This document shows positions 1 to 64,000 of a stretch of DNA of 64,000 nt, piece after piece. How positions within the stretch are numbered: the stretch's first letter is position 1; each line of letters starts with the position of its first letter. The position numbers were made by a program, and so were the translations under genes. Source of the stretch: Pseudonocardia xinjiangensis. GTDB lineage: Bacteria; Actinomycetota; Actinomycetes; Mycobacteriales; Pseudonocardiaceae. The notes under the pieces are model-generated. The model was not told the DNA's origin and did not search any database. It was given only the letters and a program-made list of their open reading frames with translations. The stretch is taken from positions 1 to 64,000 of the forward strand of contig NZ_JAAXKY010000021.1 in the NCBI RefSeq assembly GCF_012911925.1. Reading direction: 5' to 3'.

Positions 1-150
1 CGCGGACGACACGCCGTACTCGAGCAGCAGGCATGCCGCCACCCCCATGGCGACGACCTCGCCGAGCGTGGCGTAGGCGTAGGAGTACGACGACCCGGAG
101 ACCGGCACCGCACTGGCCAGCACCGCGGGACCGCTCGAGCGTGTGTTCAT
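1..150 (-). pseudogene. APC-family amino acid permease remnant, runs off left edge
   Basis: The reverse strand reads ASAVPVSGSSYSYAYATLGE followed by a hydrophobic stretch ending LLLEYG. This is the segment around the third membrane helix of basic amino acid/polyamine permeases of the APC superfamily. An ATG at 150 opens this frame, but the usual 60-100 N-terminal residues (first two membrane helices) are missing and the DNA directly upstream encodes a piece of an unrelated protein on the other strand. The gene therefore looks beheaded. The rest lies outside the window, so whether the remainder is intact cannot be judged. Confidence 0.55.
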
Positions 151-253
151 CGGCTCCCGCTCGTCGCGGATCGTCCGGCACTCGCCGGTGCCGGTGGTGG
201 TGGTCCCGCGCGGTGCGGCGCAGGCGCTCGCCGAGCGGGCGGGGCGGGGGTAG
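128..253 (+). pseudogene. universal stress protein (UspA) C-terminal remnant
   Basis: The forward frame ending at TAG 251-253 reads LERVFIGSRSSRIVRHSPVP then VVVVPRG. This is the C-terminal nucleotide-binding signature (GS-x-S-x-x-x-x-x-H-x-P-x-P-V-V-V-V) of UspA proteins. Upstream the same frame meets a stop at 77-82 and the sequence changes into antisense permease DNA, so only about 40 of roughly 140-290 residues remain. No start codon or ribosome binding site is associated with it. It is read as debris of a rearrangement. Confidence 0.6.
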
Positions 254-655
254 CCCGCGGGATGAAGCCCTTCACGTACGTCATGACCGGTCTCCCTCGC
301 CGAGTGCATCGCGTGTCCGGCCGATTCCCGGCCGCCACCAAAACGTAGGTCCGCCGGATCGCCGTGTCGTCGGGCGAGCGCCGTAGCCCCGGTGGAGAAA
401 CTCTCCACCCGAGCCGCGGTACCGGCATCGGGCGCCGGCCGGCTCGGAACTGTTCGATGCACACCCGGGGTCGGCGATCATAATTTCCGCAATAGGGACG
501 AATGTACTTCCCGGTGCGGGGTCCATCGAGTGCGGCGGGCCGAAATGGTTATTGAAGGACTGGCGTGGTCGAACTAGTCTGAGCCGCATGAGGAAACGAC
601 ACTGTCGTCGGAGCTCGCCCCATCGGTTCAGTGCGCGGCGGAAACTGCCGGCCGC
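254..655. other. intergenic region, nothing recognised
   Basis: About 400 bases between the UspA remnant and the MntP-like gene. Local AT-richer patches (for example around 476-500 and 540-580) may contain the promoter of the downstream gene. Short open frames here lack ribosome binding sites and family resemblance. No riboswitch-like fold could be identified by eye. Confidence 0.4.
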
Positions 656-1195
656 ATGATCACCGAGCTTCTGATCCTCAGCTTTGCGCTCAGTCTGGAC
701 AATTTCCGGGTGGCGATCGCGCTCGGCACGGTGCCGTTCGGTTTTCGCCGTGCGGTGCAGGTCGCTCTGACGTTCGGGCTGTGGGACGGCGTAATGCCGT
801 TGGTGGGCCTGCTGGTCGGCAACTACGTCGGCGAGACCACCGGTACGGTCGCGGAGTACGTGGGGTCGGCCGCGCTGGGCGGGTACGGTTTGTATCTTCT
901 CATCGGAGCGCTGCGCAAACCTGAACCCGAACAGGTGGACCAGCCGTGGGCACTGTTCGGAATCCCGTTGTCCTTGAGCCTGGACAATCTGCTGGCCGGC
1001 GCCGGGCTGGGACTGCTCGGATTCTCTCCCTGGATCTCGGCGACGGTGTTCGGGGTCACCACGGCCCTGATGTCGTTGGTCGGGCTGCAACTCGGTCGAG
1101 CCGCGGCCCGGCTCATCCGCATTCGCTCAGATCTGCTGAGTGGTATCGCACTCATCGTCGCGGCCATCGTGCTGCCGATAGCGTTCGGCAACTAG
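656..1195 (+). CDS. mntP: MntP-like manganese efflux membrane protein
   Basis: This 179-residue protein is almost entirely hydrophobic and has the two-fold repeat of the MntP (DUF204) family. Each half carries a conserved SLDN motif: SLDNFRVAIALG near residues 14-25, and LSLDNLLAGAGLG in the second half. The Asp in each motif is important for Mn(II) export in characterised members. The length matches E. coli MntP (about 188 residues). The ATG at 656 starts directly with the first membrane helix, and its ribosome binding site is weak. It stands alone, separated from the next gene by about 275 bases in which nothing clear is seen. Manganese as substrate is inferred from the family. Confidence 0.82.
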   Translation: MITELLILSFALSLDNFRVAIALGTVPFGFRRAVQVALTFGLWDGVMPLVGLLVGNYVGETTGTVAEYVGSAALGGYGLYLLIGALRKPEPEQVDQPWALFGIPLSLSLDNLLAGAGLGLLGFSPWISATVFGVTTALMSLVGLQLGRAAARLIRIRSDLLSGIALIVAAIVLPIAFGN

Positions 1196-1471
1196 CGCGG
1201 GGCATGGCCGGGCGCCGGCCGCGGCGTGGTCCGACCGGCCGTCACGGCCGTGCTGGAGCCCGCCCGCATCGGGAACGCGGAGGAACGTGGTCTTCGGCCC
1301 CTTTGCAGACCATGGAGGGGCGGGGTACACATGAGGTGGCGCCGGGTGATCACGCGGGACATGCGCCGCGCGGTGCCCGGCAGCGGTCGGCCCGGCGGTG
1401 ACGAGCGCTCGGCGGCGTGAGCTGGGTGGGTGCTGTGCGGTGTGGGGATGGACCAAAGGCGGTTCTTCAGC

Positions 1472-2869
1472 ATGAGCGATGTGCACCGGCTCGACACCAT
1501 GTCGGGGAGTCCCGGTAGAAGCACGGTGTTCGCCGCGTGGGAGCGGTTCGTCCAGGGCGAGGATCATGTCCGTGGCGTCCGGCCCGAGGTGGTGGTCTCC
1601 TGGCATCGCTGCCGCGAGCAGTACCGGGTCGACCCACACCTGACCGAAGCTCCGCTGGCGGCGGCACACAGCGACCACACGCTCGAACAAGACGTGGTGC
1701 TGACCGAGCTGGGCGGGCTTGCGGGTGCCATGGCGCGGGAGGTGGAAGGCCTCAACGGCATCGTGACCGTCGCCGACGCCACCGGCCGGATCCTGGCCAC
1801 CTGGGGTGACCAGGCCACGGTGGCCAGAGCCGCCGACGCCAACCTCGCCACCTGGTCCTGCTGGTCGGAGGCCGGGGCCGGCACGAACGGCATGGGTACG
1901 GCGCTGGAGACGCACGGCCCGGTTCTGATCAGGGGCGCGGAACACTGGTGCCAGGCGTTCCACAGCTGGGCGTGCGCGGCCATCGCCGTGCGTGACGTGG
2001 TGACCCGCGAGCCGATCGCGGTGCTCAACATCTCGTGCTGGCGCACCCCGCTGCCCGATGCCACCGGCAGGTGGCTCTCCCATGCGGTCACCCAGACGCA
2101 GAGCACGCTGAAGGGGCGCGCCCGGGACAGTGCCGCCGAACTGATCGCCGCATTCGCCCAGGTGAAAGGGCGTGCCACGGCCGCAGTGGCCGCGGTGGAC
2201 ACCGCGGGGAACGTGGTGATCGCCGACGAGCGCGCGAGCGTGCTCATGGGTGTGCCCAGCGAGGTGCCGGCGGTCGAGCCCACCATCAGGTGGCGCACCT
2301 CCCTGCCGGACCTGATCCGTGTCGCCCAGTACGCGAGCGGGTGCGCCGCCCAGAATCCCGACTGGGTCGGCTCGACACAGATCTTCACCCATCTCGCCGA
2401 CGAGCCGGTCCCGGTCACCGTCCGGCCGGTGTTCTTCTCGGGGCAGCTGGCCGGGCACCTGATGTTGCTCGGCGCCTCCGGCGATACGCAGCCGCTCCCC
2501 ACCATGGCGCCCACCCATCCGCCCGCGAGGCCGATGCACCGGGTCGTGGCGCTACGGGAGGACCGGATGGTGCTGCTGCGGCTGCCGGAGGTCTGCTTCG
2601 CCGAGTCGGACGGCAACGACGTGTGGCTGTCCACCGAGCAGGGGCGGCTGCGCGCCGCCTCCCCGGGCCTGGACAAGCTCACCAACGAGCTGGCCGACTC
2701 CGGGTTCCTGCGGGTGCACCGCCGCTACGTGGTCAACCTCAGTCGCGTCCGGGAGATCGAGCGCGGGTTCAAGGGCGAGCTGTTCCTGGTCATGGACAGC
2801 CGGGCCAACGACGTGGTGCCGGTCTCCCGGAGGAACACGCCCGCCGTCCGTGACGCACTGGGGCTCTGA
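1472..2869 (+). CDS. GAF-domain transcriptional regulator with C-terminal LytTR DNA-binding domain
   Basis: The N-terminal two thirds resemble the sensory part of AcoR/AdhR-type regulators: VRPEVVVSWHRCRE near residue 35, then a GAF region with GTNGMGTALE and a downstream HSWACAAIAVRD. The last ~100 residues form a LytTR domain (CFAESDGNDVWL, then FLRVHRRYVVNLSRV and VPVSRR) instead of the sigma-54 AAA and Fis domains normally attached to this sensor. The ATG at 1472 is preceded by AAAGGCGG at good spacing; ATG 1448 and GTG 1430 are alternatives. It converges on the PQQ operon across a terminator, so it is a plausible, unproven regulator of alcohol-dehydrogenase expression. Confidence 0.8.
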   Translation: MSDVHRLDTMSGSPGRSTVFAAWERFVQGEDHVRGVRPEVVVSWHRCREQYRVDPHLTEAPLAAAHSDHTLEQDVVLTELGGLAGAMAREVEGLNGIVTVADATGRILATWGDQATVARAADANLATWSCWSEAGAGTNGMGTALETHGPVLIRGAEHWCQAFHSWACAAIAVRDVVTREPIAVLNISCWRTPLPDATGRWLSHAVTQTQSTLKGRARDSAAELIAAFAQVKGRATAAVAAVDTAGNVVIADERASVLMGVPSEVPAVEPTIRWRTSLPDLIRVAQYASGCAAQNPDWVGSTQIFTHLADEPVPVTVRPVFFSGQLAGHLMLLGASGDTQPLPTMAPTHPPARPMHRVVALREDRMVLLRLPEVCFAESDGNDVWLSTEQGRLRAASPGLDKLTNELADSGFLRVHRRYVVNLSRVREIERGFKGELFLVMDSRANDVVPVSRRNTPAVRDALGL

Positions 2870-2874
2870 CGTCG

Positions 2875-2910
2875 CGGGACGCCCGTACGGGCCCCGCATC
2901 CGGCGTCCCG
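2875..2910. terminator. stem-loop between convergent genes
   Basis: CGGGACGCC (2875-2883) pairs perfectly with GGCGTCCCG (2902-2910) around an 18-base loop, between the stop of the LytTR regulator and the end of the PQQ operon. There is no U-tract, as is common for actinomycete terminators. It probably serves both strands. Confidence 0.6.
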
Positions 2911-2926
2911 GGCGCAGGTCATGGGG

Positions 2927-3688
2927 TCACCAGAACTTGATGCCGGCGGCCTTCAGCCGGCGCCGGTGCTGCCGCACGGCGGTCTCGATCGCGGCGGGTG
3001 TGATGAGGTCCCCCCACACCTTCGCGGCCGTCTCCCCCTGCTCGAGCAGCATGTCCGCCTCGTCCGGGCCGATATCGGCGCGCTGGACGATGCGCGACCC
3101 GAACCCGATGTGCCAGCGCTCGTCCCGCAGGACCAGCTCGCATCCCTTGTGCACACCCGGCAGCTTGACGGACAGGCTTTCGAGCGCCTCGAGCATCGCG
3201 TGCTGTCCCGCCAGGAGGACCACGCCCTCGATCACCATGTGGTAGAGCCCGACCGCGGCGGACAGGGAGCCGTGGTTCTCGGCGAGCCGCCCGGCGGTGG
3301 CCGGCAGGCGTTCCTCGAACAGGTCGACGAGGTCGCTGCTGACGAGGCTGCGCAGAGCGTCGCGCCGTGCGGCGGGGTCGGCCCCCGGGACGCCGGCGAC
3401 CTCGGCGGCGACGAGGTCGAAGAAGCGGGCGTGGCGCGCCTCGTCACGGAGCTGGGCGCGGAAGGCCGCCTCCATCGAGCTGTCCGACGCGGCCGCCTGG
3501 TAGGCGGCGAGCTCCCCGGACACCGCTGTCTCGGCGATGACGAAGCCCGCGATCAGCCCGAGGACCCTGGCGCTCTCGGCGTCGGTGAGCTGCGGCCAGG
3601 CCTCGCGGTCGGCCGAGTAGTCGAGGGCTGTCTCGTCCCACTGCAGCGACTCGGCGAGTGTCACGAAGTGGTCGTATCCGGCGATCAC
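2927..3688 (-). CDS. R2-like ferritin-fold di-iron protein, last gene of the PQQ operon
   Basis: This 253-residue protein carries a complete di-iron carboxylate ligand set: Glu53 (AETAVSGEL), Glu83-x-x-His86 (DEARHARFF), Glu154 (VIEGVVLL) and Glu190-x-x-His193 ([10 protein letters not shown]). The spacing resembles ribonucleotide reductase R2 and R2-like oxidases, but the chain is shorter than class I R2 (about 320-370 residues) and no large subunit lies nearby. Its start overlaps the rubredoxin stop by 4 nt, so the two are translationally coupled. A di-iron oxidase or oxygenase fed electrons by rubredoxin is the natural reading. Its substrate and its link to PQQ are unknown. A ribonucleotide-reductase role is unlikely. 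Confidence 0.72.
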
Positions 3689-3918
3689 GACTCAAGGCCT
3701 CCGTCCTCCGGGAACTCGCCCGGCTCCAGCTCGCGGAAATCCGCTTTCGTGGCACCACAGATGGGACACATCCAGTCGTCAGGGATGTCCTCGAAGGGCG
3801 TGCCTGGGTCGATGCCGCTGTCCGGGTCGCCCTCCTCGGGATCGTAGATGAATCCACAGGGGATGCAGACCCATCGCGTGGTCACCGGTTCGGCCTGGGT
3901 CCGTCCGCTGACGCTCAT
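3685..3918 (-). CDS. rubredoxin
   Basis: This 77-residue iron-sulfur electron carrier has two CxxCG knuckles, [10 protein letters not shown] (Cys18, Cys21) and [11 protein letters not shown] (Cys51, Cys54). The characteristic aromatic/acidic core between them includes [19 protein letters not shown]. It has short N- and C-terminal extensions around the 53-residue core. It starts 7 nt after pqqE and overlaps the di-iron protein gene by 4 nt, so it is part of the same transcript. By family it transfers one electron at a time from an NAD(P)H-rubredoxin reductase, not encoded here, to a partner. The adjacent di-iron protein is the obvious candidate partner. Confidence 0.93.
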
Positions 3919-3925
3919 GCCGGGC

Positions 3926-5008
3926 TCAGCCGCGGTGCGGGCGGGCGACCAGCAGCTCGTCCACCGGGCGGGAACCCGCGTTGGCCTTCTCCACCGCCTC
4001 GGTCACGAGCCCGTGGTCGGGGGAGAGGTGGCAGACCGGGTCGGTCCGGGTGGCGTCGCCGGTCAGCTGGAACGCCTGGCACCGGCACCCGCCGAAGTCG
4101 AGCTCGCGGCGATCGCAGGTGCGGCACGGGTCCTGCATCCAGCCGGTGCCGCGGAACGCGGTGAACATCGGCGACTCGTCCCAGATCGTCGCCAGGGAGT
4201 CCTCGCGGACGCTGGCCCGGGGCAGCGGGAGCGTCTGCGCGGCCGGGCAGGGCAGCGCGTCGCCGTTGGGCGCCACGGTGAGCTGGCGCGACGCCCAGCC
4301 GCCCATGCACGGCTTCGGGTACTCGCTGTAGTAGTCCGGCAGGACGTGCACGATCTCCATCCGGCCGCCCAGGCGGGCCCGGGCGTCGCGCACGACCTCC
4401 TCGGCACGGGCGAGCTGGTCGCGGCTGGGCAGCAGCGCGGCCCGGTTCCGCAACGCCCACCCGTAGTACTGGGTGTTGGCCAGCTCGACGCGGTCGGCAT
4501 CCAGCTCCTCGACCAGCGCCACGATCTCGGCGATCCGGTCGATGTTCTGCCGGTGCAGCACGACGTTGACGGTCAGCGGCCAGCCGAGGTCCTTCACCAC
4601 GGCGGCGGCCTTGAGCTTGCGCTCGAACGACGGGATGCCCGCGATCCGGTCCGACGTCGCCGGCTCGTCGGCCTGCACGCTGACCTGCACGTGGTCGAGC
4701 CCCGCCGCCCTGAGGGCCTCGGCCCGCGGGCGGGAGAAGCCGATCGCGCTGGTCACCAGGTTGGTGTACATGCCCAGCTCGGCGGCCGTGCGCACCAGGT
4801 CCACCAGGTCGCGGCGCAGCAGCGGCTCGCCGCCGGAGAGGTGGCACTGCAGCACGCCCATCTCTGCTGCCTCGGTGAACACGCGCTGCCAGTCCGCCGT
4901 GGACAGCTCGTCGTCGTAGGCGGCGAGCTCCAGCGGGTTGGAGCAGTAGGCACAGGCCAGCGGGCAGCGGTAGGTGAGCTCGGCCAGTAACCCGAAGGGC
5001 CTGTCCAT
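3926..5008 (-). CDS. pqqE: PqqE, radical SAM enzyme of PQQ synthesis
   Basis: PqqE uses a radical SAM [4Fe-4S] cluster to form the carbon-carbon bond between the conserved Glu and Tyr of PqqA, the first step of PQQ synthesis. The cluster motif Cys15-x3-Cys19-x2-Cys22 (CPLACAYC) sits near the N-terminus. A SPASM-type cysteine-rich region follows at the C-terminus ([22 protein letters not shown]) and would hold auxiliary clusters. The 360-residue length is usual. The ATG at 5008 shares one base with the pqqD stop (TGATG), so the pair is translationally coupled, as expected because PqqD presents PqqA to PqqE. Confidence 0.95.
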
Positions 5009-5334
5009 CACATCGTCTCCTCGAGGATGACGTGGCGGCGGGCGGCCATGCGGACCAGGAAGTCCCGCACCTCGTCGTCCACCGGTCGCTGGTAGCGGGC
5101 ACGCAGCTCGTCCACGATCGCGGCGACCGTCCGGGACCCGTCGCACAGGCCGACGACGTCCGCGCCGGTTGCGTTGAGGACGATCACCGACTCCGGTGCG
5201 AGCAGGACGTGCTTGCCGCGTGAGCGGTCGAAATGCAGCCGTAGGTGCGGCCCGAGCCGGGGACGGACCGTGTCCGGCGGCAGTGCGGATAGAGGGGCCG
5301 GGGCGGCCGGGGTGAGCCCGGTGTCATTCGGCAT
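5008..5334 (-). CDS. pqqD: PqqD, PqqA-binding peptide chaperone
   Basis: This small (108-residue) RiPP-recognition-element protein binds the PqqA precursor and delivers it to PqqE. It shows the family core: RPRLGPHLRLHFDR, then LLAPESVIVLNATGADVV, the CDGSRTVAAIVDEL helix and a C-terminal VRDFLVRMAARRH helix. The ~20-residue Pro/Ala-rich N-terminal extension may be disordered. It overlaps pqqC upstream by 11 nt and pqqE downstream by 1 nt. Confidence 0.94.
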   Translation of the reverse strand: MPNDTGLTPAAPAPLSALPPDTVRPRLGPHLRLHFDRSRGKHVLLAPESVIVLNATGADVVGLCDGSRTVAAIVDELRARYQRPVDDEVRDFLVRMAARRHVILEETM

Positions 5335-6067
5335 AGGCCTGGTCGATCGCGTCCATCATGGACCAGAGCACGTCGCACTTGAACGACAGCGCCTCCACGG
5401 CGCGGTCCTGCGCGTCGGGGGTCAGGCAGTGCGCGGTGACGACCTCCAGCGCGTGCTCGGAGTCGCGCGGCGCCTGCTCGAGCCGGGCCCGGAAGTAGGC
5501 CAGCCCGTCCGGGTCGATCCAGGTGTAGCAGCGCTCGAACGCGGCCAGGCGCTCGGCCATCAGGTCCGGTGCGAACAGCTCGGTAAGCGACGACGCGACC
5601 GCGTCCACCCACGGCTTCGTGCGGGCGAACGTCACGTAGGCGTCGACGGCGAACCGCACGCCGGGCACGAGGTGGCGGTGGTCGAGGACCTCCTCGCGGG
5701 TCAACCCGCATGCCTCGCCCAGGCGCAGCCAGGCCTCGATGCCGCCCTCCCCGGCGACGACCCCGTCGTGGTCGACGATGCGGCGGATCCAGCGCCGGCG
5801 AACCTCCACGTCAGTGCAGTTGGACAGGATCGCCCCGTCCTTGCGGGGGATGTTCTCCTGGTAGTAGAAGCGGTTCGCCACCCAGCCGCGGATCTGGGCG
5901 GGGGAGAGCGTTCCCTCGTTCATCCGCACATGGAACGGGTGGGCGCTGTGGTAGCTCTTCGAGTGCGCGCGCAGGCGCTCCAGGAACGCCGTGGTACCCG
6001 GGCCCGCCGTCGCGGTCCGTCCGTTCGCCGCTACTCCGTTGCCGTTCGATGTCGTCGTCATCGTCAT
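5324..6067 (-). CDS. pqqC: PqqC, pyrroloquinoline-quinone synthase
   Basis: PqqC performs the final cyclisation and oxidation of AHQQ to PQQ using O2, without a metal. The 247-residue protein has the heme-oxygenase-like fold signatures SYHSAHPFHVRMNEG, RFYYQENIPRKDGAILSN and the WIRRIVDHDG segment. The first ~25 residues (Thr/Asn/Gly-rich) are an extension relative to most PqqC. A GGAGG inside the end of pqqB serves as ribosome binding site, and the gap to pqqB is only 5 nt. Confidence 0.95.
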   Translation of the reverse strand: MTMTTTSNGNGVAANGRTATAGPGTTAFLERLRAHSKSYHSAHPFHVRMNEGTLSPAQIRGWVANRFYYQENIPRKDGAILSNCTDVEVRRRWIRRIVDHDGVVAGEGGIEAWLRLGEACGLTREEVLDHRHLVPGVRFAVDAYVTFARTKPWVDAVASSLTELFAPDLMAERLAAFERCYTWIDPDGLAYFRARLEQAPRDSEHALEVVTAHCLTPDAQDRAVEALSFKCDVLWSMMDAIDQAYAE

Positions 6068-6072
6068 CGTGC

Positions 6073-6963
6073 CTAGACCTCCACCTCGAGCCCGTCGTGC
6101 GCCACGTCCATGCCGCCCTCGGTGACCAGGCGGCGCTCCGGAGCGTCCTCCAACAGGATCGGATTGGTGTTGTTGATGTGGATGTAGATCTTGCGGTCGA
6201 TCGGTAGCGGGGACAGCAGCTCGAGGCTGCCCCCGGGGCCGCCGATCGCGAGGTGCCCCATGTCGCGTGCGGTCTTCTGAGCCAGCCCGAGCCGGATCAG
6301 CTCGTCGTCGTGCCAGGTGGTGCCGTCGATGAACAGGCAGTCGATCCCGTCGAACTCGTCGCGCACGGGCGGCGTCAGCTCCTGCACACCCGGCAGGTAC
6401 ACCGCCGCACGTCCGGTGGTCTCGTCGGTCAGGCGGTAGCCCACCACCCGTCCCTGGTCGTTCCCGGTGCCGAACCGGTCGTGCTTGGCCGTGGGGACGT
6501 CGAACGCCCGGTAGGAGATCCCGCCGAGCGACACCTCCCGTCCCGGGAGGACCGGGTGCCAGTCGACGGGGCAGAAGCGCTCCAGCGTGTTCAGGAACCC
6601 GGTGCCATCGCGCAGCGTCGCGTGCGTCGCGGCCGTCGCGTGCAGCTGGATGCCGCGCCCTTCGCGCAGCAGCAGCAGGCCCAGGGTGTGGTCGATCTCG
6701 GCGTCGGTGAGCAGCACCGCCTGAAGCGGCGTCACCCGCCCGTCGCCGGGATGCATGCCGGGGAACGCCTCGAACTGGGTCCGGATGTCGGGGGAGGCGT
6801 TGAACAGGAACCAGCGTCGCCCGTCCGGGCTCGCCGCGATCGACGACTGGGTGCGCGCCCGGGCCGGCCGGGACCCGTCACGGACCGCGCCGCACGTCGG
6901 GCAGCTGCAGTTCCACTGCGGGTACCCGCCCCCGGCCGCCGATCCCAGCACTCGCAGCCTCAT
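6073..6963 (-). CDS. pqqB: PqqB, metallo-beta-lactamase-fold PQQ synthesis protein
   Basis: PqqB is a metallo-beta-lactamase-fold protein; characterised members hydroxylate the tyrosine part of the PQQ intermediate. The chain opens with RVLGSAAGGGYPQWNCSCP, the diagnostic start including the CxC-x-x-C zinc knuckle. It continues with TQSSIAAS and LLTDAEIDHTLGLLLLR, the equivalent of the metal-binding region with DxEIDHTLG in place of HxHxDH. The length is 296 residues. The ATG at 6963 follows AAGGAGGAGG at ideal spacing; the open frame extends further upstream but without family similarity. Confidence 0.95.
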   Translation of the reverse strand: MRLRVLGSAAGGGYPQWNCSCPTCGAVRDGSRPARARTQSSIAASPDGRRWFLFNASPDIRTQFEAFPGMHPGDGRVTPLQAVLLTDAEIDHTLGLLLLREGRGIQLHATAATHATLRDGTGFLNTLERFCPVDWHPVLPGREVSLGGISYRAFDVPTAKHDRFGTGNDQGRVVGYRLTDETTGRAAVYLPGVQELTPPVRDEFDGIDCLFIDGTTWHDDELIRLGLAQKTARDMGHLAIGGPGGSLELLSPLPIDRKIYIHINNTNPILLEDAPERRLVTEGGMDVAHDGLEVEV

Positions 6964-7073
6964 CCCGCGTCCTCCTCCTTCGCGCGCCGTGGCGCGTGTC
7001 GTGCGTCCGAACGGAAGGAGGGGCGCCGGACCCGTCCGGTGCCCCTCCTCCGTCCTCGTACCCGTGCGTCGGC

Positions 7074-7175
7074 TCAGGCCTCCGAGCGGGCGATGTACAT
7101 GGTCACCTCCGGGGCACACCCGATCTCTTCGAACTCGGGTGCCTCCCACTCGAGCTGGGTGATGGTGGACTCCAT
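7074..7175 (-). CDS. pqqA: PqqA, 33-residue PQQ precursor peptide
   Basis: PqqA is a ribosomal peptide whose Glu and Tyr side chains become PQQ. The 33-residue sequence begins MESTITQLEW and contains the essential E-x-x-x-Y core (PEVTMY), here followed by IARSEA. The ATG at 7175 has an almost perfect AAAGGAGGTGAC ribosome binding site, fitting the high expression such precursors need. It lies between the dehydrogenase gene and pqqB. The spacer of about 110 bases to pqqB is the largest after the first genes of the block. Confidence 0.95.
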   Translation of the reverse strand: MESTITQLEWEAPEFEEIGCAPEVTMYIARSEA

Positions 7176-7234
7176 GCCGTCACCTCCTTTCTCCGTTGCT
7201 TCGCCGCGTGTGCGCGGTATTGCCGGCGTGTCTG

Positions 7235-8926
7235 TCAGTCCTCGGGCAGGGCGAAGACGAACAGCGCATCGCCCGCGTTGGCGCCGAGGAATCCGGGGAA
7301 GAAGCCCTCGACCCAGCCACCCCAGCCGGTGGGCACCGCGATGTACTGGCGGCCGTCCACGCTGTACGGGGTGGGGCTGCTGTGGTGCCCGCTCCCGCAC
7401 TGGAACGACCACAGCTTCTCACCGGTCTCGGCGTCCAGGGCGACGAAGTCACCCGTCGGCGTGCCCTGGAACACCAGTCCGCCCGCCGTGGCCAGCGTCG
7501 AGGCGCACATCGGGTACTCGTTGCGCCAGCGCCACTTCTCCTCGCCGGTCAGCGGGTCGATGGCGGCCACGTACCCGTAGAAGTCCTCGAGGTCCACGGC
7601 CACGCCCGCGCCCCAGTACGGGATGCTCTCCTTGAACTCGCGGCGCCGACGGGTGGCCGTCGCCCCGACTTCCTGGACCGGCACGTAGATCAGCCCGGTC
7701 TGGGGGCTGTAGGACATGTGCGTCCATTCCTTGCCCCCGGCGGGCCCCGGCCAGAAGTGCACCGGCTCGCCCTCCTTGTCCGGATACACCTTGGGGGTGA
7801 CCTTCCCGTCGGGGGTGATCTCCCCCCAGGTGATCCGGTCCACGAAGGGGAACACCCGGACCAGCTCGCCATTGGTCCGGTCGAGGACGAAGAAGTACCC
7901 GTTCTTGTCCGCGTGCGCGAGCAGCTTGCGCCCGTCGGGGGCGTCGAACAGGAGGTTCTCCATCGTGGAGTCGTAGTCCCACAGGTCGTGCGGGGTGAAC
8001 TGGTAGTGCCAGCGGATCTCGCCGGTGTTCACGTCCACCGCGACGACGCTGTCGGTGTAGAGGTTGTCGCCTTCGCGGACTCCGCCGTCGAAGTCGGGCG
8101 CCGGGTTGCCCGTCCCCTGGAAGAGGAGTTCCTGCTCCGGGTCGTAGGTGGGGGTGACCCAGCAGTTCCCACCGCCGCGCTGCCACGCCTCGCCGTCGGC
8201 CGGCCAGGTCTCGGACCCGGGCTCGCCGGGCTTGGGGATCATGTAGCAGCGCCAGCGGCGCTCCCCTGTCTGGGCGTCGAACGCGTCGAGGTGCCCGCGG
8301 ACCCCGAACTCCCCGCCGGAGCTCCCGATGATGACCATGTCCTTCACCAGCAGCGGCGCGACGGTACCGCTCTCCCCGGCGCGCACGTCACCGTTGACGA
8401 CGTCGAAGACGATCTCGCCGTTCGTCGCGTCGAGGGCGATGAGGTGGGCGTTGAGGGTGCAGAGGTACACCTTCCCGTGCCCAACGGCCACGCCGCGGTT
8501 CACGTTCCCGCAGCACAGCGAGACGTCGTACGGGGAGGGGTACTTGAACCGCCAGAGCTCTTCGCCGGTCGTCGCGTCGATGGCCCAGACCTTGCCTTCC
8601 GGGCCCGAGACGTACATGACCCCGTCCACGACGAGCGGGGAGGCCTCGAACGAGTAGGTCGACGCGCCGGAGTGCATGCCGGTCGCGCCGGCCTGGAACA
8701 CCCACGCGGGCGTCAGGCGCCGGACGTTCTCCTTGTTGATCTGGTCCAGCGTGCTGTAGCGCTGGCCGTCATAGGTGCCGTAGTAGGTGAGCCAGTTGTG
8801 TGGCTCCGAGCCCGCTTCGAGAATGCGCTCGTAGTTGACGTTCTCGGTTACCTGCGGCGCACTTCCCTTCACGGCGCTGAGTGAGGTGAGGCGGACGGCT
8901 TGACCTGCGTCGACGTAGTCGGTCAT
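7235..8926 (-). CDS. PQQ-dependent methanol/ethanol-type alcohol dehydrogenase, predicted lanthanide type
   Basis: This is a 563-residue quinoprotein beta-propeller. At least seven tryptophan-docking repeats (A-x-D-x-x-T/N-G-E pattern, such as AIDATTGEELWRF and ALDAETGEKLWSF) are visible. The vicinal disulfide Cys138-Cys139 (SLCCGNVNRG) over PQQ is present, as are metal ligands Glu206 (GGEFG) and Asn274 (GTGNP) and catalytic Asp317. The residue two after it is Asp319 (HDLWDYD), the extra ligand characteristic of XoxF/PedH lanthanide-dependent enzymes. Unusually, no signal peptide is seen: the N-terminus is polar (MTDYVDAGQAVRLTS). The ATG at 8926 is preceded by AAAGGAG. Methanol or a short alcohol is the likely substrate class. 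Confidence 0.9.
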   Translation of the reverse strand: MTDYVDAGQAVRLTSLSAVKGSAPQVTENVNYERILEAGSEPHNWLTYYGTYDGQRYSTLDQINKENVRRLTPAWVFQAGATGMHSGASTYSFEASPLVVDGVMYVSGPEGKVWAIDATTGEELWRFKYPSPYDVSLCCGNVNRGVAVGHGKVYLCTLNAHLIALDATNGEIVFDVVNGDVRAGESGTVAPLLVKDMVIIGSSGGEFGVRGHLDAFDAQTGERRWRCYMIPKPGEPGSETWPADGEAWQRGGGNCWVTPTYDPEQELLFQGTGNPAPDFDGGVREGDNLYTDSVVAVDVNTGEIRWHYQFTPHDLWDYDSTMENLLFDAPDGRKLLAHADKNGYFFVLDRTNGELVRVFPFVDRITWGEITPDGKVTPKVYPDKEGEPVHFWPGPAGGKEWTHMSYSPQTGLIYVPVQEVGATATRRRREFKESIPYWGAGVAVDLEDFYGYVAAIDPLTGEEKWRWRNEYPMCASTLATAGGLVFQGTPTGDFVALDAETGEKLWSFQCGSGHHSSPTPYSVDGRQYIAVPTGWGGWVEGFFPGFLGANAGDALFVFALPED

Positions 8927-8942
8927 CACCTGCTCCTTTCTG

Positions 8943-9407
8943 CTACGGGCGCGGCTGGGCGGGACGGTCGAGCTTGGCCTCGGCTGGAACTTCCCCGCCG
9001 ATGACGATCGCCCCGGTCAGGCCGCGGCCCTCGTCGTTACCGGTTGTGGAGCCGTACCAGTAGGTGCCCGGGCCCGGCAGGTTGAGCGTGGCCGTCCCCT
9101 TGGAATGGTTGACCAGCCAGATGATCAGGTGGTCCCCGATGGTGGGCAGCACCGCGCAGTGGGTGTTCTTGTCGTCGTTGATGAGGGTGAGCTCGAGCTC
9201 GCCGCCGTGGGGCAGGATGATGATCGCGGGGTCCCAGACCAGCTCGTCCTCAGGGATCCGGATGGTGGCGCGCATTCGGCCGTCAGAATCCTCCTCGGCG
9301 TGTCCGATGTTCCCCGTCCCCAGTTGCCGGCCCAGGGCGAGCCTGTTCTGCACGGCCAGGCCGGCCTCGTCCAACTGCTCTGATCGCTCGTTCGAAGTAG
9401 TCGTCAT
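8943..9407 (-). CDS. cupredoxin-like PQQ-associated protein
   Basis: This 154-residue protein is first in the PQQ block, 16 nt upstream of the dehydrogenase. It has a beta-rich, cupredoxin-like core: DELVWDPAIIILPHGGELEL, then INDDKNTHCAVLPT, and near the end PGPGTYWYGSTTGN. It resembles the small PQQ-associated family named after MSMEG_3727 (recalled, not searched). The positions of His, Cys and Tyr-Gly are compatible with a metal site, but the full His-Cys-His-Met set of blue copper proteins cannot be confirmed. No signal peptide is visible, matching the dehydrogenase. It could be the electron acceptor of the dehydrogenase. The ribosome binding site AGAAGGG precedes ATG 9407. Confidence 0.72.
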   Translation of the reverse strand: MTTTSNERSEQLDEAGLAVQNRLALGRQLGTGNIGHAEEDSDGRMRATIRIPEDELVWDPAIIILPHGGELELTLINDDKNTHCAVLPTIGDHLIIWLVNHSKGTATLNLPGPGTYWYGSTTGNDEGRGLTGAIVIGGEVPAEAKLDRPAQPRP

Positions 9408-10157
9408 TGAGTACCCTTCTCCGTCGGCTTGTGGACACCGATACGAAATGATCTCGCAGAACGCCTTAATGGCTTATCTGGTACGGCTTTGCCGGGAGTC
9501 GGACAGGTCACTGTTCGCTCCGGCCGGCCCGATCCGCTCCAGTCAGGTGCGGGCCTCGTCATCGATCTCAGCGGGGAGTATCGAGGGGTCCCGGGCCGGC
9601 TGGCCGAGTGAAATGCGATCGAGCTCTACGACTACCGTAGCTCTGTGCGTTGTCCGCGTCGTCCACAATCGGTTCGGTGACGGCGTCCGAAATGTACTCC
9701 CACTGCAACTCCGTTGTTCAGTGTGGTATCTCGTACGTGGCTCTACTGCCGATCCAGTGCGCCCGCTGGTCGGGCCCCTGGCCTGCATGGGAGCGGCCCC
9801 GCAATGGAAACCTGCTCAGGGTCACACTCTTTGCGTAAATGTGAGACGAGAAGTACCGTACTCGCTCCAGGATTAGCCCGGCAAGAGTGGCCGCCGAGTT
9901 GTGCGACCCAGCCCCGTTCGTTGGCGAAGAGCTACCGTTCGTAGGAGCTTCTGCCCCGTTGGCGGTCGATCGGCCACACCTGGATCACGCCGCGATCACG
10001 CCGCGACTGCCCGAGCGGTGGCCGTGAGCGGGGCGCCGCGCATGCCGGGACCTCAGGAATACCGGCCGTCGGTCACCGATCCTCGGACAGTCTCGGGCGA
10101 ACGGTCTCGGCGCCGGTCTTCAGGATGCGTCGGGACACGGCGGGGGAGTGACCGCTC
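9408..10157. other. long intergenic region upstream of the PQQ operon
   Basis: About 750 bases, AT-richer than the flanks between 9430 and 9880. It must contain the promoter of the PQQ/dehydrogenase operon, but no single promoter or operator could be assigned by eye. Short frames are present without family resemblance or ribosome binding sites. A small regulatory RNA cannot be excluded. Confidence 0.4.
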
Positions 10158-10409
10158 TCAGTCCGCGGGAGCCGCCGCGCCGGTCTCGTCGCCGGGGTAG
10201 GCCAACTCGATCGCCTCCTCGGGCACGCCCAGCGCGGTGTGCAGGATGCTGCGCATGATCGGCTTGGGGACCAGGCAGTCCGCACACGCCTCCGGGCCCG
10301 CGCTGATTTGCACCTGCACGCCGGGGCCGTGCGGGCGGACCTCCATGGCGTAGTCGTCGGCGGCGAGCGTGGCGCGCAGTCCGGCGAGGGCGGTGTCGTC
10401 GATCGTCAC
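10158..10409 (-). CDS. conserved small hypothetical protein with CxxC
   Basis: This 83-residue protein starts at GTG 10409 behind a clear GGAGGGA. The N-terminal half looks like a beta-beta unit (AADDYAMEVRPHGPGVQVQI). The second half has ACADCLVPKPIMRSIL followed by a helix and an acidic tail. Cys-x-x-Cys plus the following helix could bind a metal or form a disulfide, but no family function is recognised. It stands alone on the minus strand, oriented away from the decayed lipoprotein gene, with no operon partner. Confidence 0.6.
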   Translation of the reverse strand: MTIDDTALAGLRATLAADDYAMEVRPHGPGVQVQISAGPEACADCLVPKPIMRSILHTALGVPEEAIELAYPGDETGAAAPAD

Positions 10410-10588
10410 GAGGCCGTCCCTCCTGGTGGGCCCGCACCGTCGGGCGGGCCGAAGGTAACGGCGAGCGGGCCGCTGCGGCTACGCGCCTTCCGTGCCGTGG
10501 AAGCGCGGCCCGCCCCGCGACATCTGGCGTAGCGACGGGGAGCCGTCGGTACGGTTCCCCGGCGGTCACCGCGTCCTGGCGTCGGGTA

Positions 10589-11476
10589 ATGATCACGACG
10601 CGGCGGAACGCCGGTGGGAGAGCGGCGCTCGGGATCGTGCTGGTCGCGGTGCTGCTCGCGGCGTGCGGGGCGGTGGGGGCCAACACGGCGGCGGTCAGAT
10701 GCGGGCGGTCGACCCGCTCACGGTGGAGTTCACACTGGCGGCCCCGCTCGGCGACTTCCCGGTGGTCTTCGCGCAACCGCTCTTCGCGGGCACGCTCGGC
10801 ATGATCATCTCGCCTGCGGCCCTGCAGCAGTACGGCGACGACGTGGGCAACCACCCCGTCGGCGCCGGACCGTTCAGGGTCACGAGCTGGCTGCGCGACA
10901 ACAAGCTCGAGCTCGTGCGCAACGACCGGTACTGGCAGCCGGGCCTGCCCCACCTGGACGGGCTCGAGTTCCGCCCGCTGTCGGACACCGAGACGCGCTA
11001 CGCGTCGATGGGCAACGGGGACGTCGACATGATCTTCGGCGGCTACAACAACGAGCTCGTCCGCGCGAACGCCAACCCCGCCTTCACCGTGTACTACGGC
11101 CCGGGCAGCGGCGGCTTCTTCTTCTACTTCAACTTCGCGAGAGCCCCGTTCGACGACCGCAGGATGCGCGAGGCGGCCGTGCGGGCCATCGACCTGAACG
11201 CGCTCGCGGCGAGCCAGTACGGCAACCAGCTCGTCGGCTCCGACAGCCTCTTCGAACCCGCAGGTCGACCGCCTGCTCGACGACGCCGCGGCGACGAGTG
11301 ACGCCGCGTCGCGGACGTCGGACTACCAGCAGGTTGAGCTACTCGTGAACCAGGACATCGCGTTCCTCTGGCTCAGCCGCAGCTATCTCTCGACCATCAC
11401 GAAGCCCGACGTGAAGGGGATCGACCGGTACATCACGCGGGACATCGTCTACGCGACGACCTGGCTGGACCGCTGA
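10589..11476 (+). pseudogene. decayed peptide/nickel-type ABC substrate-binding lipoprotein (SBP family 5)
   Basis: Three pieces of one protein lie in different frames. A lipoprotein signal (ALGIVLVAVLLAACG) starts at 10589. A central block begins AVDPLTVEFTLAAPLGDFPV and runs through WLRDNKLELVRNDRYWQPG and VDMIFGGYNNELV to DSLFEPAG. A C-terminal block (QVDRLLDDAAATSD to ATTWLDR, stop 11474-11476) is in a third frame. Relative to a normal ~500-residue family 5 protein, about 100 residues are missing after the signal and roughly 200 before the C-terminal block. The gene is therefore dead through at least two deletions. No permease or ATPase genes are nearby. Confidence 0.85.
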
Positions 11477-12063
11477 ACCACCCCGAGCGACCGCCCGGAC
11501 GAGCAACACGCCGGCCGGAAAACAGGCGTAGCTGGTGGCGCGGGGTACCGTGTTCGGCCGTTTCGCGGCGAGATGGCGATACGGCGCGTTTCGCAGTAAT
11601 TGTCAGGCGCCGTCTCTTCCGGCGGTGCCCATGGGCTCGTCGGGGTAAAAGACGCCCGGCTTCTTCGGAAATCGAGACCACTGCGTCGTGCGTTGGTTTC
11701 AGGTGTTCATCGGGTCGCCCGGAAATGCCGGCGGCCGACATTTAGATAAACTCCGGGCGTTGCCATTACCCAGCGTAATGAAGTCGGCGTTTCGTTTCGC
11801 AATGCGGCGGGACGATCGCCACGGCCGGCCTCGTATGGCCGAAGATCTCTGACGTTGCGTGGCGGGTTCGCTCGCCGCTGGGCCGTGCAGATGAACTACA
11901 CGCCTGTTGATCTGTCTGTCGGAGTAACCCGGTAGAGTGACGAATGTTCGCGCGGGACTGCCAACGTCAGAGCCGGATCACCGCAATTCACTAGTCATTC
12001 GGTGGCTTTCTCATGCGCGACGCAACCCTTTCCCCGTGTGTTCTGAGTGAGGATGATCCTGTC
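11477..12063. other. intergenic region before the IPT/TIG genes
   Basis: About 590 bases, noticeably AT-richer than the surroundings, with no convincing gene. The stretch 11900-11945 is a candidate promoter region for the IPT/TIG genes (TTGATC, then TAGAGT 20 bases later), but the spacing is not ideal and the call is weak. Confidence 0.35.
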
Positions 12064-12804
12064 ATGCCTATTTCCCCCAACCAGGGCTCCAGCGCCGGCG
12101 GCACGGCCGTGACGATCACCGGTACCGGTCTCGCCAACGCGAGTGCGGTCCGTTTCGGTACGAGGCCGGGGACGATCACGGCGAACACTCCGACCTCGGT
12201 CAGCGTGACCAGCCCAGCCGGACATGGTGCCGTGGGTGTCACCGTTTCCACCCCGGGCGGCACCAGCAACCCGCTGTCCTACTTCTATCTCGAGCCGCCG
12301 ACAAAGTTCAGTCTCAGTTCCGTCCAAGGTTCCACGGCCGGAGGTGAGACGGTCACCGTCAACGGCTCCAACCTGAACAACGCGACCGGGGTCGCTTTCG
12401 GGGCCAACGCCGGCACGGTCACCAGCTCCAACGCCGGCTCGATCGTCGCGACGGTCCCTGCTGGGGCCGCCGGCTCGGTGGGGGTCACGGTGACCACCCC
12501 GGCAGGCAGCACGAACGGCCTGTTCTACGAGTACGTGGCCGCACCGGGCGTCACGGCGATCGTCCCGGCCGAAGGACCGACCACGGGCGGCACCGCCACC
12601 ACCATCACCGGCACCGATCTGACCGGCACGACCGAGGTCACGTTCGACGGCGTACCGGCCAGCTTCGTCGTCGTCTCGCCCACGGAGATGAGCGCGGTCA
12701 CGCCGGCCGGAGCTGCCGGCACCGCGGACGTGGTGGTGACGGGCGCGGGTGGCACCGACACCCTGACCGCCGGCTACACCTATCTCGCCGGGCCTGGGAT
12801 CTGA
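12064..12804 (+). CDS. IPT/TIG-repeat protein (three repeats)
   Basis: This 246-residue protein is built of three immunoglobulin-like IPT/TIG domains of about 80-85 residues. Each opens with a P-x-x-G-x-x-x-GGT/E signature: SPNQGSSAGGTAVTITGTGL, SSVQGSTAGGETVTVNGSNL and VPAEGPTTGGTATTITGTDL. There is no signal peptide, membrane segment or catalytic domain. The ATG at 12064 has GAGG 11 bases upstream; an ATG at 12013 in frame is an alternative without a good site. Such domains act as binding or structural modules. The function here is unknown, and the paralogue immediately downstream suggests a recent duplication. Confidence 0.8.
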   Translation: MPISPNQGSSAGGTAVTITGTGLANASAVRFGTRPGTITANTPTSVSVTSPAGHGAVGVTVSTPGGTSNPLSYFYLEPPTKFSLSSVQGSTAGGETVTVNGSNLNNATGVAFGANAGTVTSSNAGSIVATVPAGAAGSVGVTVTTPAGSTNGLFYEYVAAPGVTAIVPAEGPTTGGTATTITGTDLTGTTEVTFDGVPASFVVVSPTEMSAVTPAGAAGTADVVVTGAGGTDTLTAGYTYLAGPGI

Positions 12805-12815
12805 GGCATCCCATG

Positions 12816-12857
12816 GGACCCGGGGGGCGCCGCGAGCTCGCGGCGCCCCCCGGGTCC
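12816..12857. terminator. 42-base perfect palindrome after the first IPT/TIG gene
   Basis: A perfect, loop-less inverted repeat of two 21-base arms centred at 12836/12837 (core GGCGCCGCGAG/CTCGCGGCGCC). It lies 12 bases after the stop of the first IPT/TIG gene and upstream of the second. It would form an extremely stable hairpin or a cruciform. Transcription termination is the simplest role. Confidence 0.65.
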
Positions 12858-12885
12858 GTGGGCACATTGAGGAAGGAAGGGCATC

Positions 12886-12951
12886 ATGACCACCGAAATG
12901 CCGGCCTCTTCCGGCGCCGCTAGTTCAGAAGAGCCGTCGTGCCTACGCTGA
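12886..12951 (+). CDS. short open frame with strong ribosome binding site, probable frameshifted start of the second IPT/TIG gene
   Basis: ATG 12886 follows GAGGAAGGAAGGG, the best ribosome binding site in this area. It encodes only 21 residues (MTTEMPASSGAASSEEPS...) before a TGA. The frame overlaps the GTG at 12939 of the second IPT/TIG gene. One additional base after codon 18 would fuse the two into a continuous protein. Either the ancestral gene started here and has lost one base, or this is a leader peptide with translational coupling. Confidence 0.5.
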   Translation: MTTEMPASSGAASSEEPSCLR

Positions 12952-13955
12952 CCAGCCTCAACCCGGCAGTCGGATCGACTGTCGGTGGCACGGTCGTGAC
13001 GATCACCGGTACCGGGTTGACGGGATCCAGTGCAGTGACCTTCGGCGGCATACCGGCCACGTCGTTCACAGTGATCTCCGCGACCCAGGTCACCGCCACG
13101 GCGCCAGCGCACGCGGCGGGTAACGCGCTGGTCACTGTCACCGGGCCCACCGGGGTCAGCAACCCGTTGAACTTCGTGTACCAGGCCCCCGTGACGCCGG
13201 TGGTCACCACCGTCAGTCCGTCGTCCGGGCCGACTCCCGGTGGCACGGTCGTGACGATCACCGGTACCGGGTTCACCGGGGTCACCGCAGTGACCTTCGG
13301 CGGGGCACCGGCCGCGTCGTTCACGGTGAACTCCGCGACCCAGATCACCGCGACGACACCGGTGCACGCCGCCGGCGCGGCTCCCGTCGTCGTCACCAAG
13401 CCCGGCGCGAACAGCAGCAACGCTGATGTGGCGTTCTTCTACGTCAACTCAGCTGCGATCACGAGCCTGACTCCCGACCAGGGGCCCACGTCAGGGGGCA
13501 CGGTCGTGACGATCACCGGTACCGGGTTCACGGGAGCCAGCGCGGTGAGCTTCGGTGGCACGCCGGCCACGGCGTTCACGGTGAACTCCGACTCCCAGAT
13601 CACCGCCACCGCACCGGCACATGCAGCGGGCACGGCCCAGGTCGTCGTCACCGCACCCGGTGGCCCGAGCTCCGCAGCCGACTACCTCTACATCGCGGCT
13701 CCCGTGATCACCTCGGTGGTGCCTGATGAGGGGCCGGCAACAGGCGGAACCTCGGTGACGATCAGCGGCTCCGGCTTGACCTTCACCAGCGCGGTGAGTT
13801 TCGGGGTCAACCCCGCTCCGTTCACGGTGCTGTCCCCCACCCAGGTGGTCGCGACGGCCCCGGCGGGTGCCGGCACGGTGCAGGTCACTCTCACCACGCC
13901 GGGCGGTACCAGCAGCGGACTTCCCTACAACTACATCCCGGCACCGGAGATCTGA
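12939..13955 (+). CDS. IPT/TIG-repeat protein (four repeats)
   Basis: This 338-residue protein has four IPT/TIG domains, the first three nearly identical in their GGTVVTITGTGFTG strands and spaced exactly 85 residues apart. The last one is more diverged (DEGPATGGTSVTISGSGLTF). There is no signal peptide or membrane helix. Translation from GTG 12939 lacks a good ribosome binding site, while a strong site at 12872-12884 drives a short frame that ends just inside this gene. A one-base frameshift at the N-terminus is therefore possible. Close relative of the preceding gene. Function unknown; immunoglobulin-like adhesive or structural modules are typical of the family. Confidence 0.78.
   Translation: MPTLTSLNPAVGSTVGGTVVTITGTGLTGSSAVTFGGIPATSFTVISATQVTATAPAHAAGNALVTVTGPTGVSNPLNFVYQAPVTPVVTTVSPSSGPTPGGTVVTITGTGFTGVTAVTFGGAPAASFTVNSATQITATTPVHAAGAAPVVVTKPGANSSNADVAFFYVNSAAITSLTPDQGPTSGGTVVTITGTGFTGASAVSFGGTPATAFTVNSDSQITATAPAHAAGTAQVVVTAPGGPSSAADYLYIAAPVITSVVPDEGPATGGTSVTISGSGLTFTSAVSFGVNPAPFTVLSPTQVVATAPAGAGTVQVTLTTPGGTSSGLPYNYIPAPEI
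12987..13528 (+). repeat. three perfect 32-base direct repeats with 255-base period
   Basis: The same 32 bases (GGCACGGTCGTGACGATCAC and the 12 bases that follow) occur at 12987-13018, 13242-13273 and 13497-13528, exactly 255 bases (85 codons) apart. A close variant lies in the preceding gene near 12100. The repeat encodes the GTVVTITGTG strand of each IPT/TIG domain. Confidence 0.9.
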
Positions 13956-14039
13956 GCGTCAGGCGGCGTCGCCGGGGCGACGACCACTACGTCTGACCCG
14001 CGCATCCGCACCCGCGGACCAGCGGCCGCTCCCCGTGAC

Positions 14040-14081
14040 CCCCGGTCGGCCTACGCCCCCGCGGACGGAGGCCGACCGGGG
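14040..14081. terminator. strong hairpin between convergent genes
   Basis: CCCCGGTCGGCCT (14040-14052) pairs perfectly with AGGCCGACCGGGG (14069-14081) across a 16-base loop. It lies between the ends of the second IPT/TIG gene and the XRE regulator. It is probably bidirectional; no U-tract is present. Confidence 0.75.
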
Positions 14082-14111
14082 AGAGTGGCTCAGATCGCCG
14101 CGTGGGTGTCG

Positions 14112-14143
14112 GTCCTGACGATCGTGCGCGCGGATCATCGGCC
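14112..14143 (+). repeat. left copy of direct repeat flanking the regulator/reductase pair
   Basis: GTCCTGACGAT, three extra bases, then GCGCGCGGATCATCGGCC. The same sequence without the three bases recurs at 16149-16177. This copy includes the stop codon of the XRE regulator. Confidence 0.85.
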
Positions 14144-15016
14144 GTGACGGGCCTCGGCAGCTTCTTCCACCGTCATGTCCTGGGTGCCGATGACGGAGAG
14201 AAGCTCCAGCTGGGCGGCACCTTCGGTGCCGGGCGGAGCGGTGAACCACAGCAGGCGCTGGTGTCCGTCCTCGCTGAACAGGCTGTGGCAGTCCACCTCG
14301 ATGACGCCCAGCGCGGGGTGGACGATGCGTTTGTGGTCGGCTCGCCGAAGGGCGACGTCACGCGTCTCCCACAGCGTCGCGAACTCCTGGCTGCGCCGTC
14401 GTAGGGCGGCCACCATCCGGTTCGCCTCCGTGTCCCGGGCCTGACGGGCGACGACGGCGCGCAGGTCGGCGACGAAGACGCGCGAGTGGTGGTCGTGGTC
14501 CTCGGGCGGATGCAGCGCGCGGATGTCGGGATCGGTGAACCAGCGGTAGACGAAGCTGGTCGCTGGACCCCGTGCCACTGGCTGACGGCCGAGAAGGGCG
14601 ACGGCCGACGGGTTCTGCACGAGTACCTCGTGCAGGTCGGTGATGACCTGGGCGGGAGTGGTGGTGAGCCGGTCCAGCAGGCTGAGCATCGCTGGCTGGA
14701 CGTGCGCGGCCGGGCCGCGGGCCGCCGGCGGGTTCGGCCGGTTGGCGAGGTGGAACAGATGGTCGCGTTCGTCGCCGTTCAGTCGCAACGCCCGGGCGAG
14801 CGAAGCCAGGACCTGGGCCGAGGGCTGCGCGCTGCGGCCGCGCTCCAGTTCGGTGTAGTAGTCGGCGGACAATCCGGCGAGCTGGGCGACCTCCTCGCGC
14901 CGTAACCCGGGGACCCGGCGCCGGGGACCGGTGGGCAGACCGACCTCGCTCGGTCGGATCCGGTCGCGCCGGGACCTCAGGAATGCGGCGAGTTCCGGCT
15001 CGTTCACGTTCTCCAT
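14135..15016 (-). CDS. XRE-family regulator with MmyB-like ligand-binding domain
   Basis: This 293-residue protein has an N-terminal helix-turn-helix (PGLRREEVAQLAGLSADYYT, near residues 35-60). A C-terminal MmyB-like domain follows, with VYRWFTDPDIR, DHDHHSRVFVADLRAVVA and a closing HPALGVIEVDCHSL region, the usual architecture of this actinomycete family. The ATG at 15016 (MENVNEPELAAFLRSRR) matches the family start. It is divergent from the aldo-keto reductase with 125 bases between starts. Regulators of this family commonly control an adjacent oxidoreductase, so the reductase is the likely target. The ligand is unknown. Confidence 0.88.
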   Translation of the reverse strand: MENVNEPELAAFLRSRRDRIRPSEVGLPTGPRRRVPGLRREEVAQLAGLSADYYTELERGRSAQPSAQVLASLARALRLNGDERDHLFHLANRPNPPAARGPAAHVQPAMLSLLDRLTTTPAQVITDLHEVLVQNPSAVALLGRQPVARGPATSFVYRWFTDPDIRALHPPEDHDHHSRVFVADLRAVVARQARDTEANRMVAALRRRSQEFATLWETRDVALRRADHKRIVHPALGVIEVDCHSLFSEDGHQRLLWFTAPPGTEGAAQLELLSVIGTQDMTVEEAAEARHGR

Positions 15017-15141
15017 CGTCACCGATCCCGGTCGGCTGAGCCAGGGGACGGCAACCCCCGGGTAGACGCAGCCATGGCTGGCCCGGAAACACCGGCCCAC
15101 GCTGACGACGCAACAAGGACGACACGTCAAGGAGAACCACA

Positions 15142-16155
15142 GTGCCCACCATCGGTACCCGCCGGCTCGGCGCGCACGGACCCCAGGTCTCGGCCATCGG
15201 CCTGGGCGCACTGGGCATGTCCGACCTCTACGGACCCGCTGACGAGCGGGAGAGCATCGCGACCCTGCACGCCGCGATCGACGCGGGCGTCACGCTCATC
15301 GACACCGGTGACTTCTACGGCTCCGGCCACAACGAGATGCTGATCGGTCGCGCCCTGAAGGAGCGCCGCCGCGAGGACGTCGTGATCAGCGTGAAGTTCG
15401 GGTCGCGGCGCACGCCCGACGGCGCTTTCCAACCCGTGCACTACGACGTCTCGCCCGCCGCGGTGAAAGATCGCCTGGCGTACTCGCTGCGACGCCTGGG
15501 GACCGACTACATCGACATCTACCGCCCCAGCCGGCTGAATCCGCAGGTTCCGATCGAGGACACCGTCGGCGCCATGCTGGAGATGCGGGACGCCGGCTAC
15601 ATCCGGTGTCTCGGCCTGTCGGAGGTCGGACCGGACACGATTCGCCGCGCCGCCGCGGTGGCTCCGATCAGCGATCTGCAGATCGAGTACTCGCTTCTGT
15701 CGCGTGGCCCGGAGAAGGCCATCATCCCGACGCTGCGCGAGCTCGGCATCGGCATGACCGCCTACGGAGTGCTGTCCCGCGGCCTGCTCAGCGGCCACTG
15801 GGACCCCGACCGGAAGCTGACCGGCGGCGATTTCCGGGCGCAGAGCCCCCGCTTCCAGGACGGAAACCTCGAGGCGAACCTGCGCCTGGTCGGCGCCCTC
15901 ACCCGGGTCGCCGGGCGCATCGGGGCCACAACGAGCCAGGTCGCCATCGCCTGGGTCGCAGCCCAGGGCGAGGACATCGTCCCGCTCGTCGGCGCCCGCC
16001 GTCGCGACCGGCTGGCCGAGTCCCTCGCCGCAGCGGCCCTTGATCTCGACGAGGAGACGCTCGCCGAGATCGAGGCGGCGGTGCCGGCGGACGCCGCGGC
16101 CGGTGAGCGGTACGCGGCCTCGCAGATGGCCATCCTGGACAGCGAGAAGTCCTGA
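15142..16155 (+). CDS. aldo/keto reductase
   Basis: This 337-residue NADPH-dependent (beta/alpha)8-barrel oxidoreductase has catalytic Asp54 and Tyr59 (DTGDFYGSG) and Lys85 (ISVKFG). The fourth tetrad residue is atypical: where most family members have His (YYQHR), this one reads YRPSRLNP, so the His appears replaced by Ser130. Cofactor-binding features at the C-terminus include VPLVGARRRDRLAE. Divergent from the XRE regulator, whose probable target it is. The GTG at 15142 follows AAGGAG. The missing His may shift substrate range or reaction direction. Confidence 0.88.
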   Translation: MPTIGTRRLGAHGPQVSAIGLGALGMSDLYGPADERESIATLHAAIDAGVTLIDTGDFYGSGHNEMLIGRALKERRREDVVISVKFGSRRTPDGAFQPVHYDVSPAAVKDRLAYSLRRLGTDYIDIYRPSRLNPQVPIEDTVGAMLEMRDAGYIRCLGLSEVGPDTIRRAAAVAPISDLQIEYSLLSRGPEKAIIPTLRELGIGMTAYGVLSRGLLSGHWDPDRKLTGGDFRAQSPRFQDGNLEANLRLVGALTRVAGRIGATTSQVAIAWVAAQGEDIVPLVGARRRDRLAESLAAAALDLDEETLAEIEAAVPADAAAGERYAASQMAILDSEKS

Positions 16156-16177
16156 CGATGCGCGCGGATCATCGGCC
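16149..16177 (+). repeat. right copy of direct repeat flanking the regulator/reductase pair
   Basis: GTCCTGACGAT followed directly by GCGCGCGGATCATCGGCC, matching 14112-14143 except for a three-base gap. The copy contains the stop codon of the aldo/keto reductase. Confidence 0.85.
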
Positions 16178-16233
16178 TTGAAGCTCCCGGCGCGCTCAGG
16201 TCTGACCACCGCGGTCTGATCTGGCGGGCGCGC

Positions 16234-17529
16234 TTATGCGGCGAGGTGCAGGAGTGGTTGTCGGCGAGGCCTTCGTTGGGGGTCGATCCAGGCGGGTGGG
16301 ATGAGTTCGGGGAGCCCGTCGCGGATGCGTACTTCCCATTCGGAGTGGTGCTGCAGGCGGTGGCAGGCCCGGCAGAGCATGACGCAGTTGTGCAGGGCCG
16401 TGTCACCACCGTCCTGCCAAGCCTTGATGTGGTGGACCTCGCACCACGACGGCGGCCGACCGCACCCGGCGCACCCGCGGTCGCGGGCGGCGATCGCGCG
16501 GCGCAGACCGTCGGGAATCGTGCGGGTGACCCGACCGACATCGAGCGGCTGACCCTTCCCGTTGAGCACGACGGGCACGACGGCGGCGTCGCAGGCCAGC
16601 ATCCGTAGCGACTCCGGGGTGAGGGTGCCGCCGAAGTCCAGGCAGGCGGCGCGGGCCCGGTTCTCCAGGTCTTCGAGCCGGATCAGCACGTTCAGGTGCG
16701 GGCGGCGCCCGCCGCACTCGGGCACATCGCCGTGGTCGAGCACGTAGCCACACACGTCGGCGAGGGCGTCGGCCTGGCGTTGCGCGGTGCTGCGGTGCTC
16801 GTCGCCAGTGGCGGGTCGGGCGTGGGCGTCGATCACGGTGGCAATGGCATCGAACATCGCCGCGTCGTCGAACCGGGCTTTGAGGGTGCCGCCGGGCTTG
16901 CCGCGGTGGCGGGTCAGGTGCAGTTCGTTGACCGGCGCGGGTGGACGGTCGTCGGGTTCGGCGCCGTCCTCGTCGAGGGCATCGACCAGCGCGGTGCCCC
17001 AGGTCTGCAGCTCCGACGGCGTATAGACCGCGGCTTTGTCGGCGAGCTGGGCTTCCGCACCGGCCCACACGTCGGGCGTGAGCCGCTCCGCGGCCGGGCT
17101 GACGAGCACGCGGGCGATCACCGCGACGTGCCGCAGCCCGGTGTGCCCGGCGGCGAACACCGCGGCGGTGGCAGGCAGCTTCGCGGGCAACGCGGTGCCA
17201 TCGAGGCTCACCCGCGGGCACACCTGTTCGGCGGCGACCACCCGCTGGCGGGCCTCGAACCGCTCCCAGCCGAGCAGATCCCCCAACGCCGCCGGGGTCG
17301 ACGTGTAGCCGCGCTCGGCGAACGTGCCCCGCCGCTCCAAACTGGCCACGGTGGCAACAGTGAGCCGGTCCAACCGCCTGCTCGTGCCCCCGCACAGCGT
17401 GAGCACGGACAGCAGGTCATCGTCGGTGGCGGCGTCGGTGGCCGCGGACAGCGCGTCGATCGCCTCGACCAGGAGGCGATGCGCGGTGGTGAGCGGGCTG
17501 TCCGACACCTCTTCATCATACTCGAACAC
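16234..17529 (-). CDS. 13E12/DUF222-type HNH endonuclease, copy 1
   Basis: This 431-residue protein has a helical DUF222 region and a C-terminal HNH nuclease domain: CAGCGRPPSWCEVHHIKAW, then HNCVMLCRACHRLQHH with two CxxC zinc knuckles and the HH/N/H catalytic set. It belongs to the family represented by the M. tuberculosis REP13E12 repeats. A second copy at 61268-62563 is about nine-tenths identical by eye. The start is uncertain. GTG 17529 (reading VFEYDEEVSDS) is the first codon conserved in both copies and sits inside a LexA-type operator. Without a ribosome binding site, a leaderless transcript is possible. The open frame continues upstream but only through the broken Lrp gene. Confidence 0.85.
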   Translation of the reverse strand: MFEYDEEVSDSPLTTAHRLLVEAIDALSAATDAATDDDLLSVLTLCGGTSRRLDRLTVATVASLERRGTFAERGYTSTPAALGDLLGWERFEARQRVVAAEQVCPRVSLDGTALPAKLPATAAVFAAGHTGLRHVAVIARVLVSPAAERLTPDVWAGAEAQLADKAAVYTPSELQTWGTALVDALDEDGAEPDDRPPAPVNELHLTRHRGKPGGTLKARFDDAAMFDAIATVIDAHARPATGDEHRSTAQRQADALADVCGYVLDHGDVPECGGRRPHLNVLIRLEDLENRARAACLDFGGTLTPESLRMLACDAAVVPVVLNGKGQPLDVGRVTRTIPDGLRRAIAARDRGCAGCGRPPSWCEVHHIKAWQDGGDTALHNCVMLCRACHRLQHHSEWEVRIRDGLPELIPPAWIDPQRRPRRQPLLHLAA

Positions 17530-17537
17530 ATGTTCGA
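17522..17537. promoter_or_regulatory. LexA (SOS) box over the start of HNH copy 1
   Basis: TCGAAC-N4-GTTCGA reads perfectly on both strands (TCGAACACATGTTCGA on the plus strand). It is identical to the mycobacterial/actinobacterial LexA consensus. It overlaps the predicted GTG start at 17527-17529, so LexA would block transcription or early elongation. Confidence 0.82.
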
Positions 17538-17683
17538 ATAGATGTTGGTCGTCGCAGGTCAACGGCCATTCAGCGCTCGCGCCGTCAGTGGGGGACGCCG
17601 CCGCAGCGACCTCGCAACGACAGGCTGGCTGGGCCGCTGAAGCTGCCCGGCCTGCGTCATTCCCTGTAGGCGCGCCGGCGGAG

Positions 17684-18076
17684 TCATCGGACGCTGCCGT
17701 GGTGGGCCTCGTACTCGGTCTGGTCCGCGACGAGTACGAGCATGAAGTAGTCGGGCGTGCCGAAGACCCTCCGCAGCTCGACCACTTCGTCGTAGGCGGC
17801 AACCGTGCTCTCGAAATCCCGCAACGTCTCGAGATCGGTGACCCCGGATCTCGACCGAGACCGTCACTTCGAAGCCCTGCCCGACGGCGGCGGGATCGAC
17901 CAGTGCCCGGTAGCCGGTGATAATCCCTTCCGCCTCGAGTCGCTTGATCCGGCGCAGCCACGGCGGCGGGGTCAAGCCGACCCGCGTCGCCAGCGCGACG
18001 TTGCTCAGCCGACCGTTCCTCTGTAAATGAAACAAATGTCTCGATCGATCGAATCGAGGCGCGTGTTGTTGCGCAT
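17684..18076 (-). pseudogene. Lrp/AsnC-family regulator, frameshifted and truncated
   Basis: A recognisable Lrp sequence is spread over three frames. MRNNTRLDSIDRDI starts at 18076. It is followed in another frame by HLQRNGRLSNVALATRVGL (the helix-turn-helix), LEAEGIITGYRALVDPAAVG and VTVSVEIRG. After a second shift near 17850 comes DFESTVAAYDEVVELRRVFG and TPDYFMLVLVADQTEYEAHH. The end lacks the last ~30-40 residues of a normal ~150-residue protein. Two single-base shifts plus truncation make it non-functional. It lies just upstream of the HNH cassette. Confidence 0.85.
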
Positions 18077-18138
18077 CTTACAATCATTGCAGCGTAATCG
18101 GGAACTTAATGTCATGGCTTCTGGCATAAAGTTGCCGA

Positions 18139-20871
18139 GTGGGAATATCAATTGGACGGGTGGCGACGCCGGCCGGCCTGCGGGGTCGGCGCCCGGAATG
18201 TGAACGACTCGGTTCGCTCGTCGAGACGGTGACGGCGGGCGACAGCCGGGCGCTGGTGGTGCGCGGCGAGCCGGGTGTGGGGAAGACCGCACTGCTCGAC
18301 TACCTGGTGGAGCACGCGGCGGGATGCCGGGTGGCACGGGTTGCCGGTGTCCAGTGCGAGATGGAGCTGGCCTTCGCCGGCTTGCATCAGCTGTGCGCGC
18401 CGATGCTGGACCTGGCGCAGCGCCTCCCGGGTCATCAGCGCGACGCATTGGGCACTGCGCTCGGGCTGAGTGCAGGACCGGCACCCGATCGGTTCCTGGT
18501 CGGGCTGGCCGTCCTCGGCTTGCTCGCCGAGGCCGCCCGGGAACGTCCCCTGATCTGCGTTGTCGATGACACGCAGTGGCTCGACCGCGCTTCTGCCCAG
18601 GTGCTCGCCTTCGTTGCGCGCCGCCTGCGAGCGGAAGGGGTGGGGATGGTCTTCGCGACCCGCCGCCCCGAGGACGTGACCGGCCTGCCCGAGGTGGTGG
18701 TCGGCGGCCTGGCCGATGCGGACGCGCGGTCGTTGCTGGACTCGGTACTTCCGGGGCCTTCGGACGGTCGGGTGCGGGACCGGATCGTGGCAGAGACGCG
18801 GGGTAATCCGCTGGCGTTGCTGGAGCTGCCCCGGGGGTTCTCCCCGGCGGAGCTGGCAGGTGGGTTCGGGCCGGGGGGCGCGGGGCTGCCGGCCCGGATC
18901 GAGGACAGCTTTCGTCGGCAGCTGGCGCCGTTACCGGCTGAGACCTTGCGGCTGTTGCTCCTCGCCGCGGCGGAACCGTTGGGAGACCCGGTGCTGGTGT
19001 GGCGGGCGGCGCAGTACCTCGGGCTCGGTGTGGAGGCCGCGGAGCCGGCGGTTGCCGCCGGGTTGTTGGTGATCGGCGGGCGGATGCGGTTCAGGCATCC
19101 GCTGGAGCGTTGGGCGGTCTATCACGACGCGTCGGCGGAGGAGCGGCGTCGCGTGCACCGCGCTCTGGCGGAAGCGACCGATCCCCATGGCGATCCCGAC
19201 CGGCGCGCATGGCACGCAGCGCAAGCCGCGGCCGGGCCGGACGAGGATGTCGCCGCGGATCTGGAGCGCTCCGCGGGACGGGCGCAGGCCCGTGGCGGGC
19301 CGGCCGCTGCAGCGGCGTTCTGGAAACGGGCTGCAGAGCTCACGCCCGACCCGGCGCGAAGGGTGGAGCGGGTACTGGAAGCAGCTCAGGCCGAACATCA
19401 GGCGGGGATGCCGGCCGCGGCCGAGAGGCTGCTGGCCCTTGCGGAGGCCGGTCCACTGACCGAGCTGCAAGGGGCCAGGGTCGACCTGCTGCGCGCCCGG
19501 ACTGCCTTCACCAGTAGCCGCGGTGGCGACGTACCGCCGTTGCTGCTCAAGGCGGCCGCTCAGCTGCAGTCCCTGGACGCACGGCTGGCGCGCGAGACAT
19601 ATCTCGAGGCGCTCCTGGCGGCGATGCACGCCGGTTCGCTCGCCAGCGTGCGGGAGGTGGCCGAGGCCGCGCGGACGGCCCCCGCGCCGTCGTCGGATCC
19701 GAGCTCGGCGGATCTTCTCCTTGCCGCCGTGGCTGCCCGGTTCACCGACGGATACGCCGCCGCGATCTCATTGCTGCGCCGAGCCCTTGAGGCCTTCGGG
19801 GAAGGAGACATCTCCCCGGAGGAGCCGCTGTGCTGGCATTGGCTCGCCGGCCGAGCTGTCGCCGACCTGATGTGGGATGTCGAGGCCTGGGACGGGTTGA
19901 CCGCTCGCTTCGTCCGGCAGGCGCGCGAGGCAGGCGCCCTCGCCGTGCTCCCGATTGCGCTGAGCGCACGAATGGTGACGCAGACGCTTGCCGGTGAGCT
20001 GGACGCGGCTGCATCGCTCGGCCAGGAGCTGGACACGGTGACGGAGGCGACCTCGGGCATCCTGATTCCCTACGGGCCTCTGCTGCTTGCGGCGTGGGAG
20101 GGCCGGGAAGCCGAGACCTCCTCTCTGATCGAAACCTTCGCCACGGAAGCGTTCGACCAGGGCGAGGGAGTCGGGCTGACCATCATCTGCTGGGCCAAAG
20201 CGCTGCTCGGCAACAGTCTCGGCTACTACGACGATGCGTTGGCCACAGCTCGAGAGGCCCAGCACCCTCGCGAACTGGGCATTTCCACCTGGGGCGTCCA
20301 GATCGAGCTGATCGAGGCGGCCGTTCGCAGCGGTGCCCGCGAGCAGGCTGCCGACGCCCTCCGGCGGCTCACGGAGGTGACCGACGCCAGCAGCACCGAC
20401 TGGGGACTGGGGATCGCCGCCCGCTCACGAGCACTGCTGACCGAGGGCCCGGCGGCCGAGGGCGTCTACCGCCAGGCGATCGACAGACTCGGCCGCGCGT
20501 CTGTCCGTCCTGAGCTGGCCCGGGCCCACCTGCTGTTCGGCGAATGGCTGCGCCGGGAACGGCGCCGGGTGGAAGCGCGCCAGCAACTGCGCACGGCGCA
20601 CGAGATGTTCCGGGAAATGGGCATGGAGGCCTTCGCCCGGCGCGCGGCGCGCGAGCTGCGCGCTACCGGCGCCACGGCGCGCAAGCGCACCACCGAGACC
20701 ACCACTCGGCTCACCGAACAGGAGACCCAGATCGCGCGGCTCGTCCGCGAGGGACTGTCCAACCCCGAGATCGCGGCCCGGCTGTTCCTCAGCCGCCGCA
20801 CCGTCGAATGGCACCTCAGAGGAATCTTCGCAAAGCTCCATATCACCTCACGGAAGGACCTCTCCCGCTGA
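18139..20871 (+). CDS. large LuxR-family (LAL-type) transcriptional regulator
   Basis: This 910-residue regulator has an N-terminal ATPase module with Walker A GEPGVGKT (residues 43-50) and Walker B LICVVDDTQWLD (about 138-149). A long helical TPR-like middle follows, then a C-terminal LuxR helix-turn-helix with TRLTEQETQIARLVREGLS and LSRRTVEWHLRGIFAKL. It would act as an ATP-dependent activator; the signal is unknown. GTG 18139 has no clear ribosome binding site, and GTG 18160 is an alternative. It is divergent from the broken Lrp gene. The gene downstream is a methyltransferase remnant, so the regulated target may have been lost. Confidence 0.9.
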   Translation: MGISIGRVATPAGLRGRRPECERLGSLVETVTAGDSRALVVRGEPGVGKTALLDYLVEHAAGCRVARVAGVQCEMELAFAGLHQLCAPMLDLAQRLPGHQRDALGTALGLSAGPAPDRFLVGLAVLGLLAEAARERPLICVVDDTQWLDRASAQVLAFVARRLRAEGVGMVFATRRPEDVTGLPEVVVGGLADADARSLLDSVLPGPSDGRVRDRIVAETRGNPLALLELPRGFSPAELAGGFGPGGAGLPARIEDSFRRQLAPLPAETLRLLLLAAAEPLGDPVLVWRAAQYLGLGVEAAEPAVAAGLLVIGGRMRFRHPLERWAVYHDASAEERRRVHRALAEATDPHGDPDRRAWHAAQAAAGPDEDVAADLERSAGRAQARGGPAAAAAFWKRAAELTPDPARRVERVLEAAQAEHQAGMPAAAERLLALAEAGPLTELQGARVDLLRARTAFTSSRGGDVPPLLLKAAAQLQSLDARLARETYLEALLAAMHAGSLASVREVAEAARTAPAPSSDPSSADLLLAAVAARFTDGYAAAISLLRRALEAFGEGDISPEEPLCWHWLAGRAVADLMWDVEAWDGLTARFVRQAREAGALAVLPIALSARMVTQTLAGELDAAASLGQELDTVTEATSGILIPYGPLLLAAWEGREAETSSLIETFATEAFDQGEGVGLTIICWAKALLGNSLGYYDDALATAREAQHPRELGISTWGVQIELIEAAVRSGAREQAADALRRLTEVTDASSTDWGLGIAARSRALLTEGPAAEGVYRQAIDRLGRASVRPELARAHLLFGEWLRRERRRVEARQQLRTAHEMFREMGMEAFARRAARELRATGATARKRTTETTTRLTEQETQIARLVREGLSNPEIAARLFLSRRTVEWHLRGIFAKLHITSRKDLSR

Positions 20872-21314
20872 ACTGGACCCGCGAAGGCGGGTGCGTGTCT
20901 CATCGCCAGCAGGTTCCGGCTCGCCTCAGAGCCATCGGGCGTATCGCTGCTGCCACTTCCGCCCCGGGGCATCCCCGTGAGTGTGCCCTCGTCCTCACGG
21001 GCGCGACCGGGCGCTGCGAACGCCCAAGGTGGGATGCGAAACCTGAACGAACTGCCGAAGGACGTGTTCATGACGCCTGGACCGAAAGCGTGCATAAACG
21101 ACAGAGTTGATGCGCGAGCCACGAGGCTCGCCATGAGTCGTTCACGCCTGCTCAGCTGCGGTACGCGAGCACTCTGATCCTGTCCGCCGCCTCACCCCAG
21201 CCTCTGCCGGAGGCCGTTCCGCTCAGTTCCTGGTGATTCGCATCAACCGGGGGGTGTTGCGAATCCAATTCTATTCACCGGTGAGGCGCGCCTCGAACGA
21301 ATATCAGGAGAATG
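20872..21314. other. intergenic region, nothing recognised
   Basis: About 440 bases after the LuxR gene. A short frame around 21030-21177 has no recognisable family. AT content rises from 21230 on, where the promoter of the following methyltransferase remnant may lie. Confidence 0.35.
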
Positions 21315-21593
21315 ATGTCGAGTCTGAGTCAGGATCATACCTGCGAGGAGCAGTTCAATAATGAAAGGGCAGAGCGGCTGCGCGATTAGATAATTGTTGA
21401 TGCTGGTGCCGCACTGGCTGTTCCACTAGCATTTCTGGGCGACAAGCTGGGGTTGTTCGACGCGATCTGCAGTGCTGTTGCAGCCACGTCGGCCCAACTC
21501 GCGGAGCGTGCGGTCCTGGTCAAGCGTTACGTGCGGGAGTGGCTCCTGGCGATGGCCGCCTCTTGGTACATAACGTATCTTCGCGAGTTGTGA
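21315..21593 (+). pseudogene. SAM-dependent methyltransferase N-terminal remnant with in-frame stop
   Basis: ATG 21315 has a good AGGAG site and reads MSSLSQDHTCEEQFNNERAE up to a TAG at 21387-21389. The same frame then continues IIVDAGAALAVPLAFLGDKL, GLFDAI, SAQLAERAVLVKRYVREWL and LAMAASWYITYL. This is the winged-helix dimerisation part typical of actinomycete class I methyltransferases with an N-terminal helix-turn-helix-like domain. It ends at TGA 21591-21593, before the SAM-binding Rossmann domain. It has both an internal stop and a lost catalytic half, so it is dead. Confidence 0.75.
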
Positions 21594-21689
21594 CGTCAAC
21601 TCCGCTCAACACGGTTTACGAACTGCAACCATGACCTTGTGATGTCAGGAGCAGTAATGCCAGATCATACGATCCGAGGGGGAGTGGAA

Positions 21690-22934
21690 GTGAGTCTGAA
21701 ACGCAAGGTGACTTGGGCGGGCGTGCTCTTGGCCGGGGTGATGCTGCTTCCGGCATGCGGTACGAACCAATTGGGCGGCGGTCGCGCCGAGTCGTCGTGC
21801 GACACGAGTAGGGGGGCCCTGGTTGTCGGCCTGATCGCGCCGTTGTCGGGTGGGCTGTCGGCCTACGGACAAGGGATGAAGAACTCGGCGGACCTGGCGA
21901 TCCGTCAGGCGAACGAGAAGTGTGCGGTGCCGGGGTATCGGCTGATGTTCCAGCCGGAGGACGATCAGGGGACTCCGCAGGTTGCGGCGCAGGCGGCCAC
22001 CGAGCTGGCATCCGACCCGAACATCGCGGCTGTGGTGGGGACCTACAACTCGTCGGCGGCGCAGTCCGTCGCTCCGATCCTCGAACAGCAGAACATCGTG
22101 GAGGTGTCGTCGGGCAACACGGATCCGGTGCTGACGATGGGTCCGCAGGCCGCCACTGCGCCCAAGCGTCAGTTCCCCACGTACTTCCGGTTGGCTACCA
22201 CGGATCTGTTGCAGGGGCCGTTCGGTGCGCAGTATCTGGTGCAGAAGGCGGGCAAGAAGAGGATCGCCGTCATCGACGACGGTAAGACCTACGGTGTCGG
22301 ACTCACCGAGAACTTCGTGAAGGAGGCGAAGCAGCTCGGCGCCGACGTCGTTGCCCAGGAGAGGGTGGGGGAACATGACACCGACTTCTCCAGCGTGATC
22401 GCCAAGATCCGTCCGATGAACCCTGATGCGGTGTACTACGGCGGTGAGTTCCCCGTGGCCGGACCGTTGTCGAAGCAGCTCGCCGATGCCGGGCTGGCGA
22501 TTCCGGTGATGGGCGGCGACGGCATTGCCGACAAGCAGTACGTCACCCTCGGTGGCCGGCAGGGCGACCTGGCTACCGGAATCGGAGCACCGGTGCAGAG
22601 CCTGCCCAGCGCCAAGAACTTCACGGATGCGTACGCGGCGGCCGGCTACGTCGATTCGTACAGCGCATATGGGCCGCTGACCTTCGACGCGACAAACGTG
22701 ATCATCGATGCGCTGGCGAAGGTCGTGCGGGATGTGGGTTTCAGCAGCTCCCGTCGCCAGGAGCTGGTTGATGCCGTCCAGCAGACGAATCTCGATGGGA
22801 CAAGCGGCAAGGTGGCGTTCGACGAGTTCGGCGAAACCGTCAGCAAGGCGCTTACGGTGTATGCGGTGCAGGGCGATGATTTCGCGCCAGTGGAAACCGG
22901 CACCTTCACGGCGCCGGGCGGGTCGGGGCATTAG
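21690..22934 (+). CDS. branched-chain amino acid/urea-type ABC substrate-binding lipoprotein (orphan)
   Basis: This is a periplasmic-binding-protein-like fold type I (family 6) protein. A lipoprotein signal (WAGVLLAGVMLLPACG) precedes VVGLIAPLSGGLSAYGQGM, IAAVVGTYNSSAAQSVAPIL and VYYGGEFPVAGPLSKQL, all typical of LivJ/UrtA-like binding proteins. The mature part is about 390 residues, full length for the family. GTG 21690 follows GGGGGAGTGG; ATG 21657 is the alternative. No LivFGHM-type permease or ATPase genes are adjacent, so it must work with components encoded elsewhere or serve as a sensor. Ligand not predictable from sequence. Confidence 0.87.
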   Translation: MSLKRKVTWAGVLLAGVMLLPACGTNQLGGGRAESSCDTSRGALVVGLIAPLSGGLSAYGQGMKNSADLAIRQANEKCAVPGYRLMFQPEDDQGTPQVAAQAATELASDPNIAAVVGTYNSSAAQSVAPILEQQNIVEVSSGNTDPVLTMGPQAATAPKRQFPTYFRLATTDLLQGPFGAQYLVQKAGKKRIAVIDDGKTYGVGLTENFVKEAKQLGADVVAQERVGEHDTDFSSVIAKIRPMNPDAVYYGGEFPVAGPLSKQLADAGLAIPVMGGDGIADKQYVTLGGRQGDLATGIGAPVQSLPSAKNFTDAYAAAGYVDSYSAYGPLTFDATNVIIDALAKVVRDVGFSSSRRQELVDAVQQTNLDGTSGKVAFDEFGETVSKALTVYAVQGDDFAPVETGTFTAPGGSGH

Positions 22935-22991
22935 CCCAGGAGCATCCGGCGGATTCGCTCGGACGCTCGTCGGCCACTTCCCATCGCCGTC

Positions 22992-23156
22992 GGCTTCACG
23001 GTCGGGGAAGCGCTGCAGAACACTGTCGACCTCGCCCGGCACGTGGAGCGGCTGGGTTCTCGGCGCTTCTGGCGCGCCGAGCACCACCGCACTTCCAGCG
23101 TGGCCGTGGCGGCACCTGCGCTGCTGACCGCCACGGCGCGCTGCGCCGGCGTAGGA
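22992..23156 (+). pseudogene. luciferase-like monooxygenase N-terminal fragment
   Basis: The frame reads GEALQNTVDLARHVERLGSR, RFWRAEHHRTSSVAVAAPAL and LTATARCAGV. This matches the second strand-helix unit of bacterial luciferase-like flavin enzymes (normally ...YRRFWVAEHHNMPGVASSAP...). It has no start codon or downstream domain and ends at the converging LLM gene. It is not an inverted copy of that neighbour; it belongs to a different LLM subgroup. Confidence 0.65.
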
Positions 23157-23157
23157 C

Positions 23158-24066
23158 CTAGGCCGGCTGTCCCGAGGGGCGGCCGCGCTCCGCGGCGACG
23201 ATCTCCCGCACGGCCGGGACCGTTTCCGCGGCGAACTGACGGATGACGTCCGCGGACTCGATCCGGTAGAGGATGAAGGTACTGATGCCCTGGGTGAGGG
23301 CGAGCTCGGCGAGCTGCTCGACCCACGCCTTGGGTGGCCCCTGCAGGAAACCGCCGCCTTCCGCGGTGAACTCGCCGGCGATGTTGTAGGCGCGCCGTAC
23401 CGCCTGCGGCGCGCGGCCCGCGTCGGAGGCCGCCTCGTCGATGATCGCGTTGGCCGCCGCGAGGTGCTCCGGGGGGAGGTACGGGGAGCTCGGGAGCCAG
23501 CAGTCCGCGATCCGTCCGGTCATCTGCAGCATCCGCGGCCGGTACGCGCCGAGCCAGATGGGGATGTCGTGGACCGGGAACGGACCCGGCGCCACCCCGT
23601 CGAGGCGGTAGTGCCGACCGTCGAACCGGACTGGGTCCCCCGGGGTCCACAGTGCGCGGATGATCCGGACGGCCTCCTCCAGTGCGGCGATGGACTCGCC
23701 GGGAGTGTGTCGCGGGCCGCCCTCTGCGGCGATCTGGTCCCACACCGCGCCGCTGCCCACGCCCAGCTCGAACCGTCCATCGCTCAGGATGTCCAGCGTG
23801 GCGGCGGTCCGGGCGAGTGCGACCGGTGGCCGCAAGGGCAGGTTGGCCAGGGCCGGCAGCACCCGCAGCGTCGACGTGCGGGCGGCGATGACGGACAGCA
23901 GTGCCATCGTGTCCAGCTGATCCGGAATGTAGGGGTGGTCGGCGATGGTGACCAGATCCAGTCCGACCTGCTCGGTCAGCTTCGCCAGCTCCACGATGTC
24001 GCCGCTTCCCTCCGGCGGCGACTCCGGGTTGGCGCCGAACAACAGGTCATGACCGTAGTCAGTCAT
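23158..24066 (-). CDS. LLM-class F420/flavin-dependent oxidoreductase
   Basis: This 302-residue single-domain luciferase-like barrel has DLVTIADHPYIPDQLDTMAL near the N-terminus and the LSDGRFELGVGSGAVWDQI core that binds the cofactor phosphate. It continues with IRALWTPGDPVRFDGRHYRL and PVHDIPIWLGAY. F420 rather than FMN is likely in this organism class but cannot be decided from motifs. ATG 24066 has GGAGAG upstream. It lies 29 bases downstream of the hemerythrin-like gene, in the same orientation, so both probably share the operator-bearing promoter near 24880. Confidence 0.88.
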   Translation of the reverse strand: MTDYGHDLLFGANPESPPEGSGDIVELAKLTEQVGLDLVTIADHPYIPDQLDTMALLSVIAARTSTLRVLPALANLPLRPPVALARTAATLDILSDGRFELGVGSGAVWDQIAAEGGPRHTPGESIAALEEAVRIIRALWTPGDPVRFDGRHYRLDGVAPGPFPVHDIPIWLGAYRPRMLQMTGRIADCWLPSSPYLPPEHLAAANAIIDEAASDAGRAPQAVRRAYNIAGEFTAEGGGFLQGPPKAWVEQLAELALTQGISTFILYRIESADVIRQFAAETVPAVREIVAAERGRPSGQPA

Positions 24067-24095
24067 AGGTCGGTCTCTCCTCGAAAGGCGAACGG

Positions 24096-24797
24096 TCAGA
24101 TTTCGGTGCTGCGCGGCGGAGTGGGGGTCCCGTGAATCCGCTCGGAATGGGCAGCGAACGCGTCGGCGGCCAGCTGTCCGATGACGGGACGAACCTCGGG
24201 TGGCATGTTGCCGATGATGGCGTCGATGATCTCCGGATCGCCTTCGTACATCACCATCCCGAGCATGAGTGGCATGGCTTCGGGGTCGGCTTCTCCGGCT
24301 CCGGCCTGGACCATCCGGTTCCATTCGGCCGCGGTGATGTACCGCTCCATCACCGGGACCACGTTCGCTTCCTCCGTGCGCATGTGCCCGCGCAGCAGTG
24401 GCAGCAGCCACTCGATGGCGCCGGCCAGCGCATCGCGGTCCTCCGCTGCCGCGGATGCACGCCAGACCTGGAGGGCCGCGTCGACCTCGGAGACGGCCTT
24501 CTCGACCTCCTCGTGCTGGGTCCCCATGAGATCGACCATCCGCGCGTCCGCGTCCTTGACGCGCTCTCGGAGCACCGGCCAGACCTGCACGTCCTCGCTG
24601 TGGTGATGATGGTGCAGCACGCCGCTCAGGGTCGCGATGTGATCGGCCACGATCTGGGCGCGCGCGGTATCTCGTGTTGCGACGCTACGAACCAGGCGCG
24701 GCATCAGGCCGAACTCGCGCCGGAACATGTGGTGCACCATGAGCATCTCGCGGCCGTCGAAATGTGCCTCACCGGTCGATACTTCGCTGGTTGTCAC
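24096..24797 (-). CDS. hemerythrin HHE domain protein
   Basis: This 233-residue four-helix HHE-cation-binding protein has histidine/acid ligands spread as in hemerythrins: His22-23 (VHHMFRREF), a His62-66 cluster with Glu68 (LHHHHHSEDV), His95 (TQHEEVE) and His138-Glu142 (RGHMRTEE). It probably binds a di-iron centre that senses or carries O2 or NO, or handles oxidants. GTG 24797 follows GGGAGAG. It is transcribed away from the TetR gene's downstream end and is preceded by tandem palindromes (24861-24893) suited to TetR binding. The LLM oxidoreductase follows in the same operon. Confidence 0.87.
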   Translation of the reverse strand: MTTSEVSTGEAHFDGREMLMVHHMFRREFGLMPRLVRSVATRDTARAQIVADHIATLSGVLHHHHHSEDVQVWPVLRERVKDADARMVDLMGTQHEEVEKAVSEVDAALQVWRASAAAEDRDALAGAIEWLLPLLRGHMRTEEANVVPVMERYITAAEWNRMVQAGAGEADPEAMPLMLGMVMYEGDPEIIDAIIGNMPPEVRPVIGQLAADAFAAHSERIHGTPTPPRSTEI

Positions 24798-24860
24798 TAA
24801 GGCTCTCCCTGTACGTGGGCTGCAGACACGGCTCCGGTGTCGGATATGTGCAGCATGGGC

Positions 24861-24893
24861 GTTGTGCAACAACGTTGTACAACATAGTTGTAG
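24861..24893. promoter_or_regulatory. tandem palindromic operator upstream of the hemerythrin gene
   Basis: GTTGTGCAAC (24861-24870), the perfect palindrome GTTGTACAAC (24874-24883) and a half-site TAGTTGTAG (24885-24893) occur with about 13-base spacing. They lie between the TetR gene and the hemerythrin/LLM operon and are presumably TetR operators. Confidence 0.65.
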
Positions 24894-24942
24894 CACGGTA
24901 GTTCAGGTGTCAACGACCGCGGGGGGTGGAATCCGCCGTGCC

Positions 24943-25539
24943 TCAGTCAGGCTGGCGCGAGGAGGTGGGTGTGCTCGGCATGAGCTCGACGAGGGCGAGG
25001 GCTGCCTGCCGTCCGCGCTCGGCCGGCCAGGTCTCCGGGTCCTCGACGGAGGAGATGTTGATGCCTCGCAGCAGCAGGTAGAGCATGTCGGCGCGAAGCT
25101 GCGGGTCGGCGATCCGCGACTCGGTCAGTACGGCGACCACCTCGTCCCGCTCCGCGTGGGCCTCCTGCTGGAGCGCTCTGCCAACGACCTCGTCCGAGTC
25201 GCGCATCGCCAGCATCTCGACCCACATGAGGCGGAAGACGTCGTACTGGGCGGTTCCGGTGGTCCACCAGTCGACGAACGTCGCGAGCCGGTCCCGGCCG
25301 GTCCTCCCGGCCAGGACCTCGGCCAGCTCCGGGCGCCAGTGCTGCTGCACCCGTCGAACGGCGTTGGCCATCAGCTCACCGCGGCTGCGTACGTAGTGGG
25401 TGACCTTGGTGGTCGAACCGCCGAGCCGAGCTGCCACGGTGCGGATCGTGATCGCCCTGGGGCCGGCGTGCGTGGCCTGCTCGATCGTGGCTTCGGCGAT
25501 CGCGTCCAGTCGCGCTTCGGCGTCGACGTCCAGTGGCAT
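24943..25539 (-). CDS. TetR-family transcriptional regulator
   Basis: This 198-residue repressor-type protein has an N-terminal helix-turn-helix: AITIRTVAARLGGSTTKVTH then YVRSRGELMANAV (about residues 29-62). The all-helical C-terminal ligand domain includes TFVDWWTTGTAQYDVFRLMW. It ends about 145 bases upstream of the hemerythrin gene in the same direction, with a clear tandem palindrome between them. It probably controls that operon and perhaps itself. No strong ribosome binding site is seen at ATG 25539. Ligand unknown. Confidence 0.85.
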   Translation of the reverse strand: MPLDVDAEARLDAIAEATIEQATHAGPRAITIRTVAARLGGSTTKVTHYVRSRGELMANAVRRVQQHWRPELAEVLAGRTGRDRLATFVDWWTTGTAQYDVFRLMWVEMLAMRDSDEVVGRALQQEAHAERDEVVAVLTESRIADPQLRADMLYLLLRGINISSVEDPETWPAERGRQAALALVELMPSTPTSSRQPD

Positions 25540-25612
25540 CTATCCAGCCTAGGAGGCGGCACACCGACTTCCACGCCCGCTGCGCCGGTCACGAGTCGTC
25601 GAGGTCTCGTGC

Positions 25613-26494
25613 TCAGGGGCGGGCCGTGGCGTACAGGACGTCGCGCATGCCGGGCAACGACTCCTGGTCTTCTCGCCAGACCAGCCGCAGGCTGAGATCC
25701 GGGAGTGGGAGGTCGAGTTGGGTCAGGGCGCCGGAGCGGAGGCTGTCGGCGACCACGAACCGGGGTAGCAGCGTGATTCCGAGGCCGTGCTCCGCCCATG
25801 CGCGCATCACCGGGACGCCTCCCACTCTGATCCGTTCGGGACCGGGGCCGAGGATCGTGTTCCCGGCCATCCAGAACGAGCACTCCGGCACGTTGACCAG
25901 CAGCCGCTCGTGTTCGAGGTCGCGGGGAGTCAGCCCGGCTCGGGCGGCGAGCGGATGGGCCGGCGCGGATACCAGTGCGAGGGGGATCGGGTCGAGGTCG
26001 ACGAAGGTGAGCGGTGCGGCGGGCGCGGGAAACCCGAGTCCGCCGACGTCGTCGCCGGAGTCCAGCAGCAGGGCGGCTTCGAGCCGTCCCTCGATCACGT
26101 CGGCGAGGAGACCGTCGCGGGCGCGTTCGGTGTGGATCTCGAGGTCGATGTCGGGCCGGCGTTCGGCGAACCGGGCGAACACCCTGGGCACGTAGGAGCC
26201 GGCGAGGGTTTCCAGCGCGCCGAGCCGCAGCAGTTGCCGTTCGCCTCTGACGTCGCGGGTGGCCCGCGTGGCCTGGTCGAGCAGCGACCGTGCCCATCCC
26301 TGCAGTCGTTGTCCGGCGGGGGTCAGCTCCATTCCCTTGGGGCCGCGCACGAACAGGGCCACACCGAGTGCTCGTTCGAGAGTCCGGATCTGCTGGGAGA
26401 CGGACGACGGGGCGAGGTCGAGCGCGACGGCGGCGTCGGTCACGGTCCGGTGCTGGACGACGGCCTCGAAGGTCCTGAGTTGGCGCAGCTCCAC
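25613..26494 (-). CDS. LysR-family transcriptional regulator
   Basis: This 293-residue protein has an N-terminal winged helix, LRTFEAVVQHRTVTDAAVAL then DLAPSSVSQQIRTLERALG, and a LysR substrate domain (RLGALETLAGSYVPRVFARF onward). The start is taken as GTG 26494 (reading VELRQLRTFEAV), the usual family N-terminus. There is no ribosome binding site, so translation may be leaderless. It is divergent from the MFS exporter gene with two overlapping palindromes in the 133-base gap. By family rule it should activate or repress that exporter in response to a small molecule. Confidence 0.87.
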   Translation of the reverse strand: MELRQLRTFEAVVQHRTVTDAAVALDLAPSSVSQQIRTLERALGVALFVRGPKGMELTPAGQRLQGWARSLLDQATRATRDVRGERQLLRLGALETLAGSYVPRVFARFAERRPDIDLEIHTERARDGLLADVIEGRLEAALLLDSGDDVGGLGFPAPAAPLTFVDLDPIPLALVSAPAHPLAARAGLTPRDLEHERLLVNVPECSFWMAGNTILGPGPERIRVGGVPVMRAWAEHGLGITLLPRFVVADSLRSGALTQLDLPLPDLSLRLVWREDQESLPGMRDVLYATARP

Positions 26495-26510
26495 AGCCGC
26501 ACAAGCAGTG

Positions 26511-26533
26511 CCGAACGTTCGGAAATTCCGAAC
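26511..26533. promoter_or_regulatory. overlapping palindromes in the LysR/MFS intergenic region
   Basis: CCGAACGTTCGG (26511-26522) is a perfect 12-base palindrome. GTTCGGAA-A-TTCCGAAC (26517-26533) is a perfect inverted repeat overlapping it. The site starts 17 bases upstream of the LysR start codon and is the likely LysR operator. Confidence 0.65.
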
Positions 26534-26627
26534 GGGACGTGCTGCTCCGGCGGTGGAGCCGCCGGCCTGCCGAAACGGACAGTGGGGCGCGTCATCCCCA
26601 CATTCGTCTTCGGGAGCTGTCTCAGGC

Positions 26628-28001
26628 ATGACCTTCTCGAGTTCACCCGCGCCGCTTTCGGCGAGTCCCCGTCCCGGGCGGGGGCGTGCCCACGCGCTGG
26701 CAGGCATCTCGCTGGGCTACTTCATGGTGCTGCTGGATATGACCGTGCTGTCGATCGCCGAGCCCGATCTGGCGTCGTCTCTCGACACCTCGATGGCCGG
26801 GCTGCAGTGGGCGACGGCGAGCTACACCGTGGCGTTCGCCGCCCTGCTGCTGTCGGCGGGGGCGGCGGCGGACCGCTTCGGCGCCGAGCGGCTCTTCCGG
26901 GCCGGGATCGCGGTCTTCACGCTCGCTTCCCTGCTCAGTGCATTCGCCCCGGGACTGGGGGCCCTGGTCCTCCTGCGTGCGATCTCGGGCGTCGCCGCGG
27001 CGGCATGCGTGCCCGCCTCGATGGCGATGATCGCCCAGCTGTACCCGGAACCGGCGGCGCGGGCGCGGGCGGTCTCGGCATGGGCCGCGATCAGCGGTGC
27101 GGCGGTTGCGGCCGGTCCGATCGCGGGTGGTGCCCTGGTCGGCGCGGCCGGCTGGCGGTCGATCTTCCTGGTCAACGTGCCCATCGGCTCGGCGGTGCTG
27201 GCGTTGACGCTGGGCCGGGCGTTGGCCTGCCCACGCGGTGACCGCCGGATCGACTGGTCCGCCCAGCTGGCAGCCGCCGCGGTGCTGGCCCTCTTCACGG
27301 ACGCACTGATCGCCGCCGGTGCGCAGGCATGGGCTCACGCCGCGTGGACGTCGGTGGGTCTCGGGGTGTCGGCGCTGGCGTTCTGCGGCCTGGAACGTCG
27401 TAGCCCGGCTCCCGTCCTGCACCGTGCTCTGCTGCGGTCCCGCCGGGTGCGGGCCGGGCTGCTGGCGGCTGCGGCGGTGAACTTCGCGTTGACCGGAGGG
27501 CTGTTCGTGCTGCCCCTGTTGTTGCAGCAGCAGCGCCACCTGAGCCCCCTGCAGACCGGGCTGGCGTTCTTGCCTCTGACTCTTCCCTTCGCGGCCAACC
27601 CGCCGTTCACGGGCAAGATCGTGGCACGGGTGGGTCCTCGCCGGCCGATCCTGGCCGGTTTGGCTCTGCTGGCCGCCGGAGGTGCCGTGCTGGCAGGCAC
27701 GGTCTTCGCCGAGGGCGGCTACCCGTGGCTCGCGGTGGGCCTGCTGTTGACCGGCTTCGGCGTCTCCTACGCCATGCCGGCGCTGGTCACGGCCCTTGTC
27801 GGCGTCGCCCCGGCGGGCACGGCCGGTGCGGTGGGCGGCCTGCTCAATGCCGTACGTCAGGTCGGCGCCACCCTCGGCGTCGCCGTCATGGGTGCCGCCG
27901 TCGCCACGGGCACCGGGTGGGCCCTGCTGATGTCGTCCGCAGTCTGTGCCATCGCGTGGTCGGTGTTCGCTCTCGCGCGCCGTGAGGAGACGACCGGATG
28001 A
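26628..28001 (+). CDS. MFS drug-efflux type transporter (DHA2-like)
   Basis: This 457-residue protein has about 12-14 membrane segments. It shows the MFS antiporter signatures FMVLLDMTVLSIAEPDL in the first helix (DHA2 D-x-x-x-V-x-x-I-A-x-P motif), AAADRFGAERLFRAG in the cytoplasmic 2-3 loop, and AAGWRSIFLVNVPIG. These are typical of proton-driven multidrug exporters of the EmrB/QacA type. It is divergent from the LysR regulator. ATG 26628 is weakly preceded by a ribosome binding site. Likely exports a toxic or secreted compound; the substrate cannot be inferred. Confidence 0.88.
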   Translation: MTFSSSPAPLSASPRPGRGRAHALAGISLGYFMVLLDMTVLSIAEPDLASSLDTSMAGLQWATASYTVAFAALLLSAGAAADRFGAERLFRAGIAVFTLASLLSAFAPGLGALVLLRAISGVAAAACVPASMAMIAQLYPEPAARARAVSAWAAISGAAVAAGPIAGGALVGAAGWRSIFLVNVPIGSAVLALTLGRALACPRGDRRIDWSAQLAAAAVLALFTDALIAAGAQAWAHAAWTSVGLGVSALAFCGLERRSPAPVLHRALLRSRRVRAGLLAAAAVNFALTGGLFVLPLLLQQQRHLSPLQTGLAFLPLTLPFAANPPFTGKIVARVGPRRPILAGLALLAAGGAVLAGTVFAEGGYPWLAVGLLLTGFGVSYAMPALVTALVGVAPAGTAGAVGGLLNAVRQVGATLGVAVMGAAVATGTGWALLMSSAVCAIAWSVFALARREETTG

Positions 28002-28012
28002 CGCGCTCCGCG

Positions 28013-28684
28013 TCAGCCCCAGGGTGAGTCGTACTTCGTCGCCAGCCGGTCGACGGCCTCCGCCGGCAGTAGCCGGAACGGGCGTGAGCCGAGCTGTAGC
28101 AGCAGGGCGCACGTCTGTTCGAGTTCGACGGCAGCGTCCAGCGCTTCGCGCACGGTGCGCCCGGCCGTGATCGCGCCGTGGTTCTGCAGCAGTGCCGCCC
28201 GGAACCGGGAGTCGGACGCCTCGATGGCGTCGGCCTGGGCCGCGTCACCGGGATCGGCGTAGGGGATCAGGGGAGTCTGGCCGACGCGCATGACGAAGTA
28301 GGGGGTGAGCGGCGGAACTGCGCTGCGTTCGGACCAGGGGTCGAGGCATGAGTACGCGGATGCGGCGAGGGAGTGCACGTGGACGACGGCTCGCACCGTC
28401 TCGTCGCGACGGTAGAACGCCCGGTGGAACGGATACTCCTTCGAGGGCGCGGGTCCGGAGAGCAGCGTTGCGTCGAAGTCGAGCTCCGAGAGCCGCTCGG
28501 GGATCAGCGACGCGAGATCCGATCCGGTCGGCGAGATGATGATGCGGTCGCCGTGGCGGACGCTGAGGTTGCCCGACGAGCCCGGGCTCATGCCGGCTCC
28601 CGCGAGCTGCGCCGCGGCGGCCACGAGCTCCCTCCTCAGCATCGCTTCTGTCTCCACGGACGTCCGAGATCCGTTGTCGCTCAC
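28013..28684 (-). CDS. otnC: class II aldolase, OtnC-like 3-oxo-tetronate 4-phosphate decarboxylase
   Basis: This 223-residue class II aldolase/adducin protein has the phosphate-binding SSGNLSVRHGDRIIISPTGS, zinc ligands in VVHVHSLAASAYS and the third His in LLQNHGAITAGRTV, and the acid SKEYPFHRAFYRRDE. The GTG start at 28684 overlaps the kinase stop by 4 nt (GTGA), so the two are coupled. Next to an OtnK-type kinase, the expected reaction is decarboxylation of 3-oxo-tetronate 4-phosphate to dihydroxyacetone phosphate. A fuculose/ribulose-phosphate aldolase role is the alternative but fits the neighbour less well. Confidence 0.8.
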   Translation of the reverse strand: MSDNGSRTSVETEAMLRRELVAAAAQLAGAGMSPGSSGNLSVRHGDRIIISPTGSDLASLIPERLSELDFDATLLSGPAPSKEYPFHRAFYRRDETVRAVVHVHSLAASAYSCLDPWSERSAVPPLTPYFVMRVGQTPLIPYADPGDAAQADAIEASDSRFRAALLQNHGAITAGRTVREALDAAVELEQTCALLLQLGSRPFRLLPAEAVDRLATKYDSPWG

Positions 28685-29970
28685 TCGCTCATGCCCCGTT
28701 CCAGTTCGTGCCACGCCTCGGTGAACATGTCGACCGCGCCGAAGTTGCCCGACTTCAACGCGACGTTCAGCGGGTCGCCCGCCGCCGTCGTGGCCTCGCT
28801 CCACGCGACTCCGGCGGCGATCGCGGGACCTATCCGTAGCTGCGTCACGCCGAGCTCGGCCATGACCCGTCCCGAGCTCTCGCCGCCTGCCACGATCAGA
28901 CGTGTCGCGCCGAGCGCCACGAGGTGCCGGGCGACGGCGCCGAAGGCGCGCTCCACGAGCTCGGCGGCGCCGGGCGTGTCGTGATCGACGTCAGCGAGGG
29001 AGTCCGCCGAGTAGACGAGCGGGATGGCCGTGCGGTCCTCGTCCCAGCAGGCTGCGGCCCAGGCGGCGATCTCCGCGGCGGCATCCTCGACGTTCCGGGC
29101 GAGCCCGGCCACGTCGAGCTTCCGCCACGGCAGCCGCGCCCGGGCGAAGGCGACCTGGTCGCGGGTGCGCTGCGAGGCGCTGCCGCAGAGCACGGCGCGA
29201 CGGCCCTCGACCACCCGGATCCTTCTGGCGTCGGACGCGGCGCGCTCGGGGATTCCCAGCGCCAGCCCCGATCCGCCGGTCACGACCCGCAGTGCGCCCG
29301 AGGCCGCCATGATCGCTTCGAGGTCCTCGTTCTCGATCGCGTCGACCACCAGGGACACCGGCCCGTCGCTGCGCGGCGCCTCCAGGCTCCGGGCCAGCTC
29401 GGCACGGCCCGCGCGCACGGTCGGGAGCGTGATGAGCTCCACCCGCCCCGTGGTCTGCGGAGCGAGCAGGCGCGGTAGCGAGGAGTCGAGCATCGGGGTC
29501 AGCGGATGGTGCCGCATCGGGCTCTCGTCCAGCAGTTCGTCGCCGACGAACAGATGCCCGCGGTACACGGTGCGCGCGGCGTCGGGGAAGCTCGGCGCCA
29601 CGATCGTCCGATTCTCGCCGGTGCGCGCGAGCACGGCGTCGATGACCGGCCCGATGTTCCCCGCGGGTGTCGAGTCGAAGGTGGAGCAGTACTTCACATA
29701 GATCCGCTCGGCACCCACGGACTCCAGGTACTCCAGCGCCGCCACGCTCTGCGCCACCGCGATGTCGATCGGAGCGGTGCGCGACTTGAGTGCCACCACG
29801 ATCGCGTCGATGTCGTCGACGTCCGTGGGCAGCCGCCCGGGCCCGAGCAGCACCCCCGAGTCGGAGAACGGCTGCAGCAGCACGACCGTGCGCAGGCCGC
29901 GGGACACCAGGTTCGTGGCGAGGTCGGTCGCCCCCGTCACGTCGTCGGCTATGCAGCCCCACTGCGGCAC
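28681..29970 (-). CDS. otnK: OtnK-type acid-sugar kinase (3-oxo-tetronate 4-kinase)
   Basis: This 429-residue two-domain kinase (former DUF1537) has N-terminal WGCIADDVTGATDLATNLVS and YVKYCSTFDSTPAGNIGPVI, which bind the acid sugar. The C-terminal nucleotide-binding part includes VLCGSASQRTRDQV and LIVAGGESSGRVMAELGV. GTG 29970 (reading VPQWGCIADD) is behind GAGAGGGG. Predicted to phosphorylate 3-oxo-tetronate (or a close four-carbon acid) at O4. It forms an operon with the OtnC-like decarboxylase and is divergent from the dehydrogenase, DeoR regulator and transporter genes. Tetronate specificity is inferred from the pairing with OtnC. Confidence 0.85.
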   Translation of the reverse strand: MPQWGCIADDVTGATDLATNLVSRGLRTVVLLQPFSDSGVLLGPGRLPTDVDDIDAIVVALKSRTAPIDIAVAQSVAALEYLESVGAERIYVKYCSTFDSTPAGNIGPVIDAVLARTGENRTIVAPSFPDAARTVYRGHLFVGDELLDESPMRHHPLTPMLDSSLPRLLAPQTTGRVELITLPTVRAGRAELARSLEAPRSDGPVSLVVDAIENEDLEAIMAASGALRVVTGGSGLALGIPERAASDARRIRVVEGRRAVLCGSASQRTRDQVAFARARLPWRKLDVAGLARNVEDAAAEIAAWAAACWDEDRTAIPLVYSADSLADVDHDTPGAAELVERAFGAVARHLVALGATRLIVAGGESSGRVMAELGVTQLRIGPAIAAGVAWSEATTAAGDPLNVALKSGNFGAVDMFTEAWHELERGMSE

Positions 29971-30061
29971 GTGCAACCCCTCTCGACGCTCGCGCTGTCC
30001 GAAGCGCGTGAATTGCCGTGTTCTCCTATGTGAAGATACGTTATCAGAGTTGACGCTCATG

Positions 30062-30086
30062 TGAACGCGAAGCTAACGTGCGTTCA
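30062..30086. promoter_or_regulatory. inverted repeat in the divergent tetronate promoter region
   Basis: TGAACGC (30062-30068) and GCGTTCA (30080-30086) form a perfect inverted repeat with 11-base spacing. It lies between the divergent kinase and dehydrogenase genes and is a candidate operator for the locus DeoR regulator. Confidence 0.55.
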
Positions 30087-30137
30087 AGGCGACACGGTGA
30101 CGTCGTCGCCGCCCGCAGCCCCGAGGGAGTGGTCCGA

Positions 30138-31157
30138 ATGTCGAGCGATCAAGTAACCCGGATCCGCACCATCGCGGTCGTGGGATCGGGATACATGGGC
30201 GGCGGGATCGCTCAGGTGCTCGCTCTGTCCGGGCGCGACGTCGTGCTGAGTGACGTCGACGCGGCCAAGGCGGAGGCCGCGCGCGTCCGGCTCCTCGACG
30301 AGGCGCGGCGTTTCGTCGACTCGGGGCTGTTCGACCCGGGCTCGGTGGAGATCCTGGAGCAGCGGCTGCGGGCCGCCGACAGCATCGAGTCCGCCGTGGC
30401 GGACGTCGACTACGTCACCGAGGCCGTCTTCGAGGACCGCACGGTCAAGGCCGATGCGCTCCGGCGGATCTCCCGCGCCGCCCGCGCCGACACCGTGATC
30501 GGCTCGAACACCTCGGCCATCCCGATCGCCGAGCTCGCCGAGTCGGTCGAACGCCCCGAACGCTTCCTCGGCGTGCACTGGATGAACCCGGCCCCGTTCG
30601 TCCCCGCCATCGAGCTCATCCCCACCTCCCACACCTCGGCCGACGCGATCGCCGGTGTCGAGGCCATGCTCGTCGAGGCCGGGAAAGCGCCGGCCCGGGT
30701 CGCCGACAGCCCCGGCTTCGTCGCCAACAGGCTCCAGTTCGCGCTGTACAAGGAGGCCGTGCGGATCGTGGACGAGGGTCTGGCCACCCCGTCGCAGATC
30801 GACACCGTCGTGAGCAACGCGTTCGGGTTCCGGCTCGCCCTCTTCGGCCCCTTCGCCATCGGTGACATGGCCGGCCTGGACGTCTACGCCGCCTCCTACG
30901 GCAGCCTGGCCGCCGAGTACGGCGAGCGGCTCGCCGCACCGGAGACGCTGACCGCCACGGTCGAGGCGGGCAACCTCGGGATCAAGAGCGGGCGCGGGTT
31001 CCTCGACATCCCCAGCGAGGACGTTCCGGCGCTGCTCGCCTACCGCGACGCCGCGTATCGCCGCCTGAGCGTCCTGCGCCGCGAGCTCGGTGCCGCACCC
31101 GGCCTCGAGGCGGCAGCGGCGAAGGAAGCGGCGGAGAAGGAAGAAGCGGGGCAGTGA
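30138..31157 (+). CDS. 3-hydroxyacyl-CoA-dehydrogenase-fold NAD(P) dehydrogenase of the tetronate locus
   Basis: This 339-residue protein has an N-terminal Rossmann motif (VVGSGYMGGGIAQVLALSG) and the family active-site region TSAIPIAELAESVERPERFL then GVHWMNPAP (catalytic His). A helical C-terminal domain follows (FVANRLQFALYKEAVRIVDE) and ends in an unusual Ala/Glu/Lys-rich tail. No other beta-oxidation gene is nearby. Members of this fold such as L-gulonate 3-dehydrogenase oxidise C3 of hydroxy acids, so in this locus it probably makes the 3-oxo sugar acid. ATG 30138 follows GGGAG. It overlaps the DeoR gene by 4 nt. Confidence 0.85.
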   Translation: MSSDQVTRIRTIAVVGSGYMGGGIAQVLALSGRDVVLSDVDAAKAEAARVRLLDEARRFVDSGLFDPGSVEILEQRLRAADSIESAVADVDYVTEAVFEDRTVKADALRRISRAARADTVIGSNTSAIPIAELAESVERPERFLGVHWMNPAPFVPAIELIPTSHTSADAIAGVEAMLVEAGKAPARVADSPGFVANRLQFALYKEAVRIVDEGLATPSQIDTVVSNAFGFRLALFGPFAIGDMAGLDVYAASYGSLAAEYGERLAAPETLTATVEAGNLGIKSGRGFLDIPSEDVPALLAYRDAAYRRLSVLRRELGAAPGLEAAAAKEAAEKEEAGQ

Positions 31158-32005
31158 GCGAGAGGGACTCGAACCTCATCCCCGACCAGCGACGGGAGAA
31201 GCTCATGCGGTCGCTGCGCCGGGACACCGTCCTCAGCGTCGCCCAGCTCACCGAGCTTCTCGGGGTCTCCCACATGACCGTGCGCCGCGACATCGCCGTG
31301 CTCGAGCGGGAGGGTCGGGCCTACTCCGTGCCGGGCGGCGTGCGCCATGCGAGCCCCATGCACGAGGAGCCGACCTTCGCCACGAAAGCGGGCACCGAGC
31401 TCGCCGAGAAGGCCGCCATCGCGCAGGTGGCGGAGGCGCTGCTGCACGACGACATGACGATCTACCTGGATGCCGGCACGACCACCGGCGCGCTGGTCCC
31501 GGCGATCCGCGCACGCAGCGGGATGACCGTGATCACGAACGACAACGTCATCGTCGAGGACCTCACCGGCTCGGCGACCGTGGACGTGATCCACACCGGC
31601 GGCCGTCTCGACCACACCAACCGGTCCACGGTCGGGCGCCTCGCGGCCCAGACGCTGCGGCAGCTCAACACCGACCTCGCGTTCATCAGCACCAGCTCCT
31701 GGGACCTGAGCCGGGGCGTCACCACGCCGACCGAAGCCAAGGTCGAGGTCAAGCTCGCGGCCCTCGACGGCGCCTCCGAGTCGGTGCTGCTGGCCACGAG
31801 CACGAAGTTCGGGACCTTCGGCATGTACGACGTCGTTCCGCTGCGCCGCTTCGACCGCATCGTCACCGACGACAGGCTGCAGGCCGCGGCGGCCGACGGC
31901 ATCCGCGATCTCGGTGTCGAGCTCGACCTCGCGCACGCCGAACCCACCGAAGACGCGGTACCCGGGATCCGGGCTGTGCGGGCCGGTGAATCCGCCCGGC
32001 ACTGA
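31154..32005 (+). CDS. DeoR/GlpR-family transcriptional regulator
   Basis: This 283-residue protein has an N-terminal winged helix, VLSVAQLTELLGVSHMTVRR then DIAVLEREGRAYSVPGGVR. The DeoRC phosphosugar-sensing domain follows, with MTIYLDAGTTTGALVPAIR and ITNDNVIVEDL. GTG 31154 overlaps the dehydrogenase stop by 4 nt. Such regulators repress sugar catabolic operons until a phosphorylated intermediate binds. It probably controls both arms of this divergent tetronate locus through the inverted repeat at 30062-30086. Confidence 0.9.
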   Translation: MSERDSNLIPDQRREKLMRSLRRDTVLSVAQLTELLGVSHMTVRRDIAVLEREGRAYSVPGGVRHASPMHEEPTFATKAGTELAEKAAIAQVAEALLHDDMTIYLDAGTTTGALVPAIRARSGMTVITNDNVIVEDLTGSATVDVIHTGGRLDHTNRSTVGRLAAQTLRQLNTDLAFISTSSWDLSRGVTTPTEAKVEVKLAALDGASESVLLATSTKFGTFGMYDVVPLRRFDRIVTDDRLQAAAADGIRDLGVELDLAHAEPTEDAVPGIRAVRAGESARH

Positions 32006-32037
32006 CGTTCATCGCGAGAGAACTGGCGGTCTCACAC

Positions 32038-33333
32038 GTGCAACTCACCACTCAACGAGGAGTCCACAACCAGGGCGGTACCCGGATCTCCGGGCTGCGC
32101 TGGTGGATGTTCGGGTTCTTCGTCCTCATCATGATCATCAACTACATCGACCGGTCGTCGTTGTCGATCGCGATGCCGTTGATCAGCAAGGAGTTGCACC
32201 TCGGCGCGGCGACCACCGGGCTCATCCTGAGCTCGTTCGGCTGGACCTACGCCCTGATGCAGCTGCCCGGCGGCTGGCTGGTCGACAAGCTGAAGCCGCG
32301 CAGGGTCGTGTCGGCGAGCCTGCTCGGCTGGGGGATCATCGAGGGGCTGACCGGACTCGCCAACGGCGTGGCCTCGCTCATCGGCATGCGGATGCTCCTC
32401 GGCGTCTTCGAAGGCCCGGTGCAGAACGGCGCCAACGCCTCACTGACGCGCTGGCTGCGCACGAGTGAGCACGCCCGCGGCAGCACGCTCGTCGACGGCG
32501 GCGGCCCGCTGGGCACGGCGTTCGGCGGGCTGCTGGTGACCGGTCTGATCGTCTGGCTGGGCACCTGGCGGCTGGCGTTCGCCGCCGTCGGCGTCATCAC
32601 GGTCCTGATCGGCGTCGTGGCCTGGGTCTTCATGCGGGACGACCCGGCCACCCACCCCCTGATCACGCGCAAGGAGGTGGAGTACCTCGAGAAGGGTGAG
32701 GTCGAGGACGGCCCGGAGCCCGTCGTGCAGGGGTCGGCTCTGCGGTACTTCCGGTTCCGGAGTCCCTGGCTGCTGCTGCTGGCGTTCTTCGGGTACGACG
32801 CGGTGCTCTACGGCCTGCTGACCTGGGCGCCGTCGTATGTGAGCGAGGTCCAGCACGTCTCCTTCGGCATGACCGGCGTGTGGACGTTCGTCATCTTCGG
32901 CGCGGGCTTCGTCGGCGAGCTGTTCGCCGGTCAGGTGGCCGACCGGTGGATCCGCTCGGGTGCCTCGCCCAACCTCGTGCTGCGATCCCTGCTCGGCTTC
33001 GCCGGCCTCGGGGTCGCCGTCGCGATCATCCTCGTCAACACGGTGACCACGCCCGCGGCGGCCATCCTGCTGATCAGCCTGGCGAACTTCTTCCTCCGCT
33101 GGGGCGGGCTCTACTGGGCCGTGCCCGCGCGGCTCGCGTCGAAGCAGCACGTCGGCCGGCTCTCGGGGGCGATGAACTTCTCGGGCAATGTCGCCGGGAT
33201 CCTCACCCCCATCCTGGTCGGGGTGATCGTCCAGGCGACCGGCAGCTTCGTCGGCGTCTTCATCATGTTCGCCGTGGCGGGCGTGCTGATGGCGGTCCCG
33301 TCGGTGGCCATCGACTACTCGCGCAAGCTCTGA
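32038..33333 (+). CDS. MFS transporter, acid-sugar (anion:cation symporter) type
   Basis: This 431-residue protein has twelve membrane segments and the ACS-family signature in helix 1 (INYIDRSSLSIAMPLISKEL), plus GWLVDKLKPRRVVSASLLGW and RMLLGVFEGPVQNGANASL. Characterised relatives import galactonate, glucarate, tartrate and similar hydroxy acids with protons. It follows the DeoR gene by 32 bases on the same strand, so it is the natural uptake system for the tetronate-type substrate of this locus. Confidence 0.88.
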   Translation: MQLTTQRGVHNQGGTRISGLRWWMFGFFVLIMIINYIDRSSLSIAMPLISKELHLGAATTGLILSSFGWTYALMQLPGGWLVDKLKPRRVVSASLLGWGIIEGLTGLANGVASLIGMRMLLGVFEGPVQNGANASLTRWLRTSEHARGSTLVDGGGPLGTAFGGLLVTGLIVWLGTWRLAFAAVGVITVLIGVVAWVFMRDDPATHPLITRKEVEYLEKGEVEDGPEPVVQGSALRYFRFRSPWLLLLAFFGYDAVLYGLLTWAPSYVSEVQHVSFGMTGVWTFVIFGAGFVGELFAGQVADRWIRSGASPNLVLRSLLGFAGLGVAVAIILVNTVTTPAAAILLISLANFFLRWGGLYWAVPARLASKQHVGRLSGAMNFSGNVAGILTPILVGVIVQATGSFVGVFIMFAVAGVLMAVPSVAIDYSRKL

Positions 33334-33385
33334 CGTCGCTCACGTCCGCGCCGCCCGCGGTCGGGCGAGTATTACGTTCAGGGGC

Positions 33386-34297
33386 ATGGACTTCTCCTTG
33401 TGGCCCGTGGGCTCGCGGTCGTGGCAGGACATCCTCGACGGCGCCGAGTACGCGGAGCGCACCGGTTGGCACGGCGTCTGGTTCGCCGACCACTTCATGG
33501 CCAACGGCCCCGAGGGCGTCGATGTCCCGATGAACGAGTGCATGGCGGTGCTGTCGGCGCTCGCCGGCCGCACCGCACGGGTCCGGCTCGGTTCGATGGT
33601 GCTCGGCAACACCTACCGGCACCCGGCCGTCGTGGCCAACCAGGCGGCCACCATCGACCAGATCAGCGGCGGCCGGTTCGTGCTCGGTGTCGGCGCGGGC
33701 TGGCAGGTCAACGAGCACGAGGCGTACGGCATCGACCTGCCGCGCCCGGGGGAGCTGCTCGCCCGCTTCGACGAGGCCTGCCAGGTGATCAAGGGCCTGC
33801 TCACCCAGGACCGCACGGACTTCGACGGGAAGTACTACCACCTCTCCGGCGCGCCACTGGAGCCCAAGCCGGCGGCGATGCCACTGCTGATCGGCGGCGC
33901 GGGGGAGAAGGTCACCCTCGGCATTGTCGCCAGGTACGCCGACGAGTGGAACCACTGGAGCCTGCCGGAGCTCGCCGTCCACAAGGGCGAGGTGTTCCGC
34001 GGCCACTGCGAGAAGATCGGGCGCGACCCGAGCACGGTGCGCCGGTCCACCCAGGCGCTGTTCGAGGTGATCACGCCGGGCGACACCGAGGCCGAGGAGC
34101 GCCGCGAACGGCTGCTGGCGGCCCGCAGGCAACCGGTCGTGATGGGCAGCGCCGAGGAGCTGATCGACACGTTCGGCCGGTACGCCGAGGCGGGCATCGA
34201 CGAGCTCCTCATCCCGGACTCCACCCTCGGCGACGGTCAGCGGCGGTTCGACGCGCTCGAACGCCTCCGCGAGGAGGTCATCCTCAAGCTCGGTTGA
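33386..34297 (+). CDS. LLM-class F420-dependent oxidoreductase
   Basis: This 303-residue luciferase-like barrel has TGWHGVWFADHFMANGPEG, the core ATIDQISGGRFVLGVGAGWQ then VNEHEAYGIDLP, and a C-terminal GSAEELIDTFGRYAEAGIDE then LLIPD. These are typical of F420-dependent actinomycete enzymes. ATG 33386 follows AGGGG. It follows the transporter gene by 52 bases but is separated by likely loss of coupling, so its membership in the tetronate locus is uncertain. Substrate unknown. Confidence 0.86.
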   Translation: MDFSLWPVGSRSWQDILDGAEYAERTGWHGVWFADHFMANGPEGVDVPMNECMAVLSALAGRTARVRLGSMVLGNTYRHPAVVANQAATIDQISGGRFVLGVGAGWQVNEHEAYGIDLPRPGELLARFDEACQVIKGLLTQDRTDFDGKYYHLSGAPLEPKPAAMPLLIGGAGEKVTLGIVARYADEWNHWSLPELAVHKGEVFRGHCEKIGRDPSTVRRSTQALFEVITPGDTEAEERRERLLAARRQPVVMGSAEELIDTFGRYAEAGIDELLIPDSTLGDGQRRFDALERLREEVILKLG

Positions 34298-34311
34298 GCT
34301 GGTCCGCCAGG

Positions 34312-34890
34312 TCAGCGGGTGCGGGCGCGCACATGGGTCCGCTCGCCCTGCTGCCCGAAGAGGATGAGCAGCTCGGCCGGGTCGTCGTCGGCCGCGCCCA
34401 TCCAGTGCGGGACGTGGGTGTCGAACTCGGCGACCTCGCCGGGGGTGAGTACGAGGTCCTGGTCGCCGAGGAGGAGCCGGAGCCGCCCGTTGAGGACGTA
34501 GAGCCACTCGAAGCCCTCGTGGGTCTGCAGTTCGGGGTCCGCGGGGCCCGGACCACCCGGGATGATCATCTTGTAGGCCTGCAGCCCGCCTGCGCGTCTG
34601 GTCAGCGGCAGGAACGTGCGGCCGAAGCGGCGGATCGGGCGGATGTGGACCCGCGGGTCCCCGGTGGGCGGCGCGCCGATCAGCTCGTCGAGCGGCACTC
34701 CGTGCGCGCGCGCCAGCGGCAGCAGCAGCTCCAGGTTCGGCCGCCGCCGGCCGCTCTCCAGCCGCGACAGCGTGCTCTCCGAGATGCCGGTGGTCGCCGC
34801 CAGGTCGGCCTGGGTGACACCGCGCCGCCGCCGCAGCGCCCGCAGCCGTGGCCCGACCGCGCGCAGTACGTCGTCCAGGTCGTCGTCCAT
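34312..34890 (-). CDS. XRE-family regulator with C-terminal cupin domain
   Basis: This 192-residue protein has an N-terminal helix-turn-helix, LRALRRRRGVTQADLAATTG then ISESTLSRLESGRRRPNLE. A cupin barrel follows, with THEGFEWLYVLNGRLRLLLG, DLVLTPGEVAEFDTHVPHW and ELLILFGQQG. Cupin-XRE regulators sense small ligands, often amines or amino acids, in the cupin. It ends 14 bases from the converging LLM gene and is followed upstream, in the same direction, by the aminotransferase/permease pair, which it may control. Confidence 0.88.
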   Translation of the reverse strand: MDDDLDDVLRAVGPRLRALRRRRGVTQADLAATTGISESTLSRLESGRRRPNLELLLPLARAHGVPLDELIGAPPTGDPRVHIRPIRRFGRTFLPLTRRAGGLQAYKMIIPGGPGPADPELQTHEGFEWLYVLNGRLRLLLGDQDLVLTPGEVAEFDTHVPHWMGAADDDPAELLILFGQQGERTHVRARTR

Positions 34891-34934
34891 GAGGGCGGAG
34901 CTTGCCGTTCCGGCAAACGCCCTTGCAACCCGTG

Positions 34935-36107
34935 TCAGTGCGTGGTGCGCAGGAGATGGCGGTGGGTGTGCAGGGCCGCCAGTACGGCGTCGATGTCGGT
35001 GGTGTCGTTGTAGCAGTGCGGGGAGATCCGGACGTTGCCATCGCGGGAGCTGACCACCACGCCGTCCTTCTCCAGGGCGGCGACGCAGGCGTGCTCGTCG
35101 GTGGTGGCGACGGCCAGCATCGGCCCGTGCAGGCGTTCCGGCGTGACGACGATTCCACCGATCTCCTCGACGCCGCTCCGGAGCCGGGTCAGCAGTCCTT
35201 CGACGTGGGACCGGGTGCGTCCGATCCCGATCTCGAGCATGAGCTCGATGCCCGCCGCCGCCGCGTACAGGCCGGGCACCGGCGGGGTGCCCGACTCGAA
35301 GCGCCGGGCGTCGGTCGCGGGATCGTAGGAGTGGATGTTCATCGCCCAGATGTCCCGTGCCCCGAACCATCCGGTGCTCGTCGGGACCAGCGCGGCCGTG
35401 GTGTCGGCGCGGGCGTAGAGGAAGCCGACGCCGGGCGAGCCGAGCAGATACTTCAGGCATCCACCGCTGACGAAGTCCGCGCCGAGATCGCGGACGTCCA
35501 GCGGGATCGCCCCGACGCCCTGATAGGTGTCCACCAGGACGAGCGCGCCACGTGAGTGCGCGAGCTCGACGACGGGCTTCAGGTCGAGCAGGGCGCCGTT
35601 GCGGTAGCAGACCTGCGTGATCGACACGATCAGCGTCCGGTCGTCGATCGCCTCGGCGAAACGGTCGAGGGGAATGGTGTTGTCGGAGTCCGACCCGACG
35701 TGGACGACCTCTGCTCCGCGCCTCTCCTGGGCGTGCCAGATCTGGCCGATCGTCGGGAACTCCAGGTCGGTCGTCACCACCCTGTTGCGCTCGCCCGAGA
35801 AGTCGAGAGCGCTGGCGAGAGCGGCGATTCCCGCGGATGACGAGGTGGTCACCGCGACCTCGGAGGCCTGCGCACCGAGCAGGTCGGCCAGGAGGCCGCG
35901 CACCCGGTCCTGCCGCTCGATCCAGTGGTCCCACGAGGACCCCTCGCGTTCCATGCTCCCGAGGTACTCGTCGTAGGCGCTCCGGACCGCATCGGACAGC
36001 GCACCCTGCGAACAGGAGTTCAGGTAGACCAGGTTCCCCAGCACCGGGAACCGGCTTCTGACGTCATCGGGCAGGGTGAGTGTCGAGCCTGCCGTTCCTG
36101 CGGACAT
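34935..36107 (-). CDS. class V PLP aminotransferase (selenocysteine-lyase/isopenicillin-N-epimerase-like)
   Basis: This 390-residue fold-type I PLP enzyme has VTTSSSAGIAALASAL (cofactor phosphate loop), Asp193 in VLVDTYQGVGAIPLDVRDLG and the Schiff-base Lys219 in DFVSGGCLKYLLGSPGVGFL. The closest recognisable relatives are the lyase/epimerase-like class V enzymes. No SufS-type active-site Cys could be assigned. ATG 36107 is behind GAGGAG; an upstream ATG 36164 overlaps the permease stop and is the alternative. It directly follows an APC amino acid permease, suggesting catabolism of an imported amino acid or amine. Confidence 0.85.
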   Translation of the reverse strand: MSAGTAGSTLTLPDDVRSRFPVLGNLVYLNSCSQGALSDAVRSAYDEYLGSMEREGSSWDHWIERQDRVRGLLADLLGAQASEVAVTTSSSAGIAALASALDFSGERNRVVTTDLEFPTIGQIWHAQERRGAEVVHVGSDSDNTIPLDRFAEAIDDRTLIVSITQVCYRNGALLDLKPVVELAHSRGALVLVDTYQGVGAIPLDVRDLGADFVSGGCLKYLLGSPGVGFLYARADTTAALVPTSTGWFGARDIWAMNIHSYDPATDARRFESGTPPVPGLYAAAAGIELMLEIGIGRTRSHVEGLLTRLRSGVEEIGGIVVTPERLHGPMLAVATTDEHACVAALEKDGVVVSSRDGNVRISPHCYNDTTDIDAVLAALHTHRHLLRTTH

Positions 36108-36160
36108 GGTGCGTGTGCTCCTCGGGTCGTCGGGCCTGGTCGGGGGTGCGGGCGGCATCG

Positions 36161-37606
36161 TCATGCGCCGTCCAGCCGGGTGGCCGGAGCCGCCGACTGC
36201 GCAAGCTCGTCCCGCAGCGGGTCGCTGCCTGCGTCGCCCCGGCCGCGGGAGGCGGTGACGAGGTAGGCGACGAGGAGCAGCGCGAAGAACGGAACCCCCA
36301 CCTTCCAGGCGATCTGCAGGCCGTCGATGAAAGCGGTGGAGACGAGCACCGCGCCGAGGAACAGGAACGCGAGACCGGTGGTGACCGGGGCTCCCCAGAT
36401 GCGGGCGGGCGAGTCGGGCAGTCCGTGGCGCCGGCGCAGCAGCCGGAACCGTGCGTGCGAGGCCAGGATCATCATCCAGACGACGAGCGCGCCGAACACC
36501 GAGATGCCGAACAGGGCGAGGTAGGCGGCGGTTCCGTCGTTGACCGAGAGTGCGGCGGCGACGGCCAGCCCGATCGTGGACAGCGCCAGCGCGTTGCGGG
36601 GCGCCCCGGACCGGCTGAGCCGTCCGAGCGCCGCGGGCGCGTAGCCGTGCCCGGCCAGGCTGTGGAGCATCCGCGTCGTCAGGTACAGGTTGGTGTTGGC
36701 GCTGGACAGGGCCGCGGTCAGGATGACGAAGTTCATCACCGATGCCCCGGCGGGTACCTGCGCGGCCTCGAGCACCCGGACGAACGGGCTGGCGTCCAGG
36801 CTGCCGCCCTTCGCGGTCTGTGACCACGGCGCGATGGTCAGCACGACGGCGATCGCGAGCACGTAGAAGAGGGCCAGCCGGAGCACCATCTGCCGGGCCG
36901 CCCGTGGCACGTCCCTGGCCGGGTTCTCCGCCTCGGCGGCGGTGACGGACACGACCTCCGTACCGACGAAGCTGAAGACCACGAACACCATCGCGAGGAA
37001 GACCCCGCCGAGGCCCATGGGGAAGAACCCGCCGTCGGAGGTGAGGTTGCTCAGCCCGGTTGCGGGAGCGTCGGGCAGCCCGACGGTGATGAGCAGGATG
37101 CCGAGCACGATGAACACGACGATCGCCGAGACCTTGATCATCGACAGCCAGTACTCGAACTCGCCGAACAGCCGCACCGTCGCGGCGTTGACGACGATCA
37201 GCGCGACGGAGAACACGACGACGGCGAGCCACAGCGGGATCGACGGCCACCAGTACTGCACGTAGATCCCGGCCGCGATCACCTCGCCGCCGACGGCGAT
37301 CACCTGGATCGTCCAGTAGGTCCAGCGGATGACGAAGCCTGCCCACCGTCCCAGGTAGGCATGGGCGATGGTGCCGAAGGCCCCCGCTGTGGGGTGCACG
37401 GTGACCATCTCGGCGAGCGCCCACGCGATCACCAGCGCGACCAGCGCCACGACGACGAACGCGATGATCGTCGCCGGTCCGGCCTGCGAGATCGCCAGCG
37501 CGGACCCGAGGAACAGGCCGGTGCCGATCGCTCCTCCGAGCCCGATCATCGTCAGCTGCCGGGCGGTGAGCCGCCGGTGCAGCTGGTGCCCGGTGGTCGC
37601 GGTCAT
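36161..37606 (-). CDS. amino acid permease (APC superfamily, AAT-like)
   Basis: This 481-residue protein has about twelve membrane helices. It shows the AAT-family opening LTARQLTMIGLGGAIGTGLF, the TM3 region VTVHPTAGAFGTIAHAYLGR then WAGFVIRW, and FVGTEVVSVTAAEAENPARD in the TM6 area. It should take up an amino acid with protons. ATG 37606 follows AGGAGG. It is co-directional with the class V aminotransferase, whose start lies within or just beyond its stop, so uptake and metabolism are probably coupled. Confidence 0.9.
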   Translation of the reverse strand: MTATTGHQLHRRLTARQLTMIGLGGAIGTGLFLGSALAISQAGPATIIAFVVVALVALVIAWALAEMVTVHPTAGAFGTIAHAYLGRWAGFVIRWTYWTIQVIAVGGEVIAAGIYVQYWWPSIPLWLAVVVFSVALIVVNAATVRLFGEFEYWLSMIKVSAIVVFIVLGILLITVGLPDAPATGLSNLTSDGGFFPMGLGGVFLAMVFVVFSFVGTEVVSVTAAEAENPARDVPRAARQMVLRLALFYVLAIAVVLTIAPWSQTAKGGSLDASPFVRVLEAAQVPAGASVMNFVILTAALSSANTNLYLTTRMLHSLAGHGYAPAALGRLSRSGAPRNALALSTIGLAVAAALSVNDGTAAYLALFGISVFGALVVWMMILASHARFRLLRRRHGLPDSPARIWGAPVTTGLAFLFLGAVLVSTAFIDGLQIAWKVGVPFFALLLVAYLVTASRGRGDAGSDPLRDELAQSAAPATRLDGA

Positions 37607-37784
37607 CCGGAACCTCCTCGCCCCAGGTGTCCGCCCCGGTCACCCTCCGAGAACACTAAGGACACGTTCAATACAGGTCAACGATCTTCAACGGGGTTGA
37701 TACCGGGTCCGGCCGCTGCGGCCGCGGGCGACATCGGCACGGGCAGTAACTTGTCCTCGCCCAGCGTCCGCCGGGCCAGGTCCG

Positions 37785-39323
37785 ATGTCCGGGGGGTGCT
37801 GGGACGTGCGCAGCCTGCTCGTCGCGTCAGGGGTCGTCGCCGTCGCCGGGATCGTGGTGGCGGTGGCCTTGGGATCGCACATCCTGGCGACCGGGGCTCT
37901 GGTGGCCGCCATGGCCTGCTCCCCGCTCGCGGTCGCCCTCGCGGCGTCCGTCCGGAGGCGCCGGGCGGCCGGCTCCGCGATCGTCGCCGCGGGCATCGCC
38001 GCCGCCGTCGCCGGTGTCGCGACCACGATCGGCACCGACGCGCTGCACCTGTTCCGCCTGGACTTCCCGTTGAGTCAGGTAGCCACGAACGCGGCCACCG
38101 TGCTCGCTCCCGTCGGGCTGCTGGTGGTGGGCATCGTCTTGGTGCTGGCCGGGCTGGCTGCGGTGCTCGGGGACCGGTTGCTCGGCTTGATCGCCGCGAC
38201 GATCACGGTCGTCACGGCCCTGCTCTACGCGCTCGCGCTGCTCGGCCTCGCCGTCCAGAGCCTGGCCTACCGCGGCGGGAGCGTTCAGGGCATCCCGATC
38301 GTGGCGGCGGTCGTCGTGGGTGTGGCCGCGCTGCTGCTGGTGGTCGTGGTCACCCGGTGGTTCCTCTCGGACCGCCCGGGCGGCGCCGCCGTCGAACCGC
38401 CCGCGGTGCGCTCCACCGGTTCGCGGCGCACGGTGCGCTGGACCGTGGTGGGTGCGATCGTCCTGGTGGTGGCGGGTGCCGCCGGGACGGGATACGCGCA
38501 GCTGGGCAGCAGGCTGGAGCTCGCGGACCTGTTCCCCGATCCGGCGCTGGCCGCCTGCGTGCGCGAGGCGGTCGGCGGCGCGGACGGCGATCGGGTGTCG
38601 CAGCGGGAGTTGGACAGCGTCTTCCGGCTGACGTGCAACGGCGATCTCTCCCGGGCCGGGCCGATGGCGACCCTGAGCGGGCTCGACCACCTGCCGAACC
38701 TGGCGGACCTGGATCTGCCGGGCAACCACCTCGCGGACCTGTCCGGGCTGGCGCAGGCGCCGCGGCTGACCACCCTGAAACTGACGAACAACGCGGTTCG
38801 CGACCTGGGACCGCTCGCCGGGCTGGCCTCGCTGCAGGAGCTCGGCCTGTCCGGCAACGAGGTGACCGACCTCGCCCCTCTCGCCGGCCTGACCGGGCTC
38901 CTCTATCTCGGGTTGTCGGAGAACGCCGTCGCCGACCTCGCGCCGCTGGCCTCCCTGACCGCCCTCACCGAGCTCGACGTCAGCGGCAACCGGGTCGTCG
39001 ACGTCACTCCGCTCGCCGGGCTGTCCCGGCTGGAGGAGCTGCGGCTCGCGCGCAACCTCGTCGCCGACCCGGGCGCGCTGCAGGCGCTGCCGGCCCTGAC
39101 CACATTGGACGTGTCCGGCAACCGGATCGGCGACGCGGCCACGGTGGCCCGCTGCCCCGCCGTCGACGAGCTGTGGATCGGCGGCAACCCGCTGACCGAC
39201 GTCCGTCCGCTCCAGGACATGCCCGCGCTGACCGGCGTCGACCTCTCCGAGAGCGATCCCTCCGCGATCACCGGAGTCGAGGCTCTGCGTGCGCGAGGCG
39301 TGTTCGTCGGCGGCCTCGCGTGA
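37785..39323 (+). CDS. membrane-anchored leucine-rich-repeat protein
   Basis: This 512-residue protein has an N-terminal half of about six hydrophobic segments (for example LLVASGVVAVAGIVVAVALG and LLGLIAATITVVTALLYALA) and a further segment near residue 225 (WTVVGAIVLVVAGAAGTGYA). An outward-facing domain follows, with about eight 22-residue leucine-rich repeats of the SDS22/internalin type (L-x-L-S-G-N-x-V-x-D-L-x-P-L-A-G-L). A Cys pair before the repeats (LAACVREAV, RLTCNGDL) could form a disulfide cap. It stands alone on the plus strand. GTG 37806 is an alternative start. Function unknown; LRR domains bind proteins. Confidence 0.82.
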   Translation: MSGGCWDVRSLLVASGVVAVAGIVVAVALGSHILATGALVAAMACSPLAVALAASVRRRRAAGSAIVAAGIAAAVAGVATTIGTDALHLFRLDFPLSQVATNAATVLAPVGLLVVGIVLVLAGLAAVLGDRLLGLIAATITVVTALLYALALLGLAVQSLAYRGGSVQGIPIVAAVVVGVAALLLVVVVTRWFLSDRPGGAAVEPPAVRSTGSRRTVRWTVVGAIVLVVAGAAGTGYAQLGSRLELADLFPDPALAACVREAVGGADGDRVSQRELDSVFRLTCNGDLSRAGPMATLSGLDHLPNLADLDLPGNHLADLSGLAQAPRLTTLKLTNNAVRDLGPLAGLASLQELGLSGNEVTDLAPLAGLTGLLYLGLSENAVADLAPLASLTALTELDVSGNRVVDVTPLAGLSRLEELRLARNLVADPGALQALPALTTLDVSGNRIGDAATVARCPAVDELWIGGNPLTDVRPLQDMPALTGVDLSESDPSAITGVEALRARGVFVGGLA

Positions 39324-39403
39324 CCGGCACGCGGCCAGGTGCATGATCGGGCGATGACCCCTCCTCCTGACGCCGTCGACGCCCGCCTGCCGGAGCGTGT
39401 CGC

Positions 39404-40372
39404 ATGAGCCGAGTCGTGGTCGTCGGAGCGACCGGGCACATCGGCACCTACCTGGTGCCCCGGCTGGTGCGCGCGGGGCACCAGGTCGTCGCGCTCAGCC
39501 GCGGGACCCGCGAGCCCTACCACCCCGCGCCCGAGTGGTCCCGGGTCGAGCGGGTGACCGTCGATCGCGAGGCGGAGGACGCCGCCGGGACGTTCGGGGC
39601 CCGGATCGCGTCCCTGGCCCCCGACGTCGTGGTGGACCTGGTGTGTTTCACCGCCGAGTCGGCCACCCAACTCGTCGAGGCGCTGCGGCCCACCCGGCCG
39701 CTGCTGCTGCACTGCGGCACGATCTGGGTGCACGGACCCGTGGCGCGCGTGCCGGTCACCGAGGACGAGCCGCGCAGACCGGTGGGCGACTACGGCATCG
39801 GCAAGGCGGCGGTCGAGGAGCTGCTGCACCGCGAGACCCGCAGCGGCGGTGTCCCGAGCGTGGTGCTGCACCCCGGCCACATCAGCGGGCCCGGCTGGCC
39901 GGTCATCACCCCGGCAGGCAACCTCGACCCGGGTGTGTGGCGCGCTCTCGCGCTGGGTGAACCGCTACCGCTGCCCGACCTCGGCCTCGGCGTCCTCCAT
40001 CACGTCCACGCCGACGACGTCGCGCAGGCGTTCGAGCGGGCGCTGACGCGCCCCGCGGCCATCGGCTCGAGCCTCCATGTCGTCGCGGAACAGGCGATGA
40101 CCCTGCGCGGCCTCGCCCACGGGGTCGCCGGGTGGTTCGGGCGCGAACCCGTGCTCGAGCTGGTGGACTGGCCCACGTTCGCGTCGCTGGTCGGAGCGCA
40201 GCACGCCGACGTGACCCGCGAGCACGTCTCCCGCTCGATCAGCGCGAGCATCGAGCGCGCACGCGCCCTGCTGGGTTTCGCGCCTCGCTACACCGCGCTG
40301 GACGCTCTGCGCGAAGCGCTGGACCGGCTCGTGGCGGACGGGCAGGTCGACCTGGAGGTCCCGAGAGACTAG
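39404..40372 (+). CDS. NAD-dependent epimerase/dehydratase-family protein
   Basis: This 322-residue extended short-chain dehydrogenase fold has the N-terminal dinucleotide motif VVVGATGHIGTYLVPRL. Asp and Cys residues follow in LAPDVVVDLVCFTAES. The catalytic Tyr-x-x-x-Lys is seen as YGIGKAAVEELL, and HPGHISGPGW and HHVHADDVAQAFERAL are typical of sugar-nucleotide epimerase-like proteins of unknown specificity. ATG 39404 is behind CGGAG. It stands between the LRR gene and the flavin monooxygenase without clear operon links. Confidence 0.85.
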   Translation: MSRVVVVGATGHIGTYLVPRLVRAGHQVVALSRGTREPYHPAPEWSRVERVTVDREAEDAAGTFGARIASLAPDVVVDLVCFTAESATQLVEALRPTRPLLLHCGTIWVHGPVARVPVTEDEPRRPVGDYGIGKAAVEELLHRETRSGGVPSVVLHPGHISGPGWPVITPAGNLDPGVWRALALGEPLPLPDLGLGVLHHVHADDVAQAFERALTRPAAIGSSLHVVAEQAMTLRGLAHGVAGWFGREPVLELVDWPTFASLVGAQHADVTREHVSRSISASIERARALLGFAPRYTALDALREALDRLVADGQVDLEVPRD

Positions 40373-41995
<1,623 letters not shown>

Positions 41996-42039
41996 GGGCC
42001 GGCCGGGGGCGCAGTGGCGGCCGCGCCGGTCAGGGGCGG

Positions 42040-42576
42040 TCAGGGGGTCGGTGGCGCCACGGAGAGGAGGAACTCGGCGCGCTCGGCTCCGCAGTTCAGG
42101 TAGCGGTGGGCGAGGCGGGAGTCGAACGTGATCGCCTCGCCCGCGTGCACGGCGTTCGGTTTGCCGTCGAGCTCGACGGTGAGCGTGCCCGCCAGGACGA
42201 ACGCACACTCCAGCGCCACGTGGCTCCACGGCTCGGAGCTGATGGCCTCGCCCGGTTCGAGGACGCCGCGGAGTACCTCCATCTGCCCGTTGCCCGGCGT
42301 GAGCCGCTCGTAACCGATCTGCCCGCGCGGCCCGCGCAGGGTGGACCGCTCGCCGGGCCGGCTGATCCACACCGACGGCGCGGCGCCGTCCTCGAACAGC
42401 GTGGCCATCGACTCACCGAACACGTTCGCGAGCCGGCGCAGCGTGGCCAGGCTCGGCTCGGTGACCCCGCGCTCGATCTGGCTGAGCAGGGTGGCCGAGA
42501 CCCCGGCGTCGGCGGCCAGTGCCCGAAGGCTGAGGCCCCGCCTGGTCCGCAGCTCACGAAGCTGGTCGCCGATCAT
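42040..42576 (-). CDS. XRE-family regulator with C-terminal cupin domain
   Basis: This 178-residue protein has an N-terminal helix-turn-helix, LRTRRGLSLRALAADAGVSA then TLLSQIERGVTEPSLATLRR. A cupin barrel follows, with VLRGVLEPGEAISSEPWSHV, FVLAGTLTVELDGK and AGEAITFDSRLAHRYLNCG. ATG 42576 follows GGAGAG. It is divergent from the DUF3311/symporter/LLM operon with about 185 bases between, so it probably regulates that uptake operon. It converges on the monooxygenase. Confidence 0.88.
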   Translation of the reverse strand: MIGDQLRELRTRRGLSLRALAADAGVSATLLSQIERGVTEPSLATLRRLANVFGESMATLFEDGAAPSVWISRPGERSTLRGPRGQIGYERLTPGNGQMEVLRGVLEPGEAISSEPWSHVALECAFVLAGTLTVELDGKPNAVHAGEAITFDSRLAHRYLNCGAERAEFLLSVAPPTP

Positions 42577-42760
42577 GCGCTCTCCATGCAGTGACGCTGC
42601 ACAAGCTGGGACCGGAAATGAAGGACGCGTGATGTCGATGCACAAAGTATAACCCGGACAGAAGCCGTTGACCGGCTTGTCAAGGCCGTCGTACGGTCCG
42701 GCCGTTGTGTAGTCACACTGCACATTCCTGATGCCTCGATCCACGCTCCGGGAGCCGTAG

Positions 42761-43021
42761 ATGGCCGGGTACTCGCCTGCACGACGGTCGACTGTTCACC
42801 GCTGGTTGCTGGTCCTGCCATTCGGGTGGCAGATCTTGGCGGCTCCAGTGGTCAATGACGTGCGCTTCGCGCCGCTGCACATCCCTTTCCCGATGGTCTG
42901 GCAGATGCTGGGCATCGTGCTGACGACGGTAGTGGTCTCCATCGTCTTCGTGCTGGACCGCCGGGCCGGCGTCGACGACGAGGAGGCCGAGTTCCTCGAG
43001 AAGACCGGTAGCGAGCGCTGA
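42761..43021 (+). CDS. DUF3311 small membrane protein, symporter partner
   Basis: This 86-residue protein has two membrane segments (WLLVLPFGWQILAAPVVND and MLGIVLTTVVVSIVFVLD) and the conserved acidic C-terminus (DDEEAEFLEKTG) typical of DUF3311 proteins. These are almost always encoded directly before a sodium:solute symporter. Its TGA overlaps the symporter ATG by one base at 43021. ATG 42761 follows GGGAG. It probably assembles with or stabilises the symporter. Confidence 0.86.
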   Translation: MAGYSPARRSTVHRWLLVLPFGWQILAAPVVNDVRFAPLHIPFPMVWQMLGIVLTTVVVSIVFVLDRRAGVDDEEAEFLEKTGSER

Positions 43022-44535
43022 TGGTGCTCGCTCTGGTGCTGGTGATCGTCCTCGGCACCGCGGTCGGCTCCATCGTCTTCGGCAGGTGGGGTGGAAGCAC
43101 GTCCACCCTGACCGGTTGGGCGGTCGGCGGGCGGCAGTTCGGCTCGCTGATGTTCTGGTTCATGAACGCAGGCGAGATCTACACGATCTTCGCGCTGTTG
43201 GGTATCTCCGGCTACGCCTGGTCGATGGGCGCACCCGCATACCTGGCGCTCACGTCGGTCTCGCTGAGCTACGCGGTCGGGTACTGGCTGATGCCGAAGA
43301 TCTGGCGGGCCGGGCGGCGGCACGGCCTGATCACCGAGCCGGACTTCTTCGCCGCCCGCTACGACGCGCCGTGGCTGGGTGTCGTGACGGGCGTCGTCGG
43401 GATCGCCGCGCTCGTGGTCTACGTGCAGATCCAGCTGGTCAGCCTCGAGCTGATCGTGCGGATGACCCTGGGGGCCGCCGTAGCGCCCGGCGTCGCCGCC
43501 GTGCTCGGTGCGGTCCTCATGCTCGCGTTCGTGCTGGTGGTCGGGATGCGGTCGGCGGTGTTCGCCGCCGCGGTCAAGGACGTGCTCGTCGTGGTCGTCG
43601 TGGTGGCGCTGTCGGCGACCGTGGCGGAAAGGGTCGGGGCGTCGTCGCTGTTCGACGTGTTCCGGCTCGTGGAGGAGCAGCACCCGGGCATCGGCAGGTT
43701 CCCCGGGCTCGACCCGACCGCACCCACGACGTCGGTGTGGCTGATGACCTCGGCGCTCAACGTCGCGTTGGGCAACTGGGTGTTCCCGCACCTGTTCCAG
43801 GTGTCCTTCACCGCGAGGTCGGGCACGGCGATCCGGCGCACCGCGATCTGGCAGCCCCTGTACTCGCTGGCCTACTTCTTCGTCATCCTGCTCGGCTTCG
43901 GCGCGTTGCTGGCCGGGGTGCAGCCGGGGGACGCCGGCTCCAACGGGGCCCTGCTGCAGTTCGTCTCCACGTCCTATCCGTCGTGGCTCGTCGGCCTCTT
44001 CGCCGGGACCGCGTTCCTGCTGGCGTTGGCGCCGGGTGCGGTGCTGTTGCTCACCACCGGCTCGATCTTCACGCGCAACGTGCTCATCCCGCTGCGGCCG
44101 GGACTCTCCGACCGGACCTCGCTGCTCGCCTCCCGGTTGTCGATGATCGTGTTCGCCGCCGCGGCGGTGTTCCTGACGGTCGGCAGCAGCGAGTCGCTGG
44201 TGGACATCCTGCTGTACTCGTACTCGGCGATCGGCATGCTCGCTCCCGGCGTCTTCCTGGCGTTCCTCTGGCGCCGGACGTCGGCGGTCGCCGTGCTGCT
44301 GGGAATCGCGGCGGGCTTCGTGGCGCTGCTGGCGCCGTTCGCGAAGCACTTCTGGGCGGCGACGCTCCCGGAATGGGAGCCGGGGCTGATCGCCATGGCC
44401 ATCAACGCGGTGGTCGTCGTCCTGGTCAGCGTGGTCACCTCCGCGCCGGATCCGGCCGCGGTCGCGGTCGGTGTCGAGTCGCCCTCCACGCGGCGGCCAC
44501 GCCCGCTGGCTGCGGTGACCGAGGGCGGCCGGTGA
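43021..44535 (+). CDS. sodium:solute symporter family protein
   Basis: This 504-residue protein has about 13 membrane helices. SSS-family features include GWAVGGRQFGSLMFWFMNAG in TM2 (the W-x-x-G-G-R-x-x-x region), TAFLLALAPGAVLLLTTGSI and the late SYSAIGMLAPGVFLAFLW. Relatives transport carboxylic acids, proline or pantothenate with sodium. It is coupled by one-base overlap to the DUF3311 gene and by a 4-base overlap to the following TIGR04076-like gene. Substrate unknown, probably an organic acid. Confidence 0.9.
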   Translation: MVLALVLVIVLGTAVGSIVFGRWGGSTSTLTGWAVGGRQFGSLMFWFMNAGEIYTIFALLGISGYAWSMGAPAYLALTSVSLSYAVGYWLMPKIWRAGRRHGLITEPDFFAARYDAPWLGVVTGVVGIAALVVYVQIQLVSLELIVRMTLGAAVAPGVAAVLGAVLMLAFVLVVGMRSAVFAAAVKDVLVVVVVVALSATVAERVGASSLFDVFRLVEEQHPGIGRFPGLDPTAPTTSVWLMTSALNVALGNWVFPHLFQVSFTARSGTAIRRTAIWQPLYSLAYFFVILLGFGALLAGVQPGDAGSNGALLQFVSTSYPSWLVGLFAGTAFLLALAPGAVLLLTTGSIFTRNVLIPLRPGLSDRTSLLASRLSMIVFAAAAVFLTVGSSESLVDILLYSYSAIGMLAPGVFLAFLWRRTSAVAVLLGIAAGFVALLAPFAKHFWAATLPEWEPGLIAMAINAVVVVLVSVVTSAPDPAAVAVGVESPSTRRPRPLAAVTEGGR

Positions 44536-44870
44536 CGCCGCCGGACGGCACCGGCGAGCCGGTGACCGAGCTGTACGACCTGCGCGTGACGGTGGACCGG
44601 ATCGAGGGGCGCTCGGTGTGCGGGATGGACGTCGGCGACCATGTCGAGCTCGTCGACAGCTCTCGCCTGCGCATCCCGGACGGCCGCCACTTCTGCATCT
44701 ACGCGCTGCAGTCGGTGCTCCCGCTGCTGCCGGCCAAGCAGCGCAGGCTGCCGCCGGACGACTGGCTCGAACGCGACGCACTGGTCGCCTGCCCTGATCC
44801 GGAGGAACGGTTGATCATGCGGGTGGAGCGCATCGGGATCTGTCGGCTCCGCACCCAGGACCTGACGTGA
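44532..44870 (+). CDS. TIGR04076-like small protein
   Basis: This 112-residue protein resembles the TIGR04076 family (recalled, not searched): LRVTVDRIEGRSVCGMDVGD near the N-terminus, then RIPDGRHFCIYALQSVLPLL PAKQRRL, DALVACPDPEERLIMRVERI. The three cysteines (VCGM, HFCIY, VACPD) are characteristic and suggest a metal or redox role, but the function is unknown. GTG 44532 overlaps the symporter stop by 4 nt, and its own stop overlaps the LLM gene by 4 nt. It is therefore firmly embedded in a four-gene operon. Confidence 0.75.
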   Translation: MTPPDGTGEPVTELYDLRVTVDRIEGRSVCGMDVGDHVELVDSSRLRIPDGRHFCIYALQSVLPLLPAKQRRLPPDDWLERDALVACPDPEERLIMRVERIGICRLRTQDLT

Positions 44871-45871
44871 CCCGCGTGCAGATCGGCCTCGGCCTGCAGG
44901 GCGACAAGACGGCGGGGGAGTACGCACGCCTCGCCGTGCTCGCCGAGTCCTACGGGTTCGACGTGCTCTGCGTGTTCGGCGACCTGATGTTCCAGCCGCC
45001 GATCTTCCCTCTGCTGGAGATGGCGCGGGCGACCGAGCGCGTGCGCCTCGGCGCCGCCTGCTGGAACCCGTACTCGCAGCATCCCTACGAGATCGCGGGC
45101 CAGGTCGCCGCGCTCGACCTCGCGTCCGACGGCCGGGCCTACCTCGGACTCGCCAGGGGAGCGTGGCTGGACGCGGTCGGCATCCGGCGTACCCGGCCCG
45201 TCACGGTGGTCGACGAGGCGATCACCGTGATCAGGATGCTGCTGGCCGGCGACGACGGCGGCTTCGCCGGTGAGATGTTCCAGGTCGCGCCGGGCACGAG
45301 GCTCAGCTACACCCCGCGGCGCCCCACCGTGCCGCTGCTGCTGGGCGCCTGGGGGCCGCGGATGGTGGCACTGGCGGGCAGGGTGGCCGACGAGCTGAAG
45401 GTCGGTGGGACGGCGAACCCGGACATGGTTCCGGTGGCGCGTGACCGGCTGGCGGTGGGGACGACCGAGGCGGGCCGCCCCCTCGACGCCGTCGACGTGG
45501 TTGTCGGCGCGGTCACCGTGGTGGACGAGGACGCCGGTTTCGCGCGGGCACTGGCCCGCCGCGAGGTGGCGATGTACCTGGGCGTCGTGGCCGAGCTGGA
45601 CCCCACCGTGGAGGTGCCGGCGGACGTGCTCGCCGAGCTGAAGCAGTACGTCAGCTCCGGCGGACATCACGAGATCGACGCGCTCATCCCGGACGACCTG
45701 CTGGACAGGTTCGCGTTCTCGGGCACCCCGGAGCAGGTGGCGCAGCAGGCCCAGCGGCTGATCGACGCGGGGGTGTCCCGGGTGGAGTTCGGTACCCCAC
45801 ACGGCCGCACCGCCGCGCGGGGCATCGAACTGCTGGGCACCCGCGTCCTCCCGCTGCTCTCGCGTGACTGA
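44867..45871 (+). CDS. LLM-class F420-dependent oxidoreductase (Mer-like)
   Basis: This 334-residue protein resembles methylenetetrahydromethanopterin-reductase-like enzymes. It has VQIGLGLQGDKTAGEYARLA, YGFDVLCVFGDLMFQPPIFP, RVRLGAACWNPYSQHPYEIA and ALDLASDGRAYLGLARGAWL, plus the late LLLGAWGPRMVALAGRVADE. F420 is the expected cofactor. It is the last gene of the operon with the DUF3311/symporter/TIGR04076 genes (4-nt overlap), so it should act on the imported compound. Confidence 0.87.
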   Translation: MTRVQIGLGLQGDKTAGEYARLAVLAESYGFDVLCVFGDLMFQPPIFPLLEMARATERVRLGAACWNPYSQHPYEIAGQVAALDLASDGRAYLGLARGAWLDAVGIRRTRPVTVVDEAITVIRMLLAGDDGGFAGEMFQVAPGTRLSYTPRRPTVPLLLGAWGPRMVALAGRVADELKVGGTANPDMVPVARDRLAVGTTEAGRPLDAVDVVVGAVTVVDEDAGFARALARREVAMYLGVVAELDPTVEVPADVLAELKQYVSSGGHHEIDALIPDDLLDRFAFSGTPEQVAQQAQRLIDAGVSRVEFGTPHGRTAARGIELLGTRVLPLLSRD

Positions 45872-45993
45872 GGAGCGGCGTCGCGCTCCGTGAGTGACGC
45901 GGCCGGTCGGGTGTGGCTGGTCACGGGAGCGCCGAGGCCTCCAGGCGGCGGTTAGCCTCGAAGTCCGGGGGCCGAGGCGTACCGGGAGGCCGC

Positions 45994-47802
45994 GTGGGCG
46001 GCGCGTTGGACTGGTCGACCGAGTGGTTCACCAGTTTCGTGTGGATAGTCGGCGTCTTCGCGGCGACGGTGGTGGGTTGTGGCGTGGTCGCCGCGCTCCT
46101 CACGCGATTCACGGTGTGGGGACGGCAGTTCCGGCGGCTGGCCTACCCGTACTTCTCGCCACGGGGCGGCGCCGGGTGGCGCCCGCTGCTCGGCGTGCTG
46201 CTGCTCCTGCTGCTGACCATCGCCGGGGTGCGCCTCAACGTGCTGCTCTCGTACCAGTCGAACGGCCTGTACACCGCGCTGCAGCAGCTCGACGCCGCGA
46301 GCTTCGCGCGCTTCCTGGTGATCTTCGCCGTTCTCGCCACGATCTACGTGGTCCAGTCGTTGCTCGCCTTCTACGTCCAGCAGGCGATCGTCATCCGCTG
46401 GCGGGTGTGGCTCAACGACGACATCGTCGGTGACTGGCTCGGCGACCGGGCCTACCACCGTGGCCGGTTCACGCGCTCCGCCGTCGACAACCCGGACCAG
46501 CGCATCCAGGAGGACATCGCGTCGTTCCCGATGGACTCGGCGACCCTCGGAGTGGGCGCGGTCGGGTCGCTGGTGTCGCTGGTGTCGTTCACGCTCATCC
46601 TGTGGCAGCTCTCCGCGCCGGTGACGATCCTCGGGGCCGAGATCCCGCGGGCCATGACGTTCGCCGCCTACGTGTACGTGATCGTCGCCTCGGTGATCGC
46701 ATTCCGGGTGGGCCGCCCGCTGATCCGGCTGAGCTTCCTCCAGGAGCGGTTCAACGCCTCGTTCCGCTACGCGCTGGTGCGGTTGCGCGACAACTCGGAG
46801 AACGTCGCGTTCCACCGTGGCGAGGACGTCGAACGCAGCACCCTGTCCTCGCGTTTCCGTGCGGTCATCGACAACGCGTGGGCGATCGTGTTCCGGAGCC
46901 TGAAGTTCCAGGGCTTCAACCTGGCGGTGAGCCAGGCGGCCGTCGTGGTCCCCGTGATCATCCAGGCCCCGCGGTTCTTCGCCGGCCAGATCACGCTCGG
47001 CGACGTCCAGCAGACCGCCACCGCCTTCCAACAGGTGCACGACTCCCTGTCGTTCTTCCGCAACGCCTACGACCAGTTCGCGAGCTACCGTGCCACCCTC
47101 GACCGGCTGACCGGGCTGCTCGACGCCGACGCCGAGGCCCGCGCGCTGCCGTCGGTGCAGCTGGAGGGTGGCGCCGGACTGGAGGTGCGCGACCTCACCG
47201 TGCGCCTGCCCGACGACCGGACGCTGGTCGACGAGCTCGACCTCACCGTGACCGCCGGCCACGCCCTGCTGGTGACGGGCGCGTCCGGCAGCGGGAAGAC
47301 CACCCTGCTGCGCAGCCTGGCCGACCTGTGGCCCTACGCCGACGGCATCGTGCGCCGCCCGCTCGGCGACGGCGCCCTGTTCCTGTCCCAGCAGCCGTAC
47401 GTGCCGCTCGGCAGCCTGCGCACCGCGCTGGCCTACCCGCAGCCGGCGGGCCGGATCGGCGACGAGGAGGCGGTCCGGGTACTGCGTCAGGTGCAGCTCC
47501 CACACCTCGCCGACCGCCTCGACGACGAGATCGACTGGGCCCGGCGGCTGTCTCCCGGGGAGCAGCAGCGCCTCGGGTTCGCCCGCGTGCTGATCATGCG
47601 TCCCCGGGTGGTCTTCCTCGACGAGGCCACCTCGGCCCTCGACGAGGGCCTCGAACACACCCTCTACACCCTGCTGCGCGACGAGCTGCCCGACAGCGTG
47701 ATCGTCAGCGTGGGACACCGGAGCACGCTCGCCCGCTTCCACGACGAGCGCCTGGAGCTGCTCGGCGGCGGCCGCTGGCAGGCCACCGCCCCGCACCGGT
47801 AG
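45994..47802 (+). CDS. SbmA/BacA-like ABC transporter with fused ATPase
   Basis: This 602-residue protein has an N-terminal SbmA/BacA-type membrane domain (WFTSFVWIVGVFAATVVGCG; NVLLSYQSNGLYTALQQLDA; RVWLNDDIVGDWLGDRAYHR; DNPDQRIQEDI). A C-terminal ATPase follows, with Walker A VTGASGSGKTTLLRSL, signature LSPGEQQRLGFARVL and Walker B VVFLDEATSALD. The architecture and length match mycobacterial Rv1819c, an importer of cobalamin and hydrophilic peptides. GTG 45994 follows GGGAGG. It has no obvious operon partner and converges on the AlkC-like gene. Confidence 0.88.
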   Translation: MGGALDWSTEWFTSFVWIVGVFAATVVGCGVVAALLTRFTVWGRQFRRLAYPYFSPRGGAGWRPLLGVLLLLLLTIAGVRLNVLLSYQSNGLYTALQQLDAASFARFLVIFAVLATIYVVQSLLAFYVQQAIVIRWRVWLNDDIVGDWLGDRAYHRGRFTRSAVDNPDQRIQEDIASFPMDSATLGVGAVGSLVSLVSFTLILWQLSAPVTILGAEIPRAMTFAAYVYVIVASVIAFRVGRPLIRLSFLQERFNASFRYALVRLRDNSENVAFHRGEDVERSTLSSRFRAVIDNAWAIVFRSLKFQGFNLAVSQAAVVVPVIIQAPRFFAGQITLGDVQQTATAFQQVHDSLSFFRNAYDQFASYRATLDRLTGLLDADAEARALPSVQLEGGAGLEVRDLTVRLPDDRTLVDELDLTVTAGHALLVTGASGSGKTTLLRSLADLWPYADGIVRRPLGDGALFLSQQPYVPLGSLRTALAYPQPAGRIGDEEAVRVLRQVQLPHLADRLDDEIDWARRLSPGEQQRLGFARVLIMRPRVVFLDEATSALDEGLEHTLYTLLRDELPDSVIVSVGHRSTLARFHDERLELLGGGRWQATAPHR

Positions 47803-47832
47803 CGCATCGGCCCGAGGGCCGGTCGGCCCCGC

Positions 47833-48939
47833 TCAGGTGGCCGGCAGCAGGGTGAACTCGGTCCGGCCCGAGGCGACGCCGTTGATCTGGAGCTCCACCG
47901 CGTGCGGACCGGGGTAGTAGCGCCGGGTGGTGATCGCGCGGAAGGAGTGGGCACGGGCGACGGCGAGCTCGCCGCCGGGAGCGAGCGTCGTGGTGGTCAG
48001 CTTGAAGGTCTTGCCGCTCTGGCTCCCGTTGGCCTTGCGGTGGTGCACGACGTAGTCGATCACCAGCCGCGCCGGCTCGGACCCGGCGTTGCGGACCGTG
48101 GCGGTGAAGGTGACGGTGCCGCCGAACGGGACGGTGGGGGAGTCGAGCTCCAGCCGGGTGACGTCGAGCGTGGCGGGCGGGAAGCCCAGCAGGTCCAGCG
48201 CCGCGACGTGTCCCTTCTTGGTCAGGGTCCGCAGCCCGTGGCGCACGATCCACGCGGTGTTGCCGTCCGGGTCGGCCAGCCAGCGCCTCGCGGTCTCGAC
48301 GGTGAGGTCCGGTTCCAACCGGCTGAGGTCGTTGAGGTGGTTGGCGACCGAGCGCCGCACGTACTCGCTCCCGTCGCGGTAGAGGGCATCGAGGATCGGC
48401 AGGGTGGCGCGGGGGTCGCTGATGATCTTTCGCACGCGCGTGGACCACGGCAGGAAGGGCCGGGTGCCCTCCGACGCGAGGCGGCGGACGTGCTCGTCCT
48501 GCGAGGTCGTCCACGTGAGGATCGCCGCCAGCGCCCGGTCGAGGTCGTGGTCCAGCAGGCTGCGGAGCGCGAACTCCGACGTCAGCCGGGACGTGAGGTC
48601 GGCGAGCATCGCGAGGGCGTCGTCGAACGCCTCGTCGGTGTTCTCGGCGATCGCCGTGGCCGCGAGCGCACTGGTGACGGGCCAGATCAGCCAGCCGCGA
48701 AACGGTGCCGAGCCGTCCCGGGCGGCGCGGATCGTGCCCGCGAAGGCCGCGTAGTCGCCCGGGAGATCGTGGATGAGTGCGTCGCGCAGCAGGTCGCTGC
48801 GCTCCCGCAGCGCCAGCGGGGCGAGACCGGCCTCGGCGGCGCGCAGCGCGGTCAGCGGGGCAGCCGGCCGGGCGGCGTGGATCGCCTGGGTGAGGGCCTG
48901 CGCGGTAGGCGGCCCGATCAGCTCGTCGGCGAACGGCAT
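47833..48939 (-). CDS. AlkC-like DNA alkylation repair protein (HEAT-like repeats plus Ig-like domain)
   Basis: This 368-residue protein has HEAT-like helical repeats (EHVRRLASEGTRPFLPWSTR; EYVRRSVANHLNDLSRLEPD; AWIVRHGLRTLTKKGHVAAL) as in AlkC/AlkD DNA glycosylases, which excise alkylated bases without base flipping. The last ~100 residues form an immunoglobulin-like beta domain (VPFGGTVTFTATVRNAGSEP; ARAHSFRAITTRRYYPGPHA), a combination characteristic of AlkC. ATG 48939 follows GGGAG. It is convergent with the BacA-like transporter. Repair of 3-methyladenine-type lesions is the expected role. Confidence 0.8.
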   Translation of the reverse strand: MPFADELIGPPTAQALTQAIHAARPAAPLTALRAAEAGLAPLALRERSDLLRDALIHDLPGDYAAFAGTIRAARDGSAPFRGWLIWPVTSALAATAIAENTDEAFDDALAMLADLTSRLTSEFALRSLLDHDLDRALAAILTWTTSQDEHVRRLASEGTRPFLPWSTRVRKIISDPRATLPILDALYRDGSEYVRRSVANHLNDLSRLEPDLTVETARRWLADPDGNTAWIVRHGLRTLTKKGHVAALDLLGFPPATLDVTRLELDSPTVPFGGTVTFTATVRNAGSEPARLVIDYVVHHRKANGSQSGKTFKLTTTTLAPGGELAVARAHSFRAITTRRYYPGPHAVELQINGVASGRTEFTLLPAT

Positions 48940-49006
48940 GGCATCTCCCAGCGCGTGTCGGACGGCGCCGTCGGGTCGCCGCGGGGACCGTCCTACCAAG
49001 CGGGGC

Positions 49007-49441
49007 TCAGCCGGTCCCGCGGGGGCCGCCCGGCTGGAAGGCGTCCCACACGGCGAGGCTGTCCTCGTAGACGTGGTGGCGGGTGATCACGCCGTGCTCC
49101 ACGGTCAGGTGCAGCGCGAAGGCGGCGACGTAGCTCCGCCCCGTCGGCTTCGCCGTGTTCTGCAGCTCCCCGAGCACCACGGCGTCCGGGCCGTCGACCA
49201 GCACCGCCTCGATCTCGGCCGAGCTCCGACCGGCCACGTGGTGCTCGCCGATGAGGCGGAAGTGCTCGGCGACCCCGGCCCGCGTGGACCGGTCCCGGAT
49301 CCAGGGGACCGATCGGGAGTGGTCACCGGGCGGCCAGTCCAGCTTCCAGTCCACGTGGTCGGCGTAGAGCTCGGCGATCTTCTCGGGATCGCCCAGCGCG
49401 ATCCGTTCCAGCAGCCGGGTGACGGTCTCTCGGGTGTCCAT
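49007..49441 (-). CDS. SnoaL/NTF2-like fold protein
   Basis: This 144-residue single-domain cone-shaped alpha+beta protein opens with ETVTRLLERIALGDPEKIAE then LYADHVDWKLDWPPGDHSR. It continues HFRLIGEHHVAGRSSAEIEA and VEHGVITRHHVYEDSLAVWD, as in SnoaL-like ketosteroid-isomerase-fold proteins. These include cyclases, isomerases and binding proteins, so the reaction cannot be named. It is a single gene, with 85 bases separating it from the TetR gene upstream. Confidence 0.82.
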   Translation of the reverse strand: MDTRETVTRLLERIALGDPEKIAELYADHVDWKLDWPPGDHSRSVPWIRDRSTRAGVAEHFRLIGEHHVAGRSSAEIEAVLVDGPDAVVLGELQNTAKPTGRSYVAAFALHLTVEHGVITRHHVYEDSLAVWDAFQPGGPRGTG

Positions 49442-49526
49442 GGACAGCAGCCTGGTCGGTGCCCGTGCCCGGGTCGATGACCTCCGAGGTCATGCGGACC
49501 CTTCCGTCGCCGCCGGCGGCCGATGG

Positions 49527-50117
49527 TCAGTGGGGCCGGCGTAGCCCGGCGATGAGGAGATCGACCAGCCGACGCGCGTCGTAGCGGGGATCGTGGTCGG
49601 CGCCGATGCAGAGGTTCCCGACGCCGCGCATGAGCTCGTAGGCCGTCAGGTCGGACCGGATCTCGCCGGAACCCGCGGCGGCGTCGAGCAGTTGGGTGCA
49701 CACGGGCACGAGGCGGTCGAGGAAGTAGGCGTGCAGCGTCTCGAATCCGGCGTTGTCGGACTGCAGCACGGCAGCTAGCCCGTGCTTGGTGACCAGGAAG
49801 TCGACGAACAGGGTGATCCACTGCCCCAGCGCGGCGTACGGAGTTGCGCTGGTCGCCAGCAGGGCCGGGCCGGCCTCGGCGCAGGCCTCGACCTGACGCC
49901 GGTAGACGGCGATGATCAGATCCGCTCGCGTCGGGAAGTGGCGGTAGATCGTGCCCATCCCGACACCGGCCTCGGCCGCGATGTCGCGCACCGGCGCATC
50001 CACCCCCGAGGCGACGAAGACCGCGGCAGCCGCGTCGAGCAGCGTCTCCTCGTTGCGCCGGGCGTCCGCCCGCTTGGACCGCCCTGCGGGTCGGGCGCCC
50101 TCGTCGCCGTCGTTCAT
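49527..50117 (-). CDS. TetR-family transcriptional regulator
   Basis: This 196-residue protein has an N-terminal helix-turn-helix, NEETLLDAAAAVFVASGVDA then PVRDIAAEAGVGMGTIYRHF and PTRADLIIAVYRRQV. A helical ligand domain with TetR_C-type features follows (FETLHAYFLDRLVPVCTQLL). ATG 50117 is behind GGAAGGAA. It is divergent from the LLM oxidoreductase gene, with two pseudo-palindromic sites between them. It is probably the autoregulated repressor of that gene. Confidence 0.9.
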   Translation of the reverse strand: MNDGDEGARPAGRSKRADARRNEETLLDAAAAVFVASGVDAPVRDIAAEAGVGMGTIYRHFPTRADLIIAVYRRQVEACAEAGPALLATSATPYAALGQWITLFVDFLVTKHGLAAVLQSDNAGFETLHAYFLDRLVPVCTQLLDAAAGSGEIRSDLTAYELMRGVGNLCIGADHDPRYDARRLVDLLIAGLRRPH

Positions 50118-50151
50118 CGCGCCGTTCCTTCCGCCGCCGAGGTTGCTAAGT

Positions 50152-50188
50152 GGAACACTGCTCCGTATCGTTAGCGGAGCAACGTTCC
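50152..50188. promoter_or_regulatory. paired operator between TetR and LLM genes
   Basis: GGAACACTGCTCC (50152-50164) and GGAGCAACGTTCC (50176-50188) are mirror-image sites, each itself pseudo-palindromic, centred 24 bases apart. They are a likely dimer-of-dimers TetR operator in the divergent promoter region. Confidence 0.68.
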
Positions 50189-50282
50189 GCTTGCTCATGA
50201 TGCCAGAGCGGGGCCGGGAGCGGCGGACCACGGTGATCGTCGTTCCCCGCTCACGAGCCCCCGTGAAAGGACGAACGGACCC

Positions 50283-51164
50283 ATGACGCACCCACCCCGA
50301 GCCGGTTTCGGGATCATGACCGCCCCCATGCAGGTCGGCTACCACGACGTCCTGCGGGTCTGGCGCGAGGCGGACGCGATCCCGGAGATCGAGCACGCGT
50401 GGCTGTTCGATCACCTCATGCCGATCGGCGGTGACCCGAGCGGGCCGACCTACGAGGGCTGGACCCTGCTGTCGGCCCTCGCCGCGCAGACCCGGCGCCT
50501 GCGGCTCGGCCTGCTCGTCACCAGCAACCGCTTCCGGCCGCCCGCGATGCTGGCCAAGATCGCCGCGACCGTCGACATCGTCTCCGGCGGACGGCTCGAT
50601 CTCGGCATCGGCGCAGGCTCCCGCCCCGGCCACCCGCTGGCCCGCCGCGAGTACGACGCACACGGCCTGCCCTTCCACGACTCCGCGCACGCCGTGGGGA
50701 GCCTCGCGGAAGCCTGCACGGTGATCCGGCGGTTGTGGACCGAGGAGGAGCCGTTCGACGTCCACGGCACCTACGTCCAGCTCACCGGAGCGTTCTGCAA
50801 CCCCAAACCCGTGCAGCGGCCCCACCCGCCGATCCTCATCGGCGGACGCTCCGCCCCGACGCTGCGGGTGGCCGCCGAGCACGCCGACCTGTGGAACATC
50901 CCCGGCGGCGACATCGACGACGCCATCGCCCGCAGTGCACTGCTGGACCGCTACTGCACCGAGATCGGCCGGGACCCCGCCTCGATCACCCGCTCGATCC
51001 ACCTGCCCGTCTCCTACGACCGGCCCGGCGCCACCCGGGACGCGATCGGCGAGGCGATCGACGCCGACTTCCGGCACCTCGTCCTCGGACTGCCGGCGCC
51101 CTACCCCGCCGACGTCGTACGGTGGGTCGCCGACGAGCTCATCAGCACGTCGCCCCGGCTCTAG
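50283..51164 (+). CDS. LLM-class F420-dependent oxidoreductase
   Basis: This 293-residue protein has AWLFDHLMPIGGDPSGPTYE, RLRLGLLVTSNRFRPPAMLA, ATVDIVSGGRLDLGIGAGSR and the late PILIGGRSAPTLRVAAEHAD. These are classic F420-dependent LLM features, including the non-prolyl cis-peptide region. It is divergent from the TetR regulator, its probable repressor. The M20 amidohydrolase gene follows 47 bases later on the same strand and may be co-transcribed. Confidence 0.88.
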   Translation: MTHPPRAGFGIMTAPMQVGYHDVLRVWREADAIPEIEHAWLFDHLMPIGGDPSGPTYEGWTLLSALAAQTRRLRLGLLVTSNRFRPPAMLAKIAATVDIVSGGRLDLGIGAGSRPGHPLARREYDAHGLPFHDSAHAVGSLAEACTVIRRLWTEEEPFDVHGTYVQLTGAFCNPKPVQRPHPPILIGGRSAPTLRVAAEHADLWNIPGGDIDDAIARSALLDRYCTEIGRDPASITRSIHLPVSYDRPGATRDAIGEAIDADFRHLVLGLPAPYPADVVRWVADELISTSPRL

Positions 51165-51211
51165 CATCCTGGTAGTTGTCGAGATCGACGCACAACGACC
51201 CAGGAGCATGC

Positions 51212-52468
51212 ATGAGCGGTACAGAGCCTCCGGTGCCCACCGTCTCGGCGCGGTTGCGTCGCGGCCTCGAACACGTCGCCGGGTACGGCGCCACCGCGAG
51301 CGGCGGCGTCGGTCGCACCGCCTTCTCCGCGGCCGACCGGCAGGTCCGGGAGTGGCTCGCGGGCGAGTGCAAGCAGGCCGGGCTGGCACTGCGCACCGAC
51401 GGCATCGGCAACGTCTTCATCCGGCTGGACGCGCCGGACGCCCCCGCGGGCACGCCTCCGGTCTGGGCCGGCTCGCACCTGGACAGCGTGCCGGAAGGCG
51501 GTCGCTTCGACGGCGCGCTCGGGTCACTGGCCGCGCTGGAGGTGGTGCGCAGGCTGGCCGAGGAGCACGTTCCCCTGCGACGGCCGGTCGAGGCCGTGGT
51601 ATTCGCCGACGAGGAAGGCAACTACCACCACCTCCTCGGCTCCACGGCCGTCGCGCGCGGCTTTTCGTCGGACGAGCTCGCCACGCTGCGGGGACGCGAC
51701 GGGGACCTGCTCGTCGACGCTCTGCAGGCCATGGGCTGGGATGTCGAGGCGGCAACCCGGACCGCGGTGCGCCCCGGGGACGTCCACGCCTACGTCGAAC
51801 TGCACATCGAGCAGGGCTCCGTGCTCGAGTCGGCCGGGGCCGCGATCGGGGTCGTCACGGCGATCGTGGGGATGGGTGGCGGGCACATGGAGTTCCGTGG
51901 CCGCCAGGACCATGCCGGCACCACGCCGATGCCGCTGCGGCGCGACGCGCTGCGGGGAGCCGCCGAGCTTCTGGTGCGACTGCCGGAGGTGGCACGGTCG
52001 GTGAGCGAGACCGCCGTCGCCACCTGCGGCATCCTGCACGTGGAGCCCGGGGGAGCGAACGTCGTGCCCGGGCTGGCCCGCTTGCAACTGGACTTCCGTG
52101 ACCTGGACCGCGAGCGGATGCTCGAGCTGGAGGCGGCGATCGTGGCGGTGGCGCGGGAGGTCGCGGACCGCCACGGCCTGGAGGTCGGCTACACCCGCGA
52201 GAGCATCACCGACCCGGTGCCGTTGGACCCGCGGATGCAGGAGCTCGTGGCCACGGTGGCCGCCGGTCAGGGCCTGCGGACCCTGCCCCTGCCCTCCGGT
52301 GCCGGGCACGACGCACAGAACATGGCCAAGCTCGCCCCCACGGGCATGATCTTCGTGCCCAGCGTCGACGGGCGAAGCCACTCCCCGGCCGAGCTGACCA
52401 CGTGGGAGGACATCGATGCGGGGGCGAACGTGCTCCTCGCGATGGTCCACGCTCTCGCCACCGAGTGA
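51212..52468 (+). CDS. M20-family N-carbamoyl-L-amino acid hydrolase/allantoate amidohydrolase-like enzyme
   Basis: This 418-residue dinuclear-metal amidohydrolase has metal-ligand motifs AGSHLDSVPEGGRFDGALG (His, Asp), VFADEEGNYHH (Glu-Glu), ELHIEQGSVLE (His) and the C-terminal SGAGHDAQNMA (His). The lid-domain substrate residues TAIVGMGGGHMEFRGRQDHA and HAGTTPM are also seen. Family members hydrolyse N-carbamoyl amino acids, allantoate or ureidoglycolate and often prefer Mn. ATG 51212 follows AGGAG. It converges on the Nramp-fold transporter gene, a likely functional partner. Confidence 0.9.
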   Translation: MSGTEPPVPTVSARLRRGLEHVAGYGATASGGVGRTAFSAADRQVREWLAGECKQAGLALRTDGIGNVFIRLDAPDAPAGTPPVWAGSHLDSVPEGGRFDGALGSLAALEVVRRLAEEHVPLRRPVEAVVFADEEGNYHHLLGSTAVARGFSSDELATLRGRDGDLLVDALQAMGWDVEAATRTAVRPGDVHAYVELHIEQGSVLESAGAAIGVVTAIVGMGGGHMEFRGRQDHAGTTPMPLRRDALRGAAELLVRLPEVARSVSETAVATCGILHVEPGGANVVPGLARLQLDFRDLDRERMLELEAAIVAVAREVADRHGLEVGYTRESITDPVPLDPRMQELVATVAAGQGLRTLPLPSGAGHDAQNMAKLAPTGMIFVPSVDGRSHSPAELTTWEDIDAGANVLLAMVHALATE

Positions 52469-52474
52469 GCAGCG

Positions 52475-52576
52475 TCAGGTGAGCAGTCCCAGCCCCCAGG
52501 CGGTCGAGGTCAGCACGGCGAAGACCGTGAGACCGAGCAGGATGGTCAGCCAGAGGCGACGGAGTGTTCCTGGCAT
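52475..52576 (-). CDS. 33-residue single-pass membrane peptide downstream of the Nramp-fold gene
   Basis: ATG 52576 follows GGGAGGGC at ideal spacing and encodes MPGTLRRLWLTILLGLTVFA then VLTSTAWGLGLLT. This is a positively charged start and one membrane helix. It lies 29 bases after the transporter stop in the same direction, so it is likely an accessory subunit or stabilising peptide, analogous to small partners of other transporters. The size is below common annotation cut-offs. Confidence 0.7.
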   Translation of the reverse strand: MPGTLRRLWLTILLGLTVFAVLTSTAWGLGLLT

Positions 52577-52605
52577 CGTTGCCCTCCCTTGCCGTGGTCG
52601 CGGAT

Positions 52606-54075
52606 CTAGGTCAGGGACGCCGGTCCCTGGCTGATCATCTGGTAGGTCAGGAACAGTGAGAAGGCGATGTAGAACATGGCGATCAGGACCATGATCGGGA
52701 GCCGCCAGCCCTTGAGCTTGGCGAATTCCGGCAGGGTCCGGCGGTTGAGGATGATGATCAGCACGGAGTAGATCGCCATGACGAAGCCGCCGCCTGCGGA
52801 CGCGATGACCAGGAGCAGTACCGGCTCGATTCCGGTCCAGATGATTCCCGAGCCGGCGATGATCATCAGCCACACCACGGTGATGTAGATCTTGCTCTCG
52901 CTCCAGAAGGTGCTCTCCTTCAGGAACGTGACCTTGAGCGAGTCGCCGGCGAGCCGGCTCACGTAGTCGATCACCCCGATGTTGGTGGAGAAGAGCATCA
53001 GGAAGCCGGCGACGTAGAAGGCGGTGGTGAACCACGGTCCGATGATGGTGCCCAGTGCGGCGCCTTCCTCCTGGAGGAACCCCAGCCCGCCCTCGAGGTC
53101 GGTGTTCGTGCCGATCGTCGAGACGACCAGTACCGAGAGGGAGACCAGCAGCAACGCCCCGATGAACCAGAACGTGATGAGCTGTTCCCAGTTGGCGATG
53201 CGCCACCACTGCCGCCAGCGGCGTTCGTTCTCCGTGGTGGTGGGGACCATGTACCCGAGCGACGGGGCCGCCACCTCCTGGCCGGTGACCGGGGAGACGA
53301 TGTTGGGGATGTTGATCCCCATCCCCATTCCCTTGTCCCTGATGTAGTTGCTCTGGACCAGGTTGTTGGCCCCGCCGGCGCCCGCGAAGACGATCGCGCC
53401 GAACAGCGAGGCCGCTCCCAGTTGGGCGACGACGCCGGGCAGGTTGCCGGTGACGTCGGGAATGTCAGTGACGACCTGGGCCCAGGCTCCCGCATTCGTC
53501 GCGACAACGATCGCCGTGACGACGAAGAGGAGGATGAGGACGATCATGATGCCCTCGACCTTCTCGAGGGTCTGGTAGATGACCGGTGAGACGGTCACGG
53601 CCAGTCCGATGGAGAGCAGGAATATGGTGGCGATCAACGGGACCGCCGACTCGCTGAGGGCGAAGATGAATGTGAACACCGTCGCCCCGCTGGAGGCCCA
53701 ACCGGGCCAGGCGTTCGGCAGAATAGCGCCGAGTACGAAGACGATGCCCCAGGGTAGCCACAATCGCGAGAATCCGGTGACGGCCGTCTCGCCCGTGATC
53801 AGGGTGTAGCGCTCGATCTCCATGTTGAGGAAGAACTGCATCGTGATGCCCACTACCGCGAGCCAGACAATGCCCAACCCCGCCTGCGTGGTGATGTAGG
53901 GCCAGAGCACCAGTTCGCCGGACCCGAGTGCCGTCGCGGTGAGGATGATGCTGGCCCCCATGTACTTCCGCAGACCCTGGGGCTCGGGCAGGTCGCGGTA
54001 GCCGACCGCGGGGAGGTACTTGCTGGGTAGTTCGGTGGCGAGTCGGGGTGTGGGCGCCTCGACGGACTCGGCCAT
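52606..54075 (-). CDS. Nramp-fold membrane transporter lacking the metal-binding motifs
   Basis: This 489-residue protein has about eleven or twelve membrane helices and the Nramp (PF01566-like) layout. The TM1 metal motif DPGN is replaced by GSGE (residues 51-54, TATALGSGELVLWPY). The TM6 M-P-H motif is replaced in IVFAGAGGANNLVQSNYIRD, so the Met and His metal ligands are absent. A classic Mn/Fe transport role is therefore doubtful. It converges on an M20 N-carbamoyl/allantoate amidohydrolase and is followed by a 33-residue membrane peptide. It may carry the amidohydrolase's organic substrate. Confidence 0.8.
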   Translation of the reverse strand: MAESVEAPTPRLATELPSKYLPAVGYRDLPEPQGLRKYMGASIILTATALGSGELVLWPYITTQAGLGIVWLAVVGITMQFFLNMEIERYTLITGETAVTGFSRLWLPWGIVFVLGAILPNAWPGWASSGATVFTFIFALSESAVPLIATIFLLSIGLAVTVSPVIYQTLEKVEGIMIVLILLFVVTAIVVATNAGAWAQVVTDIPDVTGNLPGVVAQLGAASLFGAIVFAGAGGANNLVQSNYIRDKGMGMGINIPNIVSPVTGQEVAAPSLGYMVPTTTENERRWRQWWRIANWEQLITFWFIGALLLVSLSVLVVSTIGTNTDLEGGLGFLQEEGAALGTIIGPWFTTAFYVAGFLMLFSTNIGVIDYVSRLAGDSLKVTFLKESTFWSESKIYITVVWLMIIAGSGIIWTGIEPVLLLVIASAGGGFVMAIYSVLIIILNRRTLPEFAKLKGWRLPIMVLIAMFYIAFSLFLTYQMISQGPASLT

Positions 54076-54523
54076 GGGGCAACTCCTCTGTGCGCTCTGG
54101 CCCCGAGCCGCGCCGGTCGACCGGAGCGCTGTCCCGGGAGATGGGCGACAACCAGCGATCCGGGCGTGCCAGATCGCTCACGTATCGAGTTCATTCTGTC
54201 CGGAACGGCCACTCAGCCGGCGGGGCGAAATGCTGCACCCGGCCCGCCGTGCACCACACGCGCGAATCGCTTTTCGGGCGTGCGGTAGCCGTGAGGACGC
54301 CTCGATGCGCTACCCGACAACCTTGCGCGGAAGTCTAGTGATGACATCGGCTCTGCTCAAGGCCCGAATTTCTCGACGGTAATACGGGTGCGCCGGACCG
54401 GAGATTCCCGGGCCCGGCGACTCCACCGGAACCGAATCGCTCCCCGCGATCTCGCGCGGCGGCGCCCCTCGGAGACGTGCAGGGTGGTCGGGTCGGGCGG
54501 TGCACCGTCTACATTCATCCAGC
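54076..54523. other. divergent intergenic region between transporter and IclR genes
   Basis: About 450 bases holding the promoters of the Nramp-fold gene and the IclR gene. It is AT-richer around 54330-54390. No perfect palindrome long enough to name as operator was found by eye, and no gene is supported. Confidence 0.4.
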
Positions 54524-55309
54524 ATGTCGGTGGACGACGGTTCCGGCTCGTCGAGGCGCACCCCGCTGCTGGTGCTCGGGAAGATCACGGAGATCCTCGA
54601 CGCGTTCTCCCTCGCCCGCCCCGCGCTGACCCTGGGCGAGATCCAGCAGGCCACCGGCCTGCCGACGTCGACGGTCCAGCGGCTGGTCACCAACATGGTG
54701 GCGCAGGGGCTCCTGGACCGGGCCGGTGACCGGATCCGGATCGGCGTGCGCATGGCCTACTGGGCGGCTCCCGCCGTCAAGGGCGTGGACGTGCTGACGA
54801 TCGTCAACCCGGTGCTGCGCGAGATCCGGGACGCCACGGGCGAGACGGCCTGCTTCTTCCGGGAGGAGCAGGGCTTCCGGGTGTGTGTGGCGGTCGCCGA
54901 GACCCGGCACGCCCTGCGGCGCGACATGTACGTCGGCAAGATCCTCCCGCTGCACGCCGGGTCGGCGGGCCGGGTACTGCTCGCGTGGAACGCCGAGCTC
55001 ACGGAGACGGTGCTCGCGCGGCCCCTGGAACCGATCACCGGCACCACCGTCACGAGCGCGGAACGCCTGCGCGAGCTGGTCCGGCAGACCCGTGCCGACG
55101 GGTTCGCGATCACCATCGCGGAACGCGAGGACGGCTCGTCCGGGCTGTCCGCACCGGTGTTCGACTCGGCCACCGAGCTCGTCGGCGCGCTGTCGATCAG
55201 CGGGCCGACCCTCCGGATGCCGCTGGCCGTCTGCGAGGGGTGGGTGGACCTGCTGGTCGGCTCCGCCGAGAAGCTCACCAGGACCCTGGGCGGGCGCTAC
55301 CCGAGCTAG
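54524..55309 (+). CDS. IclR-family transcriptional regulator
   Basis: This 261-residue protein has an N-terminal winged helix, KITEILDAFSLARPALTLGE then IQQATGLPTSTVQRLVTNMV. The IclR effector domain follows, with CFFREEQGFRVCVAVAETRH, PLHAGSAGRVLLAW and DGFAITIAEREDGSSGLSAP. It is divergent from the Nramp-fold transporter with 450 bases between and is its probable regulator. IclR proteins sense small catabolic metabolites. ATG 54524 lacks a strong ribosome binding site. Confidence 0.9.
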   Translation: MSVDDGSGSSRRTPLLVLGKITEILDAFSLARPALTLGEIQQATGLPTSTVQRLVTNMVAQGLLDRAGDRIRIGVRMAYWAAPAVKGVDVLTIVNPVLREIRDATGETACFFREEQGFRVCVAVAETRHALRRDMYVGKILPLHAGSAGRVLLAWNAELTETVLARPLEPITGTTVTSAERLRELVRQTRADGFAITIAEREDGSSGLSAPVFDSATELVGALSISGPTLRMPLAVCEGWVDLLVGSAEKLTRTLGGRYPS

Positions 55310-55501
55310 GACCCGTCCCGACGGCGATGATCGTTCCCAGACCCGGCTCTTCGCCCTCCGAACGGCCGATACCCGGATCTCGCGGCGATCACGGGGGCCG
55401 CGCGGGCGACTCGGCCGCGGAAACCGGGCGACTCGCGCGCGCGAAGCGGGCGACTCGCGGGGCCCCGGGTCGCAGCGCCGGGCGACTTGACGCAATCCAT
55501 C

Positions 55502-55522
55502 GGTTGCAATAACGTTGCAACC
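55502..55522. promoter_or_regulatory. inverted repeat upstream of the AHSA1-ArsR-DUF899 operon
   Basis: GGTTGCAA-TAACG-TTGCAACC is a perfect 8-base inverted repeat 29 bases before the first gene. An extra half-site (GTTCAGTTGC) follows. It is the expected operator of the ArsR regulator in the operon. Confidence 0.72.
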
Positions 55523-55550
55523 GTTCAGTTGCTACTTGATGGAGGTTGAC

Positions 55551-55982
55551 ATGGGATTCCCCGATCGCATCGAGCGGGTCGTCGAGATCGCCCACCCGCC
55601 GGCCAAGGTGTGGGCTGCCCTCACCACGGCCGAAGGGCTGGGCACCTGGTTCGGCAACGACGCGACGATCGACCTGCGTCCGGGCGGGTCGGCACACATG
55701 ACTTGGAACGACGGCCCCACGGCCGACATGCGGATCGAACGGGTCGAGGAGCCGTCGGTGTTCGGCTTCACCTGGCACATCTACGGCCTGCCCGAGGACG
55801 ATCCGCGCCGCACGTACGTCGAGTTCACGCTCGAGCCGGTCGGTGCGGGCACGCGCCTGACCGTGGTCGAGTCCGGCTTCGCGCAACTGCCGGACGACGC
55901 CTTCACCGGTGCGTACGAGGGCAACACCAAGGGTTGGGCGAGCGAGCTCGGTGAGCTGGTCGACTACCTCGATGTCGCCTGA
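55551..55982 (+). CDS. SRPBCC/AHSA1-domain protein
   Basis: This 143-residue helix-grip protein opens RIERVVEIAHPPAKVWAALT then TAEGLGTWFGNDATIDLRPG. It continues VEEPSVFGFTWHIYG and TRLTVVESGFAQLP, ending KGWASELGELVDYLD, all typical of AHSA1-like (START superfamily) ligand-binding proteins. ATG 55551 follows GGAGG. Its end overlaps the ArsR start by 11 bases. The pairing with ArsR is a very common actinomycete arrangement; the ligand is unknown. Confidence 0.9.
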   Translation: MGFPDRIERVVEIAHPPAKVWAALTTAEGLGTWFGNDATIDLRPGGSAHMTWNDGPTADMRIERVEEPSVFGFTWHIYGLPEDDPRRTYVEFTLEPVGAGTRLTVVESGFAQLPDDAFTGAYEGNTKGWASELGELVDYLDVA

Positions 55983-56301
55983 CATCGAGGCGATCGCCGA
56001 ACAGGTCTTCGTCGCGCTGGCCGATCCGAGCCGGCGCGCCATCCTGGCCGCGCTCGCGTCCGGCGGACCGGCCACGGCCACGGAGCTGGCCGATCGGCTG
56101 CCCATCACGCGGCAGGCGATCGCCAAGCATCTGGCCCTGTTGGCCGAGGCCGGGCTCGTGACGCCCGAGCCGGGGGAGCGGCGCCGGGTGCGCTATCGAC
56201 TGCGCTCCGCCCCGATGCAGGTGGCACAGCAGTTCCTGGCCGCTCTGGCCCGTGACTGGGACGGCCGCCTCGACGCGTTGAAGGAGCACCTCGGCCCGTG
56301 A
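55972..56301 (+). CDS. ArsR-family transcriptional regulator
   Basis: This 109-residue winged-helix protein reads IAEQVFVALADPSRRAILAA then ELADRLPITRQAIAKHLALL and AEAGLVTPEPGERRRVRYRL. No metal-binding cysteines are present, so it is not a metal sensor. It overlaps the AHSA1 gene by 11 bases and probably autoregulates the operon through the inverted repeat at 55502-55522. Such pairs respond to small organic signals bound by the partner or to stress. Confidence 0.9.
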   Translation: MSPDIEAIAEQVFVALADPSRRAILAALASGGPATATELADRLPITRQAIAKHLALLAEAGLVTPEPGERRRVRYRLRSAPMQVAQQFLAALARDWDGRLDALKEHLGP

Positions 56302-56335
56302 GCCGAGCGAACCGAACTGGAAGGTGGACACCACG

Positions 56336-57013
56336 ATGAAGACACCACCGGTCGTGTCACCGAGCGAGTGGGACGCCGCATGGCGGCAATTGCTCGTGAA
56401 GGAGAAGGAGCTGACCCGCGCCCGCGACGCGCTGGCCGCCGATCGCCGCCGCATGCCGTGGCTGGCGGTGGAGAAGGAGTACGGGTTCGACGGACCCGCA
56501 GGCAGGGTGAGCCTGCTCGACCTGTTCGAGGGTCGCCGTCAGCTGATCGTCTACCGCGCCTTCTTCGAGCCCGGGGTGTGCGGCTGGCCCGACCATGCGT
56601 GCCGCGGTTGCTCACTGGTGGCCGACCAGGTCGCCCACGTCGCCCACCTGAACGTCCGCGACACCACCCTCGTCTTCGCCTCGCGGGCGCCGCAGCCGGA
56701 CATCGAGCGGGTGAAGGCGCGGATGGGCTGGACGATGCCCTGGTTCACCATGACCGACGACTTCGACGCCGACTTCGGGGTGGACGAGTGGCACGGCACC
56801 AACGCGTTCATCCGCGACGGCGACCGGGTGTTCCGCACCTACTTCATCAACAACCGCGGGGACGAGGCGATGGGGAGCACCTGGAGCTACCTCGACATCA
56901 CCGCGCTCGGGCGGCAGGAGGAGTGGGAGGACTCGCCGGAGGGCTATCCCCGGACCCCGGCGTACGAGTGGTGGAACTGGCACGACGAGTACGGCGCCGC
57001 GGTGCAGGGGTAG
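56336..57013 (+). CDS. DUF899 thioredoxin-like protein
   Basis: This 225-residue protein opens with the DUF899 pattern VSPSEWDAAWRQLLVKEKEL, RRMPWLAVEKEYGFDGPAG and LFEGRRQLIVYRAFFEPGVC. The region CGWPDHACRGCSLVADQV has the family's conserved Cys residues, and FYLD-like TWSYLDITALGRQEEWEDSP sits near the end. It is predicted to have an AhpC/thioredoxin-like fold; activity unknown. It is third in the operon behind ArsR. ATG 56336 is used; GTG 56324 is too close to the GGAAG to be favoured. Confidence 0.87.
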   Translation: MKTPPVVSPSEWDAAWRQLLVKEKELTRARDALAADRRRMPWLAVEKEYGFDGPAGRVSLLDLFEGRRQLIVYRAFFEPGVCGWPDHACRGCSLVADQVAHVAHLNVRDTTLVFASRAPQPDIERVKARMGWTMPWFTMTDDFDADFGVDEWHGTNAFIRDGDRVFRTYFINNRGDEAMGSTWSYLDITALGRQEEWEDSPEGYPRTPAYEWWNWHDEYGAAVQG

Positions 57014-57022
57014 CGGAGCCGC

Positions 57023-57042
57023 TGCCGTGGTCGAGCACGGCA
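57023..57042. terminator. small hairpin between convergent genes
   Basis: TGCCGTG and CACGGCA form a 7-base stem with a 6-base loop in the 32-base gap between the converging DUF899 and HMG-CoA-lyase-like genes. Confidence 0.5.
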
Positions 57043-57045
57043 CTG

Positions 57046-57969
57046 CTAGCGGCGTGGCCCGGCCACCCACGCGAACGCCGAGGCCGACGACCGCACACCC
57101 TGCGCGGCCTTCGACCGGTTGGGCTCCCCGAGGTCGGCGAGCAGGTCCTCGGAGAGCTCGACCATCCCGGCGAGGCCGGCCGGGGTGAGCCACGACGGCC
57201 TGGTCGCGAACACGATGTCTTCCGACGCGGTGTTGCCGCTCGCACCCGGGGCGAACGGGCAGCCGCCCAGGCCGCCGAGTGCCCCGTCGACCACGGTGGC
57301 GCCCGCGCCGATCGCCGCCAGGGTGTTGGCCACGCCCAGGCCCCAGGTGTCGTGCCCGTGGTAGACGATCCGGCGGGCCGGGGTCTCCTCGCCCACCCGG
57401 GAGACCAGGCTCGACACCTGGGCGGGCACGGCTTGGCCGAGCGTGTCGCAGAGCACGATGTCCTCGGCGCCCTCGGCCCGGGCGTCCCGTGCGATGGCGA
57501 GCACCCGCTCCTCCGGCACCGGCCCGTCGAACGGGCACGTGAACGACGTCGCGATGCAGAGCTGGATCCGGCCGCCTGCGGCGCGGGCGGTCTCGACGGC
57601 CGCGGGCATGGCCGCCAGGCTGGCCTCCGTGCTGCGGCCGATGTTGGCCTGGTTGTGCGCGTCGGAAGCCGAGAAGCAGTACTGGACGTTGAGCGCGCCC
57701 GCGGCCACGGCCCGTTCGACGTGCCGGGGGGTGGCGACCCAGACCCAGCACCGGGCGAGCTCCTCGGGCGTGAGTGCCTCGACCACCTCCAGTGTGTTCG
57801 CCATCGGCGGCACCAGGTCGGGGCGGGCCATCGAGCCGATCTCCAGGCTGGGGACGCCGAGGCGCAGCAGCTCCCGGACGATCTCCACCTTGCGTTCGGT
57901 GGCCAGGAGCTTGCCGGTGAGCTGCAGGCCGTCGCGCAGGGTCACGTCCCGCAGGATCGCGTTCGTCAT
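57046..57969 (-). CDS. hydroxymethylglutaryl-CoA lyase-like enzyme
   Basis: This 307-residue (beta/alpha)8 HMGL-like enzyme has the catalytic Arg7-Asp8 (LRDVTLRDGLQ), metal-binding His204 and His206 (IVYHGHDTWGLG), the Cys237 loop GGLGGCPFAPGASGN and Asn246. It cleaves a 3-hydroxy-3-methyl-type acyl-CoA to acetyl-CoA (or a related product) and a keto acid. It overlaps the family III CoA-transferase by 4 nt, so the pair would activate a dicarboxylic or hydroxy acid to its CoA ester and then cleave it. Confidence 0.9.
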   Translation of the reverse strand: MTNAILRDVTLRDGLQLTGKLLATERKVEIVRELLRLGVPSLEIGSMARPDLVPPMANTLEVVEALTPEELARCWVWVATPRHVERAVAAGALNVQYCFSASDAHNQANIGRSTEASLAAMPAAVETARAAGGRIQLCIATSFTCPFDGPVPEERVLAIARDARAEGAEDIVLCDTLGQAVPAQVSSLVSRVGEETPARRIVYHGHDTWGLGVANTLAAIGAGATVVDGALGGLGGCPFAPGASGNTASEDIVFATRPSWLTPAGLAGMVELSEDLLADLGEPNRSKAAQGVRSSASAFAWVAGPRR

Positions 57970-59213
57970 GACCGCTCCTCTCCCGCGACGACCGCGGCGA
58001 TCTCGTCGTCGCTCATCCCGAGGACGCCGGCGAGCACCTCCCCGGTGTGCTCGCCGAGGTCCGGTCCCACCGTCCGGACCGGCAGCGAGACGTCGCCGAT
58101 CACCGGGACGATCCCCGGGAAGCCGACCTGGCGTGGTTCGTCCTCGCCGGTGTCCACCGGCAGGTACTGGATCATGTTGCGGGCCCGGTACTGCGCGTCG
58201 TCACAGATGTCGGCCGCCGTGTAGCTCGGGCCGGCCGGCACCCCGGCCCGGTCGAGCTGCTCGAGCACCTCGGCCCGCGGCCGGCCCGCCGTCCAGGCGC
58301 CGATCGCCGCGTCGAGCTCGTCGCGGCGCGCCCAGCGTCCGGCGTTGCTGCTCAGTGCCGGGTCGTCGGCCAGGTCGGGGCGCCCGATCGTCGCCATCAG
58401 CCGCTGGTAGATGGCGTCGCCGTTGCCCGCGATGATGGCGCTGGTGCCGTCGCCGCACAGGTAGGCGTTGGACGGGGCGATGCCCTCCATCCGGCCACCG
58501 ACCCTGGTCCGGTTCACGCCGTAGGCCAGGTGGTCGGGCACGAGCGACTCCATCATGGACAGGATCGCCTCGTTGAGCGCCACGTCGATCACGCGTTCGG
58601 TCAGCGGCGCCCGGCCGTCCACCCGCCCTGACCGGCCCGACTCGCGCCGGAACAGCGCCATCACCGCGCCGAAGGCCGCGTACAGCCCGGCGATCGAGTC
58701 GCCGATCGAGACGCCGACGCGCACCGGTGCCCGGTCGGGTTCCCCCACGAGCTCGCGCAGGCCACCCATGGCCTCGGCAACCGCGGCGAAGCCGGGGCGG
58801 TCCGCCAGCGGGCCCGTCTGGCCGAAGGCCGAGACGCGGGCGATGACCAGGTCGGGGTTCGCGGCGTTCAGCTCGTCGGGCCCCAACCCCCACTTCTCCA
58901 GGGTGCCGGGGCGGAAGTTCTCCAGCAGGACGTCGCAGTGCCGGACCAGGTCGAGGACGACGTCGCGGCCGGCCGCCGACTTCAGGTCCAGCGCGACGGA
59001 CTTCTTGTTGCGGTTGATCGTGCGGTACAGCATCGATGTCGTGCCCGCGTACAGGCGCCAGTTGCGTAGCTCGTCGCCCGTCCTCGGCCGCTCGATCTTG
59101 ATCACCTCGGCACCGAAGTCGGCGAGCAGCCTGCCTGCTGTCGGGGCTGCGATGTAGTTGCCGAGCTCGAGCACGCGGACCCCGTCGAGGGGGCGGATCG
59201 GGCGGTCGTTCAC
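57966..59213 (-). CDS. family III CoA-transferase (CaiB/BaiF type)
   Basis: This 415-residue protein opens with LDGVRVLELGNYIAAPTAGR then LLADFGAEVIKIERP. The conserved NKKSVALDLKSAAGRDVVLD, VLLENFRPGTLEKWGLG and the catalytic Asp172 in GVSIGDSIAGLYAAFGA, which forms the acyl-Asp intermediate, are present. GTG 59213 follows GGAG. It transfers CoA to a carboxylic acid. With the coupled HMG-CoA-lyase-like gene, the likely pathway is degradation of a branched hydroxy dicarboxylate (HMG- or citramalate-like). Substrate inferred only. Confidence 0.9.
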   Translation of the reverse strand: MNDRPIRPLDGVRVLELGNYIAAPTAGRLLADFGAEVIKIERPRTGDELRNWRLYAGTTSMLYRTINRNKKSVALDLKSAAGRDVVLDLVRHCDVLLENFRPGTLEKWGLGPDELNAANPDLVIARVSAFGQTGPLADRPGFAAVAEAMGGLRELVGEPDRAPVRVGVSIGDSIAGLYAAFGAVMALFRRESGRSGRVDGRAPLTERVIDVALNEAILSMMESLVPDHLAYGVNRTRVGGRMEGIAPSNAYLCGDGTSAIIAGNGDAIYQRLMATIGRPDLADDPALSSNAGRWARRDELDAAIGAWTAGRPRAEVLEQLDRAGVPAGPSYTAADICDDAQYRARNMIQYLPVDTGEDEPRQVGFPGIVPVIGDVSLPVRTVGPDLGEHTGEVLAGVLGMSDDEIAAVVAGEERS

Positions 59214-59422
59214 GAGTACTCCCCACGCGATGAGTGCCGGCGGTCGGGTCAGCACGACGGCGACGACGGAGCGCGACCTCAGACGCTCGCGCCGCCGCCC
59301 CCGTGTCCACCATACGAACACGGATCCACGATGTGGGCAACCAGGAGGCGGCGGTACCTGCGGGTGTGGCTGCTCACGTCACCGGCGACCCGCAGCCCCG
59401 ACCCGGACGATGCTGCCGCGCC

Positions 59423-59614
59423 TCAGGACGGGTTCAACCTCGAGTAGTCCCCGAACGACCAGCGCAACGGCATCGTCCCCTCGACGTCGAGCACCTCGTC
59501 CACGTCGAGGTCGATCATCTGCTGGGCGCCCGGTACCGTCGCCGCCCGCTCGGCGTCCCAGTCGATCCGGGCCCGCCCGGAGAGATGCAACGCCCGGCCG
59601 CGCTCCCAGTGACC
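59423..59614 (-). pseudogene. pyridoxamine-phosphate-oxidase-like flavin protein, C-terminal remnant
   Basis: The minus strand reads GHWERGRALHLSGRARIDWD, AERAATVPGAQQMIDLDVDE and VLDVEGTMPLRWSFGDYSRL ending NPS. This is the C-terminal part of PNPOx-like FMN-binding proteins that carry a domain before a ferredoxin-like or FNR part. No upstream flavin-binding half is found in any frame, so the gene has lost its N-terminus. The 200 bases between it and the CoA-transferase start hold nothing recognisable. Confidence 0.6.
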
Positions 59615-59692
59615 GGCGGCTGTCGTGGCCGGACCCGAACGCCACGTCCCGGTCCGAGCGACGACCCATGCTCTCGCCGTCCCGCTGAAGGG

Positions 59693-60640
59693 CTACCCGC
59701 GCCCGGCCACGGTGCTGGTGGCGGCGCGTGCCGTGCCGCGGTAGCTGCCGGGCGCCTGCCTGCGGTCCCGGCGGAAGGCGCGTCCGAACGCGTACACCGA
59801 GGTGTAGCCGACCGAGTGGGCGACGGTCTCCAGGGTGTCGCCGGTGTCCCGGAGCCGGACCGCGGCAAGGTCCATCCGCAGGCGCGTCAGGTAGCGGCCA
59901 GGAGTCTCGCCCGCGACCGTGCGGAACCGGCGCGCGAGCGTGGTCCGCGACACCGCCACCTCGGCTGCGAGCAGCTCCGTCGTCCAGGCTCTGGCCGGGT
60001 CCTGGTGGAGTTTCGCTATCGCGACGCTGACCAGCGGGTCGCTCAGCACGCCGAGCCAGGACCCGCGCGCCTCGGCCGGCTTCTGCGCCAGCCAGACCCG
60101 CAGCAACTGCACGAGCAGGATGTCGACAAGCCGGTTGAGCACCACCGCGGTGGCGAGCTGGGGATGTGCCAGCTCCCTGGCCAGCAGGCGGACGGTGTCG
60201 TCCAGGCAGGTGCCACCGTTGTCCGCCCGAATGTGCACCATCTCGGGAAGCGAGGCGAGAACCTGGATGGACACCGCGGGGTCGTACTCGTAGGAGGCGC
60301 CCAGGACGTGGGTCTGGATCTCCCCCGAGCCGAAGCGCAGCACGCTTCCCTCGGTCCGGGCTCGTTCGGCGGTGGCGCAGTCGCAGGACGTGACCGCGGC
60401 GTCCGGATCGCTGCTGAGGGTGTGTGCGGTGCCGGTCGGCAACAGCACGACGTCACCCGGCATCAGCTGCTCGGGAGCTCGGCCGGGAAGCCCGAGCCAC
60501 GCCGTGCCCGCGGTGACGGCGTAGAACGCGGCCCCGCCGATGCTGCTCCAGGAGATCCCCCAGGCCTCGGCGGCGTCGATCCGTGCACCGAGTACGCCGC
60601 GGACCCCGGCGACGGCGAGTACGTCGGCCAACAGGTCCAT
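59693..60640 (-). CDS. AraC-family transcriptional regulator with cupin sensor
   Basis: This 315-residue protein has an N-terminal cupin-type sensor (YAVTAGTAWLGLPGRAPEQL then MPGDVVLLPTGTAHTLSSDP). A C-terminal AraC double helix-turn-helix follows (WTTELLAAEVAVSRTTLARR; FRTVAGETPGRYLTRLRMDL; DTLETVAHSVGYTSVYAFGR then AFRRDRRQAPGSYR). It is divergent from the Ddn-like gene with a 102-base gap, so it is a plausible regulator of that gene. Confidence 0.9.
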   Translation of the reverse strand: MDLLADVLAVAGVRGVLGARIDAAEAWGISWSSIGGAAFYAVTAGTAWLGLPGRAPEQLMPGDVVLLPTGTAHTLSSDPDAAVTSCDCATAERARTEGSVLRFGSGEIQTHVLGASYEYDPAVSIQVLASLPEMVHIRADNGGTCLDDTVRLLARELAHPQLATAVVLNRLVDILLVQLLRVWLAQKPAEARGSWLGVLSDPLVSVAIAKLHQDPARAWTTELLAAEVAVSRTTLARRFRTVAGETPGRYLTRLRMDLAAVRLRDTGDTLETVAHSVGYTSVYAFGRAFRRDRRQAPGSYRGTARAATSTVAGRG

Positions 60641-60742
60641 GCGTGCGAGAGTACCGCTGGCGGCTCATGAATGGCACGATCGGATATCTGTTGGCCCGCT
60701 TCGGGCATCGATCGGGTCGCCCGATGCCCATATGGTGGTGCC

Positions 60743-61165
60743 GTGACGGACTCATTCGACTTCGACGGGATGAACCGCAAGGTCATCACCGAATTCCGCG
60801 CCAACGGCGGCAAGGCCGGCGGCATGTTCGAGGGCAAGCCGCTGATCCTGGTGCACAACATCGGCGCCAGATCCGGAGTCGAGCGGATCACGCCGCTGGT
60901 CTACCTCGCCGAGGGCGACCGGATCTTCATTTTCGCCAGCAAAGCCGGCGTCGATCAGAATCCCGCTTGGTATCACAATCTTCTGGCGAACCCGAACATC
61001 ACGGTCGAACTCGGCACCGAGACCTTCGCGGTGGTCGCGCGGGTGCTCTCCGGCGCGGAGCGCGACGAGTACTGCGCCAAGCAGTCCGCCGTGCAGCCGC
61101 AGTTCGCCGAGTACCAGCGCAACACCAGCCGGGTCATCCCGGTCATCGAACTGGTGCGCGTCTAG
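60743..61165 (+). CDS. Ddn-like F420(H2)-dependent quinone/nitro reductase family protein
   Basis: This 140-residue split-barrel protein reads MNRKVITEFRANGGKAGGMF, LILVHNIGARSGVERITPLV, IFIFASKAGVDQNPAWYHNL and NPNITVELGTETFAVVARVL. These are the hallmark motifs of the deazaflavin-dependent nitroreductase (Ddn/FDOR-A) family, including G-A-K/R-S-G and N-P-A-W-Y. GTG 60743 follows a GGTGG site. It likely uses reduced F420 for quinone reduction; the enzymes that make F420H2 are not in the window. Divergent from the AraC regulator. Confidence 0.9.
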   Translation: MTDSFDFDGMNRKVITEFRANGGKAGGMFEGKPLILVHNIGARSGVERITPLVYLAEGDRIFIFASKAGVDQNPAWYHNLLANPNITVELGTETFAVVARVLSGAERDEYCAKQSAVQPQFAEYQRNTSRVIPVIELVRV

Positions 61166-61267
61166 CGGTAGTGCCCGTGGGCGTTGTTGACGGCGTGTCG
61201 GCCTGAGGACATGTGTCCCCCCAGTGATCACGGAGGCTCTGCCGACCGCGCCTCTCTTCGCGACCTT

Positions 61268-62563
61268 TTACGCGGCGAGGTGCAGGAGTGGTTTTCGGCG
61301 GGGTCTTCGTTGTGGGTCGATCCAGGCGGGTGGGGTGAACTCGGGGAGCCCGTCGCGGATGTGGACCTGCCAGTCGGAGTGGTGGAGCAGCCGGTGGCAG
61401 GCCCGGCAGAGCATGACGCAGTTGTGCAGGGCGGTGTCGCCGCCGTTCTCCCAGGCTGTGATGTGGTGGACCTCGCACCACGACGGCGGCCGCCCGCACC
61501 CGGCGCAGCCGCGGTCGCGGGCGGTGATGGCGCGGCGCAGGCCGTCGGGGATGGTGCGGGTGACCCGCCCGACGTCGAGCGGCTGACCCTTCCCGTTGAG
61601 CACGACCGGCACGACCGCGGCGTCGCAGGCCAGCATCCGCAGCGATTCCGGCGACAAGGTGCCCCCGAAGTCCAGGCACGCGGCGCGGGCCCGGTTCTCC
61701 AGATCCTCCAGCCGGACCAGCACCGTGAGACGTGGACGGCGCCCGCCGCACTCGGGGACGTCGCCGTGGTCGAGCACGTAGCCGTACACGTCGGCGAGGG
61801 CGTCGGCCTGGCGTTGGGCGGTGCTGCGGTGTTCGTCGGCGGTGGCGGGCCGGGCGTGGGCGTCGATCACGGTGACGATGGCGTCGAACATGGCAGCGTC
61901 GTCGAACCGGGCCTTGAGGGTGCCGCCCGCTTTGCCGCGGTGGGGGGTCAGGTGCAGTTCGTTGACCGGCGCGGGTGGGCGGTCGTCGGGTTCGGCGCCG
62001 TCCTCGTCGAGGGCCTCCACGAGCGCGGTGCCCCAGGCCTGTAGTTCGGAGGGGGTGTAGACCGCGGTTTTCTCGGCGAGTTGGGCTTCGGCACCGGCCC
62101 ACACGTCGGGTGTGAGCCGCTGCGCGGCCGGGCCGGCGAGCACGCGGGCGATCACCGCGACGTGGCGTAGCCCGGTGTGCCCGGCGGCGAACACCTCCGC
62201 CGTGGCGGCCAACCGGGCGGGTAGTGCGGTGCCGTCGAGCCCGACCCGGGGGCAGACCTGTTCGGCGGCGACCACCCGCTGGCGGGCCTCGAACCGCTCC
62301 CACCCGAGCAGATCCCCCAACGCCGCCGGGGTCGACGTGTAGCCCCGCTCCGCGAACGTCCCCCGCCGCTCCAAAGCCGACACGGCGGCAACGACAACCC
62401 GGTCCAACCGCCGGCTCGTGCCCTCGCACAAGGTGAGCACGGAGAGCAGGTCGTCGTCGGTAGCGGAGTCGGTGGCGGCGGACAGCGCGTCGATCGCCTC
62501 GACCAGGAGGCGATGCGCGGTGGTGAGCGGGCTGTCCGACACCTCTTCATCATACTCGAACAC
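61268..62563 (-). CDS. 13E12/DUF222-type HNH endonuclease, copy 2
   Basis: This 431-residue paralogue of the gene at 16234-17529 has the same length and about nine in ten residues identical by eye. The HNH domain is intact: CAGCGRPPSWCEVHHITAWE then HNCVMLCRACHRLLHH. The start is again uncertain: GTG 62563 (reading VFEYDEEVSDS) sits in a LexA-type operator. The open frame extends about 80 codons further upstream but the similarity to copy 1 ends near 62614. Both copies are open, so neither looks decayed. It is a member of a dispersed repeat family related to mycobacterial REP13E12. Confidence 0.85.
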   Translation of the reverse strand: MFEYDEEVSDSPLTTAHRLLVEAIDALSAATDSATDDDLLSVLTLCEGTSRRLDRVVVAAVSALERRGTFAERGYTSTPAALGDLLGWERFEARQRVVAAEQVCPRVGLDGTALPARLAATAEVFAAGHTGLRHVAVIARVLAGPAAQRLTPDVWAGAEAQLAEKTAVYTPSELQAWGTALVEALDEDGAEPDDRPPAPVNELHLTPHRGKAGGTLKARFDDAAMFDAIVTVIDAHARPATADEHRSTAQRQADALADVYGYVLDHGDVPECGGRRPRLTVLVRLEDLENRARAACLDFGGTLSPESLRMLACDAAVVPVVLNGKGQPLDVGRVTRTIPDGLRRAITARDRGCAGCGRPPSWCEVHHITAWENGGDTALHNCVMLCRACHRLLHHSDWQVHIRDGLPEFTPPAWIDPQRRPRRKPLLHLAA

Positions 62564-62571
62564 ATGTTCGA
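62556..62571. promoter_or_regulatory. LexA (SOS) box over the start of HNH copy 2
   Basis: TCGAACACATGTTCGA on the plus strand matches the actinobacterial LexA consensus TCGAAC-N4-GTTCGA and is identical to the copy at 17522-17537. It overlaps the predicted GTG start 62561-62563. Confidence 0.82.
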
Positions 62572-62834
62572 ATCGATGTTCGTCGTCGCAGGTCAACAGC
62601 CGTTCAGCGCTCGCTCGTGGCAGTGGCCGCCGGGCTTGCCGATCGCTCCACGCCGTCCGACCCGCCACGGACTTGCCCGGCCGGCCTGGCTCGACCGCCC
62701 CACTGGCACGGTGATCCGCCGCTGCGAACGCCCCGCCCGGGGCGAGTTGGTGCACGCGGATGTGAAGAAGACCTCGACGAGAAAGCCCACCGCGACCACC
62801 CACTCATCAGCCGGGTCGACAACCCGCCTGGGCA

Positions 62835-63182
62835 CTAGCCACTGTGCGTCCGACCCTTGGCCACGGTGAGCAGGACCGCGGAGTCCGTGAGGGCGTCGAG
62901 CGTGTGCCGGGCAGGGGGGACGATGAGGAGATCCCCGGGTGATCCCTCCCAGCCTTCCTCCCCGGCGCTCAGGCGTACGCGCCCGTGCAGGACGTGCACG
63001 GTGGCCTCACCCGGGCTCTCGTGCTCGTCGAGGCCGTGGCCCGCGGCCAGCGCGATCACGGTCTGCCGTAGCACGTGTTCGTGTCCGCCGAACACGGTCT
63101 GGGCGCTGCGTCCGCTGGAGGCGTTGCGGGCCAGTTCCAACTGTTGGCGGGCGAGTGCGGTCAACGACGACTTCTCAGCCAT
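62835..63182 (-). CDS. small cupin-domain protein
   Basis: This 115-residue single-domain cupin reads VLRQTVIALAAGHGLDEHES then PGEATVHVLHGRVRLSAGEE, and DLLIVPPARHTLDALTDSAV. The expected metal-ligand positions are partly kept (His in LDEHESPGE, His in PPARH). The N-terminal helix (SLTALARQQLELARNASSGR) is typical of this actinomycete subgroup. Function unknown. It lies about 120 bases upstream of the SDR gene's end on the same strand, with no overlap. Confidence 0.85.
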   Translation of the reverse strand: MAEKSSLTALARQQLELARNASSGRSAQTVFGGHEHVLRQTVIALAAGHGLDEHESPGEATVHVLHGRVRLSAGEEGWEGSPGDLLIVPPARHTLDALTDSAVLLTVAKGRTHSG

Positions 63183-63304
63183 GAGTGGGCCTTCCGACGC
63201 GGCGAATGACTACGTGGTCCTGGTTCTACTCGGCGTTGGAGGTGGTGGTCCCGAAACACCACCCGCACGTTCTCGGGGGCATTCCGATGGGGCCCGCCAG
63301 GAGT

Positions 63305-64000
63305 TCAGTGCGGCGTGGGGTGGGCGTGCCACCGGTGCGGGCCGCCGAAGCCGTGCTCGTCGTTCCAGGCGACCGCGTCGACCGCCGTGGCGGTCTGCCC
63401 GGTCGCGCCGCGGCGGCCGGCGAGATGCAGCGCCGCCGGCACGACGTGTTCGGGGCGCAGGTAGGGCGGGTTCACGAACCCGGCGGCCGCACGGGCGGCG
63501 GCCATCTCCGCCGAACCGGTGGTCATCGTCGGGCCGGGGATCAGGACGTTCGCGGCGATGTCGTGGTCGCGCAGCTCCGCGGCCAGGGAGAAGATCATGC
63601 TGGTCAGGGCGGCTTTGGACGCCTCGTAGGGCTGGTTCAGCCCCGCCGAGCGCGCGGCCCGCCACACTCCCGGCTCGACCTCCCGGGTCATCGGGCCGAT
63701 CGTGCCGACGGCGATGATGCTCCCACCGCCCGTCGCGGCCAGTGCGGGGACGAACCGGCGAATGACGGTGAGGGTGCCGATGACGTTGACCTCGAACATC
63801 GCCCGCCATTCGGCGTCGCCGGCATCCATCACCGTGGACAGTCCGGTCGGCTCGAACAGGCTCCGCTGGCGCAGCGCCGCGTTGCAGACGACGACGTCGA
63901 CGCGGCCGAACCGGTCGAGCGCGGCGTCCCGGGCCGCCGCGACGCTGTCGCCGTCGGTGATGTCGGCCGAAACGGCCAGGACGCGGTGGAGGTCGGGCCC
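63305..64000 (-). CDS. short-chain dehydrogenase/reductase, 5' end outside the window
   Basis: 232 codons of an SDR are visible. They include the end of the cofactor-binding half (VSADITDGDSVAAARDAALD; RFGRVDVVVCNAAL, the NAG-type motif), VNVIGTLTVIRRFVPALAAT and the catalytic Tyr-x-x-x-Lys in YEASKAALTSMIFSLAAELR. After GSII the usual catalytic Ser is not obvious (AVGTIG), and an insertion precedes the Tyr. The N-terminal TGxxxGIG motif lies beyond base 64000. Substrate unknown. Confidence 0.86.
   Translation of the reverse strand, partial: GPDLHRVLAVSADITDGDSVAAARDAALDRFGRVDVVVCNAALRQRSLFEPTGLSTVMDAGDAEWRAMFEVNVIGTLTVIRRFVPALAATGGGSIIAVGTIGPMTREVEPGVWRAARSAGLNQPYEASKAALTSMIFSLAAELRDHDIAANVLIPGPTMTTGSAEMAAARAAAGFVNPPYLRPEHVVPAALHLAGRRGATGQTATAVDAVAWNDEHGFGGPHRWHAHPTPH

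Follow-up and report, generated by a model that had tools for sequence, protein, structure and literature searches.

The last two genes of an operon for a PQQ-dependent alcohol dehydrogenase (ADH) and its cofactor in Pseudonocardia xinjiangensis encode a rubredoxin (Rd) and a protein related to the R2 subunit of ribonucleotide reductase (R2), and the association of this pair with the ADH/PQQ system is real and specific. The operon lies in a stretch of 64,000 nucleotides (contig NZ_JAAXKY010000021.1), here called the window. As judged from sequence comparison, the pair follows one clade of ADHs rather than PQQ synthesis. As to its function, we infer that R2 is probably a metal oxidase, derived from R2lox, that activates O2 in the service of this ADH/PQQ system, with rubredoxin as its usual electron donor.

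The genes are read from the minus strand in the order M3727 (MSMEG_3727 family), ADH, pqqA, pqqB, pqqC, pqqD, pqqE, Rd and R2, so that the pair closes the operon M3727–ADH–pqqABCDE (Table 1). The original prediction had described a rubredoxin and an R2-like protein fused into the PQQ operon with spacings of 4-7 bases. The Pfam matches and the same-strand order bear out the pair and its place in the operon, but the two genes are separate, not fused; 7 bases lie between the pqqE stop and the Rd ATG, as predicted, and the figure of 4 is an overlap of the R2 GTG start with the Rd TGA stop (GTGA), not a gap. This close spacing and overlap make translational coupling in pqqE-Rd-R2 likely. Every operon gene except R2 passes the cut-off of an NCBIfam model, with pqqA, B, C, D and E on equivalog models and Rd narrowly (90.5 versus 90 bits). 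The start of pqqB was set where the TIGR02108 match begins, which is residue 64 of a longer open reading frame. A consensus scan of the operon, which says little for an actinobacterium, gave no promoter, and in the same weak test terminator-like sites were not above those of shuffled sequences. Among named relatives, Pseudonocardia alaniniphila is the closest at this locus, with an R2 that is 89% identical.

Table 1. Genes of the operon and its surroundings in the window, with the model matches on which they are assigned.
Feature	Position	Strand	Match or remark
MntP-family gene, putative Mn efflux	656-1195		near operon
LytTR-domain regulator, convergent with operon	1430..2869	+	PF04397 61 bits
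R2-like protein, predicted di-metal oxidase, 253 aa, GTG start	2927..3688	-	Pfam Ribonuc_red_sm E 5e-11, 43 bits (cut-off 33.6)
Rubredoxin, 77 aa, four-Cys site	3685..3918	-	PF00301 80.9 bits, E 7e-23
pqqE	3926..5008	-	TIGR02109 524 bits (cut-off 381)
pqqD	5008..5334	-	TIGR03859 79 bits (cut-off 46)
pqqC	5324..6067	-	TIGR02111 317 bits (cut-off 240)
pqqB	6073..6963	-	TIGR02108 377 bits (cut-off 245)
pqqA precursor peptide, EVTMY core	7074..7175	-	TIGR02107 31 bits (cut-off 20)
PQQ-dependent alcohol dehydrogenase (ADH), WDYD motif	7235..8929	-	TIGR03075 626 bits (cut-off 480)
M3727, MSMEG_3727-family PQQ-associated protein	8943..9407	-	TIGR04339 260 bits (cut-off 75)

In a profile search of 327 genomes of the family (E at most 1e-40 for R2), R2 turned up in 34, which represent 4 of 46 genera, and M3727 in 103. 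All 34 R2 genomes are among these 103, and MSMEG_3727-type PQQ clusters thus divide into 34 genomes with R2 and 69 without. The probability of such an overlap is about 1e-19 (hypergeometric, ignoring kinship, with the M3727 places closest to R2). For 33 of the 35 R2 genes, M3727 is on the same contig at a distance of 546-5261 bases; in genome G037 it is on a different contig, and G580:C19 (L074) carries a second R2 copy that adjoins a pqqA and a gene for a Na/Ca exchanger. Of 394 genomes sampled across the class, just 2 have M3727, the window genome being one of them. In a sample of 150 genomes, a close R2 (58-100% identity) was present in 13, again counting the window genome, and other matches were 25-33% identical, whereas pqqE was present in 101. 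All 13 R2 genomes have pqqE on the same contig within about 5.5 kb of R2, although G037 holds no more than a fragment of the gene.

When the scan was widened to named genomes, it yielded 44 R2 loci, mapped by tblastn, from Pseudonocardia, Actinomycetospora, one Saccharopolyspora, metagenome-assembled genomes (Pseudonocardiaceae, Nocardioidaceae, Nocardiopsis, Acidothermales) and Solirubrobacterales. A gene of the PQQ system lies within 3.2 kb of R2 in 37 of the 44, on the same strand in 36 of these 37. The pair is therefore not found mostly away from pqq genes, and this linkage supports the earlier proposal that it is an additional, putatively O2-using metal oxidase of the PQQ system. Among the seven loci with no such gene, five are limited by their contigs (in L077 and L082 the contig ends within the R2 gene, in L050 and L072 within about 400 bases of it, and L087 is a 5.2 kb contig) and two, L084 and L091, are true exceptions. 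L084, from a Solirubrobacterales metagenome-assembled genome, holds a PQQ-linked and a remote R2-like gene in tandem (L084:9058-10777), and no pqq gene on the stretch.

The place of the pair within the cluster varies. It follows pqqE in the window, L048 and L051, precedes M3727 in many Pseudonocardia loci, stands between ADH and pqqA in Saccharopolyspora and between pqqA and pqqB in Actinomycetospora, and Solirubrobacterales have other orders around R2. Constant company in a changing gene order argues for a shared function and not for a frozen operon. In 10 of the 44 loci, all Actinomycetospora, two pqqA genes flank the pair; clusters of this kind are L062-L067, L069-L071 and L079 (and L041). 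In two loci R2 accompanies pqq genes while the stretch shows no ADH: pqqBCDE-R2 in L089 and pqqA-R2 in L074. Remote homologues from other families of the phylum, 29-38% identical, gave no match for pqq, ADH, M3727 or rubredoxin by tblastn at any of 20 loci, which were mostly the best-scoring of the 60 matches listed and covered stretches of 3.9-14 kb. We found no report of a rubredoxin/R2 pair in a pqq operon in the open-licence literature searched.

The PQQ genes evidently do without the pair, since 20 loci that have no R2 hold the complete set of M3727, ADH and pqqABCDE, some of them in genomes of the same genus. These loci weaken a general need for the pair in making PQQ, and an extra PQQ-synthesis step needed by all is rejected. 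The comparison set was 40 pqqE clusters and 40 M3727 loci chosen as R2-less from longer lists, in which neither R2 nor Rd occurs (0 of 80); 5 of the pqqE clusters include M3727 within the stretch covered. The window genome itself has a second M3727-ADH-pqqABCDE cluster (G000:C253:36000-55900, L044) with neither Rd nor R2, which is counted among the 20. We also considered a distinct PqqA in the R2 clusters and rejected it, as clusters that have R2 and clusters that lack it encode almost identical PqqA cores, with no clear difference. Four genomes of the Actinomycetospora group g42 (L161-L164) have a second M3727 with no close PQQ-ADH in the 14 kb covered.

The ADHs themselves show what the pair follows. 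ADHs from loci with R2 are 83-94% identical to the window ADH, the two Solirubrobacterales loci that have both genes reach 75%, and ADHs from loci that lack R2 reach 67-74%. A maximum-likelihood tree built from 78 distinct ADHs groups 35 R2-linked sequences in a clade with support of 100/100 on a branch of 0.33 changes per column, and none of the 41 R2-less ADHs falls inside it; since the trees include close relatives, these numbers do not stand for independent events. Support is only weak (72/10) for separating all R2-linked from all R2-less ADHs. Twenty residue columns mark the clade, including Tyr451 (35/35) and Tyr472 (34/35), and the two Solirubrobacterales ADHs with R2 have neither tyrosine. 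The marked clade probably differs in function from its sister clades. Inspection by eye showed no evident signal peptide in any of the 78 ADHs (hydrophobic runs of at most 6 in the first 45 residues), and the ADHs of these clusters may be cytosolic. The start of M3727 in the window is likewise without an evident signal peptide, and such starts are unusual for quinoprotein dehydrogenases. The best solved relative of the ADH is the quinoprotein ethanol dehydrogenase 6zcv, in which WDFD aligns with the WDYD of the ADH; the extra Asp of this motif is a mark of lanthanide enzymes.

R2 has the complete set of di-metal ligands given in the original prediction, E53, E83, H86, E154, E190 and H193, invariant in 37 of 37 alignment rows, and the four Glu and two His are kept both in 28 of 28 PQQ-linked rows and in 37 of 37 homologues outside the group. 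By its predicted model the overall fold is of the R2lox type, and the 50 structure matches listed were to R2lox and ribonucleotide reductase R2, with no further family. The relation is distant, as structural alignment with R2lox of M. tuberculosis, G. kaustophilus and S. erythraea (PDB 3ee4, 4hr0, 7qbp) gave 19-24% identity, and the NCBIfam R2lox models scored 41.8-71.5 bits, below their cut-offs of 194-346. A Pfam scan at E up to 0.1 returned Ribonuc_red_sm alone and no rubrerythrin domain. R2 has its superfamily and metal site in common with class I ribonucleotide reductase R2 (NrdB/NrdF), but the neighbour genes and the structure rule out an ordinary reductase subunit, and no gene for a large-subunit partner is among the operon genes assigned by Pfam and NCBIfam.

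R2 also shares with R2lox a Tyr/Val pair: Tyr149 and Val56, present in 28 of 28 PQQ-linked proteins, correspond to the ether cross-link residues Tyr162/Val72, so that R2 keeps the residues for a predicted Tyr149–Val56 cross-link. It differs from R2lox in its length of 253 aa, its linked rubredoxin, its PQQ operon and the lining of the ligand cavity. The tunnel position Ala171 of R2lox is Leu158 in the window R2, and Leu or Phe in 28 of 28 PQQ-linked proteins (Leu in 21/21, and among Solirubrobacterales Phe in 5/7 and Leu in 2/7), whereas all 37 homologues outside the group have Ala. Just before ligand His193, Trp192 is found in 28 of 28 versus Arg in 37 of 37 outside. Cavity residue Tyr175 is replaced by Gln in 27 of 28, and Gln also occurs in 19 of 20 remote homologues. 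In the available parts of earlier reports, the conserved Ala171 lines the R2lox ligand tunnel, A171F blocks it, and a protein with Phe at this position keeps its O2 reaction while fatty acid is excluded (PMC6399176); class I ribonucleotide reductase R2 likewise has a bulky Phe there, as R2 has a bulky residue (PMC6399176), and Tyr175 is described as conserved in the R2lox cavity (PMC4118035).

Rd has two CxxC pairs (CIPCG and CPICG), matches the Pfam rubredoxin model and is the sole rubredoxin match in the assembly. Among the 13 R2 genomes of the 150-genome sample, 12 have a rubredoxin immediately 5' of R2; the other, G122 (P. hydrocarbonoxydans, L060), has R2 and no rubredoxin match in its genome. 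In the wider scan a rubredoxin was found in 32 of the 44 R2 loci, and the 12 remaining are L072, L077 and L082 (contig end at or near R2), L060, L074 and seven Solirubrobacterales loci, where neither a regular expression nor tblastn gave a match (0/7). Rubredoxin is thus the usual and not an obligate partner, and the rubredoxin-free G122 and Solirubrobacterales loci indicate that R2 can use another donor or none. Pseudonocardiaceae-type and Nocardiopsis R2 rows end in IKFW or a near form (IRFW, IKFF), two of them with three extra residues. This tail, a possible docking site for rubredoxin, is missing from the Solirubrobacterales rows and is kept in G122, which has no Rd.

We compared Rd with the rubredoxins of 12 loci that have no R2. 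The longest matches were in L216, L217 and L218 (56% over 68 residues), and the remaining ones reached 37-62% over shorter stretches. The L216 rubredoxin adjoins an FA_desaturase protein, as do those of L212, L219 and L222, the L212 one being beside an AlkB-like protein and 62% identical over 50 residues. At L217 (L217:1739-4678) the rubredoxin gene is flanked by those for a short-chain dehydrogenase and for a protein with electron-transfer flavoprotein domains, which gives the family a further dehydrogenase-rubredoxin set. As a clue to the partner, the sequence type of Rd would suit an oxygenase as well as a dehydrogenase. AlkB systems have a rubredoxin beside a non-heme O2-activating di-iron enzyme; the partner there is of the FA_desaturase type, whereas here it is Ribonuc_red_sm. 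M. tuberculosis is described as having rubA-rubB-alkB and a PQQ-like gene set (PMC3438311, available part).

From these observations we tentatively prefer, as a possible role, that Rd and R2 form an O2-reducing redox module dedicated to one clade of probably cytosolic PQQ ADHs. The ADH, as PQQH2, would pass electrons, directly or through M3727, to rubredoxin; reduced rubredoxin would deliver them singly to a Mn/Fe or Fe/Fe site of R2, which would reduce O2, so that O2 would be the final acceptor for turnover of this ADH clade. An electron-transfer oxidase is favoured over turnover of a large bound substrate because Leu158 fills the tunnel position and Trp192 stands beside His193, and coupling to the ADH is preferred since the pair, besides this filled position, follows the ADH rather than PQQ synthesis. 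The electron source and the final product remain guesses. Reduction of Rd by the ADH is likewise a guess, and M3727, which clusters carry whether or not they have R2, may be the usual acceptor. The loci with R2 and no ADH in the stretch (L074, L089) or no PQQ-system gene (L084, L091) also count against an ADH-coupled module, as do the R2 loci that have no rubredoxin (G122 and Solirubrobacterales) and the weak support for the overall split of R2-linked from R2-less ADHs.

Two other roles, hydroxylation of a small substrate and modification of the ADH or its cofactor, are close rivals of the O2-reducing module. In the first, which we think rather unlikely, R2 with rubredoxin would hydroxylate a small molecule and this ADH clade would oxidise the resulting alcohol, on the model of pathways from alkane hydroxylase and rubredoxin to alcohol dehydrogenase. 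A matched substrate would predict that R2 tracks one ADH clade, as it does, and R2 retains the ligands and cross-link pair of R2lox, a two-electron oxidant. By analogy, the FA_desaturase-type neighbours of the L216 rubredoxin, of comparable likeness to Rd, and of the L212 rubredoxin would suit an oxygenase as well. The available part of a report on GkR2loxI has it degrading C10-C22 alkanes in E. coli lysate, its gene being clustered with alcohol and aldehyde dehydrogenase genes (PMC10867098), and this is the single published R2lox activity known to us. However, the tunnel substitution that 28 of 28 PQQ-linked proteins carry is at the very residue where A171F is reported to block R2lox (PMC6399176, available part), and Pfam on selected neighbours showed no recurring aldehyde dehydrogenase or rubredoxin reductase.

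In the second, R2 would oxidise PqqA, PQQ or the ADH, for example at a tyrosine, and so make a variant cofactor or a matured enzyme that only this ADH clade requires. This would fit the long branch and the specific columns of the clade, with Tyr451 and Tyr472 among them, the R2 genes that stand beside pqqA (L074) or pqqBCDE (L089) with no ADH in the stretch, and the Actinomycetospora pairs between two pqqA genes; R2lox is known, from the available parts of two papers, to modify its own Tyr and Val (PMC6060897, PMC6399176). We consider it unlikely, as the PqqA core is nearly the same in R2-less clusters, full pqqABCDE sets exist without R2, the two R2-linked Solirubrobacterales ADHs have neither Tyr, and a filled tunnel is unsuited to PQQ as a bound substrate.

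PqqE is O2-sensitive, PqqC releases peroxide, and rubredoxins are known to act together with ferritin-like di-iron proteins in reductive scavenging. The original prediction had offered removal of O2 or peroxide for PqqC, but a scavenger that guards the PqqE clusters or removes peroxide from PqqC or the dehydrogenase is very unlikely, although both enzymes are encoded in the operon and a scavenging-type role for rubredoxin is cited in the WhiB4 paper (PMC3438311, available part), given the 20 full sets that do without the pair, in the same genus and even in the window genome, and the absence of a Pfam rubrerythrin match in R2.

A related known system is the alkane monooxygenase cluster of GkR2loxI, where an R2lox gene also lies near dehydrogenases (alcohol, aldehyde). 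As far as the available part of that report goes, it has the R2lox-type Ala171, unlike R2, and apparently a different type of dehydrogenase (PMC10867098); its main text makes no mention of rubredoxin (PMC10867098). The MSMEG_3721-3727 cluster of M. smegmatis, compared here by its description, has M3727, PQQ-ADH and pqq genes in common with the window (PMC6529628, available part). The same source reports that M. smegmatis with this cluster needs mycofactocin for growth on ethanol under the tested conditions (PMC6529628).

The physiological role of R2lox-type proteins was called unknown in papers of 2014 (PMC4118035) and 2018 (PMC6060897), and alkane hydroxylation was claimed in a later one (PMC10867098), in each case in the part available. 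Here such a protein occurs together with a rubredoxin and a known partner enzyme, so that its donor and function can be tested directly, and the system offers a handle on how quinoprotein dehydrogenases that have no evident signal peptide dispose of electrons. We give only a small chance to a closed loop within a single operon, in which a cytosolic PQQ ADH reduces rubredoxin, which in turn powers a di-metal oxygenase derived from R2lox with no need of NAD(P)H. If true, O2 activation would be paid for by the alcohol oxidation it serves, rubredoxin would, as far as the literature searched goes, be the first electron donor dedicated to a protein of the R2lox type, and a quinoprotein would have a new way to reach O2.

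Other genes recur around these clusters. Kin of the LytTR regulator, which has also a weak DhaR-like match far below cut-off, stand upstream of M3727 beside R2-less M3727-ADH clusters in the tblastn map, and for this reason the LytTR protein is perhaps a regulator of the system. Genes for MntP, GDT1 and a Na/Ca exchanger are repeated neighbours of PQQ-ADH clusters, whether these hold R2 or not, and our guess is that they may supply Ca, lanthanide or Mn. The Na/Ca exchanger is present in 37 of the 60 loci first clustered, and kin of MntP are next to R2 in L085 and L086.
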